The notes under the pieces: generated by a model
Told to the model about the DNA's origin: nothing
Seen by the model: the letters and a program-made list of their open reading frames with translations, nothing else
Databases searched by the model: none
Shown: positions 1 to 64,000 of the stretch, one piece after another
Layout: each line of letters begins with the position of its first letter
How positions within the stretch are numbered: the stretch's first letter is position 1
Position numbers and translations under genes: made by a program
From: Chryseobacterium arachidis
Lineage (GTDB): Bacteria; Bacteroidota; Bacteroidia; Flavobacteriales; Weeksellaceae
Reading direction: 5' to 3'
Assembly: GCF_900129245.1 (NCBI RefSeq)
Contig: NZ_FQUT01000014.1
Location: forward strand, 1 to 64,000
DNA: 64,000 bases

Positions 1-140
1 CTCCTTTGTTCAAGACTTTTTACATCAGATTTACTTTCAACACTAAAATAGCAACCACAATCTTTGCACTTATATCTTTGTAAGCCTCTTGTAAATCCAG
101 CTTTAACCTTATTCTCTGATTGACATTTATAACATTTCAT
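1..140 (-). CDS. IS1-like transposase, N-terminal part (cut by window edge)
   Basis: Reading leftward from the ATG at 138-140, 46 codons are visible before the window ends. They form a zinc ribbon with cysteine pairs at residues 3/6 and 25/28, followed by an aromatic and basic stretch. This is the DNA-binding head seen in IS1-type InsA/transposase proteins. The catalytic part lies outside the window, so family and intactness cannot be judged. A non-transposase zinc-ribbon protein is possible. Confidence 0.5.
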   Translation of the reverse strand, partial: MKCYKCQSENKVKAGFTRGLQRYKCKDCGCYFSVESKSDVKSLEQR

Positions 141-323
141 AAAACTAATTTATGAAATATATTTTAATTTAACAATACCAAATATTTAAATAAATTATTA
201 AAAAATTTAATACGTCGCGTTTTGACGTAATGATCAAATAGATTTGTTATAGAAATTAGAAAGCAATTAATTAAAAGTGGATCTAATTAAATATCAACAA
301 TCAAATATTATAAACAAAATCTT

Positions 324-1898
324 ATGAGCATTCCAATTAGCGAAGTTGAGTATCTATACACAAATGATGTTTTAGTAGAAGATATTCTTAAAAGAACTGA
401 TTTAAGATCAGGAATTGATTTAAATTACAGAGAAACTACTGTGTGGTACGATAATAATCCAATACTTCCAACAACTGTATTAGATGGGATTATTTATCGA
501 AAGTTTGGAGACAAGTATTATAAACTTCAATTTTCCGAATCATTAGATGCCCGATGGTTTGGGCTTTTAAATGATACTGATGGTTGGGCAGCTCTCACTA
601 AAGGTGTAGATATGGCGCAAAAATTACATGTTCCTTTATATATACCTTCAGGAAACTATTCTCTGTCTAAACCATTGATGCTTCCAAACAATATTGAAAT
701 TATAGGAGATGGCACTGATAAAACGTGGATCAATAATGGCTGGACTCCTGTAGAGGGAGGAATAATGCTTAAAAATGCAGATTCTTATCCTTCTCATATC
801 AAACTAAAAAATATGTCTTTCAATGGGGCACTGGTTAATCAGTGGTTTGATGTAAATTCCTCGGACCCTAGTGGTTACCAATCTTCTTTTGAATTTGAAA
901 ATGTTAATATCCATAATATTCATGAAGGTAAAGGCTTTGTGTGCCATATTCCTTTTCTAGTCAATATTTTTAAAAATGTAAATTTTTATGATGTTGCTTC
1001 TTCCATTGAATTAATTGGAGGAACTAGTAATTTAAACTCTTTCTACAATTGTAATTTTAGTGGTAGAAAAATGCTGTTTATCAAAAACCAAAGTGAAGCC
1101 AATACATTTTATTCGTGCAGATCTGAAGGAGGTGGTATATCGGGAAGTACAGATGCAACTATTGAAGTTGAAAATGCAACCAACCTTAAATTCATTGGGT
1201 GTTATTTTGAAAACACCATGGCCAACTTATTGAAAGAAATACAATCACGAAATGGAGTTACTTTCGACGATTGTCATTTTACGGGCTCAGAAACTGGACC
1301 ATGGGCAGATTTTCACTTTTTATCAGATGGTATCATAAATTTTATAAATCCTTACTTCGGAGAAGCAAATGGTATCGTATCTAAATTCACATTAAATGGA
1401 AATCTTCAAAATGGATTTCAAAAAAGAACTTTAGGGCAGCATTCCACACAAATTCTAGAAAACAGCTCTCATAGAACAGACTTCCTTATCACAGATAAAG
1501 AACTTACCGTTAATACCAATAAGTTAAAAATATTTAGTATAAAAATACCCAGTGATGATGTCGTAGCAGTAAATTTTAAGCAGATCAGCGGAAAAATAAA
1601 AATTGATTCTTATACTCTTACTAACGGAGGATTTCCATTTAGTGATTCTTATGAAATAGATATTTTATTACCATATCAGAGTGGATATGCCATCAATTTT
1701 CACAAACAGATTAAAGAGATTTATCATACTTTATTTACTGCAGATGTAGAAATAGAAACCAATAATGATATTGTTAATGTATTTGTAAATATGAATTATC
1801 CAACCTATCTTGATATAATAAAATCTTTATGTACCATAAAAGTTGAGCTGAATAAAAATACCACCACCGGTTATAAAGATCTTGAAATTTTAATATAA
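324..1898 (+). CDS. Right-handed beta-helix (pectate-lyase-3-like) protein
   Basis: 524 aa. After about 80 residues of head region comes DGWAALTKGVDMAQ and then YIPSGNYSLSKPL, the start pattern of the pectate-lyase-3/tailspike beta-helix fold. Short repeating strands rich in N, F and C follow (FENVNIHN, FKNVNFYD, FYNCNFSG, FIGCYFEN). The last ~130 residues look like a separate beta domain. No signal peptide is evident, which fits a phage-tail or glycan-binding protein as well as an enzyme. No catalytic residues can be assigned. It lies alone and ends at a clear terminator. Confidence 0.6.
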   Translation: MSIPISEVEYLYTNDVLVEDILKRTDLRSGIDLNYRETTVWYDNNPILPTTVLDGIIYRKFGDKYYKLQFSESLDARWFGLLNDTDGWAALTKGVDMAQKLHVPLYIPSGNYSLSKPLMLPNNIEIIGDGTDKTWINNGWTPVEGGIMLKNADSYPSHIKLKNMSFNGALVNQWFDVNSSDPSGYQSSFEFENVNIHNIHEGKGFVCHIPFLVNIFKNVNFYDVASSIELIGGTSNLNSFYNCNFSGRKMLFIKNQSEANTFYSCRSEGGGISGSTDATIEVENATNLKFIGCYFENTMANLLKEIQSRNGVTFDDCHFTGSETGPWADFHFLSDGIINFINPYFGEANGIVSKFTLNGNLQNGFQKRTLGQHSTQILENSSHRTDFLITDKELTVNTNKLKIFSIKIPSDDVVAVNFKQISGKIKIDSYTLTNGGFPFSDSYEIDILLPYQSGYAINFHKQIKEIYHTLFTADVEIETNNDIVNVFVNMNYPTYLDIIKSLCTIKVELNKNTTTGYKDLEILI

Positions 1899-1914
1899 AG
1901 CATTTTATAAAAGA

Positions 1915-1943
1915 AATGGGGAACAAAAAGTTTGCTCCCCATT
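1915..1943. terminator. Bidirectional hairpin terminator
   Basis: AATGGGGAACAAA pairs with TTTGCTCCCCATT (one mismatch) around a 3-nt loop and is followed by TTTTAATT. It sits between the beta-helix gene and the convergent GLPGLI gene and can serve both. Confidence 0.7.
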
Positions 1944-1987
1944 TTAATTATTTTTTATATTTCATCCTTTTTATCTGCTTGTTTTAT

Positions 1988-2827
1988 TTATTGCAGTTCT
2001 ATCGGATTACTGTTTTTCTTTGCTTCTTCTTTCACTCTCTCTTCCATTCTCTTTCTCATATCACCAGGATTTCCGCCGCCTCCACCCGGACGCCCTACTC
2101 TCACTGGAGCCGAAATTCCTCCGCCACCACCTTGGTTCATGAACGCCATCGGATCTTCCTGAAATTTTTTCTGCTGTTTCACATAATCTCCTCTTTTTAC
2201 CTTAATGGTATTTCCGAATTGGTTTAAAGTCGGGAAATCAGCAATTTTATAATTTTTCATTAAATCAAAAGAATATTCGCCTTGAGCATCCTCCGCCTTC
2301 ACAATAAGCCCCGGAAGCCCGCTGAATTTGTATGGTCCATCCTGATAAGGCAAATCTGTGGTAAACCAAGCCGTCCATTTTCTTCCCGCAAAATCCGCCT
2401 CTGCTTTCTGAACTTTATATTCCCCGATTTTAGTGGTTTCAGAAGAAATTTTCCAATTAATCGGTCTGTCTTCCTCGTAAGTATAAATATCTCTTCCAAT
2501 ACGATCCTTAAAAATCGTTTTTTGATTTTTCTTATCCTTTTCGATAGAATAATTGATGATCGATCTTAAGCTCTGCATTTGATCCCTGTTAAAACCTCTG
2601 GCCCCTCCACTTTGGAAATTAGCCTGCATTACAGAATCTCTTTTGATTCTGTTTTCAGAATAAAAAACAGATTTTTCAGGAGAAATATCCAAATAGGCAT
2701 TTTCCGTTTTAACATCATTTTTATCAGATGCATCCGGCTTCATAGTAACCTGATACACAAATCTGTTCGTCTGTGCAAAGGCCGTCTGCATGAATAAAGC
2801 TAAAGCAATAAATCCCAATTTTTTCAT
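1988..2827 (-). CDS. GLPGLI family protein
   Basis: 279 aa with an N-terminal signal peptide ending near AFAQ (residues 1-18). The diagnostic SGLPGLIVKAED motif lies near residue 170 inside a mostly beta domain, preceded by WFTTDLPYQDGPYKF. GLPGLI proteins are a Bacteroidetes family of exported proteins of unknown biochemical role. The C-terminal ~60 residues are Gly/Pro/Arg rich (GGGGG runs), an unusual low-complexity tail. It is transcribed alone and converges on the upstream beta-helix gene. Confidence 0.85.
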   Translation of the reverse strand: MKKLGFIALALFMQTAFAQTNRFVYQVTMKPDASDKNDVKTENAYLDISPEKSVFYSENRIKRDSVMQANFQSGGARGFNRDQMQSLRSIINYSIEKDKKNQKTIFKDRIGRDIYTYEEDRPINWKISSETTKIGEYKVQKAEADFAGRKWTAWFTTDLPYQDGPYKFSGLPGLIVKAEDAQGEYSFDLMKNYKIADFPTLNQFGNTIKVKRGDYVKQQKKFQEDPMAFMNQGGGGGISAPVRVGRPGGGGGNPGDMRKRMEERVKEEAKKNSNPIELQ

Positions 2828-3076
2828 TATATAATATTTTTATTTTAAACATCTAAATTAATCCTATCATGAGGTTTCGATTTAAAACAACACAAAAAAA
2901 CCAGATAATTGTTGTCTCATCGTTAATTTTATTTTATAGATAGAAAATAAGGTTTAAAGTTAAATCAAAAACACAATGGCAGGGTTCAAGACTAAAAATT
3001 TATATGTTTTTAACATGAGATCAATGAAAAAAATACACCTATTAAGAACAGAATCATTAAAATAGATATCTTCGAT

Positions 3077-3107
3077 TTGAGATTGCGGAAATTAGTTCGT
3101 ATTTTTG
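3077..3107 (+). promoter_or_regulatory. Bacteroidetes-type promoter of the suf operon
   Basis: TTG at 3077-3079 and TATTTTTG at 3100-3107 are 20 nt apart, matching the Bacteroidetes -33/-7 consensus (TTG, N19-20, TAnnTTTG). It lies about 30 nt before the SufA-type gene. The rest of the 2828-3135 gap holds nothing recognisable. Confidence 0.6.
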
Positions 3108-3135
3108 CATCATTAAATCATTCTAAATAAATACA

Positions 3136-3465
3136 ATGATAAAAGTATCAGATCAAGCAAAAGCAAAAGCCATCCAGCTGATGACAGAAGATGGTTTTAA
3201 GCCTTTTGAAGACTATATAAGAGTTGGGGTGAAAAGCGGAGGATGCTCTGGTTTAGAATATGTTTTGAAGTTTGACAACGAAAAGACAGACTCTGATCAA
3301 ATTTTTGAAGACAATGATATCAAAATTGTTGTAGATAAAAAATCAATCCTCTATTTAGCAGGAACCACTCTTGAATATTCAGGAGGTTTAAACGGAAAAG
3401 GATTTGTTTTTAACAATCCTAACGCATCCAGAACTTGCGGATGTGGTGAAAGTTTTTCTTTGTAA
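3136..3465 (+). CDS. sufA: A-type iron-sulfur carrier (IscA/SufA/ErpA family)
   Basis: 109 aa, the normal length for A-type carriers. The three cluster-binding cysteines are present: C37 in SGGCSG and C101/C103 in TCGCG near the C-terminus. These proteins receive Fe-S clusters from the SufBCD scaffold and pass them to apo-enzymes in the cytoplasm. It is the first gene of the SUF operon, directly downstream of a good promoter, with sufB 85 bp further on. The choice between SufA, IscA and ErpA is by operon context only. Confidence 0.85.
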   Translation: MIKVSDQAKAKAIQLMTEDGFKPFEDYIRVGVKSGGCSGLEYVLKFDNEKTDSDQIFEDNDIKIVVDKKSILYLAGTTLEYSGGLNGKGFVFNNPNASRTCGCGESFSL

Positions 3466-3550
3466 GAAAAAGACATTGGATGCAGGTTTCAGATTTCGGG
3501 CAGTGCAGTTCAAATTTGAAATCTGTTTTCTAAAATCTTAAAAAAAAATA

Positions 3551-4999
3551 ATGAGTAAATATACTGAAGACGATCTAAGAGTCGATCTAGAAAATAAAAA
3601 ATATGAATTCGGCTGGGAAACAAAAATCGATTACGAAGATTTCCCGACGGGTTTAAATGAAGACATCGTCCGTGCAATTTCCGCTAAAAAAGAGGAACCT
3701 GAATGGATGACAGAATGGCGTTTGGAATCTTTCAGAATCTGGTTGAAAATGGTGGAGCCGGAATGGGCAAATATTAAATATGAAAAACCGGATTTTCAGG
3801 CAATTAAATATTATGCTGCTCCAAAGGCAAAACCAGAACTGGAAAGCTTAGACGAAGTAGATCCTGAATTATTGAAGACTTTTGAGAAATTAGGAATCAA
3901 TATCGAGGAACAAAAAAGACTTTCAGGAGTTGCTGTGGATATTGTAATAGATTCAGTTTCTGTGAAAACAACTTTCCAGGAAACTTTGATGGAAAAAGGA
4001 ATTATTTTCTGCTCTATCTCAGAAGCAATTAAAAACCACCCTGATCTGGTAAGAAAATACCTTGGAAAAGTAGTTCCGAGAGGAGATAACTTCTATGCAG
4101 CATTGAATTCCGCAGTATTTTCTGACGGAAGTTTCTGCTATATTCCAAAAGGCGTAAGATGTCCTATGGAATTATCTACGTATTTCCGTATCAATCAGGC
4201 AGGAACAGGTCAGTTTGAAAGAACGCTTGTGATTGCGGATGAAGGAAGTTATGTATCTTACTTGGAAGGTTGTACAGCACCATCAAGAGACGAAAACCAG
4301 CTTCATGCTGCCGTTGTTGAGCTAATCGCAATGGATAATGCTGAAATTAAATATTCAACCGTTCAAAACTGGTATCCAGGAAATGAAGAAGGAAAAGGTG
4401 GAGTTTTCAATTTCGTAACGAAAAGAGGACTTTGCGAAAGAAATGCAAAAATCTCATGGACACAGGTTGAAACAGGTTCTGCGGTAACATGGAAATATCC
4501 TTCTTGCATCTTGAAAGGAGATAATTCAATCGGTGAGTTCTACTCTATTGCTGTGACGAACAATCACCAGTATGCAGATACAGGAACAAAAATGATCCAC
4601 ATCGGAAAGAATACGAAATCAACAATTATTTCTAAAGGTATTTCTGCCGGAAAATCTCAAAATTCATACAGAGGTTTGGTAAAAGTAATGCCGACTGCAA
4701 AAGGAGCGAGAAACTTCTCTCAGTGCGATTCTTTGTTGATGGGTAATGAATGTGGAGCACACACTTTCCCTTACATCGAAATCAAAGATCCGACTGCTCA
4801 ATTGGAGCACGAAGCAACGACTTCGAAAATCGGGGAAGACCAGATTTTCTACTGCAACCAAAGAGGTATCGATACGGAAAGAGCCATCGCATTGATCGTA
4901 AACGGTTTCAGTAAAGAAGTTTTAAATAAATTACCGATGGAATTTGCTATTGAAGCTCAGAAATTATTGGAGATTTCTTTGGAAGGTTCTGTCGGATAG
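3551..4999 (+). CDS. sufB: Fe-S cluster scaffold protein SufB
   Basis: 482 aa, the usual size. Family landmarks include [29 protein letters not shown], the Cys-containing SQCDSLLMG and the C-terminal [17 protein letters not shown] block that supplies cluster-site residues. SufB forms the SufBC2D scaffold on which clusters are built. The stop codon lies 6 bp before the left inverted repeat of the GxxExxY unit, so the insertion separates sufB from sufC without damaging either. Confidence 0.97.
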
Positions 5000-5005
5000 A
5001 TTCAT

Positions 5006-5080
5006 TTTATCGCAAGGTTAGACTAAGATTTTTAGTCGCTTATTATTTATTTTTAAGATAAACAAAGGCGCTAAAGCTTA
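5006..5080 (+). repeat. Left terminal inverted repeat of GxxExxY unit
   Basis: Outer block 5006-5032 begins TTTATCGCAAGG; inner block 5055-5080 contains AACAAAGGCGCTAAAGC. Both blocks recur inverted at 5563-5637, with one substitution (GCTAAAGC versus GCTAACGC) in the inner one. Confidence 0.85.
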
Positions 5081-5102
5081 GAAAAGCAATACAAATTTTA
5101 AA

Positions 5103-5134
5103 TTGAATTCCTACAATTAACTTATGTATCTTTG
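5103..5134 (+). promoter_or_regulatory. Promoter of the GxxExxY gene
   Basis: TTG at 5103-5105 and TATCTTTG at 5127-5134 are separated by 21 nt and lie 15 nt before the ATG. The unit therefore appears to carry its own Bacteroidetes-type promoter. Confidence 0.55.
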
Positions 5135-5149
5135 CGGAAATTTACACAA

Positions 5150-5530
5150 ATGACTGAAAATGAAATTTCAAAAATTGTCTTTGAAAGTGGGTTAAAAATT
5201 CACAGAAAATTAGGAATAGGATTATATGAAAGCATTTACGAGGAATGTTTATTCTATGAATTGAAAAAAACGGGGATTAAAGTGGAAAGGCAAAAATCTC
5301 TTTCTATTCAATACGAAGAATTGTTACTTGAAAATGCTTTTAAAATGGATTTATTGATTGAAAGCAAAGTAGTTTTGGAAATTAAATCTATTGAAAATTT
5401 AACCAATTTTCATGCTGCACAATTAAAAAATTATTTAAGACTGGGAGATTATAAGTTAGGTATGCTTATTAATTTCAATTCTCAACTATTTAAAAATGGT
5501 GTCATGAGAATCGCAAACGGTCTCGATTAA
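5150..5530 (+). CDS. GxxExxY family protein
   Basis: 126 aa from the ATG at 5150; an upstream TTG in frame falls inside the -7 element and is not a credible start. The naming motif is GIGLYESIYEECL (about residues 25-37). The middle KMDLLIESKVVLEIKS resembles a PD-(D/E)XK nuclease core (D...E-x-K). The biological role of this family is unknown. It is enclosed by long inverted repeats within the suf operon, which suggests it travels with them. Confidence 0.85.
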   Translation: MTENEISKIVFESGLKIHRKLGIGLYESIYEECLFYELKKTGIKVERQKSLSIQYEELLLENAFKMDLLIESKVVLEIKSIENLTNFHAAQLKNYLRLGDYKLGMLINFNSQLFKNGVMRIANGLD

Positions 5531-5562
5531 TTTAGATATAAAAAGAAATAGTATTTCATTGA

Positions 5563-5637
5563 TAAGCGTTAGCGCCTTTGTTTATCTTAAAAAAGCAAAG
5601 GAGATTATAGAAAATCTTAGTCTAACCTTGCGATAAA
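5563..5637 (-). repeat. Right terminal inverted repeat of GxxExxY unit
   Basis: Inverted copy of 5006-5080: inner block 5563-5588 contains GCGCCTTTGTTTATCTT and outer block 5611-5637 ends CCTTGCGATAAA. Block lengths and the 22-bp spacer equal those of the left arm. Confidence 0.85.
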
Positions 5638-5646
5638 CTCAATTAT

Positions 5647-6393
5647 ATGTTAGAGATAAAAAACTTGCACGCCAAAATTGAAGACGGCGACAAAGAAATT
5701 TTAAAGGGAATCAATCTTGAAATAAAGCCGGGTGAAGTTCACGCGATTATGGGACCAAACGGAGCGGGAAAATCTACTCTTTCTTCTGTTATCGCAGGGA
5801 AAGAAGATTATGAAGTGACAGACGGAGAAATCATTTTCGGAGGTGAAAATATCATCGAAGATGCGCCTGAAGACAGAGCTCACAAAGGTATTTTCTTATC
5901 TTTCCAATATCCGGTGGAAATTCCGGGAGTTTCTGTAACCAACTTCATTAAAGCTGCAATGAATGAAAACAGAAAAGCAAACGGATTGGGAGAAATGCCT
6001 GCAAAAGAAATGTTGGCGTTAATCCGTGAGAAATCTGAGCAATTAGGTATCAAAAAAGATTTCCTTTCAAGATCACTGAACGAAGGTTTTTCGGGAGGAG
6101 AAAAGAAAAGAAATGAGATCTTCCAGATGATGATGCTTGATCCGAAATTGGCGATTCTTGATGAAACGGATTCAGGGTTAGACATTGACGCATTGAGAAT
6201 CGTTGCAGACGGTGTCAATGCATTTAAAAATGAAGGGAATGCAGTTCTTTTGATTACACACTATCAAAGATTGCTTAATTATATCCAACCTGACTTCGTT
6301 CACGTTCTGGCAAACGGAAAAATCATCAAAACGGGTGATAAATCTCTTGCTCTTGAACTGGAAGAAAAAGGTTACGACTGGCTTTTAAATTAA
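5647..6393 (+). CDS. sufC: SUF system ATPase SufC
   Basis: 248 aa ABC-type ATPase without a membrane partner. Walker A GPNGAGKS, signature LNEGFSGGEKKRNEI and Walker B LAILDETDSGLD are intact. SufC binds SufB and SufD and drives conformational change of the scaffold. Its ATG lies 9 bp after the right repeat of the GxxExxY unit, so its transcription depends either on read-through from the suf promoter across the insertion or on the unit's own promoter. Confidence 0.97.
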   Translation: MLEIKNLHAKIEDGDKEILKGINLEIKPGEVHAIMGPNGAGKSTLSSVIAGKEDYEVTDGEIIFGGENIIEDAPEDRAHKGIFLSFQYPVEIPGVSVTNFIKAAMNENRKANGLGEMPAKEMLALIREKSEQLGIKKDFLSRSLNEGFSGGEKKRNEIFQMMMLDPKLAILDETDSGLDIDALRIVADGVNAFKNEGNAVLLITHYQRLLNYIQPDFVHVLANGKIIKTGDKSLALELEEKGYDWLLN

Positions 6394-6469
6394 TTAAAAG
6401 ATTAAGGAATTCAGAGATTTAGATTGAATCTCTCGGTTTAACAATTTTAGCCAAACAAAAAAAGAAAAA

Positions 6470-7804
6470 ATGGTGCAAACCACAGATATACCAGTAATGG
6501 CATTAAAAGAACAGATTATAGAAAACCACAATGAATTTTTGGAGAGTCTTCGTCACAGATTTCTGGATGAAGATCGTAAAGCAGCTCTTCAAAGATTCGA
6601 AAAAGTTGGTTTTCCGACGAAAAAAGACGAAGAATATAAATATACCAACCTAAAGGAGATTACTGAAAAAGGATATAACTTTTTCCCGAAGGAAAGCCAC
6701 AATATCACCAAAGAGCAGTTGGACGAACTGCATTTGGGTGAAGAAAATTTTGACTGGATTACTTTCGTAAACGGTAAACTTCGCAAAGAATTATCAAAAG
6801 TTTCAATTGAAAATGTTGAGTTTCTTTCATTTAATTATGCTTTAAATGACGAGAAACACAGAGATGTTTTCGAAAAATATTTCAATACAATTGCGGCAGA
6901 CAAATCAGCTTTCACAAATTTGAATCAGGCTTATTGCAAGTATGGTTTCTTTTTGAAAGTTCCTAAAAATGTTGTGATTGAAAAACCAATTCACGTTTTC
7001 TATATTTCCCAGAATCAGGAAGAAAATACTTTCTATAATACGAGAAATTTATTAATTGTAGAAGAAGGTGCAAAGGTGGAAATCATTGAAAGTCACCACA
7101 ATTTCGACAGCACTTATGTACTGACAAATTCTGTAACAGAGATTTTCACATATCCGAATGCAAAAGCAGACTGGCATAAATTACAAAACGATAATGATAC
7201 TTCTTACTTAATTGACAATACTTTTGCAAAGCAGGAAAAAGACAGTTTAACGACTGTTAATACGTTCTCTTTCGGAGGTAAACTGGTAAGAAATAACTTA
7301 GATTTCATTCAAAACGGATCGAATATTAATTCATTCATGAACGGGATCACCATTATCGGAAAAGATCAGTTGGTAGATCACCACACGGCGGTTCACCACA
7401 ATCAGCCAAATTGTGAAAGTTATCAAAACTACAAAGGTATTTTCAGCGGAAAATCTCATGGCGTTTTCAACGGGAAAGTATTTGTAGATAAAATTGCTCA
7501 GAAAACGAATGCTTATCAGCAAAACAACAACGTTTTATTAAGTGAAGGCGCAACAATTGATACAAAACCACAATTAGAGATCTTTGCAGACGATGTGAAG
7601 TGTTCTCACGGTTGTACGGTTGGGCAATTGAATGAAGATGCGTTGTTCTATTTAAGAGCAAGAGGTATTTCTAAAAAAGAAGCTCAGGCATTGCTTTTAT
7701 ACGCATTTGCCAACGATGCGATGCAGAATATCGATATTGAGCCTTTAAAAGAGAAAATTTCAAAGCTTTTGGCAGAGAAACTAGAAGTTGATATAGAGTT
7801 CTAA
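6470..7804 (+). CDS. sufD: Fe-S cluster assembly protein SufD
   Basis: 444 aa. The C-terminal half has the SufBD beta-helix with KPQLEIFADDVKCSHGCT followed by EDALFYLRARGIS, the block shared with SufB. SufD completes the SufBC2D complex and is needed for iron delivery. It follows sufC by 76 bp and ends before a terminator, so the operon stops here; the usual sufS desulfurase gene is not next to it. Confidence 0.95.
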   Translation: MVQTTDIPVMALKEQIIENHNEFLESLRHRFLDEDRKAALQRFEKVGFPTKKDEEYKYTNLKEITEKGYNFFPKESHNITKEQLDELHLGEENFDWITFVNGKLRKELSKVSIENVEFLSFNYALNDEKHRDVFEKYFNTIAADKSAFTNLNQAYCKYGFFLKVPKNVVIEKPIHVFYISQNQEENTFYNTRNLLIVEEGAKVEIIESHHNFDSTYVLTNSVTEIFTYPNAKADWHKLQNDNDTSYLIDNTFAKQEKDSLTTVNTFSFGGKLVRNNLDFIQNGSNINSFMNGITIIGKDQLVDHHTAVHHNQPNCESYQNYKGIFSGKSHGVFNGKVFVDKIAQKTNAYQQNNNVLLSEGATIDTKPQLEIFADDVKCSHGCTVGQLNEDALFYLRARGISKKEAQALLLYAFANDAMQNIDIEPLKEKISKLLAEKLEVDIEF

Positions 7805-7827
7805 CAATATATAATTGATAATAAGTA

Positions 7828-7857
7828 AAGCTGTTTCAGAAATGAAGCGGCTTTTTT
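7828..7857 (+). terminator. suf operon terminator
   Basis: AAGCTGTTTC and GAAGCGGCTT form a 10-bp stem with G-T pairs around a 6-nt loop, followed by a run of T. It lies 24 bp after the sufD stop. Confidence 0.7.
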
Positions 7858-8026
7858 GTTTCTTTAGTTTTAGTAATTTTTAAACCAATTATTCATATTT
7901 AATGTATATGAATATCTATAGCATTAAAAAATGTGAATAATATTTTATTGATCCAGTCTCCGAACGAATTTTAAGAGAAAAACATTTAATAAAAAATTTT
8001 TACATTTACGGTAAAACACAAGCAAA

Positions 8027-8911
8027 ATGCTGATTAAAGTTTACGGAAGTGCCATTCATGGAGTTGCGGCACAGACCATTACAATCGAAGTAAATGTAGA
8101 TACAGGCGGAGTTGGCTATCATTTGGTAGGTCTTCCTGACAATGCCATTAAAGAAAGCAGCTACAGAATATCTGCAGCCCTTAAAAATGTGGGCTATAAA
8201 ATTCCGGGTAAGAAAATTACCATCAATATGGCTCCCGCAGACCTCAGGAAAGAAGGAGCCGCCTACGATTTAAGCATAGCCATTGGGATTCTTGCGGCTT
8301 CGGATCAGATTCTTGCCGAAAATATTCAGGATTATATTATTATGGGGGAGCTTTCTTTGGACGGAAGTTTACAGCCCATCCGGGGAGTTTTACCTATTGC
8401 CATTCAAGCTCGGGAAGAAGGTTTTAAAGGCATTATTTTACCCAAACAAAATACTCGGGAAGCCGCGATCGTTAATAATCTTGATGTATTTGCAGTAGAA
8501 AATATTAAAGAAGTGATCGATTTTTTTAATGAAGGAAAGCCACTCCAAAAAATAGTTTTGGACACCCGAAAAGAGTTTCAGGAAAAGATCAATGAGTTTC
8601 CGTTCGATTTTTCAGAAGTCAAGGGACAGGAAACAGCTAAAAGGGCAATGGAAGTTGCTGCCGCAGGCGGCCATAATATTATTCTCATTGGACCTCCCGG
8701 AAGCGGAAAAACAATGCTTGCTAAGAGAGTTCCAAGTATTTTACCGCCCCTTACTTTAAAAGAAGCTTTAGAAACCACCAAGATCCATTCTGTAGCCGGA
8801 AAGATGGGGACAGAGACTTCATTGATGACAGTAAGGCCTTTCCGGGCACCTCATCACACGATTTCAGATGTTGCACTTGTCGGCGGTGGTGTCAATTACA
8901 AAAGAAAATGA
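8027..8911 (+). pseudogene. comM: comM (yifB) 5' fragment, interrupted by transposon
   Basis: Residues 1-287 are ComM/YifB Mg-chelatase-like AAA ATPase: the N-terminal Lon-like domain, then Walker A GPPGSGKT and FRAPHHTISDVALVGGG. The transposon begins at 8890 and adds only a few foreign codons before the TGA at 8909-8911. Joining 8027-8889 to 20152-20824 restores an uninterrupted 511-aa ComM in frame. In other bacteria ComM is a branch-migration helicase that promotes integration during natural transformation. The fragment lacks Walker B and should be inactive. Confidence 0.95.
8885..8889 (+). repeat. Target-site duplication, left copy (GGTGG)
   Basis: GGTGG precedes the TGT that begins the element and is repeated at 20147-20151 after the closing ACA. 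Removing one copy plus 8890-20146 recreates the Val-Gly-Gly-Gly-Gly-Tyr-Pro stretch of ComM. Five base pairs is the Tn7-family duplication length. Confidence 0.92.
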
Positions 8912-8935
8912 TAATTTACAATACAAAATGATAAA
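8890..8935 (+). promoter_or_regulatory. Transposon left end with TnsB-site-like repeats
   Basis: After the terminal TGTCAATT, two 18-bp direct repeats lie 20 bp apart: ACAAAAGAAAATGATAAT (8898-8915) and ACAATACAAAATGATAAA (8918-8935). A weaker third may start at 8939. Nearly the same word occurs inverted at the right end, as expected for TnsB binding sites. Confidence 0.7.
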
Positions 8936-9292
8936 ATAACAAATAGAAGAAATGGCTGAAAATATTCTCCATCAAGAAATCTGCTTTTTAAAAATGAAAT
9001 GGTGAGTATACAGTTTTTAAATTATAATTTAGACAGGCTAAAACTTCTCAAAAGCCATTTAAAATATTAGAAATTTTTAGTAATTGTTGCCCACATATTT
9101 CCAAAAAATTTCAGCAATTTCGACACAAGCAAAAAAAGATGCATTTGCTATTCTCATGATTACAAACAAGTATAGATTCTATAATTTATTCATCTATGGT
9201 ATAAAGTATTGTTTTTTGAGATTCAATATTGTCATAGAGTTCTAATCTCCATTTCTACAATATAGTTCAATCTGTATCAAATTTTATATCAC
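8912..9292. other. Transposon left-end non-coding stretch
   Basis: About 380 bp of AT-rich DNA between the comM fragment's stop and the antitoxin remnant. Apart from the end repeats it holds only very short reading frames (17 codons at 8952 forward, 26 codons at 9077-9157 reverse) without recognisable family features. Confidence 0.5.
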
Positions 9293-9507
9293 ATGAAACC
9301 TCTAGTTCGCACATAAGCACAATACGTATTTTGGTAAAATTATTTCTATCCAGATTATTAAACCAAATAATTTAACAGTTGATAGAACTGCTAAACTTTT
9401 GGGTATTACACGAACTACCATGTCCAACATCGTCAATGGTAAAAGCGTAATCACTCTCAGTATGGCAATAAGTTTAATATTATCTTATTTTACAAATATG
9501 TATTAAT
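9293..9507 (+). pseudogene. HigA-like HTH antitoxin remnant
   Basis: An ATG at 9293 gives MKPLVRT and then a stop, but a neighbouring frame continues to 9507 and contains LTVDRTAKLLGITRTTMSNI followed by VNGKSVIT and MAISL. This is the helix-turn-helix pattern of HigA/VapI-type antitoxins. The start and the HTH lie in different frames, so a frameshift near 9314 is inferred. No toxin partner is recognisable upstream. It lies between the transposon's left end and the cargo operon. Confidence 0.45.
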
Positions 9508-9613
9508 AAAGTTTTAAATCTCAGTGTCATTAAAAAAGCCTGCTTTTTTTCATCTTTAGGACTGTTTGAGGGTAAAGTCATAATGAGTTAAGATAATGGA
9601 GGCTGTAATAAAT

Positions 9614-10408
9614 TTAAAAATGCTTTCTCACTGTAATATTTGAATTTGTATCGGTTGACAGTGTGCTTGACACATCGGCTCTCATTCTGTATTGTATTTG
9701 AATTTGAGTCCCTGCAGTCAGCACCCCCATCCAATATAAAGGCATATCTCCTTGAGCTCCTCCTGCACCAGTTCCATAATATGAAATAGCAAGTACTGTA
9801 GAATTTGATGCATTAAATAGCCTTGCCCCTAATGCCTTACTATTACCATTTGTCGTTGATAATCTTAGCGAAACATTTCCAAAAAATGAATACAATCCTG
9901 TTGTGGGAATTGTTAAGGTTCCCGTTGCATGGATATTTCCCACATCTAATTTTTCAGTTGTAAAATTCATTGTTGTCCAAGCTGAATAATTAGGAGTTAC
10001 ATAACTGGCGTTGACAACAGCCGGACTTCCAGCAAATAAGATCTGTGTTTTATTCTTGTTATTGATTTCTGCTCGAACATCTGATACCTCACCAATATTT
10101 GTCCACTGGGTGCCATCCCAAATATAATAAGTGTCTTTAATGACGTTATTTGGCGATGAGCCAGCATCCGATAAATTGTAAATCAGGGTGCCTTGTTCAG
10201 GGGAATTTGAAGATACGGTTACGGGAACTGTGGTGATGTCGTTAATATTCAACAACTGGACACGAGGAATAAGTAATCCTTTATTTGTGCTATATAAATC
10301 TAAAATAGTGCTCGGATCAGGATTACTTGTTCCTATACCCACTTGGGCGTATACGTTTATCTGTAAAAGTACAAATAAAAGAAAAGTATATGTTATTTGT
10401 GTTTTCAT
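9614..10408 (-). CDS. Transposon cargo: secreted VGIGT/C1q-like protein, copy 3
   Basis: 264 aa. Signal peptide (residues 1-21, ending VYAQ) followed at once by VGIGTSNPDPSTILDLYSTN, the N-terminal signature of many Bacteroidetes surface and tail-associated proteins. A short linker follows, then ~130 residues of beta strands (W, F and G at regular spacing; TIPTTGLYSFFGNVSLRL; LTAGTQIQIQYRM) resembling a C1q/TNF-like jelly roll. It is the last gene of a three-gene leftward operon, 1 nt from its neighbour. Function unknown; binding to a surface or glycan is a guess from the fold. Confidence 0.7.
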   Translation of the reverse strand: MKTQITYTFLLFVLLQINVYAQVGIGTSNPDPSTILDLYSTNKGLLIPRVQLLNINDITTVPVTVSSNSPEQGTLIYNLSDAGSSPNNVIKDTYYIWDGTQWTNIGEVSDVRAEINNKNKTQILFAGSPAVVNASYVTPNYSAWTTMNFTTEKLDVGNIHATGTLTIPTTGLYSFFGNVSLRLSTTNGNSKALGARLFNASNSTVLAISYYGTGAGGAQGDMPLYWMGVLTAGTQIQIQYRMRADVSSTLSTDTNSNITVRKHF

Positions 10409-10409
10409 A

Positions 10410-11168
10410 TTACTGATATTTATAAATGTTAAGTGTTCCTGTTTGTATTCTATAATTGTTGGCGGTATAGATGTATTGGAAAGTCAACAAATCATTTAGG
10501 GTCAAATTGGTAGTTAATATTGTTGTGGTATACATTCTATTATTAATGGTGTTATCTCTACCATATGATGTTGCCAAGCCTGATGCTCCTCTTAACAATG
10601 TATGTACAGTAGTGCCCCCATTATTTCCGGTATTGGACATTTCTGTAATAAATTCGATCATATACAATCCGTTACTTGGGGTAAGATATTTATTAGTTGA
10701 AATATTCCATCCTGAATATTTATCAAATAATATTTCAGCAGTTGTTAAAGTTAAATTTGTGAAACTGCCACCAGCTGCAGAGCCAGCCGCAATGATTGGT
10801 TTTTGGCCTATGGCAGCACTAAAAATAAGAAGAGGAATTTGTGAGGAGGCAATAATCTCTTCAGTGGAAGTGGGAGTTGCTTGAGAGCGATAAGTATTAT
10901 CGCTGCTCCAATATGTTATTCCTTTTGCAATATCATTGCCTATATCAGAATTTGTGTTATAAAGCATTACTCCAACCGCTGGATTAGAAATAGGATTTGT
11001 TATATCCGTTTTGTTCGTTACAGACAAGCTTGGAATTCTTAAAGCTTTGTTACCGGAATCAAGTTTTAACATGGCAGATTGGGAAGCAGAACTTGAGCCA
11101 ATCACAACTTGAGCATTTGTCAGAATAACAATGAACCCACATAAAAAAATAAATATTTTGCACATCAT
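10410..11168 (-). CDS. Transposon cargo: secreted VGIGT/C1q-like protein, copy 2
   Basis: 252 aa from the ATG at 11168; a longer frame upstream to 11231 would overlap the previous gene and place a basic stretch before the signal peptide. Signal peptide (MMCKIFIFLCGF...TNAQ) is followed by VVIGSSSASQSAMLKLDSGN, a diverged VGIGT head, and a C-terminal beta domain with LTPSNGLYMIEFITEMSNTG. It is paralogous to its two neighbours by layout, with clearly different sequence. It starts 4 bp after the stop of copy 1. Confidence 0.68.
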   Translation of the reverse strand: MMCKIFIFLCGFIVILTNAQVVIGSSSASQSAMLKLDSGNKALRIPSLSVTNKTDITNPISNPAVGVMLYNTNSDIGNDIAKGITYWSSDNTYRSQATPTSTEEIIASSQIPLLIFSAAIGQKPIIAAGSAAGGSFTNLTLTTAEILFDKYSGWNISTNKYLTPSNGLYMIEFITEMSNTGNNGGTTVHTLLRGASGLATSYGRDNTINNRMYTTTILTTNLTLNDLLTFQYIYTANNYRIQTGTLNIYKYQ

Positions 11169-11172
11169 TATG

Positions 11173-11925
11173 TTAATTATTTGAGATTTTAGAAATAGAG
11201 ACATTTGGATTTGTAATCTGATAAGCCGCATTGGATGATTGAGCTCTAAAAGTAATCAAATCATTAGCGGCAAGATTAACGGTACAAGTGCCTGAAACAC
11301 CTCCGTATTGGTAAACTTTTGAAGTACCATAGGTGCAAATTGCAGTTCCATTTTTTAATACATATACCATAGCGCCTCCTAATGTATCTCCCGATACGTT
11401 TCTTAGGTCGACATTGTATGAGATAACATAGCCACCAGCTTGTTGAATGGTATATCCAGTATAAGTAGTTGGTCCACCAAGTGCTCCGGGAGGGGAATCT
11501 TGGTATAACGTATTAAATGTCAAATTAGAAATAGTTCCTGCTGGTATACTTCCTGAAGCCGCCATATTGCTCGCTGCAAATACGGGAGTGATAAATGGAA
11601 TTTTTTCTACTTCAGTTTTTACTTCTTGTTTAGACCACATTTTTTCCCACATCGTTCCATTGTAAGCGTAGAGCCCCTTTGTAACAGCGGTATTTCCTGA
11701 ACTGGCGTTGGAGTTATTGTAAATAATGAAGCTGGTCTTAGGGTTAGGAATTGTTGTAATGTCAATGGTGGAAGTAAGTGAAACAATTGGTAATTGCATT
11801 CCTTTATTGGATGCTTTTACTTCTAAAATGGTTGAAGGATCTGGAGTTGATGTTCCAATCCCAACACTTCCGGTTTGCGCTTTAGTTACAGAAAACCAAA
11901 GAAATAGAACAATTGCTTTTTTCAT
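11173..11925 (-). CDS. Transposon cargo: secreted VGIGT/C1q-like protein, copy 1
   Basis: 250 aa, first gene of the leftward cargo operon. Signal peptide (residues 1-16, ending TKAQ), then SVGIGTSTPDPSTILEVKAS and IVSLTSTIDITTIPNP, closely matching copy 3. The last ~130 residues form a C1q/TNF-like beta pattern (IQQAGGYVISYNVDLRN, LAANDLITFRAQSS). No catalytic motif is visible. Three different paralogues in a row suggest an assembled or hetero-oligomeric surface product, which is inference. Confidence 0.7.
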   Translation of the reverse strand: MKKAIVLFLWFSVTKAQTGSVGIGTSTPDPSTILEVKASNKGMQLPIVSLTSTIDITTIPNPKTSFIIYNNSNASSGNTAVTKGLYAYNGTMWEKMWSKQEVKTEVEKIPFITPVFAASNMAASGSIPAGTISNLTFNTLYQDSPPGALGGPTTYTGYTIQQAGGYVISYNVDLRNVSGDTLGGAMVYVLKNGTAICTYGTSKVYQYGGVSGTCTVNLAANDLITFRAQSSNAAYQITNPNVSISKISNN

Positions 11926-12250
11926 TTGCTAATTTTGTTAAGGTTATAAAATGTGTAGTCGAGTGTTATCACTAAAATAAATTAGTGTAAGAGGAAAGTA
12001 CCTTTTTAATACAATAGCTTATTATTGTCTTAGTTTTAAATGAATAATATAGATTATATTGAAAAGAAAGTAGATTGTAAACTTTTTATTGTATCTTTTT
12101 AATTATTTGCAGATACTAAACTAAAATTAGCATTCGATAATAATAAATGAAAATATTATCTATCAATAAAATTTCATACAGTTTTCTGAATAAAAAGTTT
12201 ATTTAAACTAACCATCTAGAATGGTTTCCTAATTCATTAGATTAGATAAT
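11926..12250. other. AT-rich region upstream of the cargo operon
   Basis: 325 bp with no gene recognised. It must hold the cargo promoter, but no convincing TAnnTTTG element was found. Confidence 0.4.
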
Positions 12251-12359
12251 CTAATTGAACCATTTATACGCAAAGCTTTGTAGCACCATAGTAGCTATAC
12301 CAACTTGAGCTAAAGAATTACAAGCATAGATAATTATAATAAAATAAATGTTTTTTCAT
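12251..12359 (-). pseudogene. Broken fourth copy of the cargo gene (N-terminus only)
   Basis: The ATG at 12357-12359 is followed by six A; in that frame the gene stops after 13 codons. Reading as if there were five A gives a signal peptide (IIIIIYACNSLAQ) directly followed by VGIAT, the same signal-peptide-to-VGIGT junction as the three intact cargo genes. The similarity ends a few codons later and a TAG closes the frame at 12251. It is best explained as a truncated, frameshifted paralogue upstream of the live operon. Confidence 0.6.
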
Positions 12360-12637
12360 GTTGTTGTTGTTTTTAGAATCATTGTGTGTAATTATTTATT
12401 TCACAGTTTTTATTCATTAAAGATACCTATATTATCATTAATTACAAAAAAAAATAAAATTATTAATATATTATTGCAAAAATAATGTATTATTTTCTTT
12501 AACCACGATAAAAAGGTATCGATATTTGTCGTATAAATTGTCGATAAATATCTACTGTCCCAAAAGTTTTATGAGAAATACTAAGATTAATGGTATTTTC
12601 ATGTATCTTATTCTGAAATATGTCAGCAACATTTTTA

Positions 12638-12689
12638 CACATATAATAATTAACAACAATTGAACATTTATTGTTAATTATTATATGTG
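12638..12689. repeat. 22-bp near-perfect inverted repeat
   Basis: CACATATAATAATTAACAA begins the left arm (12638-12659), and the right arm (12668-12689) is its reverse complement with one mismatch. The loop is 8 nt. There is no T-run and no flanking gene end, so it is more likely a protein-binding or recombination site than a terminator. Confidence 0.8.
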
Positions 12690-12775
12690 ATTAAGTTTAA
12701 AATACACGAATAAATATTTTTAAGATCACATTTAAACAAGCTACAGTGGATATTTGTCAAATGAGCAATCACGTC

Positions 12776-12957
12776 TTATCAAAATTTCATTATCAAAAGC
12801 TTCTGATAAAGTCAGTTATCAAAAGTTAAACATAATCAAAAGTCAAAAATACACATTATTTAACTCGACAACTTGGTATTTCGACTTTTGATTATCATTA
12901 TTTTGCAAAGCAAATGCGAATTAGCAAAGTAAATGCAAAAAATTGCAAAGAAGATGC
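12776..12957. repeat. Iteron-like short repeat cluster
   Basis: TTATCAAAAG-type words occur at 12776 (lacking the final G), 12790, 12816 and 12833 (TAATCAAAAG), with an inverted copy near 12883-12893 that makes a 20-bp imperfect palindrome. They are followed by three direct repeats of GCAAAG-N-A-N-ATGC at 12905, 12924 and 12945. Spacings of 19-21 bp put the last three on one helical face. Confidence 0.55.
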
Positions 12958-13010
12958 AAAAATAATATATTTGAAATTTTAGTCTTATTCTTGTTGAGAT
13001 TATCGGTTCC

Positions 13011-13199
13011 TTATCGGATCAGAGGAAATTTGTTTTTCTTTCGTATGCTTACTTCTTTGTGAAGTTTTCGTCAATTAACTAGACTTTCTTTACAGATCCC
13101 CAATTCTTCAGCTACCGAGGATACATCGCCTCGCTGCTCACTTAAAGATACTGCTTGGATCTTAAACTCTAAACTGTAATTTTTTCTGATCTTTTTCAT
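13011..13199 (-). pseudogene. IS3-family orfA remnant
   Basis: From the ATG at 13197-13199 the frame reads MKKIRKNYSLEFKIQAVSLS, then EQRGDVSSVAEELGI, the helix-turn-helix start of IS3/IS150-type OrfA. A TGA at 13071-13073 stands where W is expected (VN-stop-RKLHKE), and the frame ends for good at 13011. No orfB follows. It is a decayed insertion sequence inside the transposon. Confidence 0.7.
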
Positions 13200-13272
13200 A
13201 CTCTTAAAGATAAAGAGTATAAGAATTGTGTCCTAACAAAGTTAGCAACTCCAGAATATACTTATATTATAA

Positions 13273-13836
13273 CTAGTGACTTTTATCAATACGATAAAAA
13301 GTAGCCTTACTAATACCTGCCTGTTTACATGCTTTATCTATTGGAATATTTTTATTATCATATAGATGTTTTGCATATTGATATTTTTCTATATTTGTGG
13401 GACTTGATCCCGTTGGTCTTCCCAATAGCTTTTTTCTTTTCCGTGCTCCTTCTAATCCAAACTTTGTTCTCTCACTGATTAAATTTCTTTCAAACTCAGC
13501 AACGGCTCCGAAAATTTGAATAATAAATTTACCATTAGCTGAAGTTGTATCGAACGCTGGTTCTGTTATACTTTTAAAAAAAACTCCTTTCTCATTAAAC
13601 TTCTCAATTAGATCAATCATGTTTTTTAATGAGCGAAAAATACGATCTGTTTTGTAAACCATAATTATATCATCCTTTCTTAAATAGGAAAGCATTTCAT
13701 TAAGACCAGTTCTATCCTCGCGAACACCACTAGCTATATCTGTAAAAATTTTTTCACATCCATTTTCTTTAAGCATTTCTATTTGCGTAGAAATATTCTG
13801 CTCGGAAGTTGAAACTCTGGCATAACCTACAGTCAT
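13273..13836 (-). CDS. Serine recombinase (resolvase/invertase, Pin-like)
   Basis: 187 aa, the size of small serine resolvases. N-terminal MTVGYARVSTSEQN carries the nucleophile S9; DRIFRSLKNMIDLI and the long E-helix with AVAEFERNLISERT follow. The C-terminal ~45 residues (GRPTG... then KACKQAGISKATFYRI) form the DNA-binding HTH. Such enzymes resolve cointegrates in the Tn5053/Tn402 branch of Tn7 relatives (TniR). It sits in the element next to a res-like repeat region and is probably part of the transposition machinery. A Pin-type invertase role is the alternative. Confidence 0.85.
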   Translation of the reverse strand: MTVGYARVSTSEQNISTQIEMLKENGCEKIFTDIASGVREDRTGLNEMLSYLRKDDIIMVYKTDRIFRSLKNMIDLIEKFNEKGVFFKSITEPAFDTTSANGKFIIQIFGAVAEFERNLISERTKFGLEGARKRKKLLGRPTGSSPTNIEKYQYAKHLYDNKNIPIDKACKQAGISKATFYRIDKSH

Positions 13837-13843
13837 AATTTTT

Positions 13844-13909
13844 CGTTTTAAAAAATGATCGTTTTATGATACTAAATAAAAATTTAGTTTTATGAAACAA
13901 AAATAGTAT
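13844..13909. promoter_or_regulatory. Candidate res site upstream of the recombinase
   Basis: The interval contains GTTTTATGA at 13861 and 13887 (direct repeat), CTAAAT/ATTTAG (13872-13887) around a 4-nt centre, and an outer ATACTA/TAGTAT pair (13869 and 13904). Nested inverted repeats beside a resolvase gene are typical of recombination sites, but the subsites cannot be defined by eye. Confidence 0.4.
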
Positions 13910-14038
13910 TATTTTCCGTCTCATTTAATTGTTTTGTTAAAAAGTGTTTTTTAAGACTACTTAATTATTTTTTTGATAAAGAAACACGTCATTACAATAT
14001 TTTTAATATTTTTATCATTATCTATTGTAAATCACGAT

Positions 14039-15757
14039 ATGTTACCAAAAAAAACACAAAATTTACCCCGGGCACTGAAACTTCGTCCATGGGTATATGA
14101 AGAAGCAAATAAAATAGAATTCAAGAATAAGTTCTGGTTTATATCATGGTTAGGCAAAAGTTATTATATAAATGACACTATTTATAGAGATGTGTATATT
14201 ACACTCTGTAATAATACGCACTTTAAATTTCAGAAAAATTCTAAAACATTTTGTGTTCAATTTCGGGAAGAATATACAATTAGACTCAAACAGGGAAATT
14301 ATTATGACTATTTAGGCAAATTTTTAAGCTCGGTATATAATCACGAAAATATTAGAATTAAAAATAATGTTCTGATAAGTAGAGAAAATAATGGGGCTAT
14401 TATAAATATTGACAATTTACTCGGGAAGGGGAGAACTTATTATCCTCTGAATAGTACAGAGATTTATGGAGATGTTGCATGTTATCTGGTAGATATTGAT
14501 AATAGTAAGTATATTATACCTATGAATGTAATCCAGTCATATTTTTATACACTGTCATCAATGACACTTTATAATTTGATATATGGCGTTTTCGTACCAG
14601 GCATCGTTAAGCCATATAAATTTGAAGAATATGCAGTTGTTGCGTTTAGATCTTCTCTGATAAGTACATTAGAAGCGAGAATATTAAGTAAGTTTTATTT
14701 CTTAAATGGTGTAGAGATTAAAAAGTTATACCAAATTCGTCGTACTTTTTTAAAAAATTTATTAAATAATAGAAAAAATAATCAGGAAGAAAAAGCCTAT
14801 ATAGATTATACACTACCATTTAAAAAAAATGTTCAGGTTGAAATGTCCCTGCATTACCATCCTGTTGATTTGGAAGAAAACATTAATATGGTTTATGCTA
14901 TCAGTAATATATTGTTACCTGCATATGGGTCATTATTTGAATCAGATAATTACATTTTAAGAGACGATGATAAAGTTTTATTCATAGATAATGAAGATAT
15001 TGTTAGTGAAGGAACAACATTGGGAATTCAACATCATTACAATGGGCAAGAAGTTTCTAACACACCTTTTACGAATAATGACGCTATCTTAAATGTTAAG
15101 GAAAATGATGAAGGCCCTAAGTTTTATGAATCACCGAGTATTTCTGATGCCTTACCTACGAAAATTAAAAATAGTGTTAGTTTTGAAAATAGCTTTGTCA
15201 GACATATTAATATGTATGATGAATTTATTTCCAGTCATAATAGTAATAGCGAAACAGGAGCCATAAATTTAATTTATGGACTGTCGAAAGGCAAAGATTA
15301 TATGCTTGCGATACTTTCAGTATTTGAATTATTGGAAAAATCAGCAGAATTTAAGTGTAAGTATATTTACTTGAAGAGACAGGAGACAAGCAAATTTTCT
15401 TATGATCCATTTAATTTTCAAGATAATGGCTCGATTTTGCTTTTTATGATTGAATTTAATGATAGCTGTTTTTGTATTATCGTAAGAAATAATAAATCAA
15501 ATAGAATAGGTATTATTAAACGATTAATAACTGGTGTTTTCGATGAAGAAAATGATGAGAAGCTGAAGTTAGGATTAATAAAGATTAGTCGGGATTATCA
15601 TTATAATTGGTCTAAACTAAAAACATCAAAGTTGAAAATTCACGATTTTATAGTTGTTGATGCTCTTAATAATAAAGAAAGAGATACTTTAGAAGAAACT
15701 GTTGAAAATTTGCACAAAAGAATCCTAAAAGGGATTAAAGATTCAGTAGAGAAATAA
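14039..15757 (+). CDS. Putative TnsE-like transposon targeting protein
   Basis: 572 aa from the ATG at 14039; the frame can be extended to a TTG at 13973, but that adds an unlikely hydrophobic head. It occupies the TnsE position, next to tniQ though convergent, with the last 23 bp overlapping. The N-terminal third is beta-rich; an acidic linker lies around residues 310-370. The final ~120 residues (ILLFMIEFNDSC, IKRLITGVFDEEND, then a W and a C-terminal helix) resemble in order my recollection of the Tn7 TnsE C-terminal domain. Identity is weak and a novel accessory protein is possible. No nuclease or ATPase motif is seen. Confidence 0.45.
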   Translation: MLPKKTQNLPRALKLRPWVYEEANKIEFKNKFWFISWLGKSYYINDTIYRDVYITLCNNTHFKFQKNSKTFCVQFREEYTIRLKQGNYYDYLGKFLSSVYNHENIRIKNNVLISRENNGAIINIDNLLGKGRTYYPLNSTEIYGDVACYLVDIDNSKYIIPMNVIQSYFYTLSSMTLYNLIYGVFVPGIVKPYKFEEYAVVAFRSSLISTLEARILSKFYFLNGVEIKKLYQIRRTFLKNLLNNRKNNQEEKAYIDYTLPFKKNVQVEMSLHYHPVDLEENINMVYAISNILLPAYGSLFESDNYILRDDDKVLFIDNEDIVSEGTTLGIQHHYNGQEVSNTPFTNNDAILNVKENDEGPKFYESPSISDALPTKIKNSVSFENSFVRHINMYDEFISSHNSNSETGAINLIYGLSKGKDYMLAILSVFELLEKSAEFKCKYIYLKRQETSKFSYDPFNFQDNGSILLFMIEFNDSCFCIIVRNNKSNRIGIIKRLITGVFDEENDEKLKLGLIKISRDYHYNWSKLKTSKLKIHDFIVVDALNNKERDTLEETVENLHKRILKGIKDSVEK

Positions 15758-16715
15758 GCCAATAATCAATATCATGACTATAAGTTGAAAGATAAGATTT
15801 TGATAACTTGAAATAGCCTAATTCCTCTTGAATATTTCCAATATCTGTTAGGAACTTATAGATAACAGGAAGTGTTTCCTGTCTTTCTTCCAATGACCAA
15901 AAACCCACTTCATTATTTAATTGTGACAGCTTTATATTATACTTATTAGTTAAAAGATCATTTAAATTCCTATTAAACTTATTTGCTTGTGACCCTCTTG
16001 CAGATCTACACAATAAAATAAGTCCATTTACAAAGGAAAATGAATAATTAGTGAATTGATTATATCCCATTTTTAATGTTATATCCATAAATTTCTGATA
16101 TTGGAGTTCAGCATTTGAAGGATTTGCCAACTCAATTTTTGCCAAGTCAATTTCACAGTTCCAGCATTTTGAAAATGGGATATGTACATTTGGTACTGAT
16201 TGATTTCCGCTATTGTATATTTTATGATATGAAATAGGCTGTTGGCATTTTGGGCATCTGTCAATAAGTTGAGACTTACATTTACAGCAAGCAATAGTGG
16301 TAAATAATCTCCACTCTTTTTTATAATAAGGAAAAGAAGCTAAACATTTTGGACAGCACATTGTGCCAAATCTTTTTCTGTTTCTATGATTAAGACCAAG
16401 ACTTAAAATACGACTTTTTCTCTTTGATTGATCAGTGAAGTTTTCGTAATACGATGTTAAAAATAAATTTTCTATCCTTTTTCTAGATAATGGTGTGTGT
16501 TCATAAAGAAAATCCGTAAGATATGTTGGTTTTAGATAATCTATATCCCTGCCAAAAATGGGAGCATTATATCCAAAATTATTTTTAATAAATGTCAATG
16601 GTTTCACATAGTGGTTGATTGCAAGTCTACAATACCAAGAACTAAAAAGTTCGTTATTCTCAGGACTTATATATGCCGGGAATATATTTTTTCTATACTT
16701 TTTAATATAGACCAC
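15735..16715 (-). CDS. tniQ: TniQ/TnsD family target-site selector
   Basis: 326 aa beginning at a GTG that overlaps the tnsC stop codon by one base. The TniQ head (FPAYISPENNELFSSWYCRL) is followed by zinc-binding cysteines: CCPKC, CCKCK, RCPKC and CWNC between about residues 119 and 187. The helical C-terminal region is about as long as in short TniQ proteins and much shorter than Tn7 TnsD. In this family it recognises the attachment site and recruits TnsC, so it is the likely reader of comM. It is the last gene of the tns operon. Confidence 0.88.
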   Translation of the reverse strand: MVYIKKYRKNIFPAYISPENNELFSSWYCRLAINHYVKPLTFIKNNFGYNAPIFGRDIDYLKPTYLTDFLYEHTPLSRKRIENLFLTSYYENFTDQSKRKSRILSLGLNHRNRKRFGTMCCPKCLASFPYYKKEWRLFTTIACCKCKSQLIDRCPKCQQPISYHKIYNSGNQSVPNVHIPFSKCWNCEIDLAKIELANPSNAELQYQKFMDITLKMGYNQFTNYSFSFVNGLILLCRSARGSQANKFNRNLNDLLTNKYNIKLSQLNNEVGFWSLEERQETLPVIYKFLTDIGNIQEELGYFKLSKSYLSTYSHDIDYWLISLLNL

Positions 16716-17602
16716 TAAGCAAAATACCTTTTTTTTCTATCTTGGGGAGATATGTAATCAATATTTAAAAGAATTTCTTTTGTTATTTTTTCTTCTCCGC
16801 TTTTTATAGCTTGAATACTACATAATTCTAATATTCTAGCTACTTCACCAATTAAACCGTCACTCATTGCTAAAAGTTTAATTACCATTGAATTTTCTGC
16901 AAGCATTGATTCTTTTCTAAGAGGGATTAATGCTTCAAAGCTAACTAAAAGACGTTTAAATTCAAGATCATTTGACCATTTGGGAAGAACACGTGGCTCA
17001 AAGCGATTAGCGAGTTGTTGGTCACTCTGAATAACATTGAAGGCTAACATTGTTCCTGCACAGATAATAGGGATTTGTAAGTCATTTGACAAATGCTTTA
17101 TTACATTTAGAAATTTTCTTTGTTTTGTAGGTGTTCCTGCTAAAACATGATGTATTTCGTCTATTATCAATATTTTAGTTTGTAATTCAATAAGCATTTT
17201 CTTTACTCGCAAATATCTTAAATCTAACTTCTCAGATGTTTTATAAGGAGCGAATATATGCTCAAGAATTGCGTTATAAAATCTCCTTTCATCTGGTTCA
17301 GGTGGGGCTTGCACCATAATAACGGGATTAATGACACTTCCTGTCTTTGAATCAAATGAAGCTTCATATTTTTGATTAAACTTATTCAAAATTGCCGTTT
17401 TACCATTATTTGATTCGCCTACTAACAAAAGATTTGTCATTCTGGTACTTTTAGGGTAGGTCATTAACTCTTCCATCCTATTAACAATTTTTGTTGCCTG
17501 ACTGTAACCTATCCACTTAGGATACCTGCATGAAGATATCCTTTGGGATTCGGTAGAACTTTCTACAAATTCTTTAGTATTTTTTGTTAAATGTTTCATC
17601 AT
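16715..17602 (-). CDS. tnsC: TnsC/TniB-type AAA+ transposition regulator
   Basis: 295 aa. Walker A is GESNNGKT, Walker B is ILIIDEIHH, and sensor-type residues lie in IICAGTMLAF and QLANRFEPRVLPKW. The string of motifs and the length match TniB of Tn5053/Tn402 and Tn6022-type elements more than the 555-aa Tn7 TnsC. It links target recognition by TniQ to the transposase. It overlaps the end of tnsB by 29 bp (MM start; the second Met at 17599 is equally possible). Confidence 0.93.
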   Translation of the reverse strand: MMKHLTKNTKEFVESSTESQRISSCRYPKWIGYSQATKIVNRMEELMTYPKSTRMTNLLLVGESNNGKTAILNKFNQKYEASFDSKTGSVINPVIMVQAPPEPDERRFYNAILEHIFAPYKTSEKLDLRYLRVKKMLIELQTKILIIDEIHHVLAGTPTKQRKFLNVIKHLSNDLQIPIICAGTMLAFNVIQSDQQLANRFEPRVLPKWSNDLEFKRLLVSFEALIPLRKESMLAENSMVIKLLAMSDGLIGEVARILELCSIQAIKSGEEKITKEILLNIDYISPQDRKKRYFA

Positions 17603-19400
17603 CTAAATCTTCAAAAGGTATAATAACTTCAATTTCCTGAACGTCCGATTTTAATTTGTTTAATATAAACTCAGGCTCTTTATTTTTATAATCAAAAATC
17701 TGAGTTTGTCTTCTTTCTTTTTTTGTTTTTGAAATCGAATTTCTTTCAATAGTGCTTAATTCTTTAAATGCTTCGAAAATATTTTCTTCGCTAATCTCTT
17801 TGTTTCTGTCTTTTACTTTTTTTAGTGCATCTCTATACTCCCATATGGAGATAGCCGGATGGGTAGCATTCCTAAATGGAATATCATAATATTGTTCAGT
17901 CTGAGGATCAAGAAAATAAATTATACTTATATCCCGGGGATCTCTTTTAAAAATATAACCACCCTTATCTTTTCTATGAATATGAGGTCTTAATACATCA
18001 TCATAATAATAAAGATGATCAATAACCACTCCATATTCTTGGACTGATCTTTCAACATAAGGCATAAAGTCTAATCTTGTTCTTCTAATGTCGTTTATTC
18101 TTGGAAGAATGCCTCTACCAGAAATATTTTCATTCCCTATAATTCCGTCTTCGTATTTTTTTAGTGGGGACACACCTAAGGAGGAATGAATTCTCGTATG
18201 ATAGATTTTTGTTATATAGGTAAGTAGCCACCGCTCAAATTCGGCTAAAGTAAAAGAGGATTTTTCTTCACTCTTATAATTTTTTCTTTCTTGTTCATTA
18301 GAAAAAGTTGTACCGGGGAGATTATGGATTTCTTTTGAGAAGGTTCCAAGCAATCTTTCTATATGACCTCCGTAATGTGGTGTAGCAACTGGACGGTATT
18401 TCAACGAAATTCCATAATTATCACAAGCATCTTTTAACATTTTGCCATGAAATTCCTTTGCATTATCGAGATGTAAGCAATCCATTACACCCCAACACGG
18501 CCAATGTGCTGACACTCCAATGCGTTCCATCCACAATTCTTTAGGTAAGATTGAATTTGAAATGCACATTCCTGTACCTATTGCACCTGGAGGATCAAAA
18601 GATAGATAAATACCAACAACCATTCTGCTATATACATCTATTGCGACGGTAATCCAAGGCCGTTTATATGCTTTTCTTTCTAATTCATCAACTAAAATTA
18701 TGTCTAACAGAGTGTGGTCTATTTGAACAATTGATAATGGATAGGTAGCTTCCTCATAATGTGATTTTATTGGTTCATATTTATATCTAGCTTCCTTAAT
18801 TCCAAATCTCTTTTTTATTTTTTCTTCATCGGAAACGCATTTAATTCTATTTCTGATTGTGTTATCGTGGGGCGAAGTTATACCCAAATCGTGGCATGCA
18901 ATTTTTATTTCTCTAATAACCTTTGTAATAGATTTTCTATTTTGGTTCAAATAAACAGAATTTATCTTATCAGAAATAATAGCTTCTTGCTGATCTGTAA
19001 GTCTACTTTTCCCTTCTCCTCCTGTTTTCTTTTTTCCTGCTAACGATGATACAGTCTGTCCTGTATCATAAAGCTTCAGCCATCTGTAGATAGTTGGAAC
19101 ACTTACATTGTTATCAGAAGCAACTTTATTTATAAATGATAAGTCTCCGCGAGCTGAAAGTAAAGGCTTAATAATGTTAAATCGATCTTTGGCCTTCTCC
19201 CAATCTTTATCAGTCAGAATTTCTAATGGTGTACTCGCTGAATCAGTAAAAGGAGTAATATCTTTTACAGAAACTGTATGTATAATATTTGATAGAATTT
19301 CTGAGATAGAAACAATAGATGTACTTATTATTTTAACAATAATACATTCTTTATTATCATAAATAACTTTTTCTCCTTTAGAAATATATGTTCTATTCAT
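17574..19400 (-). CDS. tnsB: TnsB/TniA-type DDE transposase
   Basis: 608 aa. Region 95-150 is an HTH segment (VPTIYRWLKLYDTG). The rve/RNase-H core follows with D228 in VQIDHT, D312 in CLHLDNAKEF and E348 in GGHIERL, a D-35-E spacing typical of TnsB and IntI-like transposases. A Mu-type C-terminal beta-barrel follows. The protein joins the 3' ends of the element to the target. The gene starts 1 nt after the tnsA stop, indicating coupled translation. The active site looks intact. Confidence 0.95.
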   Translation of the reverse strand: MNRTYISKGEKVIYDNKECIIVKIISTSIVSISEILSNIIHTVSVKDITPFTDSASTPLEILTDKDWEKAKDRFNIIKPLLSARGDLSFINKVASDNNVSVPTIYRWLKLYDTGQTVSSLAGKKKTGGEGKSRLTDQQEAIISDKINSVYLNQNRKSITKVIREIKIACHDLGITSPHDNTIRNRIKCVSDEEKIKKRFGIKEARYKYEPIKSHYEEATYPLSIVQIDHTLLDIILVDELERKAYKRPWITVAIDVYSRMVVGIYLSFDPPGAIGTGMCISNSILPKELWMERIGVSAHWPCWGVMDCLHLDNAKEFHGKMLKDACDNYGISLKYRPVATPHYGGHIERLLGTFSKEIHNLPGTTFSNEQERKNYKSEEKSSFTLAEFERWLLTYITKIYHTRIHSSLGVSPLKKYEDGIIGNENISGRGILPRINDIRRTRLDFMPYVERSVQEYGVVIDHLYYYDDVLRPHIHRKDKGGYIFKRDPRDISIIYFLDPQTEQYYDIPFRNATHPAISIWEYRDALKKVKDRNKEISEENIFEAFKELSTIERNSISKTKKERRQTQIFDYKNKEPEFILNKLKSDVQEIEVIIPFEDLDDETFNKKY

Positions 19401-19401
19401 A

Positions 19402-20058
19402 TTAGGACCATATTATTGTATTGAGAGATAGTTTTTCCTCTCGATTAAAATTAAGTAATTTACCATAAACTAAATACCAGGTAACATATAAAATTTCTGC
19501 TTTTCGTTCAAATGTTTTTCCTAATTCTTCCAAAAGTTGCTTTATGGTTAATCTTTTAAATTTATTTACAGTTTCACAAATCATATGAATATCCACGTCA
19601 TTTATAAATTTCCCCTTATTATGATAGGTGCTTAAGAACATATAATTGTACAATAAATTTGTATTTATTTCATGTTCTCTCAAGATTTGATAATTAATTT
19701 TATTTGTTTGCAAGAGCTTTTCAATTTCTTGAAGTTCTTGATCATCAATTAAATGTTTATTTAAAATGATCAGTTTTTCTCGATCATTTTCATACTTAAC
19801 GTAAAAGTCAGGAATAAATTCCCTAATTGATTTTTTGTAAAAGTAGTTAATCTTGAAAGGCTGCTCACAATAACTAACTATACTATTATCGTTCTCTAAT
19901 ATATGCATATAGTTTCTTGTCCAATAGTGGGGGACTTTCTTTTCAGGATGCTTCTGAATAATGAGCGAATCTGTGTTTAAGAGAACGTTTTTGAAATCTA
20001 TCTCGTGAGTCTTTTTGTAACTTATTATCACCATGTTCTGTAAATTTTTAAAGTACAT
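19402..20058 (-). CDS. tnsA: TnsA-like endonuclease subunit, probably catalytically inactive
   Basis: 218 aa (a start at 20034 is also possible). The TnsA nuclease core is clear: WTRNYMHILEND then CEQPF, followed by REFIPDFYVKY and LIILNKHL. In active TnsA the first block begins L-E-R-D with a catalytic Glu; here that Glu is Thr. The second acidic or Gln position before the catalytic Lys is Leu here; the Asp of PDF and the Lys remain. The C-terminal half keeps the helical TnsC-binding region. It is first in the operon, close to the right end. In Tn7, loss of TnsA nuclease turns cut-and-paste into cointegrate formation. Confidence 0.85.
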   Translation of the reverse strand: MYFKNLQNMVIISYKKTHEIDFKNVLLNTDSLIIQKHPEKKVPHYWTRNYMHILENDNSIVSYCEQPFKINYFYKKSIREFIPDFYVKYENDREKLIILNKHLIDDQELQEIEKLLQTNKINYQILREHEINTNLLYNYMFLSTYHNKGKFINDVDIHMICETVNKFKRLTIKQLLEELGKTFERKAEILYVTWYLVYGKLLNFNREEKLSLNTIIWS

Positions 20059-20146
20059 GATTTATAAATTGCAAATGATTATCATCTTCTTTTGTGAAAA
20101 TAATAGATTTTTTGCCAAATTTTCTCATGTACTTTACAAATTTACA
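20024..20146 (-). promoter_or_regulatory. Transposon right end with TnsB-site-like repeats and internal inverted terminus
   Basis: Read from 20146 inward, the end is TGTAAATT followed by a weak repeat (20138-20121). A strong copy of the left-end word, ACAAAAGAAGATGATAAT, occupies 20095-20078, and a weaker one, ACAGAACATGGTGATAAT, 20041-20024. In addition the outer 22 bp (20125-20146) recur inverted at 20039-20060 with one mismatch. Confidence 0.7.
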
Positions 20147-20164
20147 GGTGGCGGTTATCCACAA
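20137..20164 (-). promoter_or_regulatory. Possible hybrid promoter driving the tns operon
   Basis: On the minus strand TAAATTTG (20144-20137) lies at the very end of the element and TTG (20164-20162) lies 17 nt upstream in comM. The spacing is two shorter than the consensus 19, so this is tentative. If real, the target gene supplies the -33 box. Confidence 0.3.
20147..20151 (+). repeat. Target-site duplication, right copy (GGTGG)
   Basis: GGTGG follows the terminal ACA of the element and is immediately followed by CGGTTATCC, the continuation of comM. It matches 8885-8889 exactly. Confidence 0.92.
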
Positions 20165-20824
20165 CCTGGAGAAATTTCTCTGGCTCATAACGGCGTTTTA
20201 TTTTTAGATGAAATGCCCGAATTCAAAAGAACAGTTCTGGAAGTGATGCGGCAGCCTTTGGAAGACCGTGAAGTGACTATTTCCCGAGCCCGATTTACGG
20301 TTAATTATCCTGCAAGTTTTATGCTGGTAGCATCCATGAACCCAAGTCCGAGCGGTTTTTTTCCGGATGATCCTAACAATACATCGTCTGCTTATGAAAT
20401 GCAAAGATACATGAGCAAGCTTTCAGGGCCGCTTCTGGATAGAATCGATATCCATATCGAAGTGCAGAAAGTGGAGTTTGAACAGCTGGCAGAAAGAAGA
20501 AAAGGTGAAAAAAGTGAAGATATCAGAAAGCGTGTTTTAATTGCACGTGAAATACAAAGGGAACGATATAAAGATTTAAAAATCAGCTATAATGCTCAAA
20601 TTGGTCCCAAGGAAATTGAAAAGTTTTGTGAATTGGATGAATCTTCTTTTACTCTGATCAAAATGGCAATGGAAAAACTCAATCTTTCCGCCAGAGCTTA
20701 TGACAGAATTCTAAAAGTTGCAAGAACCATTGCCGATCTTGATGAGTCTGAAAGCATTTTATCAAATCATGTATCTGAAGCGATACAATACAGAAGCCTT
20801 GACAGGGAATTCTGGAATGCCTAA
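20152..20824 (+). pseudogene. comM: comM (yifB) 3' fragment
   Basis: Continues ComM from GGGYPQPGEISLAHNG through Walker B (LFLDEMPEF), the sensor and the C-terminal Mg-chelatase domain (LNLSARAYDRILKVARTIAD) to the normal stop. With 8027-8889 it makes the 511-aa protein. By chance or otherwise, the frame is open back into the transposon to an ATG at 20033, so a 263-aa hybrid could be translated. It would lack Walker A. Confidence 0.95.
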
Positions 20825-21250
20825 CAGTGTTTCATCACATGAATTCTGAAAAATATTGGTGTTTGGAATAAGTTTTTAAAATCAAAAAACGTCTATTCAT
20901 CAATATAATTCCCATTTAAGAGAAAAAAAACAAAGATTTTGCTGTTTATTACAATTATTATGTTAAATTTAAATACCATTTTTTAAATATTACAGCAATA
21001 TGAAAACAGATTTATCAAACACCTGCTAGCTTTCCTTTAATCTGAAAATATAAAGTTAATTTTTACAAATATTACCTCTGTATTTTTAGTTCTGTCATTA
21101 CCAAATCAAATTTTCAAAAAAGTAAAAAACACGTTTCTTGTTGATCGTGCAAAATTTTTATTGTCTTTTTTCGAAAAAATTTTATACAAATCATTAATAA
21201 TCAATCATAAAAAATCAAAATAACATTTTAACTTAAAAAACTCTATTAAC
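20825..21250. other. Intergenic region before the NRPS gene
   Basis: 426 bp of AT-rich DNA with no recognised gene. It should hold the NRPS promoter, but no good TAnnTTTG box with a proper -33 was found. Confidence 0.5.
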
Positions 21251-24200
21251 ATGTCAAACACAACATCAACAGAGCAAGCGCTCACTGCAGGAGTGGCCAT
21301 TCCACTATCATCACAAGACAAAGAAAAAATTTTACATGAATTCAATAGCACAGGTTGGGATTATAAAATAGATGAAACTTTACTTTCCCTTTTTCAAAAA
21401 CAAGCAACTCTTTTTCCTGAAAAACCTGCAGCCGTATTCCGGAATAAAGAGATTACCTATCGGGAACTGGATAAACTGAGCAACCAAATAGCCAATCTGC
21501 TTATAAAAAAAGGGATTAAAGAAGGAAGGTATGTTCCTGTCTGGTTAGACCGTTCTCTGGAATGGATTGTCTCTATTTTAGGTATTCTAAAAACGGGTGC
21601 GGCTTATGTCCCAATCGATCATTCTTATCCTGCCAAGAGAGTAGAATTTATTCTTGCTGACACCTCTGCAATTGTATTAATTACCAATAGCTTGTTGTCT
21701 TCTTCTTTAGCAGAAACCGATACAGAACTTTTTATTTTCAATACAACAGAAGACCTTCAAGGCTTTAATGCAGAACCTGCGCATATAAAAATCGGACAGG
21801 AGTCTTTAGCCTATACAATATATACTTCAGGATCAACAGGAAATCCGAAAGGCGTGATGGTTTCCCATCATAGTATTCAGCATCTTGTTACGTGGCATAA
21901 TGAATATTTCCATGTAGATCATACATCCAAATTGAGCCTTGTTGCGGGGCTCGCCTTCGATATTTCGGTTTGGGAAACCTGGTCTGCGCTCACTTCTGGC
22001 GCAACGATTTATATTGCAGATAATGAGGAACGTACAGAAGCTTCTGCTTTGGTTAATTATTTCCGAAAAAACAGAATTACTCACGGTTTTGTACCTACAG
22101 TCCTTGCTCCTTCTGTTATAGAAAAAACGAAAAGCCAAAATGATTTGGCTCTGAAATATCTTTTTACCGCAGGAGAAAAGCTTAAACCTGTACTAACGTC
22201 AGAACTGAATTATGAACTTATTGATTATTATGGACCTACGGAGTGTACCGTATATGCCACCTTCAGAAAAGTAAAAGATGCAAACGGGCAATACGTATCT
22301 TCAATAGGAAAGCCCATCGCCAATGCTAATGCATATATTTTAAATGATCAGTTGGAGTTATTACCGGTAGGTGCCACAGGAGAGTTATTTATCGGAGGAA
22401 ATTTGCTGGCAAAAGGATATTTAAATAACCAGCAATTAACCGAGACGAAATTCATTAAAAGTCCTTTCAAAGAAAACGAAAAACTGTACAGAACAGGAGA
22501 TCTTGCCAGATGGACCGCCAATGGAGACATAGAGTTTTTGGGAAGAATTGACAATCAGGTAAAGATCAGAGGTTTTCGTGTGGAGCTTGGTGAAGTGGAA
22601 AGAGCAATCGCCCAAATCAATGGTGTAGAAGAAGCATCTGTTATTACAAAAGATAATAATGGAGACAATAAATATCTCGTTGCTTTTGTCGTGCCTAAAG
22701 ATAACTTAGAAAAAGATATTTCAATCATCAGAAACCAGCTGAAAGAAGAATTACCTGGTTATATGATTCCCGCACAGATTATTTTTATTGATAAAATCCC
22801 GCTTACGCCTAATGGAAAGACTGATACAAACCTTTTAAAAACACGAGCAGACGAGGAAGCGAAAGAGCTTATTTCCCATGAACCGCCAACAAACGATACC
22901 GAAAGAATTATCGCTGAAATCTGGGCTGAAGAACTGGAAAGACCTGTTATCAATATCACCGACAACTTTTTCGATATCGGAGGAAATTCACTTCTTGTAG
23001 CCATTGCAGCTGTTTCTTTACAGGAAAAGCTGAATGTGAAGGTTTATATCCGGGATGTATATCAGTACCCTGTTCTTCGGGATTTTTCAAATGCTTTAAT
23101 AGCAAGAGCAAAAGAAGAAAGAGAAGCACTCCCGGTAGAAGATGTGGAACCTTATGTAGAACTTCAGAACGATGTTTATCTTAATCAGGGAACCGTTTTC
23201 GAAGGAACCTTTGATCCGAAACAATTGAAAAACCCGAAAGCAATATTCCTGACAGGAGTTACAGGATTTGTAGGAATTCATCTTTTACAGGAGCTTTTGG
23301 ATACAACAGAAGCAGACATCCATTGTCTGGTAAGAGCTCAGGACGAATTTCATGCAATGGAAAAAATCGACAAATGTTTTAAGCAGTTTCATATTCCGAG
23401 AAAAACTGGTCAAACATCAAGAATTATTCCGATCGTCGGAGACTTGGCTTTGCCTTCATTAGGTCTGTCTGATCAGAAATTTAAGGAACTTGCAGGAAAT
23501 TTAGATCTCATTTACCATTCCGGAAGCTCTGTTAACTTTATTGAGCCTTATTCTTATATGAAAGCTCCGAACGTAGAAGGTTTAAGAGAAATCATCCGTC
23601 TTGCGGGAGCCGAAAAAACAAAATGCCTGGCTTTACTATCTACCATTTCGGTTTACAGCTGGGGACATATTTTTACCGGAAAAACTGTGATGATGGAATC
23701 TGATGATATTGAACAAAATATTATTTCTGTAAGTAAAGACATCGGCTATGTAAGAAGCAAATATGTGATGGAAGCAATTGCCGATCTTGCTGCTAAAGAA
23801 GGATTACCGTTAATAACCTACCGTCTCGGCTATGCAATGTGCCACAGTAAATCGGGAGCCAGTGCGCCTTACCAGTGGTGGTCTGGCCTGGTTAAAAACT
23901 GTATCGAGTTCAAGTCTTACCCTATGCTTACGGAACTGAGAGAAGGCTTGATTACTGTTGATTATATGACTCAGTCAATGGCTCATATTACCAAGAACAA
24001 AGATGCTATCGGAAAAAAATTCAATCTGATTGCAAGTCCTGAAACCAATCTTACCTTAGAACAGTTTTTCGATTTGTTTAAACAATATTATCCTTTCGAT
24101 CTGAAAGGGCTTTCTTATAAAGACTGGCGAAAACAGTGGGAAAATGACAGTAAAAACCGACTGTATCCGTTAACAAGCCTGTTTAAAGATAATATGCATG

Positions 24201-24355
24201 AAGGTCTTTCCACCGTGGAACTGTATCAGCACACTTATATCTGGGATTGCTCGAATGTCATCAAGTTTCTCGAAGGTTCTGGAATTAAAGAACCTGTTTT
24301 TGATAAAGCACTGCTGGATTCTTATTTGAATTATTTAGGAATTAGTGTTAATTAA
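21251..24355 (+). CDS. Single-module NRPS with reductive release (A-T-R)
   Basis: 1034 aa in three domains. Adenylation, about 35-530: TSGSTGNPKGVMVSH, FDISVWE, YGPTECT, YRTGDLARW and the PLTPNGKTD lysine loop. Thiolation, about 545-620, with S580 in FFDIGGNSLL for the phosphopantetheine arm. Thioester reductase, about 660-1034: LTGVTGFVGIHLL NAD(P) fold and Y833/K837 of the SDR-type site. It should activate one amino acid, tether it and release it as an aldehyde or alcohol. D in FDISVWE suggests an alpha-amino acid; the substrate cannot be named. No condensation domain, other biosynthetic genes or phosphopantetheinyl transferase lie nearby. A strong terminator follows. Confidence 0.93.
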   Translation: MSNTTSTEQALTAGVAIPLSSQDKEKILHEFNSTGWDYKIDETLLSLFQKQATLFPEKPAAVFRNKEITYRELDKLSNQIANLLIKKGIKEGRYVPVWLDRSLEWIVSILGILKTGAAYVPIDHSYPAKRVEFILADTSAIVLITNSLLSSSLAETDTELFIFNTTEDLQGFNAEPAHIKIGQESLAYTIYTSGSTGNPKGVMVSHHSIQHLVTWHNEYFHVDHTSKLSLVAGLAFDISVWETWSALTSGATIYIADNEERTEASALVNYFRKNRITHGFVPTVLAPSVIEKTKSQNDLALKYLFTAGEKLKPVLTSELNYELIDYYGPTECTVYATFRKVKDANGQYVSSIGKPIANANAYILNDQLELLPVGATGELFIGGNLLAKGYLNNQQLTETKFIKSPFKENEKLYRTGDLARWTANGDIEFLGRIDNQVKIRGFRVELGEVERAIAQINGVEEASVITKDNNGDNKYLVAFVVPKDNLEKDISIIRNQLKEELPGYMIPAQIIFIDKIPLTPNGKTDTNLLKTRADEEAKELISHEPPTNDTERIIAEIWAEELERPVINITDNFFDIGGNSLLVAIAAVSLQEKLNVKVYIRDVYQYPVLRDFSNALIARAKEEREALPVEDVEPYVELQNDVYLNQGTVFEGTFDPKQLKNPKAIFLTGVTGFVGIHLLQELLDTTEADIHCLVRAQDEFHAMEKIDKCFKQFHIPRKTGQTSRIIPIVGDLALPSLGLSDQKFKELAGNLDLIYHSGSSVNFIEPYSYMKAPNVEGLREIIRLAGAEKTKCLALLSTISVYSWGHIFTGKTVMMESDDIEQNIISVSKDIGYVRSKYVMEAIADLAAKEGLPLITYRLGYAMCHSKSGASAPYQWWSGLVKNCIEFKSYPMLTELREGLITVDYMTQSMAHITKNKDAIGKKFNLIASPETNLTLEQFFDLFKQYYPFDLKGLSYKDWRKQWENDSKNRLYPLTSLFKDNMHEGLSTVELYQHTYIWDCSNVIKFLEGSGIKEPVFDKALLDSYLNYLGISVN

Positions 24356-24363
24356 TTGTATAG

Positions 24364-24398
24364 GTTTCGGGGCAACAAAGTTGCCCCGAAACTTTTTT
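24364..24398 (+). terminator. Strong Rho-independent terminator of the NRPS gene
   Basis: GTTTCGGGGCAAC (24364-24376) and GTTGCCCCGAAAC (24380-24392) form a perfect 13-bp stem with an AAA loop, followed by six T. Confidence 0.92.
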
Positions 24399-24478
24399 AT
24401 TATTCTATTCATGGAAAATACGTCAAGTTTTGTCGCCATATAATCCCAAATTTACCATTATCAATTAAGAATAACTTC

Positions 24479-24817
24479 ATGAAAACAGCTGACGAAATTC
24501 TGGAAATCAATTCAAAAGAAAAGAATTTAACTTCAATTAATTTATTGTCTAAAGAATTTGCACCTAACGAAAGTTCAGTGGCAGAAATCAATATATCTAA
24601 ACTAAACAACACTTTTGGAACATTGATTATCCAAAACAGCAATGGGCAGTCGGCAGAATTTTCTTGGCAGAAAAATGTACTTTCATCCAATACTGAAACG
24701 GGTTATTTTAAAGAAATTAGGAATGATTTAGGAATCGTTGTTCATTATAATGAAAATTCGATTACCGTGATTAATGGTGGCGTGAAACAATTTCTTGTGG
24801 TGAATCTGGAAATGTAA
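24479..24817 (+). CDS. Hypothetical protein, 112 aa
   Basis: The ATG at 24479 (MKTADEILEINSKEKNL) is preferred over a longer frame that would run through the NRPS terminator. No signal peptide or membrane segment is present. The protein is mixed helix then beta, with no recognised family. It is convergent with the YdeI-like gene and ends 4 bp from it. Codon use resembles the neighbouring chromosomal genes, so it is probably real. Confidence 0.6.
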   Translation: MKTADEILEINSKEKNLTSINLLSKEFAPNESSVAEINISKLNNTFGTLIIQNSNGQSAEFSWQKNVLSSNTETGYFKEIRNDLGIVVHYNENSITVINGGVKQFLVVNLEM

Positions 24818-24821
24818 AAAT

Positions 24822-25298
24822 CTAAACTCCTTTCTTCCCATCCAAAATCATCCGTATCATTTTTATCTTTCTGTTTTCCCTTGTTTCGGGCTTTTTGGCT
24901 TCTTCAATCCAGCGAATATATTCTTTTTTATGGGTATAGCTCATTTTGTCAAACAATGTTTTCGCTTCCTTATTTTCATTAAAAATCAGAACAATATCAT
25001 CCTCGATTTCAACAGTTCTCTCCTCTTTATCTTCAATTAAAGAAACAAAAACTTCATCGCCAAAAGTTTTTCCTAGTTGTTTTCGGATTTCCTGAGTCAG
25101 ACCTAAAATATGACAGTCGGATTTCATTTTAGCCAAGCTCCCACGATATTCAACTTTATCATCGAAAGTCGCCTTGATTTTTACCTGACCTTTTTTATTA
25201 AATAGTTCTTCCGTAGAAAAAGGAAATTCGACAAAAGCAGCATTTATTTCCCCGTTTTGCTGAATGACAGCTTTAAATTCTATTGATTCTTTTTTCAT
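24822..25298 (-). CDS. DUF1905/YdeI-type protein
   Basis: 158 aa. The N-terminal half (IEFKAVIQQNGEINAAFVEF, then GQVKIKATFDDKVEYRGSLA) is the DUF1905 beta fold. The C-terminal half (LFDKMSYTHKKEYIRWIEEA, KPETRENRKIKMIRMI) is the helical YdeI/OmpD-associated domain. Relatives have been linked to resistance to cationic peptides, but the biochemical function is not settled. Cytoplasmic, no signal. It ends beside the 112-aa gene and follows a lipoprotein gene on the same strand. Confidence 0.8.
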   Translation of the reverse strand: MKKESIEFKAVIQQNGEINAAFVEFPFSTEELFNKKGQVKIKATFDDKVEYRGSLAKMKSDCHILGLTQEIRKQLGKTFGDEVFVSLIEDKEERTVEIEDDIVLIFNENKEAKTLFDKMSYTHKKEYIRWIEEAKKPETRENRKIKMIRMILDGKKGV

Positions 25299-25307
25299 GA
25301 GTTTAAA

Positions 25308-25979
25308 TTAACAAAGTAACCACCATAAATAAAAGCTTTCTAATTTTCCGTCTTTAAAATAAAATATAAAAGAATCCTCCCCGTCTTTCGCAACAGGAAT
25401 TCTGAAGCTTACGACATTCTTTTGATCGGTTTCATCTTTTTTCAGTTTTGGAAAAAGCTTTTGAAATTTATTGATTGTTGTATTTTTATTAAGCGTAATA
25501 TGATGCGACTTGATCTCAAAATCATTTTTATCCGCCTGAGCCTGGCTGAAAAGAATAATATGATTATCCGAATTGAATTCAGCATGATTCACATAGAAAG
25601 TGGTTATTTTTCCATCAAAATTCACCAGATCTTTTCCATACGTTTTTTCCATCCATTCTTTGTCAAGCCAATCAAAGGCGCTTCCGCATTCCCATAATTC
25701 GGTTTTTACGGAATCGTGTTTCGGATAGATTTTTCCGAATTTTGCTTTGGAAAGAATGATATCATTTCCATTAACCAAAACGTTTTCTAATGCCAAATGA
25801 TCATCCGTAAAAGGACTTGGAGATATTTTCTTTGAGATATGATTGGTGTTCAAACTGTCTTTTTCTGAACTGATTTGTACCGAAGAATTGCTTTTCATCT
25901 TTACATTCTTATCTGTTTCCTTCTTACAATTGAAAAGGAATAAGAGTGTCAGGAAACTCAGGAATATTTTAGTTTTCAT
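25308..25979 (-). CDS. Hypothetical lipoprotein
   Basis: 223 aa with a lipoprotein signal: hydrophobic stretch LSFLTLLFLF followed by NC, with lipidation Cys at residue 18 and KKE after it. The mature part starts with a Ser/Lys/Asp-rich linker and then a mixed alpha/beta domain ending in SFYLWWLLC. No family is recognised. It is 9 bp upstream of the YdeI-like gene and probably cotranscribed with it. Confidence 0.7.
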   Translation of the reverse strand: MKTKIFLSFLTLLFLFNCKKETDKNVKMKSNSSVQISSEKDSLNTNHISKKISPSPFTDDHLALENVLVNGNDIILSKAKFGKIYPKHDSVKTELWECGSAFDWLDKEWMEKTYGKDLVNFDGKITTFYVNHAEFNSDNHIILFSQAQADKNDFEIKSHHITLNKNTTINKFQKLFPKLKKDETDQKNVVSFRIPVAKDGEDSFIFYFKDGKLESFYLWWLLC

Positions 25980-26027
25980 TGTGTTTGTAAGCTATTTTAA
26001 AGCTGTTAAAATAGTAAAAAATAAGGC

Positions 26028-26060
26028 ATAAAAAAACCGTGAAAGAAAACTTTCACGGTT
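26028..26060 (-). terminator. Terminator of the S46 peptidase gene
   Basis: On the minus strand AACCGTGAAAG and CTTTCACGGTT form an 11-bp stem around TTTT, followed by a run of T (26028-26036 on the plus strand as A). Confidence 0.85.
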
Positions 26061-26081
26061 CTTAAAATATATCAAAAAAGA

Positions 26082-28283
26082 TTATTTTTTCTTTCCTTTT
26101 GCAGGAGCTGCTTTAGGCATTTTTGTTTTTGTATCTGCAGGAGTATTTTCGTCTCTTACCAATTGTAATTCGTCGATCAATCTTCTTGCTCCGGCGTATT
26201 TGTCGATTGTCCAAAGAACGAAACGAACGTCTACGTTGATTGTTTTCTGCCATTCGTCTTCGAAAACGATGTCACCGCTTAATGCTTCACTGTTTCCGTC
26301 GAATGCGATACCGATAAGGTTTCCATCTGCATCAATTACCGGAGAACCAGAATTACCTCCTGTAATATCGTTATTTGATAAGAAGTTTACCGGCATGTAC
26401 CCTTTAGCATCCGCATACTGTCCGAAATCTTTAAGGTTATAAAGATCAATAACTCTTTGTGGAAGATCGAATTCTTCGTCACCTTTCTTATATTTTCCTA
26501 CAAGACCTGCCATATCTGTATAGTAGTTATCTGTAACACCGAAGTAGTTTCTGTCTTGTCTGATTGGCAATTTATCCACTGTTCCGTACGTTAATCTCAT
26601 GGTAGAGTTAGCATCCGGATAGAATTTTTTCTCAGGCATAGCCTTCATTAATCCTGCTAAGAATAATCTGTTGTTTTTAGCAAAATTATCATCAATTTTT
26701 ACGAATCTCTCTGCTGAAAGTCTTTGATCAGCAATGATTCCGTTTGCAATTTTCCAAAGCGGATCTGCATCTAATTTCAGAGCATCCGGGTTCAATACGA
26801 AGTTTGTTGCAGAAGTTTTGTTAGCAAAAATTGAAGAATAAGCAACGTTAGAAAGGTTTTTAGCATCTAATCCCATAATGGTTTCAGAAGCAACTTCTTT
26901 GTTTACTTTTGTCTGGTAAAGGTTTACCATAGAGTTCATCATTTCACCTTCAAGCTTGATGTTGATGTTTTCATAAGCTGATTTCAAAGCAGCATCTACT
27001 TTTGGTTTCATCGCCAGTCTTCCTGCCATATCTTGTTTTGCATAAGCCTGAAGAACACTTCCTACCTGTAAAGCAAGCGAGAAATATTTAGAGTTTCTTG
27101 AAAGCTGAGTCATGTACATTCTCTCAACATTTCTGTCTGAAGTCTGCTTGTAATAGATTCCGATATCTTCTAAAACCGTTTCGTACTCAGTAATATTTGC
27201 AGGTTGTACAGCCCATGTTTTGAATCTTTCTTCGATTTTTTGCTTATCTGTAATCGTTCCGTTTTTGATAACGGCGTCAATGGTTCCCTGTCTGTTTTTC
27301 CAGTAGTTAGCTACAGAAGCATACTGAGAAGCGTAGTTAAGCTGAGTTCCTTTATCTTTATCCATATACTTCTTCATCACATCCATTGCCAATTTAGAAG
27401 CCTCAACCCAAGCCGGATAATCTTTGTTTACCATCTGCTGAATTCCGTAAGAAGTCAGGTAACGGTTTGTTCTTCCAGGGTATCCTAAAATCATTGAGAA
27501 ATCACCAGGCTTCACCCCTTTAAGAGAAACCGGTAAGAAATGCTTAGGTTTTAATGGGACGTTGCTTGGAGAAAATTCCGCAGGGTTTCCTGCGGCATCA
27601 GCATACACTCTGAAAACGGTAAAGTCTGCCGTGTGTCTTGGCCACTCCCAGTTGTCTGTATCGCCACCAAATTTTCCTAATGCTGAAGGCGGAGCTCCAA
27701 CCAATCTGATGTCTTTATAATCCTGATAAACAAAATAATAGAATTCATTTCCGTTGAAGAAATCTCTTACAACGACCGTATATTTTCCGTTCTCAGAGTT
27801 TTCAGACTGGATCGCTTTAGTTTCAGCGTCGATCACAGCTTTTCTCTCTGCAGCGGACATATTGTTATTTAATTTTGAATTGATTCTTTGGGTAGCATCA
27901 TCCATTCTTACCAAAAATCTTACATAAAGATCTTTTGCATTGAATTCGTCTTTCTGCTTCATTGCCCAGAATCCGTTTTTCAGATAATCTTTTTCCGGTG
28001 TAGAAGCCGCTGCTACAGCACCATATCCACAGTGGTGGTTGGTAAAAATAAGACCTTGGTTAGAAACAATCTCTCCTGTACAGAACCCGCCAAAGCTTAC
28101 GATCGCATCTTTTAAGCTAGAGTTGTTCACAGAATAGATTTCTTCAGGTGTAAGATGCAATCCTTCTTTTTGCATATCCACCCCATTCAATCTTTTCACG
28201 AGCATTAACAGCCACATCCCCTCGTCTGCCCTCATCTGAGCAAAACTTAAAAGGAAAGTGAATAGTAGTAATATTCTTTTCAT
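26082..28283 (-). CDS. S46 family dipeptidyl-peptidase (DPP7-like)
   Basis: 733 aa with a signal peptide (residues 1-19). Catalytic residues by motif: His84 in FTNHHCGYG, Asp220 in WPRHTADF and Ser645 in GGNSGSPV. S46 enzymes are periplasmic exopeptidases that release dipeptides from peptides. The residue in the FDGN motif (about 663) is Gly; in characterised members Gly goes with DPP7 (hydrophobic P1) and Arg with DPP11 (Asp/Glu), so DPP7-type specificity is predicted. The C-terminus ends in a Lys-rich tail (KAAPAKGKKK). Single gene with its own terminator. Confidence 0.93.
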   Translation of the reverse strand: MKRILLLFTFLLSFAQMRADEGMWLLMLVKRLNGVDMQKEGLHLTPEEIYSVNNSSLKDAIVSFGGFCTGEIVSNQGLIFTNHHCGYGAVAAASTPEKDYLKNGFWAMKQKDEFNAKDLYVRFLVRMDDATQRINSKLNNNMSAAERKAVIDAETKAIQSENSENGKYTVVVRDFFNGNEFYYFVYQDYKDIRLVGAPPSALGKFGGDTDNWEWPRHTADFTVFRVYADAAGNPAEFSPSNVPLKPKHFLPVSLKGVKPGDFSMILGYPGRTNRYLTSYGIQQMVNKDYPAWVEASKLAMDVMKKYMDKDKGTQLNYASQYASVANYWKNRQGTIDAVIKNGTITDKQKIEERFKTWAVQPANITEYETVLEDIGIYYKQTSDRNVERMYMTQLSRNSKYFSLALQVGSVLQAYAKQDMAGRLAMKPKVDAALKSAYENINIKLEGEMMNSMVNLYQTKVNKEVASETIMGLDAKNLSNVAYSSIFANKTSATNFVLNPDALKLDADPLWKIANGIIADQRLSAERFVKIDDNFAKNNRLFLAGLMKAMPEKKFYPDANSTMRLTYGTVDKLPIRQDRNYFGVTDNYYTDMAGLVGKYKKGDEEFDLPQRVIDLYNLKDFGQYADAKGYMPVNFLSNNDITGGNSGSPVIDADGNLIGIAFDGNSEALSGDIVFEDEWQKTINVDVRFVLWTIDKYAGARRLIDELQLVRDENTPADTKTKMPKAAPAKGKKK

Positions 28284-28370
28284 TTTATAAAATAATTTTT
28301 GTGTCGCTAATTTACTAATTTTTTTACTGTCTTCTATCTGAGATGGTATGAAAATGGATCAGAGAGACTT

Positions 28371-28805
28371 ATGAAAAAAATATTGCTTACCGTTTTTAGC
28401 ATTTTATGGTTCGGATTGAGCTTAAATTGCTCCTCTGTTCCCGTAAAAAATCATCAGATACAGAGAGAATGGATGCTGGTTTCTTTTGAAGATTACAGTA
28501 AAGAAGATTTAATTAGAAACAATGCTAAAATCGATCTTACCTCCACCATTGAAAACGGGAAAATAAAAGCAGGCGCATTTATGGGATGCAACAGAATATT
28601 CTTCGCTTCTGAATTTAAAAAAGACGGCAAAGTAAAAATTTCAGGAATCGGAGCTACAGAAATGACGTGTCCGAACATAAAACTGGAAGATGATTTTTCT
28701 AAAAGTCTGAAAAATGTGACAAATTATAAAGTGGAAGGTCACTTTTTAACATTGACATACGATAGAGGAAATGCAATGAAATTTGTAGCTGCCGATTGGG
28801 ACTAA
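28371..28805 (+). CDS. META-domain lipoprotein (HslJ-like)
   Basis: 144 aa. Lipoprotein signal with Cys20 in LSLNCSS. The single META domain follows: REWMLVSF at the start, then GAFMGCNRIFFA and ATEMTCPN, the two conserved cysteines of the fold. META/HslJ proteins are small envelope proteins; E. coli HslJ affects novobiocin tolerance. Divergent from the peptidase gene and followed by a terminator. Confidence 0.82.
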   Translation: MKKILLTVFSILWFGLSLNCSSVPVKNHQIQREWMLVSFEDYSKEDLIRNNAKIDLTSTIENGKIKAGAFMGCNRIFFASEFKKDGKVKISGIGATEMTCPNIKLEDDFSKSLKNVTNYKVEGHFLTLTYDRGNAMKFVAADWD

Positions 28806-28829
28806 GCAGACTTTCATTTTGAAATAAAA

Positions 28830-28850
28830 AAGTCCGCTTTCGGCGGACTT
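28830..28850. terminator. Bidirectional terminator
   Basis: AAGTCCGC and GCGGACTT pair around a 5-nt loop, with A-rich sequence before and TTTCTCTTT after. It separates the convergent META gene and the surface-protein operon. Confidence 0.8.
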
Positions 28851-28880
28851 TCTCTTTAGTTGAAAAATCTATTTTGGTTA

Positions 28881-29297
28881 TTAGTTTTTAGGGATTGTTT
28901 TCTTGATATCCTGAATCGTTAGATCCGGTGTGCTCATCAAACCTTGTGTATTGTTCGCAGGACTATTTGGCGCTGCAGCTTTACGCGCTTTTCTCCCCGG
29001 AATTGTGGCTAAAAATTCTTCGAAACTTGCCGTATTCGGAAGCAGTTTTCCCGAGTTGCTGTTTGAAACTTCCTGTTCTGGAGATTGTTTCTTTATTTCC
29101 AAGCCCTGTTCAGATGCCAACGTTACAGCAGAGGGCTTTTGAGCAGATCTTTCCTGGGCTTCCTTTATCATTTTAGCTTCAAATTCCTTCGATTCTTTAT
29201 AATTGTCGGCTTCTTGTACTTCCGATACTTTTTTATCCTGCTGGGCATAAATATTTACACTTAATGCTAAAAAAGCAATGATATATAGTGATTTCAT
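28881..29297 (-). CDS. Small secreted protein, 138 aa
   Basis: Signal peptide (MKSLYIIAFLALSVNIYAQ) followed by a charged, helix-forming and Gln/Glu/Lys-rich segment with Pro-rich tail; no cysteines and no recognised domain. It is the third gene of a leftward operon, 6 bp after the 851-aa surface protein, suggesting a role in that protein's export or anchoring (inference from position). Confidence 0.65.
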   Translation of the reverse strand: MKSLYIIAFLALSVNIYAQQDKKVSEVQEADNYKESKEFEAKMIKEAQERSAQKPSAVTLASEQGLEIKKQSPEQEVSNSNSGKLLPNTASFEEFLATIPGRKARKAAAPNSPANNTQGLMSTPDLTIQDIKKTIPKN

Positions 29298-29303
29298 GGT
29301 CGT

Positions 29304-31859
29304 TTATTTAATGTTAACTAATACGTTTATTTTTCCGATTCCGTTTTGATCATAATCCTGAAGCGCTTTTCCAAGTACCTGTCCGATTTTTACCTTTTTA
29401 AGGTTGGCTTTCATTGCAACTCCCGTTTTAGAAGATGTTACCAAAAGATCCCCTCTTTTGATAGCTCCTCCTTCCAGGCAAACTTTGGTAGGAATTACAC
29501 CAATTACTCCCATCGGAACTTTACCGATTAATTCAGAATCAATATTTTCTTCCGTGAGCAATACACCCGGTTTTGTAGCATATACTCCTGCAACCAAATT
29601 AGAGTAAGGCTTCGATGATTTCTCCACGGTTCTGTCGGAATCTGTTGAAATCACTAAGATATCTCCCGGTTCGTATTCTGAAGTATTTCCTTCCACATCA
29701 AATGCTTCTGCAACGTCGGCTCCACTGCTTTGAGTTCCTCCGTTGAAGAAACCTTTCCCTGTTTTATCAATACGGGCTACATTGGCTCCTGCGCTCTGAA
29801 GAGTTGCCAAGCTTCCGGAAGATCCTGTATGATTCACAAAGAAAGCAGACCCTGTTCCTGCATTGGTTACACTTAATACCGCCGTCGCGTTTGATGTATT
29901 AAAATTTCTGAAATATCCTGCTCTACCGGTCCCGAAGTTGGGAACCCATCCAAAAATAGCCGAACCATTTCCGTCTACCGTAGCTTCTACCCCATCACCC
30001 GTACCACCCGCATTGGCAGTGATACCATTTCCGTTTCCATCTGCCAGAGCAATTAAAGCAGGTCCGTTTCCTGCAGGATTACTTGCATGGAAAAGTCCTG
30101 CATAACCTCCTGTTCCTGATGAAATACCATAAATACCAGCCGTTCCGAAGTTTGCGAATTGAGAATTTACTTCCCCTTTTACCGCAGCAGATGTACCAGT
30201 TACCCTATCTACTTTGAAATTCCCGGCAACACCATTTCCTACCGTCGTTACAGTGATTACATCGCTTGTATTAGACGTATTGAAAATATTAAACCTTCCT
30301 GCACGGCCTGTTGCAAACGAAGGAACCCAAGCGTAAAGAGCATTACCGGCCCCGTCGATATTGGTTTCGATACCGTTTCCGTCTTTACCTGCATTGGCAG
30401 TGATGGCGTTTCCATTTCCGTCTGTCAAAGCGATTAATGAAGCTCCGTTTCCTGCCGGATTTGATGCGTAAAATAATCCTGCACGGCCTCCCGTTCCTGA
30501 AGAAACACCAAAGACTGCTGCTGCACCAAAGTTTCCAAAGATGGTATTCACCTCAGCTCTTACGGCTGCTCCTACACTGTTTGTATTATCTACCAGGAAA
30601 GAAGAAGCGTTACCCTGTGTATTATCCGGAATATTACCATTTCCATTGGTTTCTACTTCGAATACGTTGTTGATATCATTAGATGCATTAAAGTTTTCAA
30701 AACGTCCTGCACGGCCTTTACTGCTGTTTAAACCTACCTGCCCCAATACACCAATTGCTGTTCCTGTAGTATTGGTTGCCACAAAACCTCGCACTCCATA
30801 ACCTCCACCATCATTTCTACCAACAACTGCTGCTGCAATATCGCTGGTTGTTCTTCCTACCACAGCTTCTCCCGCTCCATTATTATCTCCGATAATACCT
30901 GCCGATGATTGAGCAGACGCAATACCATGTACCGCAAATCCTGAACCTGTAGAACTAAGTACCCCTTTACCAGTTCCCGTAGTCGATACATTCACTACTG
31001 TCCCGTTTCCTACCGTATTGGCATTCAGAACATTATTATTATTAGCATTATTAAAAATAGAAACACTGGCAGCAATACCATTATTACTGGTTGCGTTTAA
31101 ACCTGTTCCTGTATTACTGTTGGCATAAACTCCATATCCGGCAGCAGATGAATTTCCATAAACCCCAAGTCCGGCAGGAGTAACCCCATAAACACCCCAA
31201 CCAGATCCGTCCTGGCTTCCCCATGCTCCAATTCCTAACCCTCCTGTACCATTGTTGATCCCTCGAAGTCCCGATGAAAATCCTCCTGGAGCTGTGTTAT
31301 TGGCAATACCTCTTACTGCGGCAATACTTGATGTTGTTGTGCTGTTGATCCCTTCTAAAGAAGTTCCGTCACCGTTATTGGTAATTGAAAATAAATTTCC
31401 GGCGTTGGTAAATGAATTTACATAGGGAATAGAAAAAGCTCCACCGCCGCTTACCCCGCCTGCCGTTTTAGCAAACATTGCATACGGTACGCTTAGTAGC
31501 TGGCTTGTTCCTGTAATTGTATATGTTGTTCCGCCAGTAGGGTCGGTTTCCGTTTTTAAATAATAGCTTCCCGAAGGCCAGTTTATTGTATTAAATACCC
31601 CAGAAAGCACTGTTCCGGAACCGATTTCCATAGTAAGCAAGCCGTTCGCATTGGTGCTTCCTGTTAACCTTTCAGAGTACACAACAGCTCCTGCCGGAGA
31701 ACCCTGCAGAACACTTACTCTTACCCCAACACTCTGGTTAGCTAAAATCTGTCCTCCCGCATTGCGGACGATTGCCTGATAGCTCATTTTTTCGGGAGCT
31801 TGTGCAAAGGCTAAATGTGTACCCAGCACAATTCCCGCTGCAAGTAATATTTTTTTCAT
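29304..31859 (-). CDS. Large repetitive surface protein, 851 aa
   Basis: Signal peptide to FAQ (residues 1-19), then APEKMSYQAIVRNAGGQIL and a ~110-residue beta domain common in Bacteroidetes surface proteins. The middle (about 150-690) is Gly/Asn/Ala-rich and built of repeats; two ~130-residue units share FGxxGIYG/VFGVSSGTGG, AGLFxASNPAGNG and TGRAGxFxxFNTSN. The last ~130 residues (DVAEAFDVEGNTSEYEPGD ... PYSNLVAGVYATKPG) form a conserved C-terminal domain also found at the end of phage-tail-like proteins. It is the main product of a three-gene operon; a self-assembling or fibrous surface structure is plausible. Confidence 0.8.
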   Translation of the reverse strand: MKKILLAAGIVLGTHLAFAQAPEKMSYQAIVRNAGGQILANQSVGVRVSVLQGSPAGAVVYSERLTGSTNANGLLTMEIGSGTVLSGVFNTINWPSGSYYLKTETDPTGGTTYTITGTSQLLSVPYAMFAKTAGGVSGGGAFSIPYVNSFTNAGNLFSITNNGDGTSLEGINSTTTSSIAAVRGIANNTAPGGFSSGLRGINNGTGGLGIGAWGSQDGSGWGVYGVTPAGLGVYGNSSAAGYGVYANSNTGTGLNATSNNGIAASVSIFNNANNNNVLNANTVGNGTVVNVSTTGTGKGVLSSTGSGFAVHGIASAQSSAGIIGDNNGAGEAVVGRTTSDIAAAVVGRNDGGGYGVRGFVATNTTGTAIGVLGQVGLNSSKGRAGRFENFNASNDINNVFEVETNGNGNIPDNTQGNASSFLVDNTNSVGAAVRAEVNTIFGNFGAAAVFGVSSGTGGRAGLFYASNPAGNGASLIALTDGNGNAITANAGKDGNGIETNIDGAGNALYAWVPSFATGRAGRFNIFNTSNTSDVITVTTVGNGVAGNFKVDRVTGTSAAVKGEVNSQFANFGTAGIYGISSGTGGYAGLFHASNPAGNGPALIALADGNGNGITANAGGTGDGVEATVDGNGSAIFGWVPNFGTGRAGYFRNFNTSNATAVLSVTNAGTGSAFFVNHTGSSGSLATLQSAGANVARIDKTGKGFFNGGTQSSGADVAEAFDVEGNTSEYEPGDILVISTDSDRTVEKSSKPYSNLVAGVYATKPGVLLTEENIDSELIGKVPMGVIGVIPTKVCLEGGAIKRGDLLVTSSKTGVAMKANLKKVKIGQVLGKALQDYDQNGIGKINVLVNIK

Positions 31860-31864
31860 GGTTG

Positions 31865-32350
31865 TTATTTTTTAATAATTTTAAATGTTTTGATGTTTTT
31901 ACCTTCCTGATTGATTCTGATGATATACATTGCCGACGGCAGATCAGAAAAATTGAATTCAGATTTTGATTGATCAATCTTATCCGTTTTAATGAGTTTC
32001 CCCTGGGCATCAAAAAGCTGATAGCTGGAGCCCTTAAAACTGTTGGTTGTAAAATCCAGATAGAGATAGTCTTTAAAAGGATTAGGATACAAAACAATCC
32101 CTTCTTCAGTTACTTGTGAGGTTTCATCAGTTGCCAGCGTAATAATTTCGTAAGCATGCTGTACCCCTTCAGAAACTTCCCGGTTACCTCCCTTTGACAG
32201 GTAGGCAGCTTGCCCTACACTGTAAGATACCGAGCCATTGCTTCCTGTTGCGTTTGCCCCTGTTGCCAAAACAGCCGATTGTGCTTTCAGTAAAGTGACG
32301 GGGACGAGCATTAACATGAGAAAGAAGCATTGAATAGATTTTCTTTTCAT
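31865..32350 (-). CDS. T9SS C-terminal sorting-domain protein
   Basis: 161 aa from the ATG at 32350 (upstream codons to 32389 would precede the signal peptide). Signal peptide ends near LLKAQ. A short central region (SVSYSVGQAAYLSKGGN) follows, then a type IX secretion sorting domain: VLYPNPFKDYLYLDF, YQLFDAQGKLI and FKIIKK at the end. The product should pass the outer membrane by T9SS. It is first in the operon, 5 bp before the 851-aa gene. Confidence 0.85.
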   Translation of the reverse strand: MKRKSIQCFFLMLMLVPVTLLKAQSAVLATGANATGSNGSVSYSVGQAAYLSKGGNREVSEGVQHAYEIITLATDETSQVTEEGIVLYPNPFKDYLYLDFTTNSFKGSSYQLFDAQGKLIKTDKIDQSKSEFNFSDLPSAMYIIRINQEGKNIKTFKIIKK

Positions 32351-32519
32351 ATAAAATGGTTTTGTGGTTATTAATTGGTTTTTTGTCAAAAATTTTTAAG
32401 TGAATTTTGAATTGCTAAATTACCATATATGTAAAGCATATATTTTGAAAATAGATAAACGACCAAAAAAATCGACGAATGACATTATAAAATAGTATCT
32501 TAGTAAAAACTAACACTTT

Positions 32520-34526
32520 ATGATTGCAAGATTTATATTTTTCCTCATATTCTTGCCGTTATCATTGTATCCGCAGGAGTTTTCAAAGCTTGAATATTTC
32601 AAAAAAGAACTGAAGAAAAATCATTCGGAGCAAAAACGTTTCGAACTTCAGCAAAATTTAATTGATATCTACAGAATTTATAATCCCGACAGCTGCCTTT
32701 TATACACAAAAAACAACCTTATTCTCATCAAAAAAAACAGATGGAACTCTCAACAGGGCAAAACACTTTTAGGCTTGGTAAGTTATTATACTGAGAAAAA
32801 CAATATCAATGAAGCAATTAAATACAATCAGCAATCTTTCCATATCAACGCAAAAAATAAAGACAATTTCAGGATGGCAGACAATTACTACATGTTTGCC
32901 AGGCTCTTTCATCAGAAAGGGGAACACGCAAAAGCCGTAGAAAATTATTTAAAAGCCATTGATTCTGGCACCAAAAGTAAAAACCTGTGGATTATTAATT
33001 CAGCTTACAGAAGTTTAGCATTTCTTTATCTAGATGAATCCAACAAAGAAAAGGCATATGAAAACATCAATAAGGCATTACAGGTCGCTAAGGCCTCAAA
33101 ATCACCGGACGCATTAGGCTTTTGTTACGGTGTTTTTGCAGAAATTGAAAGAAGCCTGGGAAATACAAAAGAAGCGCAGGTGAATTTCGAAAAATCCTAT
33201 CAATATTTTAAAAATACAGAAAATGACTTTGGGCAGGCATGGCTTTTTACCAACTGGTCACTTTTAGATGTCGGCAAATTAATGGAAAGTTATCATATTC
33301 AGATGAAGGCACAGGAAATCTGGAACCGAATTTCTCCCCATCATTACATGTCGGTTGCCAACCATTACAATATGGCATATACCTATCTAGATTTTTATAA
33401 GCAATACGGAAAATACAGAAACCAGCTTCAATGGAGGAAGAGCCAACTTTTGCAAAAAGCTCAGGAAGAATTTGATATCAGTAAAAATATTGCAGAGCAT
33501 AACAACAATAAACAATGGGTGATGTTCAATTATCTCGGCATGTCGGAACTGAGTATGCTGAAAAAGGATCTCAACGGTTATGCTCAAAATATTCAGGAAT
33601 ATTACACCACGCGGGACTCCATCTACTCCCAGAGCCGGAAAAATGAAATCGCCAAGCTTGAAAGCCAGAAAGTGGTTGAACAAAAGAATAAAGAGATCTC
33701 ACTTAATAAATTAATAATCAAAAACAAAGAAAAAGAAAAAGTCTACTATATTTTAGGTCTCGCTGCGCTACTGATTATCGGAGCTTTATTATTTTTTCTC
33801 TATAGACAATCCCAAAGAAACAGCGACCGTTTTCAAAAATTAAATATAAAGCTGGACAAAGCAAACAAAACCAATATGCAGTTTTTCGGCATACTGAATC
33901 ACGATCTCCGAAGTCCGGTTGCAGGGTTAATTCACTTTCTTCATCTGCAGAAAGAAGCCCCCGAACTGATGGATGATGAAACCAAGCAACGACTGGAAAA
34001 TAAAGTAATCAGCGCATCAGAAAATTTATTACAGCAAATGGAGGATCTTCTTCTCTGGAGCAAGGGTCAGATGAACAATTTCTCTCCCGACATTACAACC
34101 GTCTTTGTGAAAGATATTTTTAAAGACATTAAAGAAGACTTTTCCTGGGTGGAGAATATTCAATTTGATTTTGATTTTCCTGAAAACATGACTATTTCAA
34201 CGGACAAAGAATACCTGAAAACGATTACCCGGAACTTAACCAATAATGCCATAAAAGTTTTAGAACAAAAAGAAGGTGGAAAAATCATTCTTTGGAAAGC
34301 TTTTTCCGATGGAAATACAAATTACATCAGCATCAGCGATAACGGCGAAGGTGCTTCCATAAAAAAATTCAAGGCTCTGTTTGACGACAGCCTGACCATC
34401 GGAACCAAGAAAGGATTGGGACTCCATCTGATAAGAGATCTATCTAAAGCAATCGATATGCAAATCGAAGTAAATACTGAAAAAGATAAAGGAAGCACGA
34501 TTATTTTAAGCTCCAAAAAAGTCTAA
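32520..34526 (+). CDS. TPR-containing sensor histidine kinase
   Basis: 668 aa. Signal sequence, about 340 residues of TPR repeats in the periplasm (for example EAIKYNQQSFHIN and KAVENYLKAID), a membrane helix near 408-428, a coiled coil, then the kinase: H461 in NHDLRSPV, N box NLTNNAIKV, and G boxes DNGEGAS and GTKKGLGLHL. This layout is common in Bacteroidetes. The response regulator gene lies tail to tail with it and the last 21 bp overlap. Confidence 0.93.
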   Translation: MIARFIFFLIFLPLSLYPQEFSKLEYFKKELKKNHSEQKRFELQQNLIDIYRIYNPDSCLLYTKNNLILIKKNRWNSQQGKTLLGLVSYYTEKNNINEAIKYNQQSFHINAKNKDNFRMADNYYMFARLFHQKGEHAKAVENYLKAIDSGTKSKNLWIINSAYRSLAFLYLDESNKEKAYENINKALQVAKASKSPDALGFCYGVFAEIERSLGNTKEAQVNFEKSYQYFKNTENDFGQAWLFTNWSLLDVGKLMESYHIQMKAQEIWNRISPHHYMSVANHYNMAYTYLDFYKQYGKYRNQLQWRKSQLLQKAQEEFDISKNIAEHNNNKQWVMFNYLGMSELSMLKKDLNGYAQNIQEYYTTRDSIYSQSRKNEIAKLESQKVVEQKNKEISLNKLIIKNKEKEKVYYILGLAALLIIGALLFFLYRQSQRNSDRFQKLNIKLDKANKTNMQFFGILNHDLRSPVAGLIHFLHLQKEAPELMDDETKQRLENKVISASENLLQQMEDLLLWSKGQMNNFSPDITTVFVKDIFKDIKEDFSWVENIQFDFDFPENMTISTDKEYLKTITRNLTNNAIKVLEQKEGGKIILWKAFSDGNTNYISISDNGEGASIKKFKALFDDSLTIGTKKGLGLHLIRDLSKAIDMQIEVNTEKDKGSTIILSSKKV

Positions 34527-35213
34527 ATTACTTTTATATGTTCTGCCAATCGGCAGTTTAATCTGATGAACCAACTCTACCTCATGAGTATTTTTGCTTC
34601 TGATTAAATGCTTGGGAACAGCATAGCTGCGATGAATTCTGATAAACGAGTCAAAATAATTTTTGTGCAGAATGCTTCCGATAGAATCCAGGATACAGTA
34701 TTTTTTTTCAGAAGTCACAATTCTGGTGTAGTCTTTCAATGCTTCCAGATAAAGAATATCACTCATTTTAATCTGAGCGATGTTGTTGCCCTCTTTTACA
34801 CGGATGTTATTTTCTCCTACAAGCGCATCAAAATTTTCAGATTTTGCCTTCATTTCAAGGAAGTCAAAAAGCTTATGAATAGAATTATTAAAACGTTCGG
34901 ATTTCAGAGGCTTTGTAATAAAATCAAAGGTATCTACCTCAAAAGTATCAATAGCATATTCAGGATGAGAGCTGACAAATATGCACGCAGGGATTTTTTT
35001 TGTCATTTTCCTGAATTCAATGCCGTTCATTCCGGGCAGATCGATATCCAGAATAATAAGATCGATGGGCGTATTAAGGTACGGAATTGCTTTCTCGGCA
35101 GAATCAAAAGAGCCCACCACAGCAATATTCTCAAATTGCTTGATATGTTGATGAAGTACGAGCCTGTCCAGTTCATCGTCTTCGATAATCATACATTTAA
35201 TATTGCCAATCAT
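34506..35213 (-). CDS. LytTR-family response regulator
   Basis: 235 aa. Receiver domain with acidic pocket E11/D12/D13, phospho-acceptor D56 in ILDIDLPGMNG and Lys in ITKPL; then a LytTR DNA-binding domain (about 130-235) with YLEALKDYTRI and FIRIHRSYAVP. Almost certainly the partner of the convergent histidine kinase. The 3' overlap of the two genes allows antisense effects between their transcripts. Confidence 0.93.
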   Translation of the reverse strand: MIGNIKCMIIEDDELDRLVLHQHIKQFENIAVVGSFDSAEKAIPYLNTPIDLIILDIDLPGMNGIEFRKMTKKIPACIFVSSHPEYAIDTFEVDTFDFITKPLKSERFNNSIHKLFDFLEMKAKSENFDALVGENNIRVKEGNNIAQIKMSDILYLEALKDYTRIVTSEKKYCILDSIGSILHKNYFDSFIRIHRSYAVPKHLIRSKNTHEVELVHQIKLPIGRTYKSNLDFFGA

Positions 35214-35362
35214 AATAAACTTTGAATGTCAGTTCTTTATAATAACTTAAAATTTATTAAAAAAAACTTAAAATTTGGTTCTTCAAAGGTATTGATTTTC
35301 TACAAATCCGTAATATTATAAGTTTAAATTATCATTAAAAATAAATACCACAGAAATTCCAC

Positions 35363-35392
35363 TTGTATTTTTTCCTGAAAAATGCTATCTTG
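35363..35392 (+). promoter_or_regulatory. Likely hflX promoter
   Basis: TTG at 35363-35365 and TATCTTG at 35386-35392 are 20 nt apart; the -7 box lacks one T of TAnnTTTG. It lies 28 bp before the hflX ATG. Confidence 0.45.
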
Positions 35393-35420
35393 TAAATCTC
35401 ACAAATACAGATAGAACTTA

Positions 35421-36650
35421 ATGTTAGAAAAGAAAGAACATAATTACGAGAAGGTAGTTTTGGTAGGTGTTATCACACAACATCAGGATGAGGATAAACT
35501 TCAGGAATATATGGATGAGCTGGAGTTTTTGGCCTATACAGCCGGAGCCTCGGTAGACAAAAGATTTACTCAAAAATTAACGCAGCCTGACTCCAAAACG
35601 TTTATCGGAAGCGGTAAAGCCCAGGAAATTAAAGAATACGTAAAGGAAAACAATATAGGAACGGTCATTTTCGATGACGAATTATCTCCTTCCCAGCTTA
35701 AAAACCTGGAAAGAGAAATGGAAGTTAAAATTCTGGACAGAACCAACCTAATCCTTGATATTTTTGCACAGAGAGCAACGACTTCTTATGCAAGAACACA
35801 GGTAGAATTAGCTCAGTATCAATATCTTTTACCTCGATTAACAAGAATGTGGACTCACCTGGAGCGTCAGAAAGGGGGAATCGGGATGAGAGGTCCCGGG
35901 GAAACGGAAATTGAAACCGACAGACGTATCATCCGTGACAGAATCTCTTTGTTGAAAGACAAACTGAAAACGATCGACAAACAGATGGCCACGCAAAGAA
36001 ACAACCGTGGAAAAGTAGTTCGTGCCGCTTTGGTCGGGTATACCAACGTTGGAAAATCAACATTGATGAATGCCTTGTCAAAATCTGAGGTTTTTGCTGA
36101 AAATAAATTATTCGCAACGCTTGACACGACCGTAAGAAAAGTGGTAATCGGAAATTTACCATTTCTTTTGACGGATACGGTAGGATTTATCAGAAAATTA
36201 CCTACTCAGTTGGTAGAATCATTCAAATCTACGCTGGATGAGGTTCGTGAAGCGGATCTTTTGATTCATGTGGTGGACATTTCTCATGAAAGTTTTGAAG
36301 ATCATATAGATTCTGTAAATCAGATTTTAATGGAAATCAATGCCCATCAGAAGCCGATGGTGATGGTTTTCAATAAAATTGATGATTTCAGCTATGAAAA
36401 AAAGGACGAAGACGATTTAACACCTTCAACAAAGAAAAATATTTCTCTGGATGAATGGAAAAAAACGTGGATGGCAAAATCTAAATATCCAACGGTTTTC
36501 ATTTCAGCTTTAACGAAAGAAAACTTCCCGGAAATGAAAAAAATGATCTACGATGAGGTGATGAAGATTCATATCTCAAGATTTCCTTACAACGATTTCC
36601 TTTTCGAATATTTCGACAACGACGAGGAAGAAGAAAACAACAACGATTAA
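35421..36650 (+). CDS. hflX: Ribosome-associated GTPase HflX
   Basis: 409 aa. N-terminal HflX domain (KTFIGSGKAQEIKEYV, ELSPSQLKNLE), the linker GGIGMRGPGETEIETDRR, then the G domain with GYTNVGKST, DTVGFIRKLP and NKID. HflX rescues or splits stalled ribosomes under stress. The C-terminus is acidic (DNDEEEENNND). The stop codon overlaps the start of the next gene by one base. Confidence 0.96.
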   Translation: MLEKKEHNYEKVVLVGVITQHQDEDKLQEYMDELEFLAYTAGASVDKRFTQKLTQPDSKTFIGSGKAQEIKEYVKENNIGTVIFDDELSPSQLKNLEREMEVKILDRTNLILDIFAQRATTSYARTQVELAQYQYLLPRLTRMWTHLERQKGGIGMRGPGETEIETDRRIIRDRISLLKDKLKTIDKQMATQRNNRGKVVRAALVGYTNVGKSTLMNALSKSEVFAENKLFATLDTTVRKVVIGNLPFLLTDTVGFIRKLPTQLVESFKSTLDEVREADLLIHVVDISHESFEDHIDSVNQILMEINAHQKPMVMVFNKIDDFSYEKKDEDDLTPSTKKNISLDEWKKTWMAKSKYPTVFISALTKENFPEMKKMIYDEVMKIHISRFPYNDFLFEYFDNDEEEENNND

Positions 36651-37279
36651 TGAAATATCCCTTTTTCCTTTTATTCCTTTTTGTTTCGGTTTTTGGCTTT
36701 GCCCAGAAATCTGCAATTGATTTTAAAGCGATTGAGAAAAATCTTAAAAACGAGAAATCTCCGTACAATTACGAAAAACTGATTTTTAAGTATAAAGGCT
36801 ATCCGAAATCTCTGGACACCATAGAAACACAACATCTTTACTATGGAAGAAATTTCCGTAAAGATGTGGTTTCTACCAACGATGATGACTTCAAAACTTT
36901 GGCAGAAGCTTTTAAAACCGCCAACTTCGACGAGTGCATAAAACTGGGGAAAATTCTGTATGAAAAAGACCCTACGAATCTCGACATTCTGTTGATTTTG
37001 CTTAAAGCGTACGACTCTAAGCAGGATTCTAATAACGTTATTCATCATTTGGGACAGTTCAGGGCATTAACCGGAGCCATAAGATCTTCCGGTAACGGAA
37101 AAGCTGAAAAGACCCCTTTTCAGGTAAACTCCGTCGGTGATGAGTATATTCTGCTGAACATTCTGAATATCGGGCAGGATTATACACGCGGTTCGAAATC
37201 TACAAAAGACGGAATACTTGACATCTGGGAAAAAGACAACAGCAAAATTTACATTAAAGTACTTTATATCGATTATTAA
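36650..37279 (+). CDS. DUF4919 family exported protein
   Basis: 209 aa with a signal peptide (ending FGFAQ). The family pattern is visible in YNYEKLIFKYKGYPKSLDTI and YGRNFRKDV; the C-terminal half ends DGILDIWEKDNSKIY. DUF4919 is a Bacteroidetes family without known function. Its start overlaps the hflX stop (TAATG), so it is translationally coupled to hflX. Confidence 0.8.
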   Translation: MKYPFFLLFLFVSVFGFAQKSAIDFKAIEKNLKNEKSPYNYEKLIFKYKGYPKSLDTIETQHLYYGRNFRKDVVSTNDDDFKTLAEAFKTANFDECIKLGKILYEKDPTNLDILLILLKAYDSKQDSNNVIHHLGQFRALTGAIRSSGNGKAEKTPFQVNSVGDEYILLNILNIGQDYTRGSKSTKDGILDIWEKDNSKIYIKVLYIDY

Positions 37280-37306
37280 TATTAAATAAATTAAAAAAAC
37301 AGCTTA

Positions 37307-38593
37307 GTGGAATTATATTATTCATTTTCAGCTTTAATAGTTTTAGCATCCATATTTTCATATCTCAACTACAGATTCCTTAAACTTCCGAGTACCATCG
37401 GGATCATGGTAATCGCCATCGTAGTTTCCATATTTCTGGTTTCTTTCGGAGAAACTGTTTTACCAAGAACCTTCGGACACCTCCATAATCTAATGAGCAG
37501 CATCGACTTTACAGAAGTTCTGATGGGCGCCATGCTTAATTTTCTGCTGTTTGCAGGAGGAATTCATATTAACATAGATGATCTTAAGGAACAATTCTGG
37601 CCTGTGGTCATATTTTCCACTGCAGGTGTAGTTATTTCTACGTTTGTGGTTGGTTTTGGAGTATATTATTTGCTTCCTTTGGTGGGTCTTCAGCTGCCGT
37701 TCATTTACTGTCTGCTTTTTGGAGCCCTGATCTCTCCTACCGACCCTGTTGCTGTTTTAAGTATTTTAAAGCAGGCTAATGTTTCTAAAGCACTGGAAAC
37801 AAAAGTGGCCGGGGAATCTTTGTTCAACGACGGTATGGCGGTTGTGGTCTTCACAGTGGTTCTTCAGCTGGCGATCGGGAATGAAGTAGATCTTGGTGTA
37901 GAAAGTATCGGAATTCTATTGCTAAAAGAAGCCGGTGGAGGGCTTTTATTGGGGGTTATTTTAGGTTGGGTAACTTCCAGATTAATGCGTGAAGTGGATG
38001 ATTATATAATTTCAGTACTGGTAACGCTTTCTGTGGTTATGGGAGGATATCTTATTGCCAGACAGATGCATATTTCCGGACCGTTGACGATGGTAGCCGC
38101 AGGATTATTCATGGGTAATTTCAATGTGAAATTCAAGATGAAATCTGTTACCCAGGATTACCTGATTAAATTCTGGGAACTGATCGATGAAATTTTAAAT
38201 GCTGTTTTATTCCTTTTTATCGGATTTGAATTATTAATCATCAAAGATTTAAGCCATTTTATGATTCCCGGGCTTATTGCCATCGTTGTGGTTTTATTTG
38301 CGAGATTCATATCCATTTGGGGACCTACAAAATTTATGTCTTTTAAAACAAGATTCAGCCCGCAAACGGTAAAAGTTTTGGTATGGGGAGGTATCCGGGG
38401 CGGAGTTTCTATTGCCTTAGCATTATCCATTCCCAAAGGTGAAAACAGTAATATTGTTTTAAGTATTACTTATTGTGTGGTTGTATTTTCCATTATTGTT
38501 CAGGGACTTACCATTGCTAAAGTGGCTAACCCTAAGAAGATTGCCAAGGAAGAGGAAGAGCAGGAAAATGTAGCTTTAAATAATATTGATTAA
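37307..38593 (+). CDS. Na+/H+ antiporter, CPA1 family
   Basis: 428 aa with about 12 membrane helices. The CPA1 ion-binding motifs are present: ALISPTDPVAVLSIL (DP pair) and GESLFNDGMAVVVF (ND pair), plus the R-rich WGGIRGGVSIALAL helix. It exchanges Na+ or K+ for H+ across the inner membrane. Start is a GTG at 37307, 27 bp after the DUF4919 gene; no nearer ATG gives a full first helix. Confidence 0.93.
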   Translation: MELYYSFSALIVLASIFSYLNYRFLKLPSTIGIMVIAIVVSIFLVSFGETVLPRTFGHLHNLMSSIDFTEVLMGAMLNFLLFAGGIHINIDDLKEQFWPVVIFSTAGVVISTFVVGFGVYYLLPLVGLQLPFIYCLLFGALISPTDPVAVLSILKQANVSKALETKVAGESLFNDGMAVVVFTVVLQLAIGNEVDLGVESIGILLLKEAGGGLLLGVILGWVTSRLMREVDDYIISVLVTLSVVMGGYLIARQMHISGPLTMVAAGLFMGNFNVKFKMKSVTQDYLIKFWELIDEILNAVLFLFIGFELLIIKDLSHFMIPGLIAIVVVLFARFISIWGPTKFMSFKTRFSPQTVKVLVWGGIRGGVSIALALSIPKGENSNIVLSITYCVVVFSIIVQGLTIAKVANPKKIAKEEEEQENVALNNID

Positions 38594-38608
38594 CTATCTG
38601 CCAGTCAT

Positions 38609-39328
38609 ATGAGTAAAATCCTTAAAGAAATCGAAGAAGCTTTAGCTGTTCTGTCTATTCCCGAAAAGGCTGAGTTTTTTCCTAAGTTTTTCAAAACCGG
38701 AAAAGGCGAATATGGTGAAGGCGATCTTTTTCTTGGAGTAAAAGTTCCTGATCAGCGGTCTGTAGCAAAAGAATACTATGCTAAAATTTCATGGGAAGAT
38801 TTAAGCCAATTATTGTCTTCAAAATATCATGAGCACAGATTAACGGCTTTATTCATGCTGATCTCAAAATTCGAAAAAACAAAAGATAAAGCTGTAAAGG
38901 ACGAGCTTGTTGAGTTTTATCTCAATCATTTACAGCATGTTAACAATTGGGATCTTGTGGATTCAAGCTGTTATAAAATATTGGGCCGGTATGCATTTGA
39001 AAATCAGAAAGAAAGCTTACTAAAAAAACTTTCGGATTCCGAAGACATGTGGCACAAGAGAATCGCAGTGGTCGGAACCATGCATTATATAAAAAAAGGT
39101 TATTTTGATCTTACGAAAGAGTTTGTCACACAAAATTTAAAGCACACCCATGATCTGATGCATAAAGCAAACGGCTGGCTGCTTCGGGAAATGGGCAATA
39201 AAAATGAAAAAGAACTTATTGACTACCTGAATAAACACTACAAAGAAATGCCAAGAACCTGCCTGAGATACGCCATCGAAAAGCTGGACGAAGACCTTCG
39301 ACAGGATTATTTAAAAGGCAGAATTTAA
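38609..39328 (+). CDS. DNA alkylation repair protein, AlkD-like
   Basis: 239 aa of helical HEAT-like repeats. Typical strings are GEGDLFLGVKVPDQR near residue 35, NNWDLVDSSCYKILG near 115 and HKANGWLLREMG near 195. AlkD-type glycosylases remove bulky alkylated bases without base flipping. It follows the antiporter gene by 15 bp. Confidence 0.9.
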   Translation: MSKILKEIEEALAVLSIPEKAEFFPKFFKTGKGEYGEGDLFLGVKVPDQRSVAKEYYAKISWEDLSQLLSSKYHEHRLTALFMLISKFEKTKDKAVKDELVEFYLNHLQHVNNWDLVDSSCYKILGRYAFENQKESLLKKLSDSEDMWHKRIAVVGTMHYIKKGYFDLTKEFVTQNLKHTHDLMHKANGWLLREMGNKNEKELIDYLNKHYKEMPRTCLRYAIEKLDEDLRQDYLKGRI

Positions 39329-39340
39329 ATAAACCCAAGT

Positions 39341-40009
39341 ATGAAAACTTTTCTTAAACAACTTTTTCTGTTAATACCGCTATTACTTTTAACGAGTTGT
39401 TTCGATATTTTAGATAAAGTAAATGTAAAAGCCGACGGTAGCGGAGAATATACTATCATTCTCAACGCCAGCAAAAGCAAAACCCGATTGGCATCGATCT
39501 CGAAAATGGAAACCATTAACGGTAAAAAAGTCCCGAAAAAATCTGAAATTGAAGCTAAAATTAACGAAGCGGCAAAAATTCTCAAAGCAACATCTGGAAT
39601 TTCCAATGTGAAAACTTCGATGGATTTTGATAATTATATCATCAAATTAAGCTGTAATTTCAAAAATATTGAAAATATCAATTCAGGATTAAAGCAGTTA
39701 AAAGCTAAGAATATTTTAGGAAAAATGGTTCCGACACAGATCTACAGTCAGAATCTGGCAAATAAAACTTTTACCCGAAATAAAATCAATAGCTTTAGAA
39801 GTGATTACGACAAGATGAGTAAGGCAGATAAAGAAATCTTTACTGATGCCAAGTACACTTCTATTATGCAGTTTGAAAACAGCATCAAATCTCAGACAAA
39901 CAGTTCTTACTTGCTTTCACCCAACAAAAAAGCGCTGAAGCTGGAAGCCAATGTTCTGGATTTTATTCTTCAGAAAAAACAATTACAAAATACGATCCTC
40001 TTTCAATAA
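39341..40009 (+). CDS. Hypothetical lipoprotein, 222 aa
   Basis: Lipoprotein signal with LLLLTSC (Cys21). The start of the mature region, FDILDKVNVKADGSGEYTII, resembles small lipoproteins that accompany DUF4836-like proteins. It is first of three closely spaced genes (12 bp to the next) and may work with them in the envelope. No catalytic motif. Confidence 0.65.
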   Translation: MKTFLKQLFLLIPLLLLTSCFDILDKVNVKADGSGEYTIILNASKSKTRLASISKMETINGKKVPKKSEIEAKINEAAKILKATSGISNVKTSMDFDNYIIKLSCNFKNIENINSGLKQLKAKNILGKMVPTQIYSQNLANKTFTRNKINSFRSDYDKMSKADKEIFTDAKYTSIMQFENSIKSQTNSSYLLSPNKKALKLEANVLDFILQKKQLQNTILFQ

Positions 40010-40021
40010 ATTTCCCATACC

Positions 40022-42046
40022 ATGAAATCTATTTTACTAAAAACACAGATTATCTTCTTATTTTTCGGGTTTACGCTCGCATTCTCCCAACAGAAAATGA
40101 AAATTCCTGCGGATGCTTCATTTTATATGGAAATCAACGGGAAACAGCTCAATAAGAAAGTGAATTGGCAGAAGCTGAATCCTTTTTTATTGGATGTAAC
40201 GAAAGAAGAAAAAGAAAAACCAACGTGGACAGATTATTCCAAAACCGGAATTAAATATGATGCTACACAGTATCATTATGCGAGCTTCAATGATTCTTTA
40301 AAAGTTTACACCGCTCACTTTATTTTAGACAATAAAGATAAATTTCTGGAATTCATTAATTCTACAAAGAAAAAAGGACTGGAAATTTCCAAAAAAGACA
40401 AATATTCTTACGTAAGTCTGGAAGATGATATGTTTGTTGCCTGGAACGGAGATCGTGCCGTATTGAAAATGATCAGTTACACCAAGCCGTACGACTGGTC
40501 TGATGAAGCAATAACTGACAGCGCTGTAGCTGTAGCAGACAGTGCTGCGGCGGCGGTTGATTCTGCTTACGCAGATCTTCCGGAAAAGCCCTTCGACTAT
40601 AGAGAAGAAATTGATTATCTGAAAGATGATATTAAATATTTAAAGGAAAGCATCAAGGAAAATAAAGCCGAAATTGCAAAAAAGGAAAAAGACATCAAAT
40701 ATCTTGAAAAGCACCATCAGTATCCTGAGGAAAAGAAAGGCTCAACCGATAAAAATTATGGTGATAAAGAAAGCGAGTTCACGCTTCCTCCGCTAAAACA
40801 GGAGATTGAAGAAAAAGAAGATTTGGCCTATCAAAAAGAGCTGGATTCTATTCGCATACAGGAATTTAAGCTGGTTAAGAAAATAGCCGAAGATTCCTTT
40901 AATACCTATTTTAATTCTAGTCTCGAACTTGATGTATCGAAAGACATCCTGAAATTCAGAGATGCAAATGCTGATGTTTTTGTATACACCGACTACGGAA
41001 GAATTGTAAACGAAGGCATTTATGGCAAAATGATGAAACGCTACGAATTCGGAGAGATTTTTAACAATATCTATAATTCCAATTCTTCTTACAATCTTTA
41101 TTTCGATAAGGAAAAAGTAAGGCTGGTGAGCAGCTATCAGCACAAAAATCCTGAAGTGCAGAGTCATTTTTCAGCAATTTACAAAGGGAAGAAAAACAAA
41201 AACCTGATGTCGCTGATCAACGATAAAAGCATTGGTTATTATGCCATTAATATAGACGGAAGCAAATATTTCGACCTGATGTACAGCCTTTTGAAAAATT
41301 CAGGAGAATCTGAATACCATAAGGAAATGGAACTGATGATGGAAACCATGAAGATTGTTCTGGACGAAGAAGCCATCGCCAAAATTGCTCCCGGAAACGG
41401 TATTTTTGTCTTAAACGAACTAAAAACAAAAACCGTAGAATATACCGACTACGATTATGACGACGACTACAACGAAAAAGAGGTAAAGAAAACAAAAGAA
41501 GTGGCAATGCCGAATTTCACGTTTGCATTCGCTACGGAAAACGAGGGATATTGGAACCGCATTTTCAACCTTTTGACAACCAACAAGAACACCGCAAAAA
41601 AATTCTCGAAGAACGGGGATTTTTATGCGTTTAAAGAAGAAAAAAGCACCGGATATTTCGATCAGTTATTCTTCAGTGTAAAAAACGGAACCGTTTATGT
41701 AACAACTTCTACAGATAATATTACCGTGAAAAACCAGTCGGATATTTCTAAAAACTGGGCGAAAGATTCCGCAAAATATCCTGCATCCGGAAGGTTTGAT
41801 ATCGAGAGACTTCTTACCGGCTTAGAGAAAGAATTCAAGAGTCCTTCCGAAAGAAAAACCTTAGATTTTGTAAAGAAAAATGTTGGTGAAGTCTATTTTA
41901 AATCTGAAGCGAAAGGCGATGCCCTGGAAACAGAAATAGACTACAGCATTAAAAATTCTTCGGAAAACAGCCTGATGTATTTCTTCGATTTAATTGATGA
42001 GATCCGTAAAATAAAGGAATCTGAGAAAAAACAGCCTATTTTATAA
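40022..42046 (+). CDS. Large exported protein, DUF4836-like
   Basis: 674 aa, signal peptide ending AFSQ. The opening KMKIPADASFYMEINGKQL and the repeated beta/alpha units recall DUF4836/DUF3352-like periplasmic proteins. A long charged coiled coil (about 195-285, rich in K/E) is inserted, and an acidic tyrosine-rich loop (YDYDDDYNEKE) lies near 480. Function unknown. The next gene starts 1 bp after its stop. Confidence 0.6.
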   Translation: MKSILLKTQIIFLFFGFTLAFSQQKMKIPADASFYMEINGKQLNKKVNWQKLNPFLLDVTKEEKEKPTWTDYSKTGIKYDATQYHYASFNDSLKVYTAHFILDNKDKFLEFINSTKKKGLEISKKDKYSYVSLEDDMFVAWNGDRAVLKMISYTKPYDWSDEAITDSAVAVADSAAAAVDSAYADLPEKPFDYREEIDYLKDDIKYLKESIKENKAEIAKKEKDIKYLEKHHQYPEEKKGSTDKNYGDKESEFTLPPLKQEIEEKEDLAYQKELDSIRIQEFKLVKKIAEDSFNTYFNSSLELDVSKDILKFRDANADVFVYTDYGRIVNEGIYGKMMKRYEFGEIFNNIYNSNSSYNLYFDKEKVRLVSSYQHKNPEVQSHFSAIYKGKKNKNLMSLINDKSIGYYAINIDGSKYFDLMYSLLKNSGESEYHKEMELMMETMKIVLDEEAIAKIAPGNGIFVLNELKTKTVEYTDYDYDDDYNEKEVKKTKEVAMPNFTFAFATENEGYWNRIFNLLTTNKNTAKKFSKNGDFYAFKEEKSTGYFDQLFFSVKNGTVYVTTSTDNITVKNQSDISKNWAKDSAKYPASGRFDIERLLTGLEKEFKSPSERKTLDFVKKNVGEVYFKSEAKGDALETEIDYSIKNSSENSLMYFFDLIDEIRKIKESEKKQPIL

Positions 42047-42047
42047 G

Positions 42048-43265
42048 ATGAAGAAAATTATTGTCTTGGCCGTTTTTCTGCTGATTGCCATCGTTTATTT
42101 CACATTTTATCATCAGAATAAAGAATTAAAATTCATTCCTAAAAATGCGGATATTGTAGTTTTAATCGATGTAAAAAAACTGGAAAGACAATATATTTCC
42201 AACCTTGCCATCCATCCTTCAAAATGGTTGGGGAACAAGGCTAAAAATACAATTTCAATACAGGAATCGGGAGTGCAAATTCCCGATTTTTTGCAAATTT
42301 TTCATGTCAGTAATACCCAATTTTCTGAATGGTACAGCGTTGTTGAAATTAAAAATGAGCAACAGTTTATAAAATATCTGAAACAGCAAAAATTCATCGA
42401 TAAAGGTAAAAATGTATTTCAAAAAGAACAGATTATTCTAACGATTGATCACGAAAAATGCATCATCGGAACATCTGATAGAGCATTGAAAAACATCCGT
42501 CAATTCATTGCATCCGGAAAAAACGATTTTAGAGCCGATTCTTTTATTAATGGCAGTTTGGGAAGCATCTCATTCATTTCCGGACCGCGAACCCGCAATT
42601 TCTCTATCAACTTAAATAACGACGATATTGAAATAAAAAGTGCAGTCAACGGAGAAGCTTTTAATTCTATTATCGCTCAGCTTCAACAAAAAAACACTTT
42701 TTTAGAAACCGAATTAGATTCTAAAAATATCCAAAACTTAGCTTCTTTTTTTGATAAAACCCTTGCAGATTCTTTACATCTCAATCATTTTACAGCAACT
42801 GCAGATCCGGAACAGGTAAGCGATACCATCATTACTTATGGCTATGACGATAACTTTAATGAGATTGAGAAAAAGTCTTTCCGGAAAATTACACAGCTCA
42901 ATTATGTGATGGCATTGCAAAGTTTAAATCCTGAAAAAACAGAGCAATATTTTCAGCATAAAAAATGGATGAATGCTCAGAACCAATTTACAGCCATCCC
43001 ATTCCAGCCGAATGTGATTGAGAAAAACAAAGTAGGATTTGAAATCAAATCAACGAGAAAAGCCATCTCCCTCTCCCCTATATTGAAAGAAAATTATATT
43101 TTTATAAGAAATAAGGCCTTACTATATTCTTCGCTTACATCTTTAACCCCCACTGAAAAGAAACTGATTTCAAATTTAGAATACCTCTTTTATGGAAATA
43201 AAGGTTATGATTATTATGTAAAACTGAAATTCAGAAAAGAAGATCTGCCGCTGATTTTAAGGTAG
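42048..43265 (+). CDS. Membrane-anchored paralogue of the preceding protein
   Basis: 405 aa. One N-terminal membrane helix (IIVLAVFLLIAIVYFTFY), then KFIPKNADIVVLIDVKKLER, matching the start of the 674-aa neighbour in pattern, and further alpha/beta repeats. Last gene of the three-gene group; likely acts at the inner membrane face of the periplasm with the other two. No enzyme motif seen. Confidence 0.6.
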   Translation: MKKIIVLAVFLLIAIVYFTFYHQNKELKFIPKNADIVVLIDVKKLERQYISNLAIHPSKWLGNKAKNTISIQESGVQIPDFLQIFHVSNTQFSEWYSVVEIKNEQQFIKYLKQQKFIDKGKNVFQKEQIILTIDHEKCIIGTSDRALKNIRQFIASGKNDFRADSFINGSLGSISFISGPRTRNFSINLNNDDIEIKSAVNGEAFNSIIAQLQQKNTFLETELDSKNIQNLASFFDKTLADSLHLNHFTATADPEQVSDTIITYGYDDNFNEIEKKSFRKITQLNYVMALQSLNPEKTEQYFQHKKWMNAQNQFTAIPFQPNVIEKNKVGFEIKSTRKAISLSPILKENYIFIRNKALLYSSLTSLTPTEKKLISNLEYLFYGNKGYDYYVKLKFRKEDLPLILR

Positions 43266-43290
43266 CAAAAGGATATTTAATTACACATTA

Positions 43291-43629
43291 ATGGATCATT
43301 CGCAAATTTTATTGTTAAAAACATTTACACATTACTTTCTGCATTTTGTCTTTCCGGTGTTTATCGCTTTAATTTTTTATCGTGATCACTGGAAAAAAGT
43401 GTATCTCATTCTATTGGCAACAATGCTTGTGGATCTGGATCATCTTTTTGCAAACCCCATTTTTGATCCCAACCGCGGAAGCATCGGCTTTCATTTTTTG
43501 CATTCTTACTATGCGATTGCGGTGTATTTTTTGATGCTATTTTTTAAAGGAAATATCCGTATTATTGGCATTGGACTATTATTTCATATGCTGACCGATT
43601 TTCAGGATTTTTATTTCTGGAGTCATTAA
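43291..43629 (+). CDS. DUF6122-like small membrane protein
   Basis: 112 aa with three to four membrane helices. Polar residues recur in the helices: LHFVFP, LVDLDHLF, FHFLHSYY and LFHMLTDFQDF. The spacing of His and Asp (DLDH, HxLTD) resembles metal-dependent membrane hydrolases, but no activity is known. Single gene between the envelope operon and the Ca2+/H+ antiporter. Confidence 0.65.
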   Translation: MDHSQILLLKTFTHYFLHFVFPVFIALIFYRDHWKKVYLILLATMLVDLDHLFANPIFDPNRGSIGFHFLHSYYAIAVYFLMLFFKGNIRIIGIGLLFHMLTDFQDFYFWSH

Positions 43630-43694
43630 AATATTATTAATATTTTCTTTTGATATCTTAAATTTCATAGATTTTTTGTATTTTGTAGACACTT

Positions 43695-44765
43695 ATGAAA
43701 ATAAAAGAACTGTTACATTATACCTATATTTTTCCTGTTTTGGCGGTGGGATATTATTTCTCCGGATTAATGGGAACGGGCGTGGTATTTGATGTAGTTG
43801 CGGGTCTTTTGCTTACCGGAAGCGTTTTATCGGCAGTGCATCATGCGGAAGTTGTAGCCCATAAAGTCGGCGAACCTTTCGGAACGATTATTTTAGCATT
43901 GTGCATCACCATCATTGAAGTGGCTTTAATTATTTCGTTAATGGTTGCCGGTGGTGAACAGGCCATCACCTTGGCAAGAGATACGGTTTTTGCCGCCGTC
44001 ATGCTTATTCTGAACGGTATTTTAGGCATCTGTATTTTGGTAGGAGGCGTTAAATATTACGAACAGTTTTTTGCCAGAACCTCAGCCACCACTTATCTGG
44101 TAAGCATTGTATCCATTTTAGTTTTAACACTGGTTCTTCCTAATTTTACCTCAAGTGTGAACGGACCGTTTTATAATCAGGCGCAGCTGATATTTGTTTC
44201 GATTGCCTGCCTCGTTATTTACGGGATATTTCTGATGGTTCAGACGATCAGACACCGAAATTATTTTATTGTTCCCGAAGAGCATCCTGAAGAACATTAT
44301 ATTCCTTCTTTTAATAAAACACTCATCAGCTTTATATTTCTGGTCATCTGTCTGGCAATTGTTGTGATGATGGCCAAAGGACTGTCCACAACCATCGAGA
44401 ATATGGTTCAGAGTATGGGTGCACCGAAATCTTTGGTGGGCGTAATTATTGCAGCTGTTGTTCTACTTCCCGAAGGGCTTGCCGCGATCAGGGCAGCGCG
44501 CGGAAATCAGATTCAGTCGAGCCTGAATCTTGCACTGGGATCGGCTCTGGCAAGTATCGGACTTACTATTCCTGCAGTTTCCGTGGTTTGCATTATGTAT
44601 GATATTCCACTGGTTTTGGGGCTGGATAAAAAAGACATTATTCTTCTTTCATTATCGGTTTTCATCGTTATGCTTTCCTTAAGCCGTGGAAAAACAAATA
44701 TTCTTTACGGAACCGTTTTATTGGTCAACCTCGCCGCTTACATTTTCACGGTAATCGTTCCTTAA
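43695..44765 (+). CDS. Ca2+/H+ antiporter, CaCA family (ChaA-like)
   Basis: 356 aa, about 11 membrane helices in two halves. The two alpha repeats are visible: GEPFGTIILALCITIIEVAL near 58-78 and LPEGLAAIRAARGN with QSSLNLALGSALAS near 255-290. The acidic residues that bind Ca2+ are kept. It exports Ca2+ (or Na+/K+) against protons. Transcribed alone; the globin gene converges on it. Confidence 0.92.
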   Translation: MKIKELLHYTYIFPVLAVGYYFSGLMGTGVVFDVVAGLLLTGSVLSAVHHAEVVAHKVGEPFGTIILALCITIIEVALIISLMVAGGEQAITLARDTVFAAVMLILNGILGICILVGGVKYYEQFFARTSATTYLVSIVSILVLTLVLPNFTSSVNGPFYNQAQLIFVSIACLVIYGIFLMVQTIRHRNYFIVPEEHPEEHYIPSFNKTLISFIFLVICLAIVVMMAKGLSTTIENMVQSMGAPKSLVGVIIAAVVLLPEGLAAIRAARGNQIQSSLNLALGSALASIGLTIPAVSVVCIMYDIPLVLGLDKKDIILLSLSVFIVMLSLSRGKTNILYGTVLLVNLAAYIFTVIVP

Positions 44766-44783
44766 TCTGAGAACTTTTAACAG

Positions 44784-45164
44784 CTAAAGTCTTCTTGCCA
44801 AGTCCATTTTAAAAGCCATCAATTTGGCAATATTTTCAGACTTATAAATCGCCATATCGGCATTTTCTCCCACAAAATTTTCTTCAACAGTTGTTCTCCA
44901 AAGCTCCAGCCATCGGTCGAAGTGTTTTTGTTCCATCGCCTCAATCTCATTGATCGGAAAATGAACTCCCATCGGATTTCCTTTGTAAGACATCTGCCCG
45001 AAAAGAATGGTTTCCCAGAAAGAATACATTTTCGGCAAATGCTTATCCCAATCTACTTTGGCAATATCATTAAAGAAAAAACCAATCGTCTCATCCTTAA
45101 CAACTTTCGCATAAAAAGCATTGACAAGTTGTTCTATATCTTCTCTTGTTTCTAATTTTTTCAT
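44784..45164 (-). CDS. Group III truncated hemoglobin
   Basis: 126 aa. Pattern of the two-over-two globin: AFYAKVVKDETIGFFF, KVDWDKHLPKMYSFWETILF and QKHFDRWLELW, containing the proximal His region and the group III Phe/Trp residues. Bacterial group III globins bind O2 or NO and are thought to protect against nitrosative stress. Single gene. Confidence 0.9.
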   Translation of the reverse strand: MKKLETREDIEQLVNAFYAKVVKDETIGFFFNDIAKVDWDKHLPKMYSFWETILFGQMSYKGNPMGVHFPINEIEAMEQKHFDRWLELWRTTVEENFVGENADMAIYKSENIAKLMAFKMDLARRL

Positions 45165-46024
45165 ACTTCAAAGTTAGCTTAAAATCGGCTGGAAAGTTTA
45201 ATTGTGAGGTTGATAAATTTCAGGGTTTGGTTATTTATGATAATTATGTTTTTAAAGTTTATTTACAAAAGTTAAAGTATAAAAATGGTCTCTGACAAAG
45301 CTAAAGGACACTATTATATAGAGGAAAAAATGAAGAAATTGTCTAAATCCCATTTCTTATCGTTTTAGGAGATTTTCAGAGTATTAAGTTTACTTTTTGA
45401 GACAGTACTTTATTTAAGTCACTTTATATATATTGAATTTTAGCCTTTCTTTTCTCTGCCCTATCCATTGATTTTTTATCCTTTTTAAAGCGATTTTACA
45501 TGAATCTGATACATGAATAGAATCCACAATAAAATTAATTGAATCTTGTTTTTGAATGGAATTACTTGTTTCAACATTTTTCTTATTACAACTAAATAAA
45601 AAAAAACATCAAAGCAGGCAAAGTTTTTTAGTATAAACTTTTTAAAAAACACTTATATAATCGATTTTCTTTTTGTAATTCATATCTGAGATTAATTTTA
45701 AAGCTAATTTCTTTAAATTTTTATATTAATTATGAACCATTATTTACCAATTAAAAAGCTAAGTAAATTTGATATAAGACAGAGACATTTATTCGCATTT
45801 TTTGCTTAATCTTCTCTAATAGTTTTAAATAATTTTACAGATAAGATATAAAATAATCAAACAGGTTATAATTTTTATATTTTATTTAGTTTTTAATTTT
45901 CAAAGTAAATACCAGATATAGTATTTTTTCATTTTTATAGCAAAATAATTGTTCCCCGCGGAACATTTTCCGTATTCAAACTTAGGTAAAAACGCTTTTT
46001 ATAAATTTCCTAAAAACAATATTT
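45165..46024. other. Long intergenic region
   Basis: About 860 bp of very AT-rich DNA. It holds a decayed lipoprotein gene (45414-45632) and a 27-codon frame at 45285-45368 with no support. The part from 45640 to 46020 shows nothing recognisable before the channel promoter. Confidence 0.5.
45414..45632 (-). pseudogene. Decayed small lipoprotein gene
   Basis: One frame reads KKLCLL, TGA, CFFLFSCNKKNVE and runs on for about 45 codons to TAA at 45414. The segment up to SC is a normal lipoprotein signal apart from the TGA and the missing start codon. The C-terminal part (CKIALKRIKNQWIGQRKERL) is basic. A once-functional lipoprotein is the simplest reading. Confidence 0.4.
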
Positions 46025-46032
46025 TATCTTTG
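46025..46032 (+). promoter_or_regulatory. -7 box of the channel gene promoter
   Basis: TATCTTTG is a perfect TAnnTTTG box, 84 bp before the ATG, so a leader of about 75 nt is expected. No clear -33 TTG is present. Confidence 0.5.
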
Positions 46033-46116
46033 CAGATTGGATTGAAAAAATTACTAATTCAAAAGACAGGATTAATTAAATAAAAAGCCGATAATCTACA
46101 AGCAAGCAATTAAAAG

Positions 46117-47085
46117 ATGGCAAAAGGATTCAGACAAAAAATTCGCCAGAAAAACACCGAAAACAGTGGTTTTGGAGACAATGCATCCGGAAGGTTTATC
46201 AATAAAGACGGTCTTCCTAATGTGACCAGAAAAGGGGTGAATATTTTTAATCGGTTTAGCTGGTATCATACGATGCTGGATCTGTCGACGTTTCAATTTC
46301 TTTCGTATCTGGTGATTGCTTATGTTCTGGTGAATCTCTTTTTTGCCTTCATCTATTATCTGATCGGTGTAGAGCATTTAACTGGAATTGATAAAAGCGA
46401 TCCTGTAAATGAGTTTATCGATGTTTTTTTCTTCAGCTCGCAGACTTTTACAACGGTAGGCTATGGAAGAATTGCTCCGGTAGGCTTTATGGCAAGTTTA
46501 GTCGCTACTTTTGAAGCTTTTTTGGGATTGCTTACCTTTGCCATCGCAACAGGACTTTTTTACGGAAGATTTTCCAGACCGAGAGCCTATCTGAAGTTTT
46601 CTGATATTGCGGTAATTTCGCCTTTTAAAGGAGGTTCTGCACTGATGTTTAGACTGGCACCTTTTAAAAATAATGCATTAACGGATGCTGATGTTATCGT
46701 CTCAGCAGCTATTGAAGTGATTGAGAACAGCGTTCCGAAAAGTAATTTTTATACATTAAAAACTCAATTAAATAAAATTAATACCCTAGCCCTGAACTGG
46801 ACCGTTGTACATAAAATTGACGAAGAATCCCCTTTTTACGGTTTTTCTGAAGAAGATTTCAAGAATACGGATATCGAGATTATTGTTCATCTCCGGGCAT
46901 TTGATGAAGTATTTTCCAATACAGTGGTGCAGCGGTGTTCTTATATTTCTAAGGAGATTATTTACGGAGCCAAATTTACGCCGATGTATTATCCGGATAA
47001 GGAAAATCTTTCTACCGTCTTAGACCTGGATAAAATTAATGATTATCAAAAAGCAGATCTCCCCATGATGATGGAAGAAAAATAA
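46117..47085 (+). CDS. Inward-rectifier (Kir-type) potassium channel
   Basis: 322 aa. Two membrane helices (about 65-90 and 125-150) flank the pore loop FTTVGYGRIAP with the selectivity filter TVGYG at about 113-117. The C-terminal ~170 residues form the cytoplasmic immunoglobulin-like Kir domain (RPRAYLKFSDIAVISPF, NSVPKSNFYTLK). Conducts K+ across the inner membrane. The YkgJ-type gene follows after 3 bp. Confidence 0.93.
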   Translation: MAKGFRQKIRQKNTENSGFGDNASGRFINKDGLPNVTRKGVNIFNRFSWYHTMLDLSTFQFLSYLVIAYVLVNLFFAFIYYLIGVEHLTGIDKSDPVNEFIDVFFFSSQTFTTVGYGRIAPVGFMASLVATFEAFLGLLTFAIATGLFYGRFSRPRAYLKFSDIAVISPFKGGSALMFRLAPFKNNALTDADVIVSAAIEVIENSVPKSNFYTLKTQLNKINTLALNWTVVHKIDEESPFYGFSEEDFKNTDIEIIVHLRAFDEVFSNTVVQRCSYISKEIIYGAKFTPMYYPDKENLSTVLDLDKINDYQKADLPMMMEEK

Positions 47086-47088
47086 TAA

Positions 47089-47577
47089 ATGAATTTAGAT
47101 TTTTACAAAAAACAGGCTTTACAAAAGCAAAAAGAACATAAAAAATTTCTGGACGGACTGAAAAAGAAGCCGCCCAAAAACCTCGATTATGTAGTGCAGG
47201 AGACTCACGATGAAGTTTTCGAAAAAATAGACTGCCTGCAGTGTGCCAATTGCTGTAAAACCACCGGACCGCTGTATACAGAAAAAGATATTGAAAGGAT
47301 TTCTAAACATCTCCGTATGAAACCTGCCGATTTCGAAGCAAAATTTCTACGTGTGGATGAAGACAATGATAAAGTGCTGCAAAATCTTCCTTGCTACTTT
47401 TTAAATGATGACAACACCTGCTCCATCTACGATGTTAGACCGAAAGCATGCAGGGAGTATCCGCATACAGACCGGAAAAAGATTTATCAGATCAATAATT
47501 TAATGATAAAAAACACCGTGATCTGCCCGGCAGCCTATGAATTTGTGGAGCGGATTATGAAAAATTTAGGAAAATAA
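47089..47577 (+). CDS. YkgJ family cysteine cluster protein
   Basis: 162 aa. Cysteines are grouped as CLQCANCCK, then CYF, CSIYDVRPKACREYP and VICPAAYEF; this is the YkgJ (CxxCxxCC ... C ... C) pattern that binds zinc or an Fe-S cluster. The N-terminal 45 residues are Lys-rich and helical. Cotranscribed with the potassium channel gene. Confidence 0.88.
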   Translation: MNLDFYKKQALQKQKEHKKFLDGLKKKPPKNLDYVVQETHDEVFEKIDCLQCANCCKTTGPLYTEKDIERISKHLRMKPADFEAKFLRVDEDNDKVLQNLPCYFLNDDNTCSIYDVRPKACREYPHTDRKKIYQINNLMIKNTVICPAAYEFVERIMKNLGK

Positions 47578-47693
47578 CCTAAAATCAGAATTCATCTTAA
47601 AAAGTTATAAACTACGTTAAATAAATACTTTAGATATAATATTTGACAAAAGTGGGGCGTTTTATTTAAACAACCATTTAAAATATTAATATT

Positions 47694-48023
47694 ATGAAGA
47701 AGTTAGTTTTAACAGCAGCATTTACATTTATCGGAGTAATCGCCGCATCCGCACAGACAGGAACACCATCTCAAAATTCTAATAATCCATCCACAACTCA
47801 GCCTCAGCAAGGCACACAGGCTACCTCAAACTTGGGAATCAACTCAGGAACAGGTGTACAAAATCAAAATACGGCTGCGACAGCCACTGTAGAAGCTACT
47901 CCGGCCACAACATCTGTAGCCGAAGTTACAGCAAGTGTAAATGCAGATACCACCATTGATGCTACTAAACCAACAGAAGCAACCAAAGAAGAAAAGAAGT
48001 CTAAAAAGAAAAAGCAGAAGTAG
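47694..48023 (+). CDS. Small secreted Thr/Ala-rich protein, copy A
   Basis: 109 aa. Signal peptide MKKLVLTAAFTFIGVIAASA, then a disordered region rich in T, N, Q, S and a Lys-rich tail (KEEKKSKKKKQK). No domain recognised. It shares signal-peptide type, basic tail and terminator sequence with the next gene, suggesting an old tandem duplication. Confidence 0.65.
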   Translation: MKKLVLTAAFTFIGVIAASAQTGTPSQNSNNPSTTQPQQGTQATSNLGINSGTGVQNQNTAATATVEATPATTSVAEVTASVNADTTIDATKPTEATKEEKKSKKKKQK

Positions 48024-48047
48024 TATTTAATTTAAAAGTAGAAATGG

Positions 48048-48076
48048 AATCCTGAAATGTATGTTTCAGGATTTTT
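48048..48076 (+). terminator. Terminator after copy A
   Basis: AATCCTGAAA and TTTCAGGATT form a 10-bp stem with a 6-nt loop and a T-run. The same stem recurs after copy B. Confidence 0.85.
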
Positions 48077-48200
48077 ATTGTGGTATCTATAATGTAATTT
48101 ATCATAATTAGTTATAAATCAAGTTAAAACATATCAAACACTTTACATTTTGTATGATAATTGCATTTAACATAATAACACCATCCAAAATTATTATAAT

Positions 48201-48443
48201 ATGAAAAATTTAATTTTAGCTGCAGCTTTTGCAGTACTAGGAACCGTCACTTTATCTGCGCAGACGACACCACAGAAAAGAACAGACACTGTTAGATCCG
48301 ACACAACCCGGAATAACAGAGATATAAAGAATAACAATATGAATGATAACACCTGGGACAAGACTAAAACAGATACGGCCAATTGGAAAAACAGGGACGC
48401 TGCAAAGAGTGACAGAAAAATGAAAAAGAAAAATAATCGATAA
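48201..48443 (+). CDS. Small secreted Asp/Lys/Arg-rich protein, copy B
   Basis: 80 aa. Signal peptide MKNLILAAAFAVLGTVTLSA, then a short polar, Asn/Asp/Thr-rich mature part with a basic end (KSDRKMKKKNNR). No domain is recognised. It begins 178 bp after copy A and has the same upstream motif (ACAACCAT/ACACCAT before an AT-rich leader) and the same terminator stem. Confidence 0.62.
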   Translation: MKNLILAAAFAVLGTVTLSAQTTPQKRTDTVRSDTTRNNRDIKNNNMNDNTWDKTKTDTANWKNRDAAKSDRKMKKKNNR

Positions 48444-48456
48444 GCAAAATAATCAC

Positions 48457-48486
48457 AATCCTGAAAGTTTTTTTCAGGATTTTTTC
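48457..48486 (+). terminator. Terminator after copy B
   Basis: AATCCTGAAA and TTTCAGGATT with a 5-nt loop, followed by TTTTT. It overlaps the 3' end of the convergent DUF1801 gene. Confidence 0.82.
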
Positions 48487-48839
48487 TGATCGATTTCTGT
48501 CAGTCTGAATTCTACAATACTCTTAATCAGATCCAAAGGAAGATCTTTATCCAGCGGAAACTGTACTGCTCCTTTTGAAAATTTATAGCCTTTCTCCATA
48601 AAATATTTTTCAAAAGTCTTAATACCTTCCGCTCCGGGATACAAACCTATATGTTTTTTATAACCTGCAAAATAAATCAGCGGTTTCTTTTTGTACCTGA
48701 AAGCCGGCATCTGATAGCCAATATATTCTTCAATATCAGAATTTTGGGCAAGGATAATTTTTCTTAATTCTTTCAGCTTCTCCTGTACTTCAGGAAATAA
48801 GAGAATGTATTCATCGATATTTTTAAACGTGTTTTTCAT
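48474..48839 (-). CDS. DUF1801 (YdhG/CyaY-like) protein
   Basis: 121 aa. Family pattern: FKNIDEYILLFPEVQEKLKE, IGYQMPAFRYKKKPLIYFAG, HIGLYPGAEGIKTF and KFSKGAVQFPLDKDLP. Related proteins have been described as iron chaperones (B. subtilis YdhG/FraN), so a similar role is possible but not shown. Single gene, ends inside the terminator of the secreted protein gene. Confidence 0.82.
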   Translation of the reverse strand: MKNTFKNIDEYILLFPEVQEKLKELRKIILAQNSDIEEYIGYQMPAFRYKKKPLIYFAGYKKHIGLYPGAEGIKTFEKYFMEKGYKFSKGAVQFPLDKDLPLDLIKSIVEFRLTEIDQKKS

Positions 48840-48876
48840 ATTTAAAATTAATTATTTTCTAACACCTTTCAGCATT

Positions 48877-48968
48877 ATGTTTGCCGTTCGTAGGAACCCC
48901 AGCAATAATTTTAAAGAAATACTATAATACTAAGCCCAGATTCCTACGGAATGATAAACATTGGGGTT
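48877..48968. repeat. Imperfect palindromic (REP-like) element
   Basis: ATGTTTGCCGTTCGTAGGAA (48877-48896) faces TTCCTACGGAATGATAAACA (48941-48960), and AACCCCA faces TGGGGTT just inside/outside. Nearly symmetrical arms with nested pairs and no coding potential fit a repetitive extragenic palindrome. The rest of the 48840-49152 gap holds a small hairpin (AAAGCGCTGA with TCAACGCTTT, 49073-49097) and no gene. Confidence 0.5.
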
Positions 48969-49152
48969 AGGTTAAACTTCATAATTATCATTAGCTGAGT
49001 GAAACGCCTTTGCGACCGAAAAACATGCAGACTAATTAAAAAAATATCCTAGCGAACGTAGCGTTAAAATAAAAAGCGCTGAATAAATCAACGCTTTCTC
49101 CTTTCACTTTTTTACTTTTATCCCATTTATAGTCCCGGGAACAGGTTATATG

Positions 49153-49182
49153 AAAAAAGGTCGGGAAATCTTCCCAACCTTT
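49153..49182 (-). terminator. gdhA terminator
   Basis: Minus-strand stem AAAGGTTGGGAA / TTCCCGACCTTT (one G-T pair) with a 3-nt loop and a T-run, 4 bp downstream of the gdhA stop. Confidence 0.85.
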
Positions 49183-49186
49183 ATAT

Positions 49187-50545
49187 TTATACTACTCCCT
49201 GAGCCAACATTGCCTCTGCTACTTTTACGAAGCCGGCAATATTTGCACCTTTTACGTAGTTTACATAGCCGTCTTCCTCTTTTCCGTAGTCTCTACAAGC
49301 TTTGTGAATCCCGATCATAATCTCTTTCAATCTTGCGTCTACCTCTTCAGAAGTCCAGTTCAGACGGATTGAGTTTTGAGTCATTTCAAGACCTGAAGTG
49401 GCAACACCTCCGGCGTTAGAAGCTTTCCCCGGAGAGAATAATACTTTATTGTCTAAGAAATAGTTGATGGCATCTAATGTTGAAGGCATATTTGCAGCTT
49501 CAGTCACACAAACACAACCATTTTCTACCAATACCTTAGCATCTTCAAGATCCAGTTCGTTTTGGGTTGCAGAAGGAATGGCAACATCACACTTCACTTC
49601 CCAAGGACGTTTCCCGGCAAAGAATTCTGCAGAAGGATATTTTTTAGCATAATCTTCAGCCCTGTTGTTTCCTGACGATCTTAACTCTAATAGATAATCG
49701 ATTTTTTCTCCGTCGATTCCATCTTTATCGTAGATGTATCCGTCCGGTCCGGAAATAGTTACTACTTTTCCGCCCAGTTCATTTACTTTTTTGATAACTC
49801 CCCAAGCCACGTTTCCGAAACCTGAAACCGATACAATTTTATCTTTAAAAGTCTGTCCGATTGTTTTAAGCATCTGCTCTGCGAAATACACCACACCGTA
49901 TCCTGTAGCTTCAGGACGGATTAATGAACCACCGTACGCAAGTCCTTTACCAGTCAATACACCAGTAAATTCGTTTCTGATTTTCTTATATTGTCCGAAT
50001 AAATATCCGATTTCTCTGGCTCCAACACCGATATCTCCTGCAGGAACGTCTGTTTCAGGCCCGATATGCTTGCACATTTCCGTCATGAAAGCCTGGCAGA
50101 AACGCATTACTTCCATATCAGATTTTCCTTGCGGATCGAAGTCTGAACCACCTTTACCACCTCCCATCGGAAGTGTAGTCAATGAGTTTTTAAATACCTG
50201 CTCAAAAGCTAAAAATTTAAGAACCGAAAGGTTTACGGTAGGATGGAAACGAATTCCCCCTTTGTATGGCCCGATCGCAGAGTTCATCTGGATTCTGAAA
50301 CCTCTGTTTACCTGGATTTCTCCTTTATCGTCAACCCATGGAACTCTGAAGATGATAATTCTTTCAGCTTCCGCCATTCTTTCCAGAAGTTTCATTCCTG
50401 TGTATTCCTTCTTCGTCATAATAAACGGAATCACGGTAACAGCAACTTCTTTTACTGCTTGTAAAAATTCTGGCTCGTTAGGGTTTTTTGCCTCAATTTT
50501 TGCTATAAATTCTTGTATTTTCTGGTCAATATTATATTGTTCCAT
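49187..50545 (-). CDS. gdhA: NADP-type glutamate dehydrogenase
   Basis: 452 aa from the ATG at 50545 (MEQYNIDQKIQEF); the frame continues to 50599 but lacks the family's start there. Landmarks: KGGIRFHPTVNLSVLKFLAF, TTLPMGGGKGGSDFDP with the catalytic Lys, and Rossmann SGFGNVAWG. Length and the PMGGGKGG region point to the hexameric NADP(H) enzyme that assimilates ammonia. Transcribed alone with its own terminator; a very AT-rich 190-bp leader region lies upstream. Confidence 0.95.
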   Translation of the reverse strand: MEQYNIDQKIQEFIAKIEAKNPNEPEFLQAVKEVAVTVIPFIMTKKEYTGMKLLERMAEAERIIIFRVPWVDDKGEIQVNRGFRIQMNSAIGPYKGGIRFHPTVNLSVLKFLAFEQVFKNSLTTLPMGGGKGGSDFDPQGKSDMEVMRFCQAFMTEMCKHIGPETDVPAGDIGVGAREIGYLFGQYKKIRNEFTGVLTGKGLAYGGSLIRPEATGYGVVYFAEQMLKTIGQTFKDKIVSVSGFGNVAWGVIKKVNELGGKVVTISGPDGYIYDKDGIDGEKIDYLLELRSSGNNRAEDYAKKYPSAEFFAGKRPWEVKCDVAIPSATQNELDLEDAKVLVENGCVCVTEAANMPSTLDAINYFLDNKVLFSPGKASNAGGVATSGLEMTQNSIRLNWTSEEVDARLKEIMIGIHKACRDYGKEEDGYVNYVKGANIAGFVKVAEAMLAQGVV

Positions 50546-50735
50546 ATAATTAGGGTTGAATATTATCTCAACAAATTTAATTTTTTTTTCAAGATTCACA
50601 ATAGCTGAATGAATGATTGTTGAAAATTTAATAATATAATGACTTAATATTATTAAATTAATAATTAAAGCATTAATTTTATTAAAAATTAAATGTTATG
50701 TTTAAAACAATGCAATATTAAGAAATCATTAAATA

Positions 50736-51845
50736 TCATATTGCTAAAAATTGTCTCCCTGAAAATGATTTTACTTTCCCTAAAAGTTCCAATTCGAGAA
50801 TTACCGGTAAAATTTTGTGTGAAGAAAGATCCGTTTTTTCAATAATATCATCTAAGCTGATCTGAGGATTTTCTGTAATAATCTTAAAGATTAACTCCTG
50901 ACCGTCCGTAAGTTGAATAGCCACTTCACTGCGGGGAAATAATTCTTCTATTGTTGTACGGGGTTTATCAAGAGAGAGATTGTCTATAAGATCTTTAATC
51001 GTAGAAATTGCTGCTGCTTTATTCTGAAAAATAAGATGATTACAGCCCTGGCTTTGCTTATCGGTAATTTTTCCTGGCAAGGCAAACACCTCCCGATTGT
51101 ACATATTGGCAAAAGTAGCGGTACTGATAGATCCGCCGCCAAATGCCGTTTCCACAACGATTGTGGAAGGAGAAATGCCGGCCACGACACGATTTCGCTG
51201 TATAAAATTTTCCCGGTCGGGCTTTCTTGATGAATTAAATTCCGTAAACAATGCACCGCCTTCTTCAAGAATTTTTTCTGATAATTTTCTGTTTTTGGCA
51301 GGATATAAAATATGAAATCCGTGCGCCAATACAGCAGCAGTTGGGATCTGATGACGAATTGACTGCTCGTGAACTTCTTTATCCACACCCAATGCCAGAC
51401 CGCTTACGGAAATGTACTGACAGGATTTTGTCTCTTCAAAAAAATCGTGGATAAACTGCTTGCCGTAGGAAGTCATATTCCTTGTTCCGACAATACTTAC
51501 TTTCTGTTTAGAATGATCAAAATGTCCTTTTTGATAAAGAATGGCCGGAGCATCATCGCATTCGTGCAGCAATTTTGGAAGTTGCTGAAGGTGTCTGAGA
51601 TTAATTTCAACATTATGGTTTTCGCAGAATTTCAGCTCTTTTTCTGCAAATTTCAAATGCTCAGGATTTCCGATATCGGAAACCATTTTCTTTCCGAAGC
51701 CGTCGAGTTTTTTATATTCTTTTGGGACGTTTTCCCATGCATTTTTTGCATTTCCAAAGGTGCGGACAAGCTTATGGAAATTGATATCGCCTATTAGATT
51801 ACATTCGCGCAAAGCGATCGAGTAAAGATGTTCTTCAGAATACAT
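50736..51845 (-). CDS. dprA: DNA-processing protein DprA
   Basis: 369 aa from the ATG at 51845; a GTG at 51860 is the alternative. N-terminal helical region (LREC...LGNAKNAWENVP), the Rossmann-like DprA core with SIVGTRNMTSYGK, ISVSGLALGVD and ENFIQRNRVVAGIS, and a C-terminal winged helix (ISLDDIIEKTDL). DprA loads RecA on incoming single-stranded DNA in transformation. It is intact, in contrast to the disrupted comM. Confidence 0.94.
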   Translation of the reverse strand: MYSEEHLYSIALRECNLIGDINFHKLVRTFGNAKNAWENVPKEYKKLDGFGKKMVSDIGNPEHLKFAEKELKFCENHNVEINLRHLQQLPKLLHECDDAPAILYQKGHFDHSKQKVSIVGTRNMTSYGKQFIHDFFEETKSCQYISVSGLALGVDKEVHEQSIRHQIPTAAVLAHGFHILYPAKNRKLSEKILEEGGALFTEFNSSRKPDRENFIQRNRVVAGISPSTIVVETAFGGGSISTATFANMYNREVFALPGKITDKQSQGCNHLIFQNKAAAISTIKDLIDNLSLDKPRTTIEELFPRSEVAIQLTDGQELIFKIITENPQISLDDIIEKTDLSSHKILPVILELELLGKVKSFSGRQFLAI

Positions 51846-51912
51846 TTGTGTTGTTTTCACAAATGTAACAATTTTATGAATATTAATTCACTGTAAAATA
51901 ATGTTTTAAATA

Positions 51913-52683
51913 CTATTTCCCCCTCAATTCATCCAGACGATCCCAGATATCATCTTTCTTTTTATAAGGCAGCTCCAGGAAGTCATCCGGATGGTTTTCT
52001 TTGTATTCCTGCCAAAGTTTATCATCTTTTTCACTGTAATAATTAGGAAATTCCCAGATAAATTTCTTCTTTTTATCTCCTATTTTCTTAAACATAAAAG
52101 CCAGAATAATACCTACGACTCCACCTGCTAAATGCGCCTGCCAGGATATTTTACTCGGTTCTTCAAGATTAGAGAACAATTCTTCCGGCAACATCCCCCA
52201 AACCAGACTTCCGTAATATAAAACTACTAATAAAGAGATGGTCAGCAGCTTCATATTCCATTTAAAAACCCCGCTGAAAAAAAGAAAAAACGCCAATACA
52301 TACACCACCCCACTCGCTCCGATGGTACAGGTATATAAATAATCTCCCGTCATAATATCAATCGGCGGAAGAAGCCACACCAGAAATCCTGTTGCCAGCC
52401 AGCCGATGATAAAGACCTTATTCGCCACCAAGGGGTAAAATTGATAAAGTAAAAACATCAGCACCGCAATCGGGATAGAGTTTCCGATAATATGATCCAT
52501 GTTTCCATGTAAGAGAGGTGAAGTAATAATTCCCAACAGGCCTTCCGGCAACAATGGAATGATCGCCCCGAAACAGCTTTGAAAAAAGCCGTGCATCTGT
52601 AAGAAAAAGCCCAACCACATCGCTGCAAGCATTAGCGAAGGATAGATCATAGCTTTCTTGGAAATTACATTATTTTTAAACAT
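51913..52683 (-). CDS. Rhomboid family intramembrane serine protease
   Basis: 256 aa, six membrane helices. Rhomboid landmarks: SPLLHGNMDHIIGN, the catalytic Ser in IGASGVVY and the catalytic His in QAHLAGGVVG. A basic/acidic cytoplasmic tail of ~60 residues follows (KKKKFIWEFPNYY ... DDIWDRLDEL). Cleaves membrane-spanning substrates; target unknown. Single gene 52 bp downstream of dprA on the same strand. Confidence 0.92.
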   Translation of the reverse strand: MFKNNVISKKAMIYPSLMLAAMWLGFFLQMHGFFQSCFGAIIPLLPEGLLGIITSPLLHGNMDHIIGNSIPIAVLMFLLYQFYPLVANKVFIIGWLATGFLVWLLPPIDIMTGDYLYTCTIGASGVVYVLAFFLFFSGVFKWNMKLLTISLLVVLYYGSLVWGMLPEELFSNLEEPSKISWQAHLAGGVVGIILAFMFKKIGDKKKKFIWEFPNYYSEKDDKLWQEYKENHPDDFLELPYKKKDDIWDRLDELRGK

Positions 52684-52950
52684 AGTCTTTCAACGTCAAA
52701 TGAAAAGCCAATGATAAATTTCGGAAAAAATGTCGATGAATCAATTGATTTACATTTTATTTCAGACAAAAAGTAATGATTCGCAGCGGTTACATCCCGA
52801 AATACGACTCTTTTGTCATTGAAACACATATAACAGCTTATTTTTTAATAATTGAGGTATTAAAATCGCTCTAAAAACACCATTTGTAAGGTTTAATTTT
52901 TTTTATTCAAATTTATATTTAATATTTTAGCGGTTGAAAATTTTGGAATC

Positions 52951-53880
52951 ATGAAGAAGTTTTTATTCATTCTTTTATTTTATTTAGGTTTTTTCAGCCA
53001 TGCGCAGGTAGTTATCATAGACACTGCTGCTGTACCCGTAGATACCATAAAACACTGGTCTGTTCTGGGAAAACAAGCTTTAATGTTTAATCAGGCAGCC
53101 TTTTCCAATTGGGTTGGCGGTGGTGCCAACAACGTGGGCTGGCTTGCCAGTGTGGATTATAATATTACCTACGAAAAAGACAATGATCTTTGGGAGAACA
53201 TCATCCTTCTAAATTACGGACAAAATGATACGAAAGGGGTTGGCGTAAGGAAAACCCAGGACGTTATTAATATATCGACCAATTATGGAAGAAAATTCTT
53301 CAAAAGCTGGTACCTTTCTGTAGGTGCAGGATTACAATCGCAGTTTTCTGCCGGGTATGAAGACGGAAACAATCCCGAGGCAAAGAAAATCTCTAATTTT
53401 ATGGCTCCGGGATATCTGAACGTCGGTATGGGTATCACATACAGGCCCAACGATAATGTAAATGTAACGTTGCGCCCTACCAACGCCAGATGGGCTTTTG
53501 TTTTGGATAAAGAACTTCAATTAGCAGGAAATTACGGTTTGAAGGCCGACGGAGACACTTCTTTGCTGCAGTTCGGTTTTCTGGGGACTGCTTATTATAA
53601 AGTAAAGCTAATGGAAAATGTGAACATTACCAACACGGCTTCTGTATTCTCGAATTATCTTGATCATCCGGAAAGGCTGGTTTTGGCCTATGGAATGGTT
53701 TTGAATTTAAAAGTTAATAAATTTATTTCCTCTAATATTACTGTAGATGTTCTTTACGATCATAATCAGATTAAGAGAACCCAGCTAAAACAGACGCTGG
53801 GAGTTGGCTTGGCATATACATTAAATAACGGTGTAAAACGTTCCGACAGAAAAGACAGCCAGTGGTGGATTAAAAAATAA
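52951..53880 (+). CDS. DUF3078 family outer-membrane protein
   Basis: 309 aa with a signal peptide (ending SHAQ). The opening HWSVLGKQALMFNQAAFSNW followed by VGGGANNVGW is diagnostic for DUF3078, a Bacteroidetes beta-barrel family. Alternating aromatic strands run to the end. Function unknown. Followed by a good terminator. Confidence 0.88.
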   Translation: MKKFLFILLFYLGFFSHAQVVIIDTAAVPVDTIKHWSVLGKQALMFNQAAFSNWVGGGANNVGWLASVDYNITYEKDNDLWENIILLNYGQNDTKGVGVRKTQDVINISTNYGRKFFKSWYLSVGAGLQSQFSAGYEDGNNPEAKKISNFMAPGYLNVGMGITYRPNDNVNVTLRPTNARWAFVLDKELQLAGNYGLKADGDTSLLQFGFLGTAYYKVKLMENVNITNTASVFSNYLDHPERLVLAYGMVLNLKVNKFISSNITVDVLYDHNQIKRTQLKQTLGVGLAYTLNNGVKRSDRKDSQWWIKK

Positions 53881-53896
53881 GAAATTTCATAATGAT

Positions 53897-53926
53897 AAAA
53901 CTACCTCATAACAGAGGTAGTTTTTT
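53897..53926 (+). terminator. Terminator of the DUF3078 gene
   Basis: AAAACTACCTC and GAGGTAG-TTTT pair around a 6-nt loop, then a T-run. Confidence 0.88.
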
Positions 53927-54008
53927 ATTTTGTATCGTCTTTATATGTAATATTTGTTTAAACTAAATGTGTTCTTTTTTCTTCTTAATTTACTTTAAAC
54001 AAAATATC

Positions 54009-54228
54009 TAAGAGCCTGTTTAAATTTTAATTAATAAATTTTTATAGCTCTTTCTTAATTTTCTAAATTAAAATAAACTTTATTCTTTATTAACATTAAG
54101 CAATTCAGTCAATTAAGGTGTTTTTTGATTAAGAAATCAATAAATTGATTTTTATTAAGTTTTTTTAAGCTAAATACTCTTAATTTCTTAATGTTAAAAG
54201 CAAATTATAAATTTAAACAGACTCTAAG
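54009..54228 (+). repeat. MITE-like repeat, copy 1
   Basis: About 220 bp with inverted ends AGAGCCTGTTTAAATTT (54011-54027) and AAATTTAAACAGACTCT (54209-54225), and internal inverted words TTAACATTAAG and CTTAATGTTAA. The whole can fold into a long hairpin. A second copy, same orientation, is at 58123-58336. No coding potential. Confidence 0.8.
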
Positions 54229-54244
54229 TCTTATGTATTTAAAC

Positions 54245-54274
54245 AAAAAAGAGACTGTTTAAAAAAACAGCCTC
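54245..54274 (-). terminator. Terminator of the T9SS cargo gene
   Basis: Minus-strand stem GAGGCTGTTT / AAACAGTCTC around TTTT, followed by six T. Confidence 0.78.
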
Positions 54275-54317
54275 AAGATAATTATTGAAAAAACTAAAAC
54301 TACTGGGATCTATTGTA

Positions 54318-55286
54318 TTATTTCTTAATAAATTTATTTCTGTACAATTTTCCGTCTTTTGTTTTTGAAACCACTAAGTAAGTTCCAGGAATAAGAGAGC
54401 TTACATTAATCGGTTCATTATACTGATGATCTTTTTTCTGCTGGATCAGCTTTCCGGACATATCAATAATGGAAACCTCAGCATATTTTTTGTCTGCTTC
54501 CCGTCCGATATATAAGAATTGTGAAGCAGGATTAGGATAAATACTTAAGCTGTTTTCTTTGGGCTTTACTTCTCCTGTCCCTAAAGTTTCGCAGAAATTC
54601 CAATTCCCGAAGTTCAATTTAATGAATGCAAAGTCTCCTAGAAATTCGCATTGATCCGGACAATATTCTGTACATGCATAAAATCCGTAATGTCCTGAAT
54701 CCGTAGCCGTATAAGAATCTCCTGTTTCTCCAGCAATGATGCAAGGGTCTGACGGCGAAGCCGGAATGTTGGAAGGAACACATCTGAACCAGGTATGAAC
54801 GCCATACACTTGCGGATAACCGTTGCTCAGTTGTACCGAAGCGCCGTTACACACATTATACTCACCGTTTACCTCTTCGAAAGTTCCCGGAGTAAAATCT
54901 GCCATCATAAACGGTAACCCGTACGCATATCCGTCTGCAAGGATCGGCGTGCTTTCTGCCACACAGTCTCCTTCCGTAACTTCAACTTTAAAATAATACA
55001 GCATATCCGCAGTCCCGTTAATCGTTAACGACTGAGAAGTTGCTCCCGAAACAGGCACCCATGGGTTTGGATTAGGAGTCTGCCAGTCCCATTCTTGCTT
55101 ATACCATTGATAAGAACCATACGTTTGTGTGGTAGATAATGTTTCTGATTCTGTATTACAGAAAACTACTTTATCGGGAAACATAGCTCCCAGCCTTGGA
55201 CTTGTAACGACAGGATCACATTGCTGTGCCTTCAGATTGATGATTCCTAAAAAAAGGATACTTAAAAAAATTAGTTTTGTTTTCAT
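54318..55286 (-). CDS. T9SS-secreted protein with C-terminal sorting domain
   Basis: 322 aa. Signal peptide ending LKAQ, an Ig/PKD-like beta region with several cysteines (for example CDPVV, CNTESET, CVPSN, CEYCPDQCEF-type spacing), then the type A sorting domain: SIYPNPASQFLYIG, ISMSGKLIQ-type strand and FIKK end. Exported through T9SS and probably attached to the cell surface. It is the last gene of the sigma-factor cluster, 32 bp after the beta-barrel gene. Confidence 0.88.
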   Translation of the reverse strand: MKTKLIFLSILFLGIINLKAQQCDPVVTSPRLGAMFPDKVVFCNTESETLSTTQTYGSYQWYKQEWDWQTPNPNPWVPVSGATSQSLTINGTADMLYYFKVEVTEGDCVAESTPILADGYAYGLPFMMADFTPGTFEEVNGEYNVCNGASVQLSNGYPQVYGVHTWFRCVPSNIPASPSDPCIIAGETGDSYTATDSGHYGFYACTEYCPDQCEFLGDFAFIKLNFGNWNFCETLGTGEVKPKENSLSIYPNPASQFLYIGREADKKYAEVSIIDMSGKLIQQKKDHQYNEPINVSSLIPGTYLVVSKTKDGKLYRNKFIKK

Positions 55287-55318
55287 ATGAAAAATATTTT
55301 GTGATTTGATATTAAATA

Positions 55319-56731
55319 TTAGTCAAGCATGAGCCTGATTCCGAATTTCAGATTGAAATTCAGAGGTTTTTCTTTATAAATAGTATTTAAGGAGCTGTTG
55401 TCTTTAAAATGATATCCAACCCCCGGTTCTGCATAGATCCCGATATTCTTGATTATTTTTAATTGTAATCCCACAGCCGTATTTACAGATACCTGAACAG
55501 GTTTTTCGCTGATTTTCTCTTCTGTCTGATCTTTGGTAACACCCTCAACATTGTATTTTGTTTTAACATCTCCTGAAACCGCTTTTTCAATCATCCCGCC
55601 CCCGGTTACATATCCGGTAAAAGCTCCCTTTTGAATGACATTATAATTTACCTGCACCGGAATTCCGATATAATGAATATTCTGTTCACTGCTGATGAAA
55701 TTGTTTCCGTTTCCAGAAGTAAGTTGTGCCGAAAGCTTTGTATAATTGATCCCCGTTCCTATTCCCCAACGCTTTCCTATATTATAATACACGGAAGCCC
55801 CAAATGTAATGGGAGTTTTATGCTTGATTGTGGCATCTACTTTTTTATCCTGATTCGCTAAAAGAATGGCCATCAAAGGATCTTCGCCCAATTCGGCAGT
55901 CCAGATTTCAGGAAGGATTGGCATTGTTCCGTTTAAAGTAGCATATCCCGGGAACTGGTCGGTAGAGTTTGAAGAAGCATTTCCTGTAAGTACCCCTACC
56001 GTCCAGGATTTTTTTATTTTGCTTCCAGCTAACTTCGCTTTTTTATCTTCCTCAAACTTTTCCTTCCATTCTCTTTCCTGTTTCGTCAGAAGCTCGTGAG
56101 TTTCCGACGTTTCATCTATCTTTTGTTGTCCTTCGACGGCATTCTTGATTTCTTCTTGTGCTAAATTATTTTCAGATAAACTTTCAGTTTTATTATTACT
56201 AAAATTCTGTGATTGGTTATCTTTTAAAATATCAGACGCAGAGTTTATGATCTTATCCAGAGGATTTATAAAAACATTGTTTGCAAAAACATGATTTGTA
56301 TTTGTTTGATTATCAAAGTTTAAATCATTTTCTTTCTGAATAGAATTCTGCAAATCTTCATTCTTTTCTCTGATTATATTTGATACGATTTGATCCTTAA
56401 AAGACAAATCATCAGATTTTGTTTTGCCCTGCTGCGAATTTTCTGTTTCAGAGAATTCTTTTTTAAAATCAAAATCAATCAGCCTGCCCAGCATAAAAAA
56501 TATGACAATAGCTGCCGCAACACTTCCAATACGGTAAAGAAGTGGTTTATAATTCGTCTTTGAAGAATTTTTAGACTGTGCTTTAAGATCCGTATTTACG
56601 ATAGGAATTATTTTTTTGTCTTCTTCCTCCGTAAAAATCTCGTCCCTGATATTTTTCCACAATCCGTCAGGAACGTCTTCTGTGTGATCTTCCATCTTTT
56701 TGCGCAGATCATTCAACCAATCATTACTCAT
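55319..56731 (-). CDS. Anti-sigma-like membrane protein with outer-membrane beta-barrel-type C-terminal domain
   Basis: 470 aa. N-terminal cytoplasmic segment (WLNDLRKKMEDHTEDVPDGL) typical of Bacteroidetes anti-sigma partners, one membrane helix near 90-110 (VAAAIVIFFMLGRL), a ~130-residue Asn/Glu-rich coiled region, then a C-terminal ~230-residue PorT/OMP-beta-brl-like domain (YYNIGKRWGIGTGINYTKL, IGIPVQVNYNVI). The start overlaps the sigma gene's end by 8 bp, so the two are coupled and probably interact. Confidence 0.75.
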   Translation of the reverse strand: MSNDWLNDLRKKMEDHTEDVPDGLWKNIRDEIFTEEEDKKIIPIVNTDLKAQSKNSSKTNYKPLLYRIGSVAAAIVIFFMLGRLIDFDFKKEFSETENSQQGKTKSDDLSFKDQIVSNIIREKNEDLQNSIQKENDLNFDNQTNTNHVFANNVFINPLDKIINSASDILKDNQSQNFSNNKTESLSENNLAQEEIKNAVEGQQKIDETSETHELLTKQEREWKEKFEEDKKAKLAGSKIKKSWTVGVLTGNASSNSTDQFPGYATLNGTMPILPEIWTAELGEDPLMAILLANQDKKVDATIKHKTPITFGASVYYNIGKRWGIGTGINYTKLSAQLTSGNGNNFISSEQNIHYIGIPVQVNYNVIQKGAFTGYVTGGGMIEKAVSGDVKTKYNVEGVTKDQTEEKISEKPVQVSVNTAVGLQLKIIKNIGIYAEPGVGYHFKDNSSLNTIYKEKPLNFNLKFGIRLMLD

Positions 56732-57290
56732 ATTGCGCTGTTTTAGACATTTTATATTCTTTTATTTTCCGGGCAAGCATTGATTTTGCTCTGTGAAACT
56801 GTGAAGCCGAAGAGTTTTCTGCAATCCCCAGTATTTCCGCAATTTCTTTATGACTTTTCTCTTCAAATACATAGAGATTGAAAACCGCCCTATACCCTTC
56901 CGGCAGGGAACGAATCATCTCCATGATCTCTGCTTGAGAAATTTCTTCAAAATCAGGTTCTTCATCCGTTTCTGTATCTGCAATTTCCAGATCTTCTGCT
57001 GTTGTTTTAAAGTCAGAATTCTTTTTAATATGTTTTAAAGATTCATTCACCACAATTCTCGTCATCCATGCCCTTAAAGAACCATTTCCTCTGAATTCAA
57101 ACGAATCAACGGAACGAAACATCTGGATAAAACTGTTCTGCAGAACATCATGAACGTCGTCACCATTGATAATATATCGTGAGCATACATAAGTAAGACT
57201 GCCTGAATAAGCCTCAAAAAGCTCTTTCCAAGCCGCTTCCTCCTTTTTCAGGAGGCGGTCTGCCAAAATCTGTTCCTTATCTATTTTCAT
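56724..57290 (-). CDS. ECF sigma factor (RNA polymerase sigma-70 family)
   Basis: 188 aa. Region 2 (LFEAYSGSLTYVCSRYI, DVHDVLQNSFIQMFRS) and region 4 (LPEGYRAVFNLYVFEEKSHK, EIAEILGIAENSSASQFHRA) are clear, with an acidic linker between them (TADTETDEEPDFEE-like). It directs transcription of a small regulon, probably starting with this cluster. Followed by an overlapping gene for its likely anti-sigma protein. Confidence 0.92.
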   Translation of the reverse strand: MKIDKEQILADRLLKKEEAAWKELFEAYSGSLTYVCSRYIINGDDVHDVLQNSFIQMFRSVDSFEFRGNGSLRAWMTRIVVNESLKHIKKNSDFKTTAEDLEIADTETDEEPDFEEISQAEIMEMIRSLPEGYRAVFNLYVFEEKSHKEIAEILGIAENSSASQFHRAKSMLARKIKEYKMSKTAQYE

Positions 57291-57389
57291 TCACTGCTCG
57301 CAAGATTGTCCTACTGCCACTTGCCGGTACATGCAAAGATAGGCAGCCTCCCGTAAGAGGCTTATCCTATCTGACAAATAACCATTACT

Positions 57390-57965
57390 TTAATTCTTAA
57401 GACTGATCGGTATATCATATTTAATGGTCTGAAAAGGAGTCACATCCACTCCATCAATGGTTATTTTTTCTGCTTCCAACCCAAATCTCATCGACCAGTC
57501 GTATCCTACAAAAAAACCTTTTTGCTTAGCTGCCAACTTTACCACTGTATTTTTCATCACTCCGTCTACAGGAATCTGAAATGCCAAAACTTTAGGTTCA
57601 AAAGTCAATTCTACTACGTTCTGCTCTGCGTTTATTTTAGATTTGAAATTCAATTTATATTCAACTTTTCCGATGTGTGCCAAAGCAGTATCGGCTTTTA
57701 CCGGATCCGTCACTACCGATTTTACAATTTCTCTTAACGGAAAATCCTTAAACGTGACGATGCTGTCTTTCGTAGCAAAATCAATAATTTTCTCATTATT
57801 TTTTCCTCCCTGGCTGGTAATCAGCCTTGCTCTATAGTTTCCGTTCACATCACTCAGCTTCACCGGAATCGGTTCATATCTTTCATCATTACATGAGATC
57901 AGGGAAAACCCTAAAAACACAATTACCGCCACTACAAACCCTTTAAGTACTGTTTGTTTCTTCAT
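57390..57965 (-). CDS. DUF4840-like lipoprotein
   Basis: 191 aa with a lipoprotein signal (FSLISC, Cys25). The pattern VKLSDVNGNYRARLIT then KDFPLREIV and the C-terminal FGLEAEKITIDGVDVTPF fits DUF4840, a Bacteroidetes envelope family of unknown role. It lies 100 bp upstream of the sigma gene on the same strand and may be a separate unit. Confidence 0.75.
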   Translation of the reverse strand: MKKQTVLKGFVVAVIVFLGFSLISCNDERYEPIPVKLSDVNGNYRARLITSQGGKNNEKIIDFATKDSIVTFKDFPLREIVKSVVTDPVKADTALAHIGKVEYKLNFKSKINAEQNVVELTFEPKVLAFQIPVDGVMKNTVVKLAAKQKGFFVGYDWSMRFGLEAEKITIDGVDVTPFQTIKYDIPISLKN

Positions 57966-58122
57966 TATTTTTTAAATTTTTTGCATTAAACATTAATCCT
58001 TGAGTACTCACTTATATAAATCCTGTTTTTCAGAAATCTTGCACATGAATTAACAAAAATGTTTCATAAAATTCATAACTATTTGATTTTTAATAAGAAA
58101 AATTTTATATTTTAAAAGCATT
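57966..58122. other. Intergenic region upstream of the DUF4840 gene
   Basis: AT-rich leader with no gene or clear promoter; the MITE copy follows directly. Confidence 0.4.
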
Positions 58123-58336
58123 CTTAGAACTTGTTTAAATTTTTTTAATAAATTTTTTTAGTTCTTTCTTAATTTTTTCTAATTAAAATAAACTTTGCTT
58201 TTTTCTATTAACATTAAGTAATTCAGTTGATTAAGATATGTTCAGTTAAGAAATCAAAAAATTGATTTTTATTAAGTTTTTTAAGCTAAATACTCTAATT
58301 TCTTAATGTTAAAAGTAAATTTAAACAGACTCTTAG
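58123..58336 (+). repeat. MITE-like repeat, copy 2
   Basis: About 214 bp, similar along its whole length to 54009-54228 in the same orientation, with ends CTTAGAACTTGTTTAAAT and AAATTTAAACAGACTCTTAG. It ends 14 bp before the -7 box of the metallopeptidase gene. Confidence 0.8.
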
Positions 58337-58350
58337 TTTTAATATTTTAA

Positions 58351-58358
58351 TACATTTG
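58351..58358 (+). promoter_or_regulatory. -7 box next to the MITE end
   Basis: TACATTTG matches TAnnTTTG, 18 bp before the ATG at 58376. The -33 region falls within the last bases of the MITE copy, so the repeat may contribute part of the promoter. Confidence 0.45.
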
Positions 58359-58375
58359 TTAAAACCTATTTTAAG

Positions 58376-58885
58376 ATGAATTTCGAACAAATAAATTTGC
58401 ATCTTGCTGCGTATAAAGAGAATAACCAGATCATTGATGCGGCAAAGTTTTTACTTTATTCTTTTGATCTTGAGCATGATAATTTTGCAGGATTCGGCTT
58501 TAGACCGGAACTTTCGGCAGATTCTCTGTTGTTAACAGCTGAAGGCGAACTGGGAAAACCACAAATGGTAATGATTCCCAAAAATTTGTTTGATTTTGAT
58601 CTGAAATTAGTTTTAAATATGGTGGCTCACGAAATGCTTCATGTAAGGCAGAAAGCTCCCGGGCAGGTAATTGAAGACAAAAATGAGCGGGAATTTCAGG
58701 CGTATTATGAAATGCTTTACCATAAAGTTTTCCCACAGATTCCCGAACTTTCAGATTTCTATAAAATAGCCTTCGGAAGCAAAGCATTGGAATATTACAA
58801 AAGAATGGGCGAAAACTCTGAACTTCAACACAAATACGCAGAACAGAAAACAGAAGTAGAACAATTAATCAACTCATTATCATGA
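58376..58885 (+). CDS. Putative zinc metallopeptidase (HExxH)
   Basis: 169 aa, no signal peptide. The zinc motif is H85-E86-M-L-H89 in MVAHEMLHVRQ, and NEREFQAYYEMLYHKVF downstream can supply the third ligand (Glu). Family not named with confidence; it resembles short SprT-like or immunity-type minigluzincins. Its stop overlaps the next start (ATGA). Likely the first gene of a four-gene operon ending with the DUF59 gene. Confidence 0.65.
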   Translation: MNFEQINLHLAAYKENNQIIDAAKFLLYSFDLEHDNFAGFGFRPELSADSLLLTAEGELGKPQMVMIPKNLFDFDLKLVLNMVAHEMLHVRQKAPGQVIEDKNEREFQAYYEMLYHKVFPQIPELSDFYKIAFGSKALEYYKRMGENSELQHKYAEQKTEVEQLINSLS

Positions 58886-59229
58886 CAATAAAACCCGAAA
58901 TCTCATGGGCAGATTTTGAAAAACTGGATATAAGAACAGGAACCATCATTTCAGTAAACGATTTTGAAAAGGCCAGAAACCCATCCTACCAGTTAGAAAT
59001 AGATTTTGGAGACTTGGGAATTAAAAAATCTTCGGCACAAATCACTTCATTGTATGGGAAAGAAGAGCTGATTGGGAAACAGATTTTAGCGGTTGTTAAT
59101 TTTCCTAAAAAGCAGATTGCCAATTTCTTCAGCGAATGCCTGGTTTTGGGAGTTTATGGAGAAGACTCAAAGGATGTTACTCTTATAACGCCTTCATTAT
59201 CTACAAAAAATGGGTTGCAAGTAGGATAG
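58882..59229 (+). CDS. CsaA-like tRNA-binding protein
   Basis: 115 aa OB-fold. Pattern: ISWADFEKLDIRTGTIIS, then NPSYQLEIDFGDLGIKKSSA and AVVNFPKKQIANFFSE as in CsaA/EMAP-type tRNA-binding domains. CsaA has been linked to protein export as a chaperone. Start overlaps the upstream stop by 4 bp. Confidence 0.92.
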   Translation: MTIKPEISWADFEKLDIRTGTIISVNDFEKARNPSYQLEIDFGDLGIKKSSAQITSLYGKEELIGKQILAVVNFPKKQIANFFSECLVLGVYGEDSKDVTLITPSLSTKNGLQVG

Positions 59230-59254
59230 CTTATAATTTAATTCATATAAACAA

Positions 59255-59959
59255 ATGATAAAAAACATCCCTTTAGAAAGAGTCTTATTCATAGATATAG
59301 AAACTGTTCCCGGTTTTGAATCCTGGGAAAGTTTATCTGAAACCGAGCAAATGCTTTGGGATAAAAAAACAAGATTTCAGAGAAAAGATGAAATTTCTGC
59401 AGAAGAATTTTACCCTGAACGGGCAGGAATTATGGCCGAATTCGGAAAAATAGTCTGCATTACCATCGGCATGCTTGAAAAGAACGACACTCTGAAAATT
59501 AAAAGCTTTGCTGATGATGATGAAAAGAAAATGTTGATGGAATTTGGGGAAATTTTTAACAGTCCGAGACTTCGGGATGTTATTCTTTGTGCTCACAACG
59601 GAAAAGAATTCGACTTCCCGTGGATTGCAAGAAGATATTTAATCAATGGCATTATGCCGCCTATTCCATTCCAGATGTTCGGAAAAAAGCCTTGGGAAAT
59701 TCCGCATCTGGATACCATGGAACTGTGGAAATTCGGGGATTATAAAAGTTTTATCTCCCTGGAACTTCTGGCTCATGTTTTCGGAATCCCTACTCCGAAA
59801 GATGATATCGACGGCTCAATGGTTTCATCAATTTACTACATAGAGAAAGACTTGCAAAGAATAGTTGACTATTGTGAAAAAGATGTCTTAACTTTGGCAA
59901 ATGTTTTCCGACGCATGCGTCAGGAAGATTTATTGAAAAGGTACATCAATTTAGATTAA
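59255..59959 (+). CDS. 3'-5' exonuclease, RNase-H-like (DEDD)
   Basis: 234 aa. The three exonuclease motifs are VLFIDIETVPG (D14, E16), LCAHNGKEFDFPWIARRY and VDYCEKDVLTLANVF, as in predicted B-family-polymerase-like exonucleases. Substrate unknown; likely DNA or RNA 3' ends. Third gene of the operon, 25 bp after csaA. Confidence 0.88.
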   Translation: MIKNIPLERVLFIDIETVPGFESWESLSETEQMLWDKKTRFQRKDEISAEEFYPERAGIMAEFGKIVCITIGMLEKNDTLKIKSFADDDEKKMLMEFGEIFNSPRLRDVILCAHNGKEFDFPWIARRYLINGIMPPIPFQMFGKKPWEIPHLDTMELWKFGDYKSFISLELLAHVFGIPTPKDDIDGSMVSSIYYIEKDLQRIVDYCEKDVLTLANVFRRMRQEDLLKRYINLD

Positions 59960-59962
59960 AAA

Positions 59963-60289
59963 ATGAAATTTACAGACGATCAGATTGCTGACATCGGTGA
60001 GGAAATCATCGGTGTTTTAAAAACTGTTTATGACCCGGAAATCCCCGTAGATATTTACGAGTTGGGACTGGTGTATGATGTTCAGATTTCCGATGATGCG
60101 GACGTTAAAATTATCATGACCCTTACAACTCCCAACTGCCCCGTTGCCGAAACACTGCCACAGGAGGTAAAAGATAAAGTGGCCGAAGTGGAAAATGTGA
60201 AAAGCGTTGATCTTGAGCTTACTTTTGAACCTAGCTGGAATAAAGACATGATGAGCGAAGAAGCTAAGTTCGAGCTTGGAATGCTGTAG
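59963..60289 (+). CDS. DUF59/MIP18-type Fe-S assembly protein (SufT-like)
   Basis: 108 aa. Landmarks: VLKTVYDPEIPVDIYELGLV and IIMTLTTPNCPVAETLP, with the conserved Cys, and LTFEPSWNKDMMSEEAKFEL. Proteins of this family help insert Fe-S clusters and often belong to SUF loci; here it is 55 kb from the suf operon, last in the metallopeptidase/CsaA/exonuclease unit. Confidence 0.92.
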   Translation: MKFTDDQIADIGEEIIGVLKTVYDPEIPVDIYELGLVYDVQISDDADVKIIMTLTTPNCPVAETLPQEVKDKVAEVENVKSVDLELTFEPSWNKDMMSEEAKFELGML

Positions 60290-60378
60290 CAACAAAGACA
60301 ATTCGGAAACACAGTATTGTAAGACTTTCTAAAGCTGCAATACAATCAATAATAATTTAATATCACTATTAGATAATG

Positions 60379-60407
60379 GCTGTTCTATTCCGGAGCAGCT
60401 TTTTTTA
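60379..60407 (+). terminator. Terminator after the DUF59 gene
   Basis: GCTGTTC and GAGCAGC form a 7-bp stem (one G-T pair) with a 7-nt loop and seven T. It lies 90 bp after the stop; the bases between hold nothing recognisable. Confidence 0.65.
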
Positions 60408-60470
60408 TTTCCGTTATTTCCCTATGCACAAAATAGTAAAATCACTGTTACATACATAGTTATGATACTC

Positions 60471-60478
60471 TAATTTTG
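60471..60478 (+). promoter_or_regulatory. -7 box of a short transcription unit
   Basis: TAATTTTG matches TAnnTTTG, 18 bp before the ATG of a 28-codon gene. Confidence 0.45.
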
Positions 60479-60496
60479 GTTTCAGAAATCAACAGT

Positions 60497-60583
60497 ATGA
60501 AAACAAATAAAGTAATTGTATCGTTTAAGAACGGAAGCGTTCACTGGAAATCAATGCTTTCAAAATATATTTCGAAGGCCTAA
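60497..60583 (+). CDS. Possible 28-aa peptide gene
   Basis: ATG to TAA of 28 codons (MKTNKVIVSFKNGSVHWKSM...). It is preceded by a good -7 box and followed by a hairpin (60627-60657), giving a self-contained unit between two terminators. The product is basic, with a beta-like start and helical end. No known family. Without homologues it remains tentative; a small RNA is the alternative. Confidence 0.35.
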   Translation: MKTNKVIVSFKNGSVHWKSMLSKYISKA

Positions 60584-60626
60584 GCATTACAAAATAATCT
60601 TATAAAACTAATAACCAATTATATCC

Positions 60627-60660
60627 AAGCTTCCTGAGATCCGTTCTTCGGGAGCTTTTA
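60627..60660 (+). terminator. Hairpin closing the short unit
   Basis: AAGCTTCC and GGGAGCTT pair (one G-T) around 15 nt and are followed by TTT; the end overlaps the stop of the convergent sulfurtransferase gene. Confidence 0.45.
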
Positions 60661-61494
60661 TATTTCTTTTGCAATTTCTTTCCCTTCCCTCCTGCCCCAC
60701 TCGCTCCACGAACCAACATACAGATGGGGAATTTCAAAACCTGCATAATCTAATGCTAAAATGGTATGGCAAGCCGTAACACCCGAACCGCAGTGAATAA
60801 TTAAATTTTTCGGTTTGCCTTCAAGAAACTTCGCATATTTTTCCTTCACTATTTCAGGGGAAAGAAAATGACCGTTTTCATCCAGATTTTCAGAAAAAGG
60901 AATATTGATCGCTCCAGGAATGTGTCCGGCAACTAAATCTATCGGCTCAGATTCTCCTTTATAACGATAAGCATCTCTTACATCAATCACCGTTGAATAT
61001 TGGTTTGTTAATTCATTTTCAACACGTTCCAAAGACGAAACAGAAAGAAGCCAATTGTCTTTTTTAATACTTTCAGCTGTATCGAAAATTTCTTCACCCG
61101 AAGAAAATTCCAGATTCTGTTTTTCAGCATTCTGAAAACCACCATCCAAAACCTGAACATTTTTAAGACCAAAAGACCTCAGCATCCACCAGGCTCTTGC
61201 CGCCGCGTTGGAACCGTTTTTATCGTCATAAACAACAACATGAGAATCAATAGAAATTCCTAAATCGGAAAGTGTTTTTGCAAATTTTTCAAGACTTGGA
61301 AGCGGATGTCTTCCCCCAAAAGCTGCGTCTTCACCAATTTCAGCCAGATCTTTATCCAAATCAATAAACCTTGCCCCTTTGATATGCTTATTCAAATAAT
61401 TTTGATGAACATTTTTCCCGACTCTTGCATCTAAAATGATGAGATTTTCGGTAGATTTTTTTTTAAGTTCAGATGGGGTAATTATTGGTGACAT
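60658..61494 (-). CDS. Thiosulfate/3-mercaptopyruvate sulfurtransferase
   Basis: 278 aa from MSPIITPSEL (six more codons to an ATG at 61512 are possible). Two rhodanese domains: the first with LIILDARVG and ARFIDLDKDLAE, the second with STVIDVRDAYRYKGE and the active loop IIHCGSGVTACH containing the catalytic Cys. The CG(S/T)GVT loop is the form associated with mercaptopyruvate as sulfur donor. Confidence 0.92.
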   Translation of the reverse strand: MSPIITPSELKKKSTENLIILDARVGKNVHQNYLNKHIKGARFIDLDKDLAEIGEDAAFGGRHPLPSLEKFAKTLSDLGISIDSHVVVYDDKNGSNAAARAWWMLRSFGLKNVQVLDGGFQNAEKQNLEFSSGEEIFDTAESIKKDNWLLSVSSLERVENELTNQYSTVIDVRDAYRYKGESEPIDLVAGHIPGAINIPFSENLDENGHFLSPEIVKEKYAKFLEGKPKNLIIHCGSGVTACHTILALDYAGFEIPHLYVGSWSEWGRREGKEIAKEI

Positions 61495-61527
61495 TTTGTT
61501 GGCTTTTTGCATAATTTAAAATATGTT

Positions 61528-61576
61528 TTGGCTAAAGCCAATTTGAACCTTGAAAAGTAAAGCGGGCTAAAGTCCG
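61528..61576. repeat. Paired GGCTAAAGCC-type palindromes
   Basis: TTGGCTAAAGCCAA (61528-61541) and CGGGCTAAAGTCCG (61563-61576) are two short palindromes with the same core, 21 bp apart. Their core also resembles GCGCTAAAGC in the GxxExxY unit's inner repeat. REP-like; no gene between 61513 and 61595. Confidence 0.55.
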
Positions 61577-61595
61577 ATCTTATTCACTAAAAATT

Positions 61596-61622
61596 AAAAC
61601 CTCAGAGAATTTCTAAGGTTTT
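61596..61622 (-). terminator. OsmC gene terminator
   Basis: Minus-strand stem AAAACCTTAGAA / TCTGAGGTTTT with a small loop, followed by AATTTTT, 8 bp after the stop. Confidence 0.65.
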
Positions 61623-61630
61623 AAAATATT

Positions 61631-62032
61631 TTATTGATAAATGAAAATCATGGTCTGTACCAGATTTGGATGAAGACTTTTCGCAACCGGGCAATTATGT
61701 GCTGTTTCTTCTATAAAAGCTCTCTCCTTATCGGAAAACGAATCTGAAAACACAAAATTGCACACAATTTCGCCAATTCTTCTCGGTTCCCCTTTCATAA
61801 TTTTTTGAAGAGTACAGTAAGCGCCGTCAATGTTGATATTTTTTTCTTTACCCAAAATCGCAATGGTGGTAAGTGCACATTCGGCTAAAGAAGTCGCACA
61901 CAAATCCGTAGGTGAAAATTTTTCGCCTTTCCCATGATTATCTGTCGGAGCATCACTTTCAATAATGGTTCCGGATTGTAAATGCTCTGCGGAACATCTT
62001 AAATCACCTGTATATGTTATTTTTGAAGTCAT
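61631..62032 (-). CDS. OsmC family peroxiredoxin-like protein
   Basis: 133 aa. The two redox cysteines of the OsmC/Ohr fold are visible: one in SPTDLCATSLAECALTTIA and one in HNCPVAKSLHPNL. Members reduce organic peroxides; YhfA/OsmC-type subgroup rather than Ohr is suggested by the short length. 41 bp downstream of the HMG-CoA lyase gene. Confidence 0.88.
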   Translation of the reverse strand: MTSKITYTGDLRCSAEHLQSGTIIESDAPTDNHGKGEKFSPTDLCATSLAECALTTIAILGKEKNINIDGAYCTLQKIMKGEPRRIGEIVCNFVFSDSFSDKERAFIEETAHNCPVAKSLHPNLVQTMIFIYQ

Positions 62033-62072
62033 TTTTATTTAATTTTAATTAAAAATTTAAAGAGACTATGTC

Positions 62073-62921
62073 TTAAAAATGAAAAATATCTTTCGCTTTG
62101 TTGTAAGAACTTTCGAAGTTTAGCAAATTCAGTTTATGCCCTGTTTTTTCTACACTCATAAAATTGATGACCTGCTCTGTCGGCATATTTCCTACCAAAT
62201 CATCTTTTGCCATTGGGCAGCCGCCAATGCCCTTAATCGCACTGTCGAATCTTGTACAACCCTGATCATAGGCAGCCTTTAATTTTGAATAAGAATCTTC
62301 GTAACGGTTATGGAAATGCGCCCCGAAATTGATCTCAGAATATTTTGAAGGTATTTTATTAAATAAAAGAGAAATTGTTTCAGGCGTTGCAACTCCCGTT
62401 GTATCAGAAAGTAAGACATCCTTAATTCCAATTTCTGAAAACCGCTGAGCCCAGAAATCTACATCTTCCCATTTCCACATTTCTCCGTAAGGATTTCCGA
62501 AAGCCATAGAGAAATAAATATTCAGCTGCCTTTTTTCACTTTTTACAAGTTCAAACATCCTGATAATTTCATTAAAAGCTTCCTCCTGACTTTTATTGGT
62601 ATTCCTATGCTGGAATGTTTCAGAGATCGAAAACGGAAAGCCGATAATATCCACCGACTGATGTTTTAATGCTTTTTCAGCTCCCCGGTAATTCGCAACA
62701 ATCGCGGAAACCTTGGTTTTGGAACGGGATTTATCAATATTTTCGGCAACCTCAGCAGAGTCGGCCATTTGGGGAATTGCTTTCGGAGATACAAAACTTA
62801 GACAATCCAGTACATCAAAACCAACATCCATCAGAGAGTTGATATAATCTATTTTTTGGCCGGTCGGGATAAATTCTCCCCAACCCTGCATTGCATCACG
62901 CGGACATTCAGTAAGAAACAT
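62073..62921 (-). CDS. Hydroxymethylglutaryl-CoA lyase
   Basis: 282 aa from the ATG at 62921 (MFLTECPRDAMQGW); an in-frame TTG at 62942 is unlikely. HMGL-type TIM barrel: TECPRDAMQG with the metal/substrate residues, SFVSPKAIPQMADS, AHFHNRYEDS and KGIGGCPMAKDDLVGN with the active-site Cys loop. Cleaves HMG-CoA to acetyl-CoA and acetoacetate in leucine degradation. Confidence 0.92.
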   Translation of the reverse strand: MFLTECPRDAMQGWGEFIPTGQKIDYINSLMDVGFDVLDCLSFVSPKAIPQMADSAEVAENIDKSRSKTKVSAIVANYRGAEKALKHQSVDIIGFPFSISETFQHRNTNKSQEEAFNEIIRMFELVKSEKRQLNIYFSMAFGNPYGEMWKWEDVDFWAQRFSEIGIKDVLLSDTTGVATPETISLLFNKIPSKYSEINFGAHFHNRYEDSYSKLKAAYDQGCTRFDSAIKGIGGCPMAKDDLVGNMPTEQVINFMSVEKTGHKLNLLNFESSYNKAKDIFHF

Positions 62922-63080
62922 TTTTACTTTAGATTTTCTCAAATATAATAAAACTAAACAATTTAGTCTGTATAAGATGTAAATCTAACATTAATTTGAT
63001 TCTCAAACATTTATATCCGATTTAAAATTTCAATACCTTATATTAGGTTTCAAATAAATAATTCGGAGCTTCAAAATTCT

Positions 63081-63088
63081 TAACTTTG
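63081..63088 (+). promoter_or_regulatory. -7 box of pepT
   Basis: TAACTTTG matches TAnnTTTG, 18 bp before the ATG; no clear -33 TTG. Confidence 0.5.
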
Positions 63089-63106
63089 CCAAAATTTATA
63101 TCAATA

Positions 63107-64000
63107 ATGAGCACGATAGAATTCAACCCATTGTGGAAAGAAAAACTACTGAACCGTTTTCTTAATTATGTAAAAATATATTCAACCAGCGATGCTGAAA
63201 GCGAAACAACTCCATCTACAGAAAGACAATGGGACATCGCCAACTATATTGTGGAAGAGCTGAAAACGATCGGTCTTGAAGAGGTTTCAATTGATGACAA
63301 CGGTTACATTATGGGCTACGTTCCTTCAAATCTTGAAAGCAATGACAAGCCTACCATTGGGTTTATTTCGCATTATGATACTTCACCGGATTTCAGTGGC
63401 GAAAATGTAAAGCCACAGGTTTGGGAAAATTATGACGGGGGTGATCTGGTTTTAAATCAAACCACTGGATTTACTTTATCTCCATCAAAATTTGAAAGTT
63501 TAAAAAAATATATCGGTCAGACTTTAATTACGACTGACGGAAATACGCTTTTGGGAGCAGACGACAAAGCCGGTTGCGCGGAAATCGTGACGGCTGCGGA
63601 ATATTTAATCGCTCACCCTGAAATAAAGCATGGAAGAATTGCTGTTGGATTCACACCTGATGAAGAAATCGGGAGAGGTGCACATAAATTTGATGTGGCA
63701 AAATTCGGAGCAGAATTCGCTTATACTATGGACGGTGGTGAAGTGGGAGAATTGGAATATGAAAACTTTAACGCAGCCGGCGCTGTGGTAAAAATCCATG
63801 GATTGAGTGTTCACCCGGGTTATGCGTACGGAAAAATGGTCAATGCTGTTCTTTTAGCTTCTGAATTTGCACAATCTCTTCCTGCAAATGAAACTCCGGC
63901 TACGACGAAAGGGTTTGACGGATTTTATCATTTAATGGATTTGAACGCGGATATCTCTGAAGCGAAATTGCAATACATCATCCGTGATCACGATGCTGAA
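63107..64000 (+). CDS. pepT: Peptidase T (tripeptide aminopeptidase), cut by window edge
   Basis: 298 codons are visible before the window ends; the full protein is usually about 410 aa. M20-family residues: FISHYDTSPDF (first metal His and catalytic Asp), LLGADDKAGCAEI (bridging Asp) and FTPDEEIGRGAHKFD (catalytic Glu-Glu). The dimerisation domain starts near GLSVHPGYAYGKMVNA. It removes N-terminal residues from tripeptides in the cytoplasm. Confidence 0.95.
   Translation, partial: MSTIEFNPLWKEKLLNRFLNYVKIYSTSDAESETTPSTERQWDIANYIVEELKTIGLEEVSIDDNGYIMGYVPSNLESNDKPTIGFISHYDTSPDFSGENVKPQVWENYDGGDLVLNQTTGFTLSPSKFESLKKYIGQTLITTDGNTLLGADDKAGCAEIVTAAEYLIAHPEIKHGRIAVGFTPDEEIGRGAHKFDVAKFGAEFAYTMDGGEVGELEYENFNAAGAVVKIHGLSVHPGYAYGKMVNAVLLASEFAQSLPANETPATTKGFDGFYHLMDLNADISEAKLQYIIRDHDAE

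Follow-up and report, generated by a model that had tools for sequence, protein, structure and literature searches.

A Tn7-like transposon specific for comM in Chryseobacterium, and one-sided comM deletions beside its relatives

Results

The insertion in comM and the ends of the element

The window (the whole 64,000-nt stretch of Chryseobacterium arachidis DNA that was analysed) carries the natural transformation gene comM in two parts, and the TIGR00368/ComM match is split accordingly in this genome. The 5′ part (8027–8889, + strand) comprises codons 1–287 and part of codon 288 including Walker A, and the 3′ part (20147–20824, + strand) includes Walker B. Fusing 8027–8889 to 20152–20824 yields 1536 bp in a single frame of 511 aa plus a stop codon. 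An alignment of residues 280–310 with intact ComM proteins of the same taxonomic family (L058–L087 and L088) showed no indel at the join in 31 of 31. At the join the window reads ...VALVGGG followed by GYPQPGEISLAHNGVLFLDE, and nearly all intact relatives read ...VGGGSYPQPGEI. The insertion point lies in the GGG loop between Walker A (GPPGSGKT) and Walker B (VLFLDE), ∼45–50 bp upstream of the latter.

The left copy of GGTGG is found at 8885–8889. The element begins at 8890 with TGTCAATTAC and its 3′ terminus, ...AAATTTACA, is at 20146, directly followed by the right copy of GGTGG at 20147–20151. The element thus covers 8890–20146 (11,257 bp) and runs TGT...ACA with one GGTGG on each side, which is the 5-bp target-site duplication of a Tn7-like element. 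A preliminary description of this DNA had proposed these ends and this duplication, which can indeed be read to the base. It had also placed the site in the loop between the Walker motifs and predicted that removal of 8890–20146 with one GGTGG would restore comM; the position in the fused gene, its single frame and the empty form of the site in the intact relatives all agree with this.

The left end (LE; 8890–8964, + strand) was matched by an LE profile built with the window's own LE among its sequences, and contains two TnsB-site-like repeats (8898–8914 and 8918–8934). The right end (RE; 20058–20146, − strand), which terminates in ...TTTACAAATTTACA, has inverted arms at 20038–20060 and 20125–20147 and one such repeat at 20079–20095. 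The 17-mer ACAAAAGAARATGATAA, likely a TnsB site, has exact matches at 8898 (+) and 20079 (−) and one with 2 mismatches at 8918 (+). As matches at ≤3 mismatches exceed the chance number only modestly (7 in total, 3.0 expected, 7 being reached in 5 of 100 shuffles), the argument rests on the pair of exact copies, one at each end in inverted orientation. Termini of the form TGT...ACA with inverted TnsB-site repeats are those of Tn7-like elements. A relic left end belonging to another subfamily (v), with its terminal bases lost, lies inside the element (12900–12964, + strand; profile LEC, E 6.3e-15).

Genes of the element

The cargo consists of three overlapping or adjacent, mutually similar ORFs of 264, 273 and 250 aa (9614–11925, − strand), the third weakly resembling the BclA C-terminal domain, below the Pfam cut-off. 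It is followed by a small serine recombinase of 187 aa (13273–13836, − strand; Resolvase and HTH_7), whose cluster is present in 14 of 26 elements of the genus, and by a 594-aa protein read from a TTG (13973–15757, + strand), for which the family alignment suggests a start codon further in. The transposition genes, all on the − strand, encode TniQ (326 aa; 15735–16715; PF06527, E 1.1e-13), the AAA ATPase TnsC/TniB (295 aa; 16715–17602; PF05621, E 8e-70), the DDE transposase TnsB (608 aa; 17574–19400; PADLOC TnsB, E 8.2e-39, with Mu-transpos_C at its cut-off) and TnsA (218 aa; 19402–20058; PF08722, E 1.7e-5, just under the cut-off), which has lost its catalytic Glu and the ExK signature. This gene set agrees with the definition of Tn7-like elements that we used, TnsB and TnsC with TnsA and/or TniQ (PMC11406308). 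A single TnsB of this family is encoded in the source genome.

TniQ consists of the core only. I-F3 TniQ and TnsD (19–322 of a 462-residue chain) both align with its model (pLDDT 80), and the DNA-binding C-terminal extension of TnsD that marks Tn7 proper is absent from its 326 aa. In Acinetobacter Tn6022 the comM selector is TnsF (PMC10293859). The Tn6022 family has TnsF in an operon with a short TniQ; here, 8890–20146 contains no unassigned ORF of TnsF size. Among the 9 ORFs scanned there was no Cas effector of the kind that defines a CRISPR-associated transposon. An RNA guide to comM was rejected, as the best match between element and att was 14 bases, against a mean of 12.5 and a maximum of 17 in 60 shuffles.

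The 594-aa protein has no match in Pfam, NCBIfam or PADLOC. Its family profile returned nothing relevant from Pfam and PDB sequences, and single-sequence PDB searches with this protein and with TnsA gave nothing useful. A Foldseek search with its AF2 model gave a weak E of 0.13, and all top ranks were TnsE, the top structural matches being TnsE C-terminal domains. Residues 427–594 align with this domain at Z 8.5–8.9 and rmsd 3.8–4.7 over 132–141 residues, where unrelated models often reach Z 7–8. The structural matches of the model included no TnsF-type folds, which is not proof of absence. Going by a low-confidence model and modest fold scores, the protein is probably a TnsE homologue.

In the window's subfamily (i) the ExK motif of TnsA is replaced in 5 of 5 members, and both glutamates of the FESxLERD helix in all 4 members that span it. 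ExK is kept in 20 of 21 proteins of the other subfamilies, the twenty-first being a fragment. Catalytic residues expected of the cut-and-paste branch are thus missing from the TnsA sequences of subfamily i. The frame is open in four of the five members and is constrained (dN/dS 0.10–0.39). The serine recombinase also accompanies intact TnsA in subfamilies iii and iv and is missing from ii, and therefore has no fixed link with replicative transposition.

Site fidelity and left junctions in the genus

TniQ relatives were found in 26 of 173 genomes of the genus, none of which has a full-length comM; here and below, counts are of genomes and not of independent lineages. The right end lies within positions 853–862 of the joined comM in 25 of the 26 elements, i.e., at a specific attachment site with fixed orientation, as in Tn7-like elements. 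That 25 related elements from other genomes of the genus sit in the same gene speaks against chance placement, and we consider it certain that 8890–20146 is a comM-specific Tn7-like transposon.

The left junction was resolved in 24 elements. The two omitted from these counts, G030 (neither 5′ comM nor a left end found) and G170 (contig end), are also the exceptions to the finding that the other TniQ-bearing genomes have element ends in comM, as opposed to a comM split by other means. The whole 5′ half of comM is kept in 11 elements, and the window's own comM has no deletion. In the remaining 13 of 24, an intact left end is flush against comM 99–674 bp too early, without a duplication. Among 23 elements tested for the 5-bp repeat, it is perfect in 9, all with an undeleted 5′ half; G065, likewise undeleted, has a near miss, and the shortened elements have none (0 of 13), their LE starting with TGT in every case. 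In G136, which was outside this test, GTGGG is seen by eye on both sides. L165 (Marinifilum caeruleilacunae) is left out of the search for 5′ halves of comM.

Deletions are absent from subfamily v (0/7, against 13/17 elsewhere; Fisher p 0.00095, G030 left out) and occur in ii, iii and iv too, where TnsA keeps ExK. On the TnsB tree, which omits G065 and G136 (broken TnsB) and places G170 in subfamily v, there are at least 6 changes in deletion state. Of the alignments, A1 omits G065 (broken) and G170 (off contig), and A5 omits the broken tniQ of G029, G037, G161 and G131 as well as G065, whose tniQ frame is intact.

Two pairs of elements are, judged from their sequences, recent independent insertions. 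G053 and G107 are 98.1% alike in the core and 97% in the left 6 kb, whereas their comM 3′ parts are 79.7% alike; their left junctions are at 755 and 626. For G108 and G103 the values are 98.5% against 76.0% for comM, with left junctions at 740 and 608. As the left junctions of near-identical elements differ between species, the deletions arise repeatedly. In G021 comM is lost on both sides, and in Flavobacterium ZT3R18 it is shortened, with no left end identified. The lack of deletions below 99 bp is no more than suggestive (probability by chance 0.003 with an exponential and 0.13 with a uniform distribution; post hoc, n = 17 with four outside cases).

Several sources of the shortened genes were rejected. 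Draft assembly does not account for all of them, as the single-contig genomes G103 and G087 have shortened left junctions. A dead TnsA is not the cause, given the deletions in subfamilies ii–iv, nor is the serine recombinase, by its distribution in the same subfamilies. The missing pieces have not been relocated: 41 genomes, many of them drafts, gave no match at E 1e-6, a search in which pieces of 33–40 codons may fall below sensitivity.

Discussion

We propose that TniQ, alone or with a partner, marks the conserved stretch of comM near Walker B and that TnsC links it to TnsB. TnsB would then join the right end in the GGG loop, at a set distance upstream of that stretch, and the left end 5 bp away, which would give the duplication. 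TnsE would presumably offer a second choice of target, such as replicating DNA or plasmids. Recognition of comM by TnsE or an unseen factor instead of TniQ is a less probable solution, to which we would give about one chance in four. It would suit a TniQ of core size, which elsewhere marks elements with a separate selector (PMC10293859). The TnsE-like gene lies beside tniQ (one gene away in subfamily v), with an intact frame in 24 elements and a broken one in G065; the contig of G170 ends before its position. However, TnsE of Tn7 does not direct site-specific insertion, and TniQ relatives in Pedobacter and two Undibacterium (Betaproteobacteria) use the same comM loop with no TnsE of the 594-aa family detected in the ∼21 kb covered. 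Moreover, Tn6022 has TnsE and still requires TnsF (PMC10293859).

The deletions are best read as strand transfer of the left end into adjacent comM. After insertion, the integrated left end would often act again in the relatives, its 3′ end being joined to a nearby place in comM. With the right end staying in place, this second joining would delete the 99–674 bp that separate the original site from the new junction. No intermediates of such a transfer were seen.

The deletions could instead stem from two insertions in one comM, a second copy landing upstream and homologous recombination between the direct repeats dropping one copy together with the comM between them. This would account for the lost duplication, and element mosaicism is in its favor: G108 and G064 share a 3,667 bp left end at 98.8% with cores of different subfamilies, and the window's element, G185 and G037 contain foreign or extra left ends, which indicates that successive occupants meet at the locus. 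Yet in none of the 26 TniQ genomes do two copies flank a piece of comM, the compared parts of G053 and G107 are collinear, and the second insertion would have to be off-site and always in the same orientation. Target immunity, which is established for Tn7, should also bar a second identical copy. We hold this course of events to be unlikely.

Somewhat less probable still is that the junctions were made during the first insertion, with the right end placed by the selector, the left end joined at a distant wrong position and the interval trimmed. A fixed right end, a variable left junction and an intact element end would follow with no post-insertion step, but 99–674 bp is far from the 5-bp stagger of the TnsB strand-transfer complex, and subfamily v shows 0/7 shortened junctions at the same site.

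The sequence of the window's TnsA looks catalytically dead, which suggests replicative transposition in its subfamily. As its TnsA lacks the catalytic residues, simple cut-and-paste in the manner of Tn7 is improbable for the element; it would be copied out via a cointegrate, which the serine recombinase or recombination by the host would resolve. That TnsA is still active and the element plain cut-and-paste is improbable, for although PF08722 is missed narrowly, the PDF aspartate is kept and the frame is open in most members and constrained, ExK is replaced throughout subfamily i, the helix glutamates in all members that span them, and ExK is kept in the other subfamilies.

Taken together, we consider it likely that this is a comM-specific Tn7-like element that is marked to its site by TniQ, copies itself out and, in relatives, makes a second left-end transfer. 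We put forward more tentatively, as a possibility with the odds against it, that the left end regularly re-attacks the same chromosome one-ended with the right end held, trimming the flank and locking the insertion, and that TniQ itself finds comM without TnsF. If so, part of the target gene is deleted, and precise loss of the element could not restore it.

The same comM codons are targeted in several Bacteroidota genera and in the two Undibacterium, and comM-breaking elements may shield themselves from removal. According to PMC7508600, AbaR insertion in comM lowers transformation of A. baumannii, and PMC8383284 states, citing a paper and unpublished data, that comM deletion abolishes it in Riemerella. 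Because of these reports and the ComEC- and DprA-family genes in the source genome, reduced transformation on loss of ComM in this host, or a benefit to the element, is plausible, as had been suggested. With elements of the genus that have no TnsF selector, how TniQ finds comM becomes directly testable. The one-sided deletions that recur beside cores 97–98.5% identical look like the trace, left in nature, of an unusual second reaction by the left end of a Tn7-type element. The retained, apparently cutting-deficient TnsA would correspond in nature to the TnsA active-site mutants mentioned in PMC8649781. These two features matter for Tn7-like insertion tools, in which flank deletions and cointegrates are unwanted.

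The element resembles Tn7 in TnsA, TnsB and TnsC, a TniQ-domain protein, TnsE, the TGT...ACA ends, the 5-bp duplication and the right end being nearest the recognized site, and differs in its target (comM instead of glmS) and in having no TnsD C-terminal extension. With Tn5053/Tn402-type replicative elements and the TnsA-less V-K CASTs it shares a predicted lack of 5′ cutting and a serine recombinase, but here the TnsA protein is kept and the link between recombinase and replicative transposition is putative. The Tsy elements (tyrosine recombinase and TnsF-like protein; PMC10293859) also target comM, with an unrelated recombinase; no such element was recognized at the loci inspected in this analysis. 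The closest likeness is to Tn6022/AbaR (PMC10293859), which has TnsA, TnsB, TnsC, a short TniQ, TnsE on the opposite strand and the comM target near Walker B; the common target noted in the preliminary description is thus supported. The different gene complement that it saw holds for the missing TnsF and not for TnsA, TnsB, TnsC, TniQ and TnsE (the last by a modest fold match), all of which are Tn6022-type components; likewise, its complete transposon is complete in ends and gene set, with a TnsA that, in contrast to that of Tn6022, has lost its signature. TniQ has 326 aa against 369 aa in Tn6022, and TnsB is 36.7–41.5% identical to the Acinetobacter plasmid copies listed, which may not be Tn6022. 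According to PMC7508600, comM works again after removal of the island in two A. baumannii strains, so no flank was lost in these, in contrast to 13/24 elements in the genus here.

Insertion of the Element Into comM

The preliminary description claimed exact junctions and a restorable host gene. Both claims hold. GGTGG was confirmed base by base at 8885–8889 and 20147–20151, the element starts with TGTCAATTAC at 8890 and finishes with AAATTTACA at 20146, and joining the flanks gives an uninterrupted comM of 511 codons without an internal stop. When aligned with the intact comM proteins of the taxonomic family, the join showed no indel (31/31). Exact copies of the 17-mer ACAAAAGAARATGATAA are found in inverted orientation, one at each end of the element, which has a G+C content of 30.3% vs. 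34–36% in the flanks and carries the only copy of this TnsB family in the genome. A homologue of dprA (DNA_processg_A) lies at 51012–51626 in the same window.

On the minus strand, the genes run from the right end in the order TnsA, TnsB, TnsC (PF05621, E 8e-70) and TniQ (PF06527, E 1.1e-13). Beyond TniQ are a convergent ORF of 594 aa, a serine recombinase (13273–13836) and three cargo ORFs similar to one another. Among ORFs of at least 90 aa, only TnsA, TnsB, TnsC, TniQ and the family of the 594-aa protein are common to the elements. A 25-nt inverted repeat (12638–12689; 92% complementary, 2-base loop) lies in the AT-rich DNA that separates the serine recombinase from the cargo.

Relatives and Subfamilies

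We searched 320 genomes of the taxonomic family, 173 of them from the genus of the window, for TniQ. It was found in 27, namely in 26 genomes of the genus and as one fragment in another genus. All 26 lack a full-length comM match, and all 26 have the 3′ part of comM beyond the TnsA end. By TnsB, the window groups with G029, G113, G108 and G103 (subfamily i); the others are G053, G107 and G152 (ii), G021, G030, G064, G079 and G155 (iii), G134, G185, G065, G087 and G105 (iv), and G083, G034, G019, G136, G037, G161, G131 and G170 (v), where G065 and G136 are left out of the TnsB tree and placed by BLAST and ends. In G037 (L055), G161 (L056) and G131 (L057), a break at one common position divides tniQ into overlapping ORFs of 139 and 200 aa; this is either an ancient break that the three have in common or a pair of functional parts.

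Of 31 named loci, 11 are from Chryseobacterium and one from Elizabethkingia; the remaining 19 were examined for comM. Ten of them, from Tenacibaculum, Marinifilum (2), a Bacteroidetes MAG, Flavobacterium, Aquimarina, Ancylomarina, Pedobacter and Undibacterium (2), carry the 3′ portion of comM, codons 282–290 onward, on the TnsA side, within ∼3 kb of tnsB. One, from Aliarcobacter, adjoins a comM-like gene with a match over almost its whole length, and comM was not found in the locus DNA examined for the other eight.

Relatives of the window's serine recombinase, ∼84–92% identical, occur in subfamilies i and iv and in G155 (iii), with a fragment in G064 (iii); as its position varies, the gene seems to move between elements. 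The leftmost 3,667 bp are 98.8% identical between the elements of G108 (L033) and G064 (L118/L145), whose cores fall in different subfamilies, and this identity stops within the serine recombinase gene. The elements of the window (12900–12964), G185 (L045) and G037 (L121) contain additional or foreign left ends in their interior, which record a succession of occupants at one comM site.

Shortened Left Junctions

For 25 of the 26 elements, the right end maps to a single 10-bp segment of comM. Of the 24 left junctions resolved, 11 keep the whole 5′ half of comM and 13 stop 99–674 bp earlier (median 226). Among the complete junctions the 5-bp repeat is perfect in nine, identical at the two sides by visual inspection in G136, and a near miss in G065. 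None of the 13 shortened junctions has the right-side 5-mer at the left, and in every one the left end begins exactly with TGT. Right-side loss is seen once, in G021, where comM is missing to position 1315 as well (left 13 vs. right 1, p = 0.002, kinship ignored). Shortening is confined to subfamilies i–iv (13/17 vs. 0/7 in subfamily v, p = 0.001, kinship ignored). Outside the genus, genomes were examined for 10 of the 11 loci; one has an unsplit gene and nine a split comM with both parts found. Five of these are complete and four shortened (Tenacibaculum, Marinifilum N1E240, Flavobacterium and Aquimarina), with the left end flush in three.

In the pairs G053/G107, G108/G103 and G029/G113 the cores are 97–98.5% identical and the host comM genes 76–80%, yet the left junctions differ, one in the last pair being complete. 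Such differences between near-identical elements in different species mean that the deletions are recent and repeated. In our preferred interpretation, the left end makes a second strand transfer into adjacent comM. The main rival is recombination between two copies of the element. Decay is disfavored, as the ever-intact left end points to joints made by the transposase.

The 594-aa Protein and Recognition of comM

Neither the 594-aa protein, which has no family match, nor the search with its relatives gave anything relevant. Its AlphaFold2 model has a mean pLDDT of 59, with ten-residue blocks from residue 491 onward mostly at 68–86. The three top structural matches are the TnsE C-terminal domain (9d5l, Z 8.9; 5d17, 8.8; 5d16, 8.5), modest values since unrelated models often reach 7–8 with the same tool; the next match is an unrelated fold (Z 7.2). 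Foldseek ranked TnsE domains first to fifth, weakly (best E 0.13), and residues 125–314 resemble OB/SSB-type folds (Z 4.7–6.6). According to the literature, TnsE has SSB-like domains preceding the known C-terminal domain and is encoded on the opposite strand in Tn6022 (PMC10293859), and it is almost universal among comM-targeting elements (PMC11406308). Based on these fold matches, layout, strand and near-universality, TnsE is probably the best name for the protein. Its relatives adjoin tniQ, or lie one gene off in subfamily v, in 24 elements; the gene is broken in G065, and G170 stops before reaching it. A profile built on subfamilies i–iii matches iv (E 5.9e-10) and v (E 9.8e-8).

The TniQ model (pLDDT 80) matches the I-F3 TniQ core (9gs9, Z 13.7, rmsd 3.5 over 245 aligned residues) and residues 19–322 of a 462-residue TnsD chain (8v32, Z 12.8, rmsd 6.3). 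Short TniQ proteins are described as accompanying a selector encoded separately, which in Tn6022 is TnsF (PMC10293859). Among ORFs of at least 90 aa, the window's element has none of TnsF size left over, so the reading of comM must fall to TniQ, TnsE or a host factor. The Pedobacter and Undibacterium relatives are inserted in the same comM loop, and their locus DNA examined (∼21 kb) yielded no TnsE of this family, which favors TniQ as the putative reader.

TnsA

All five TnsA proteins of subfamily i have IxN in place of the ExK motif, and the four that span the FESxLERD helix have both its glutamates replaced. ExK is kept in 20 of the 21 TnsA proteins of other subfamilies, the twenty-first being a fragment (G134 is represented by a second, distant copy). 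The residues concerned are catalytic (Tn7 E63, D114, K132). The dN/dS of tnsA is 0.10–0.39 within subfamily i vs. 0.09–0.15 in the others, with some dS saturated, which argues that TnsA retains a function, perhaps a structural one, under somewhat relaxed constraint. The tnsA frame is broken in G029 (L035), as is tniQ, and the duplication of this element is perfect; the core of its relative G113, 97% identical, is unbroken. Replicative transposition has been predicted for elements that lack TnsA and have a recombinase (PMC8649781). As the serine recombinase also occurs beside intact TnsA, this link is weak here.

Other Interruptions of comM

At a point ∼20 bp upstream of that used by the Tn7-like elements, comM is interrupted by an unrelated kind of element (L131–L142) in G028, G043, G094, G117, G176, G180, G200, G251 and G273. 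All nine carry a long recombinase gene (615–670 aa), which lies at the left junction in each of the three genomes for which its position was obtained. The two proteins tested belong to the large serine recombinases (Resolvase, Recombinase, Zn ribbon). This makes comM a hotspot for two integrase classes. In G117 (L136), extra comM codons 1–68 lie ∼1 kb before the interrupted gene. Without any inserted element, comM appears to be frame-broken in G054 (L143) and internally deleted in G158 (L144).

Comparison With Known Elements

Published work already covers insertion into comM, the presence of TnsE in elements that do so, and Bacteroidetes hosts in the TnsB clade of Tn6022 (PMC10293859, PMC11406308, PMC8649781). 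In the literature searched, mostly without subscription papers, we found no TnsF-less comM targeting, dead TnsA beside TnsE, or left-end deletions, and the available parts of descriptions of AbaR and other comM elements do not mention such deletions (PMC7253598, PMC11472951). In A. baumannii, removal of the AbaR island that interrupts comM made the gene functional again in two strains (PMC7508600), so no flank was lost there. Tn6022 resembles the window's element in the opposite strand of tnsE and differs from it in having TnsF.
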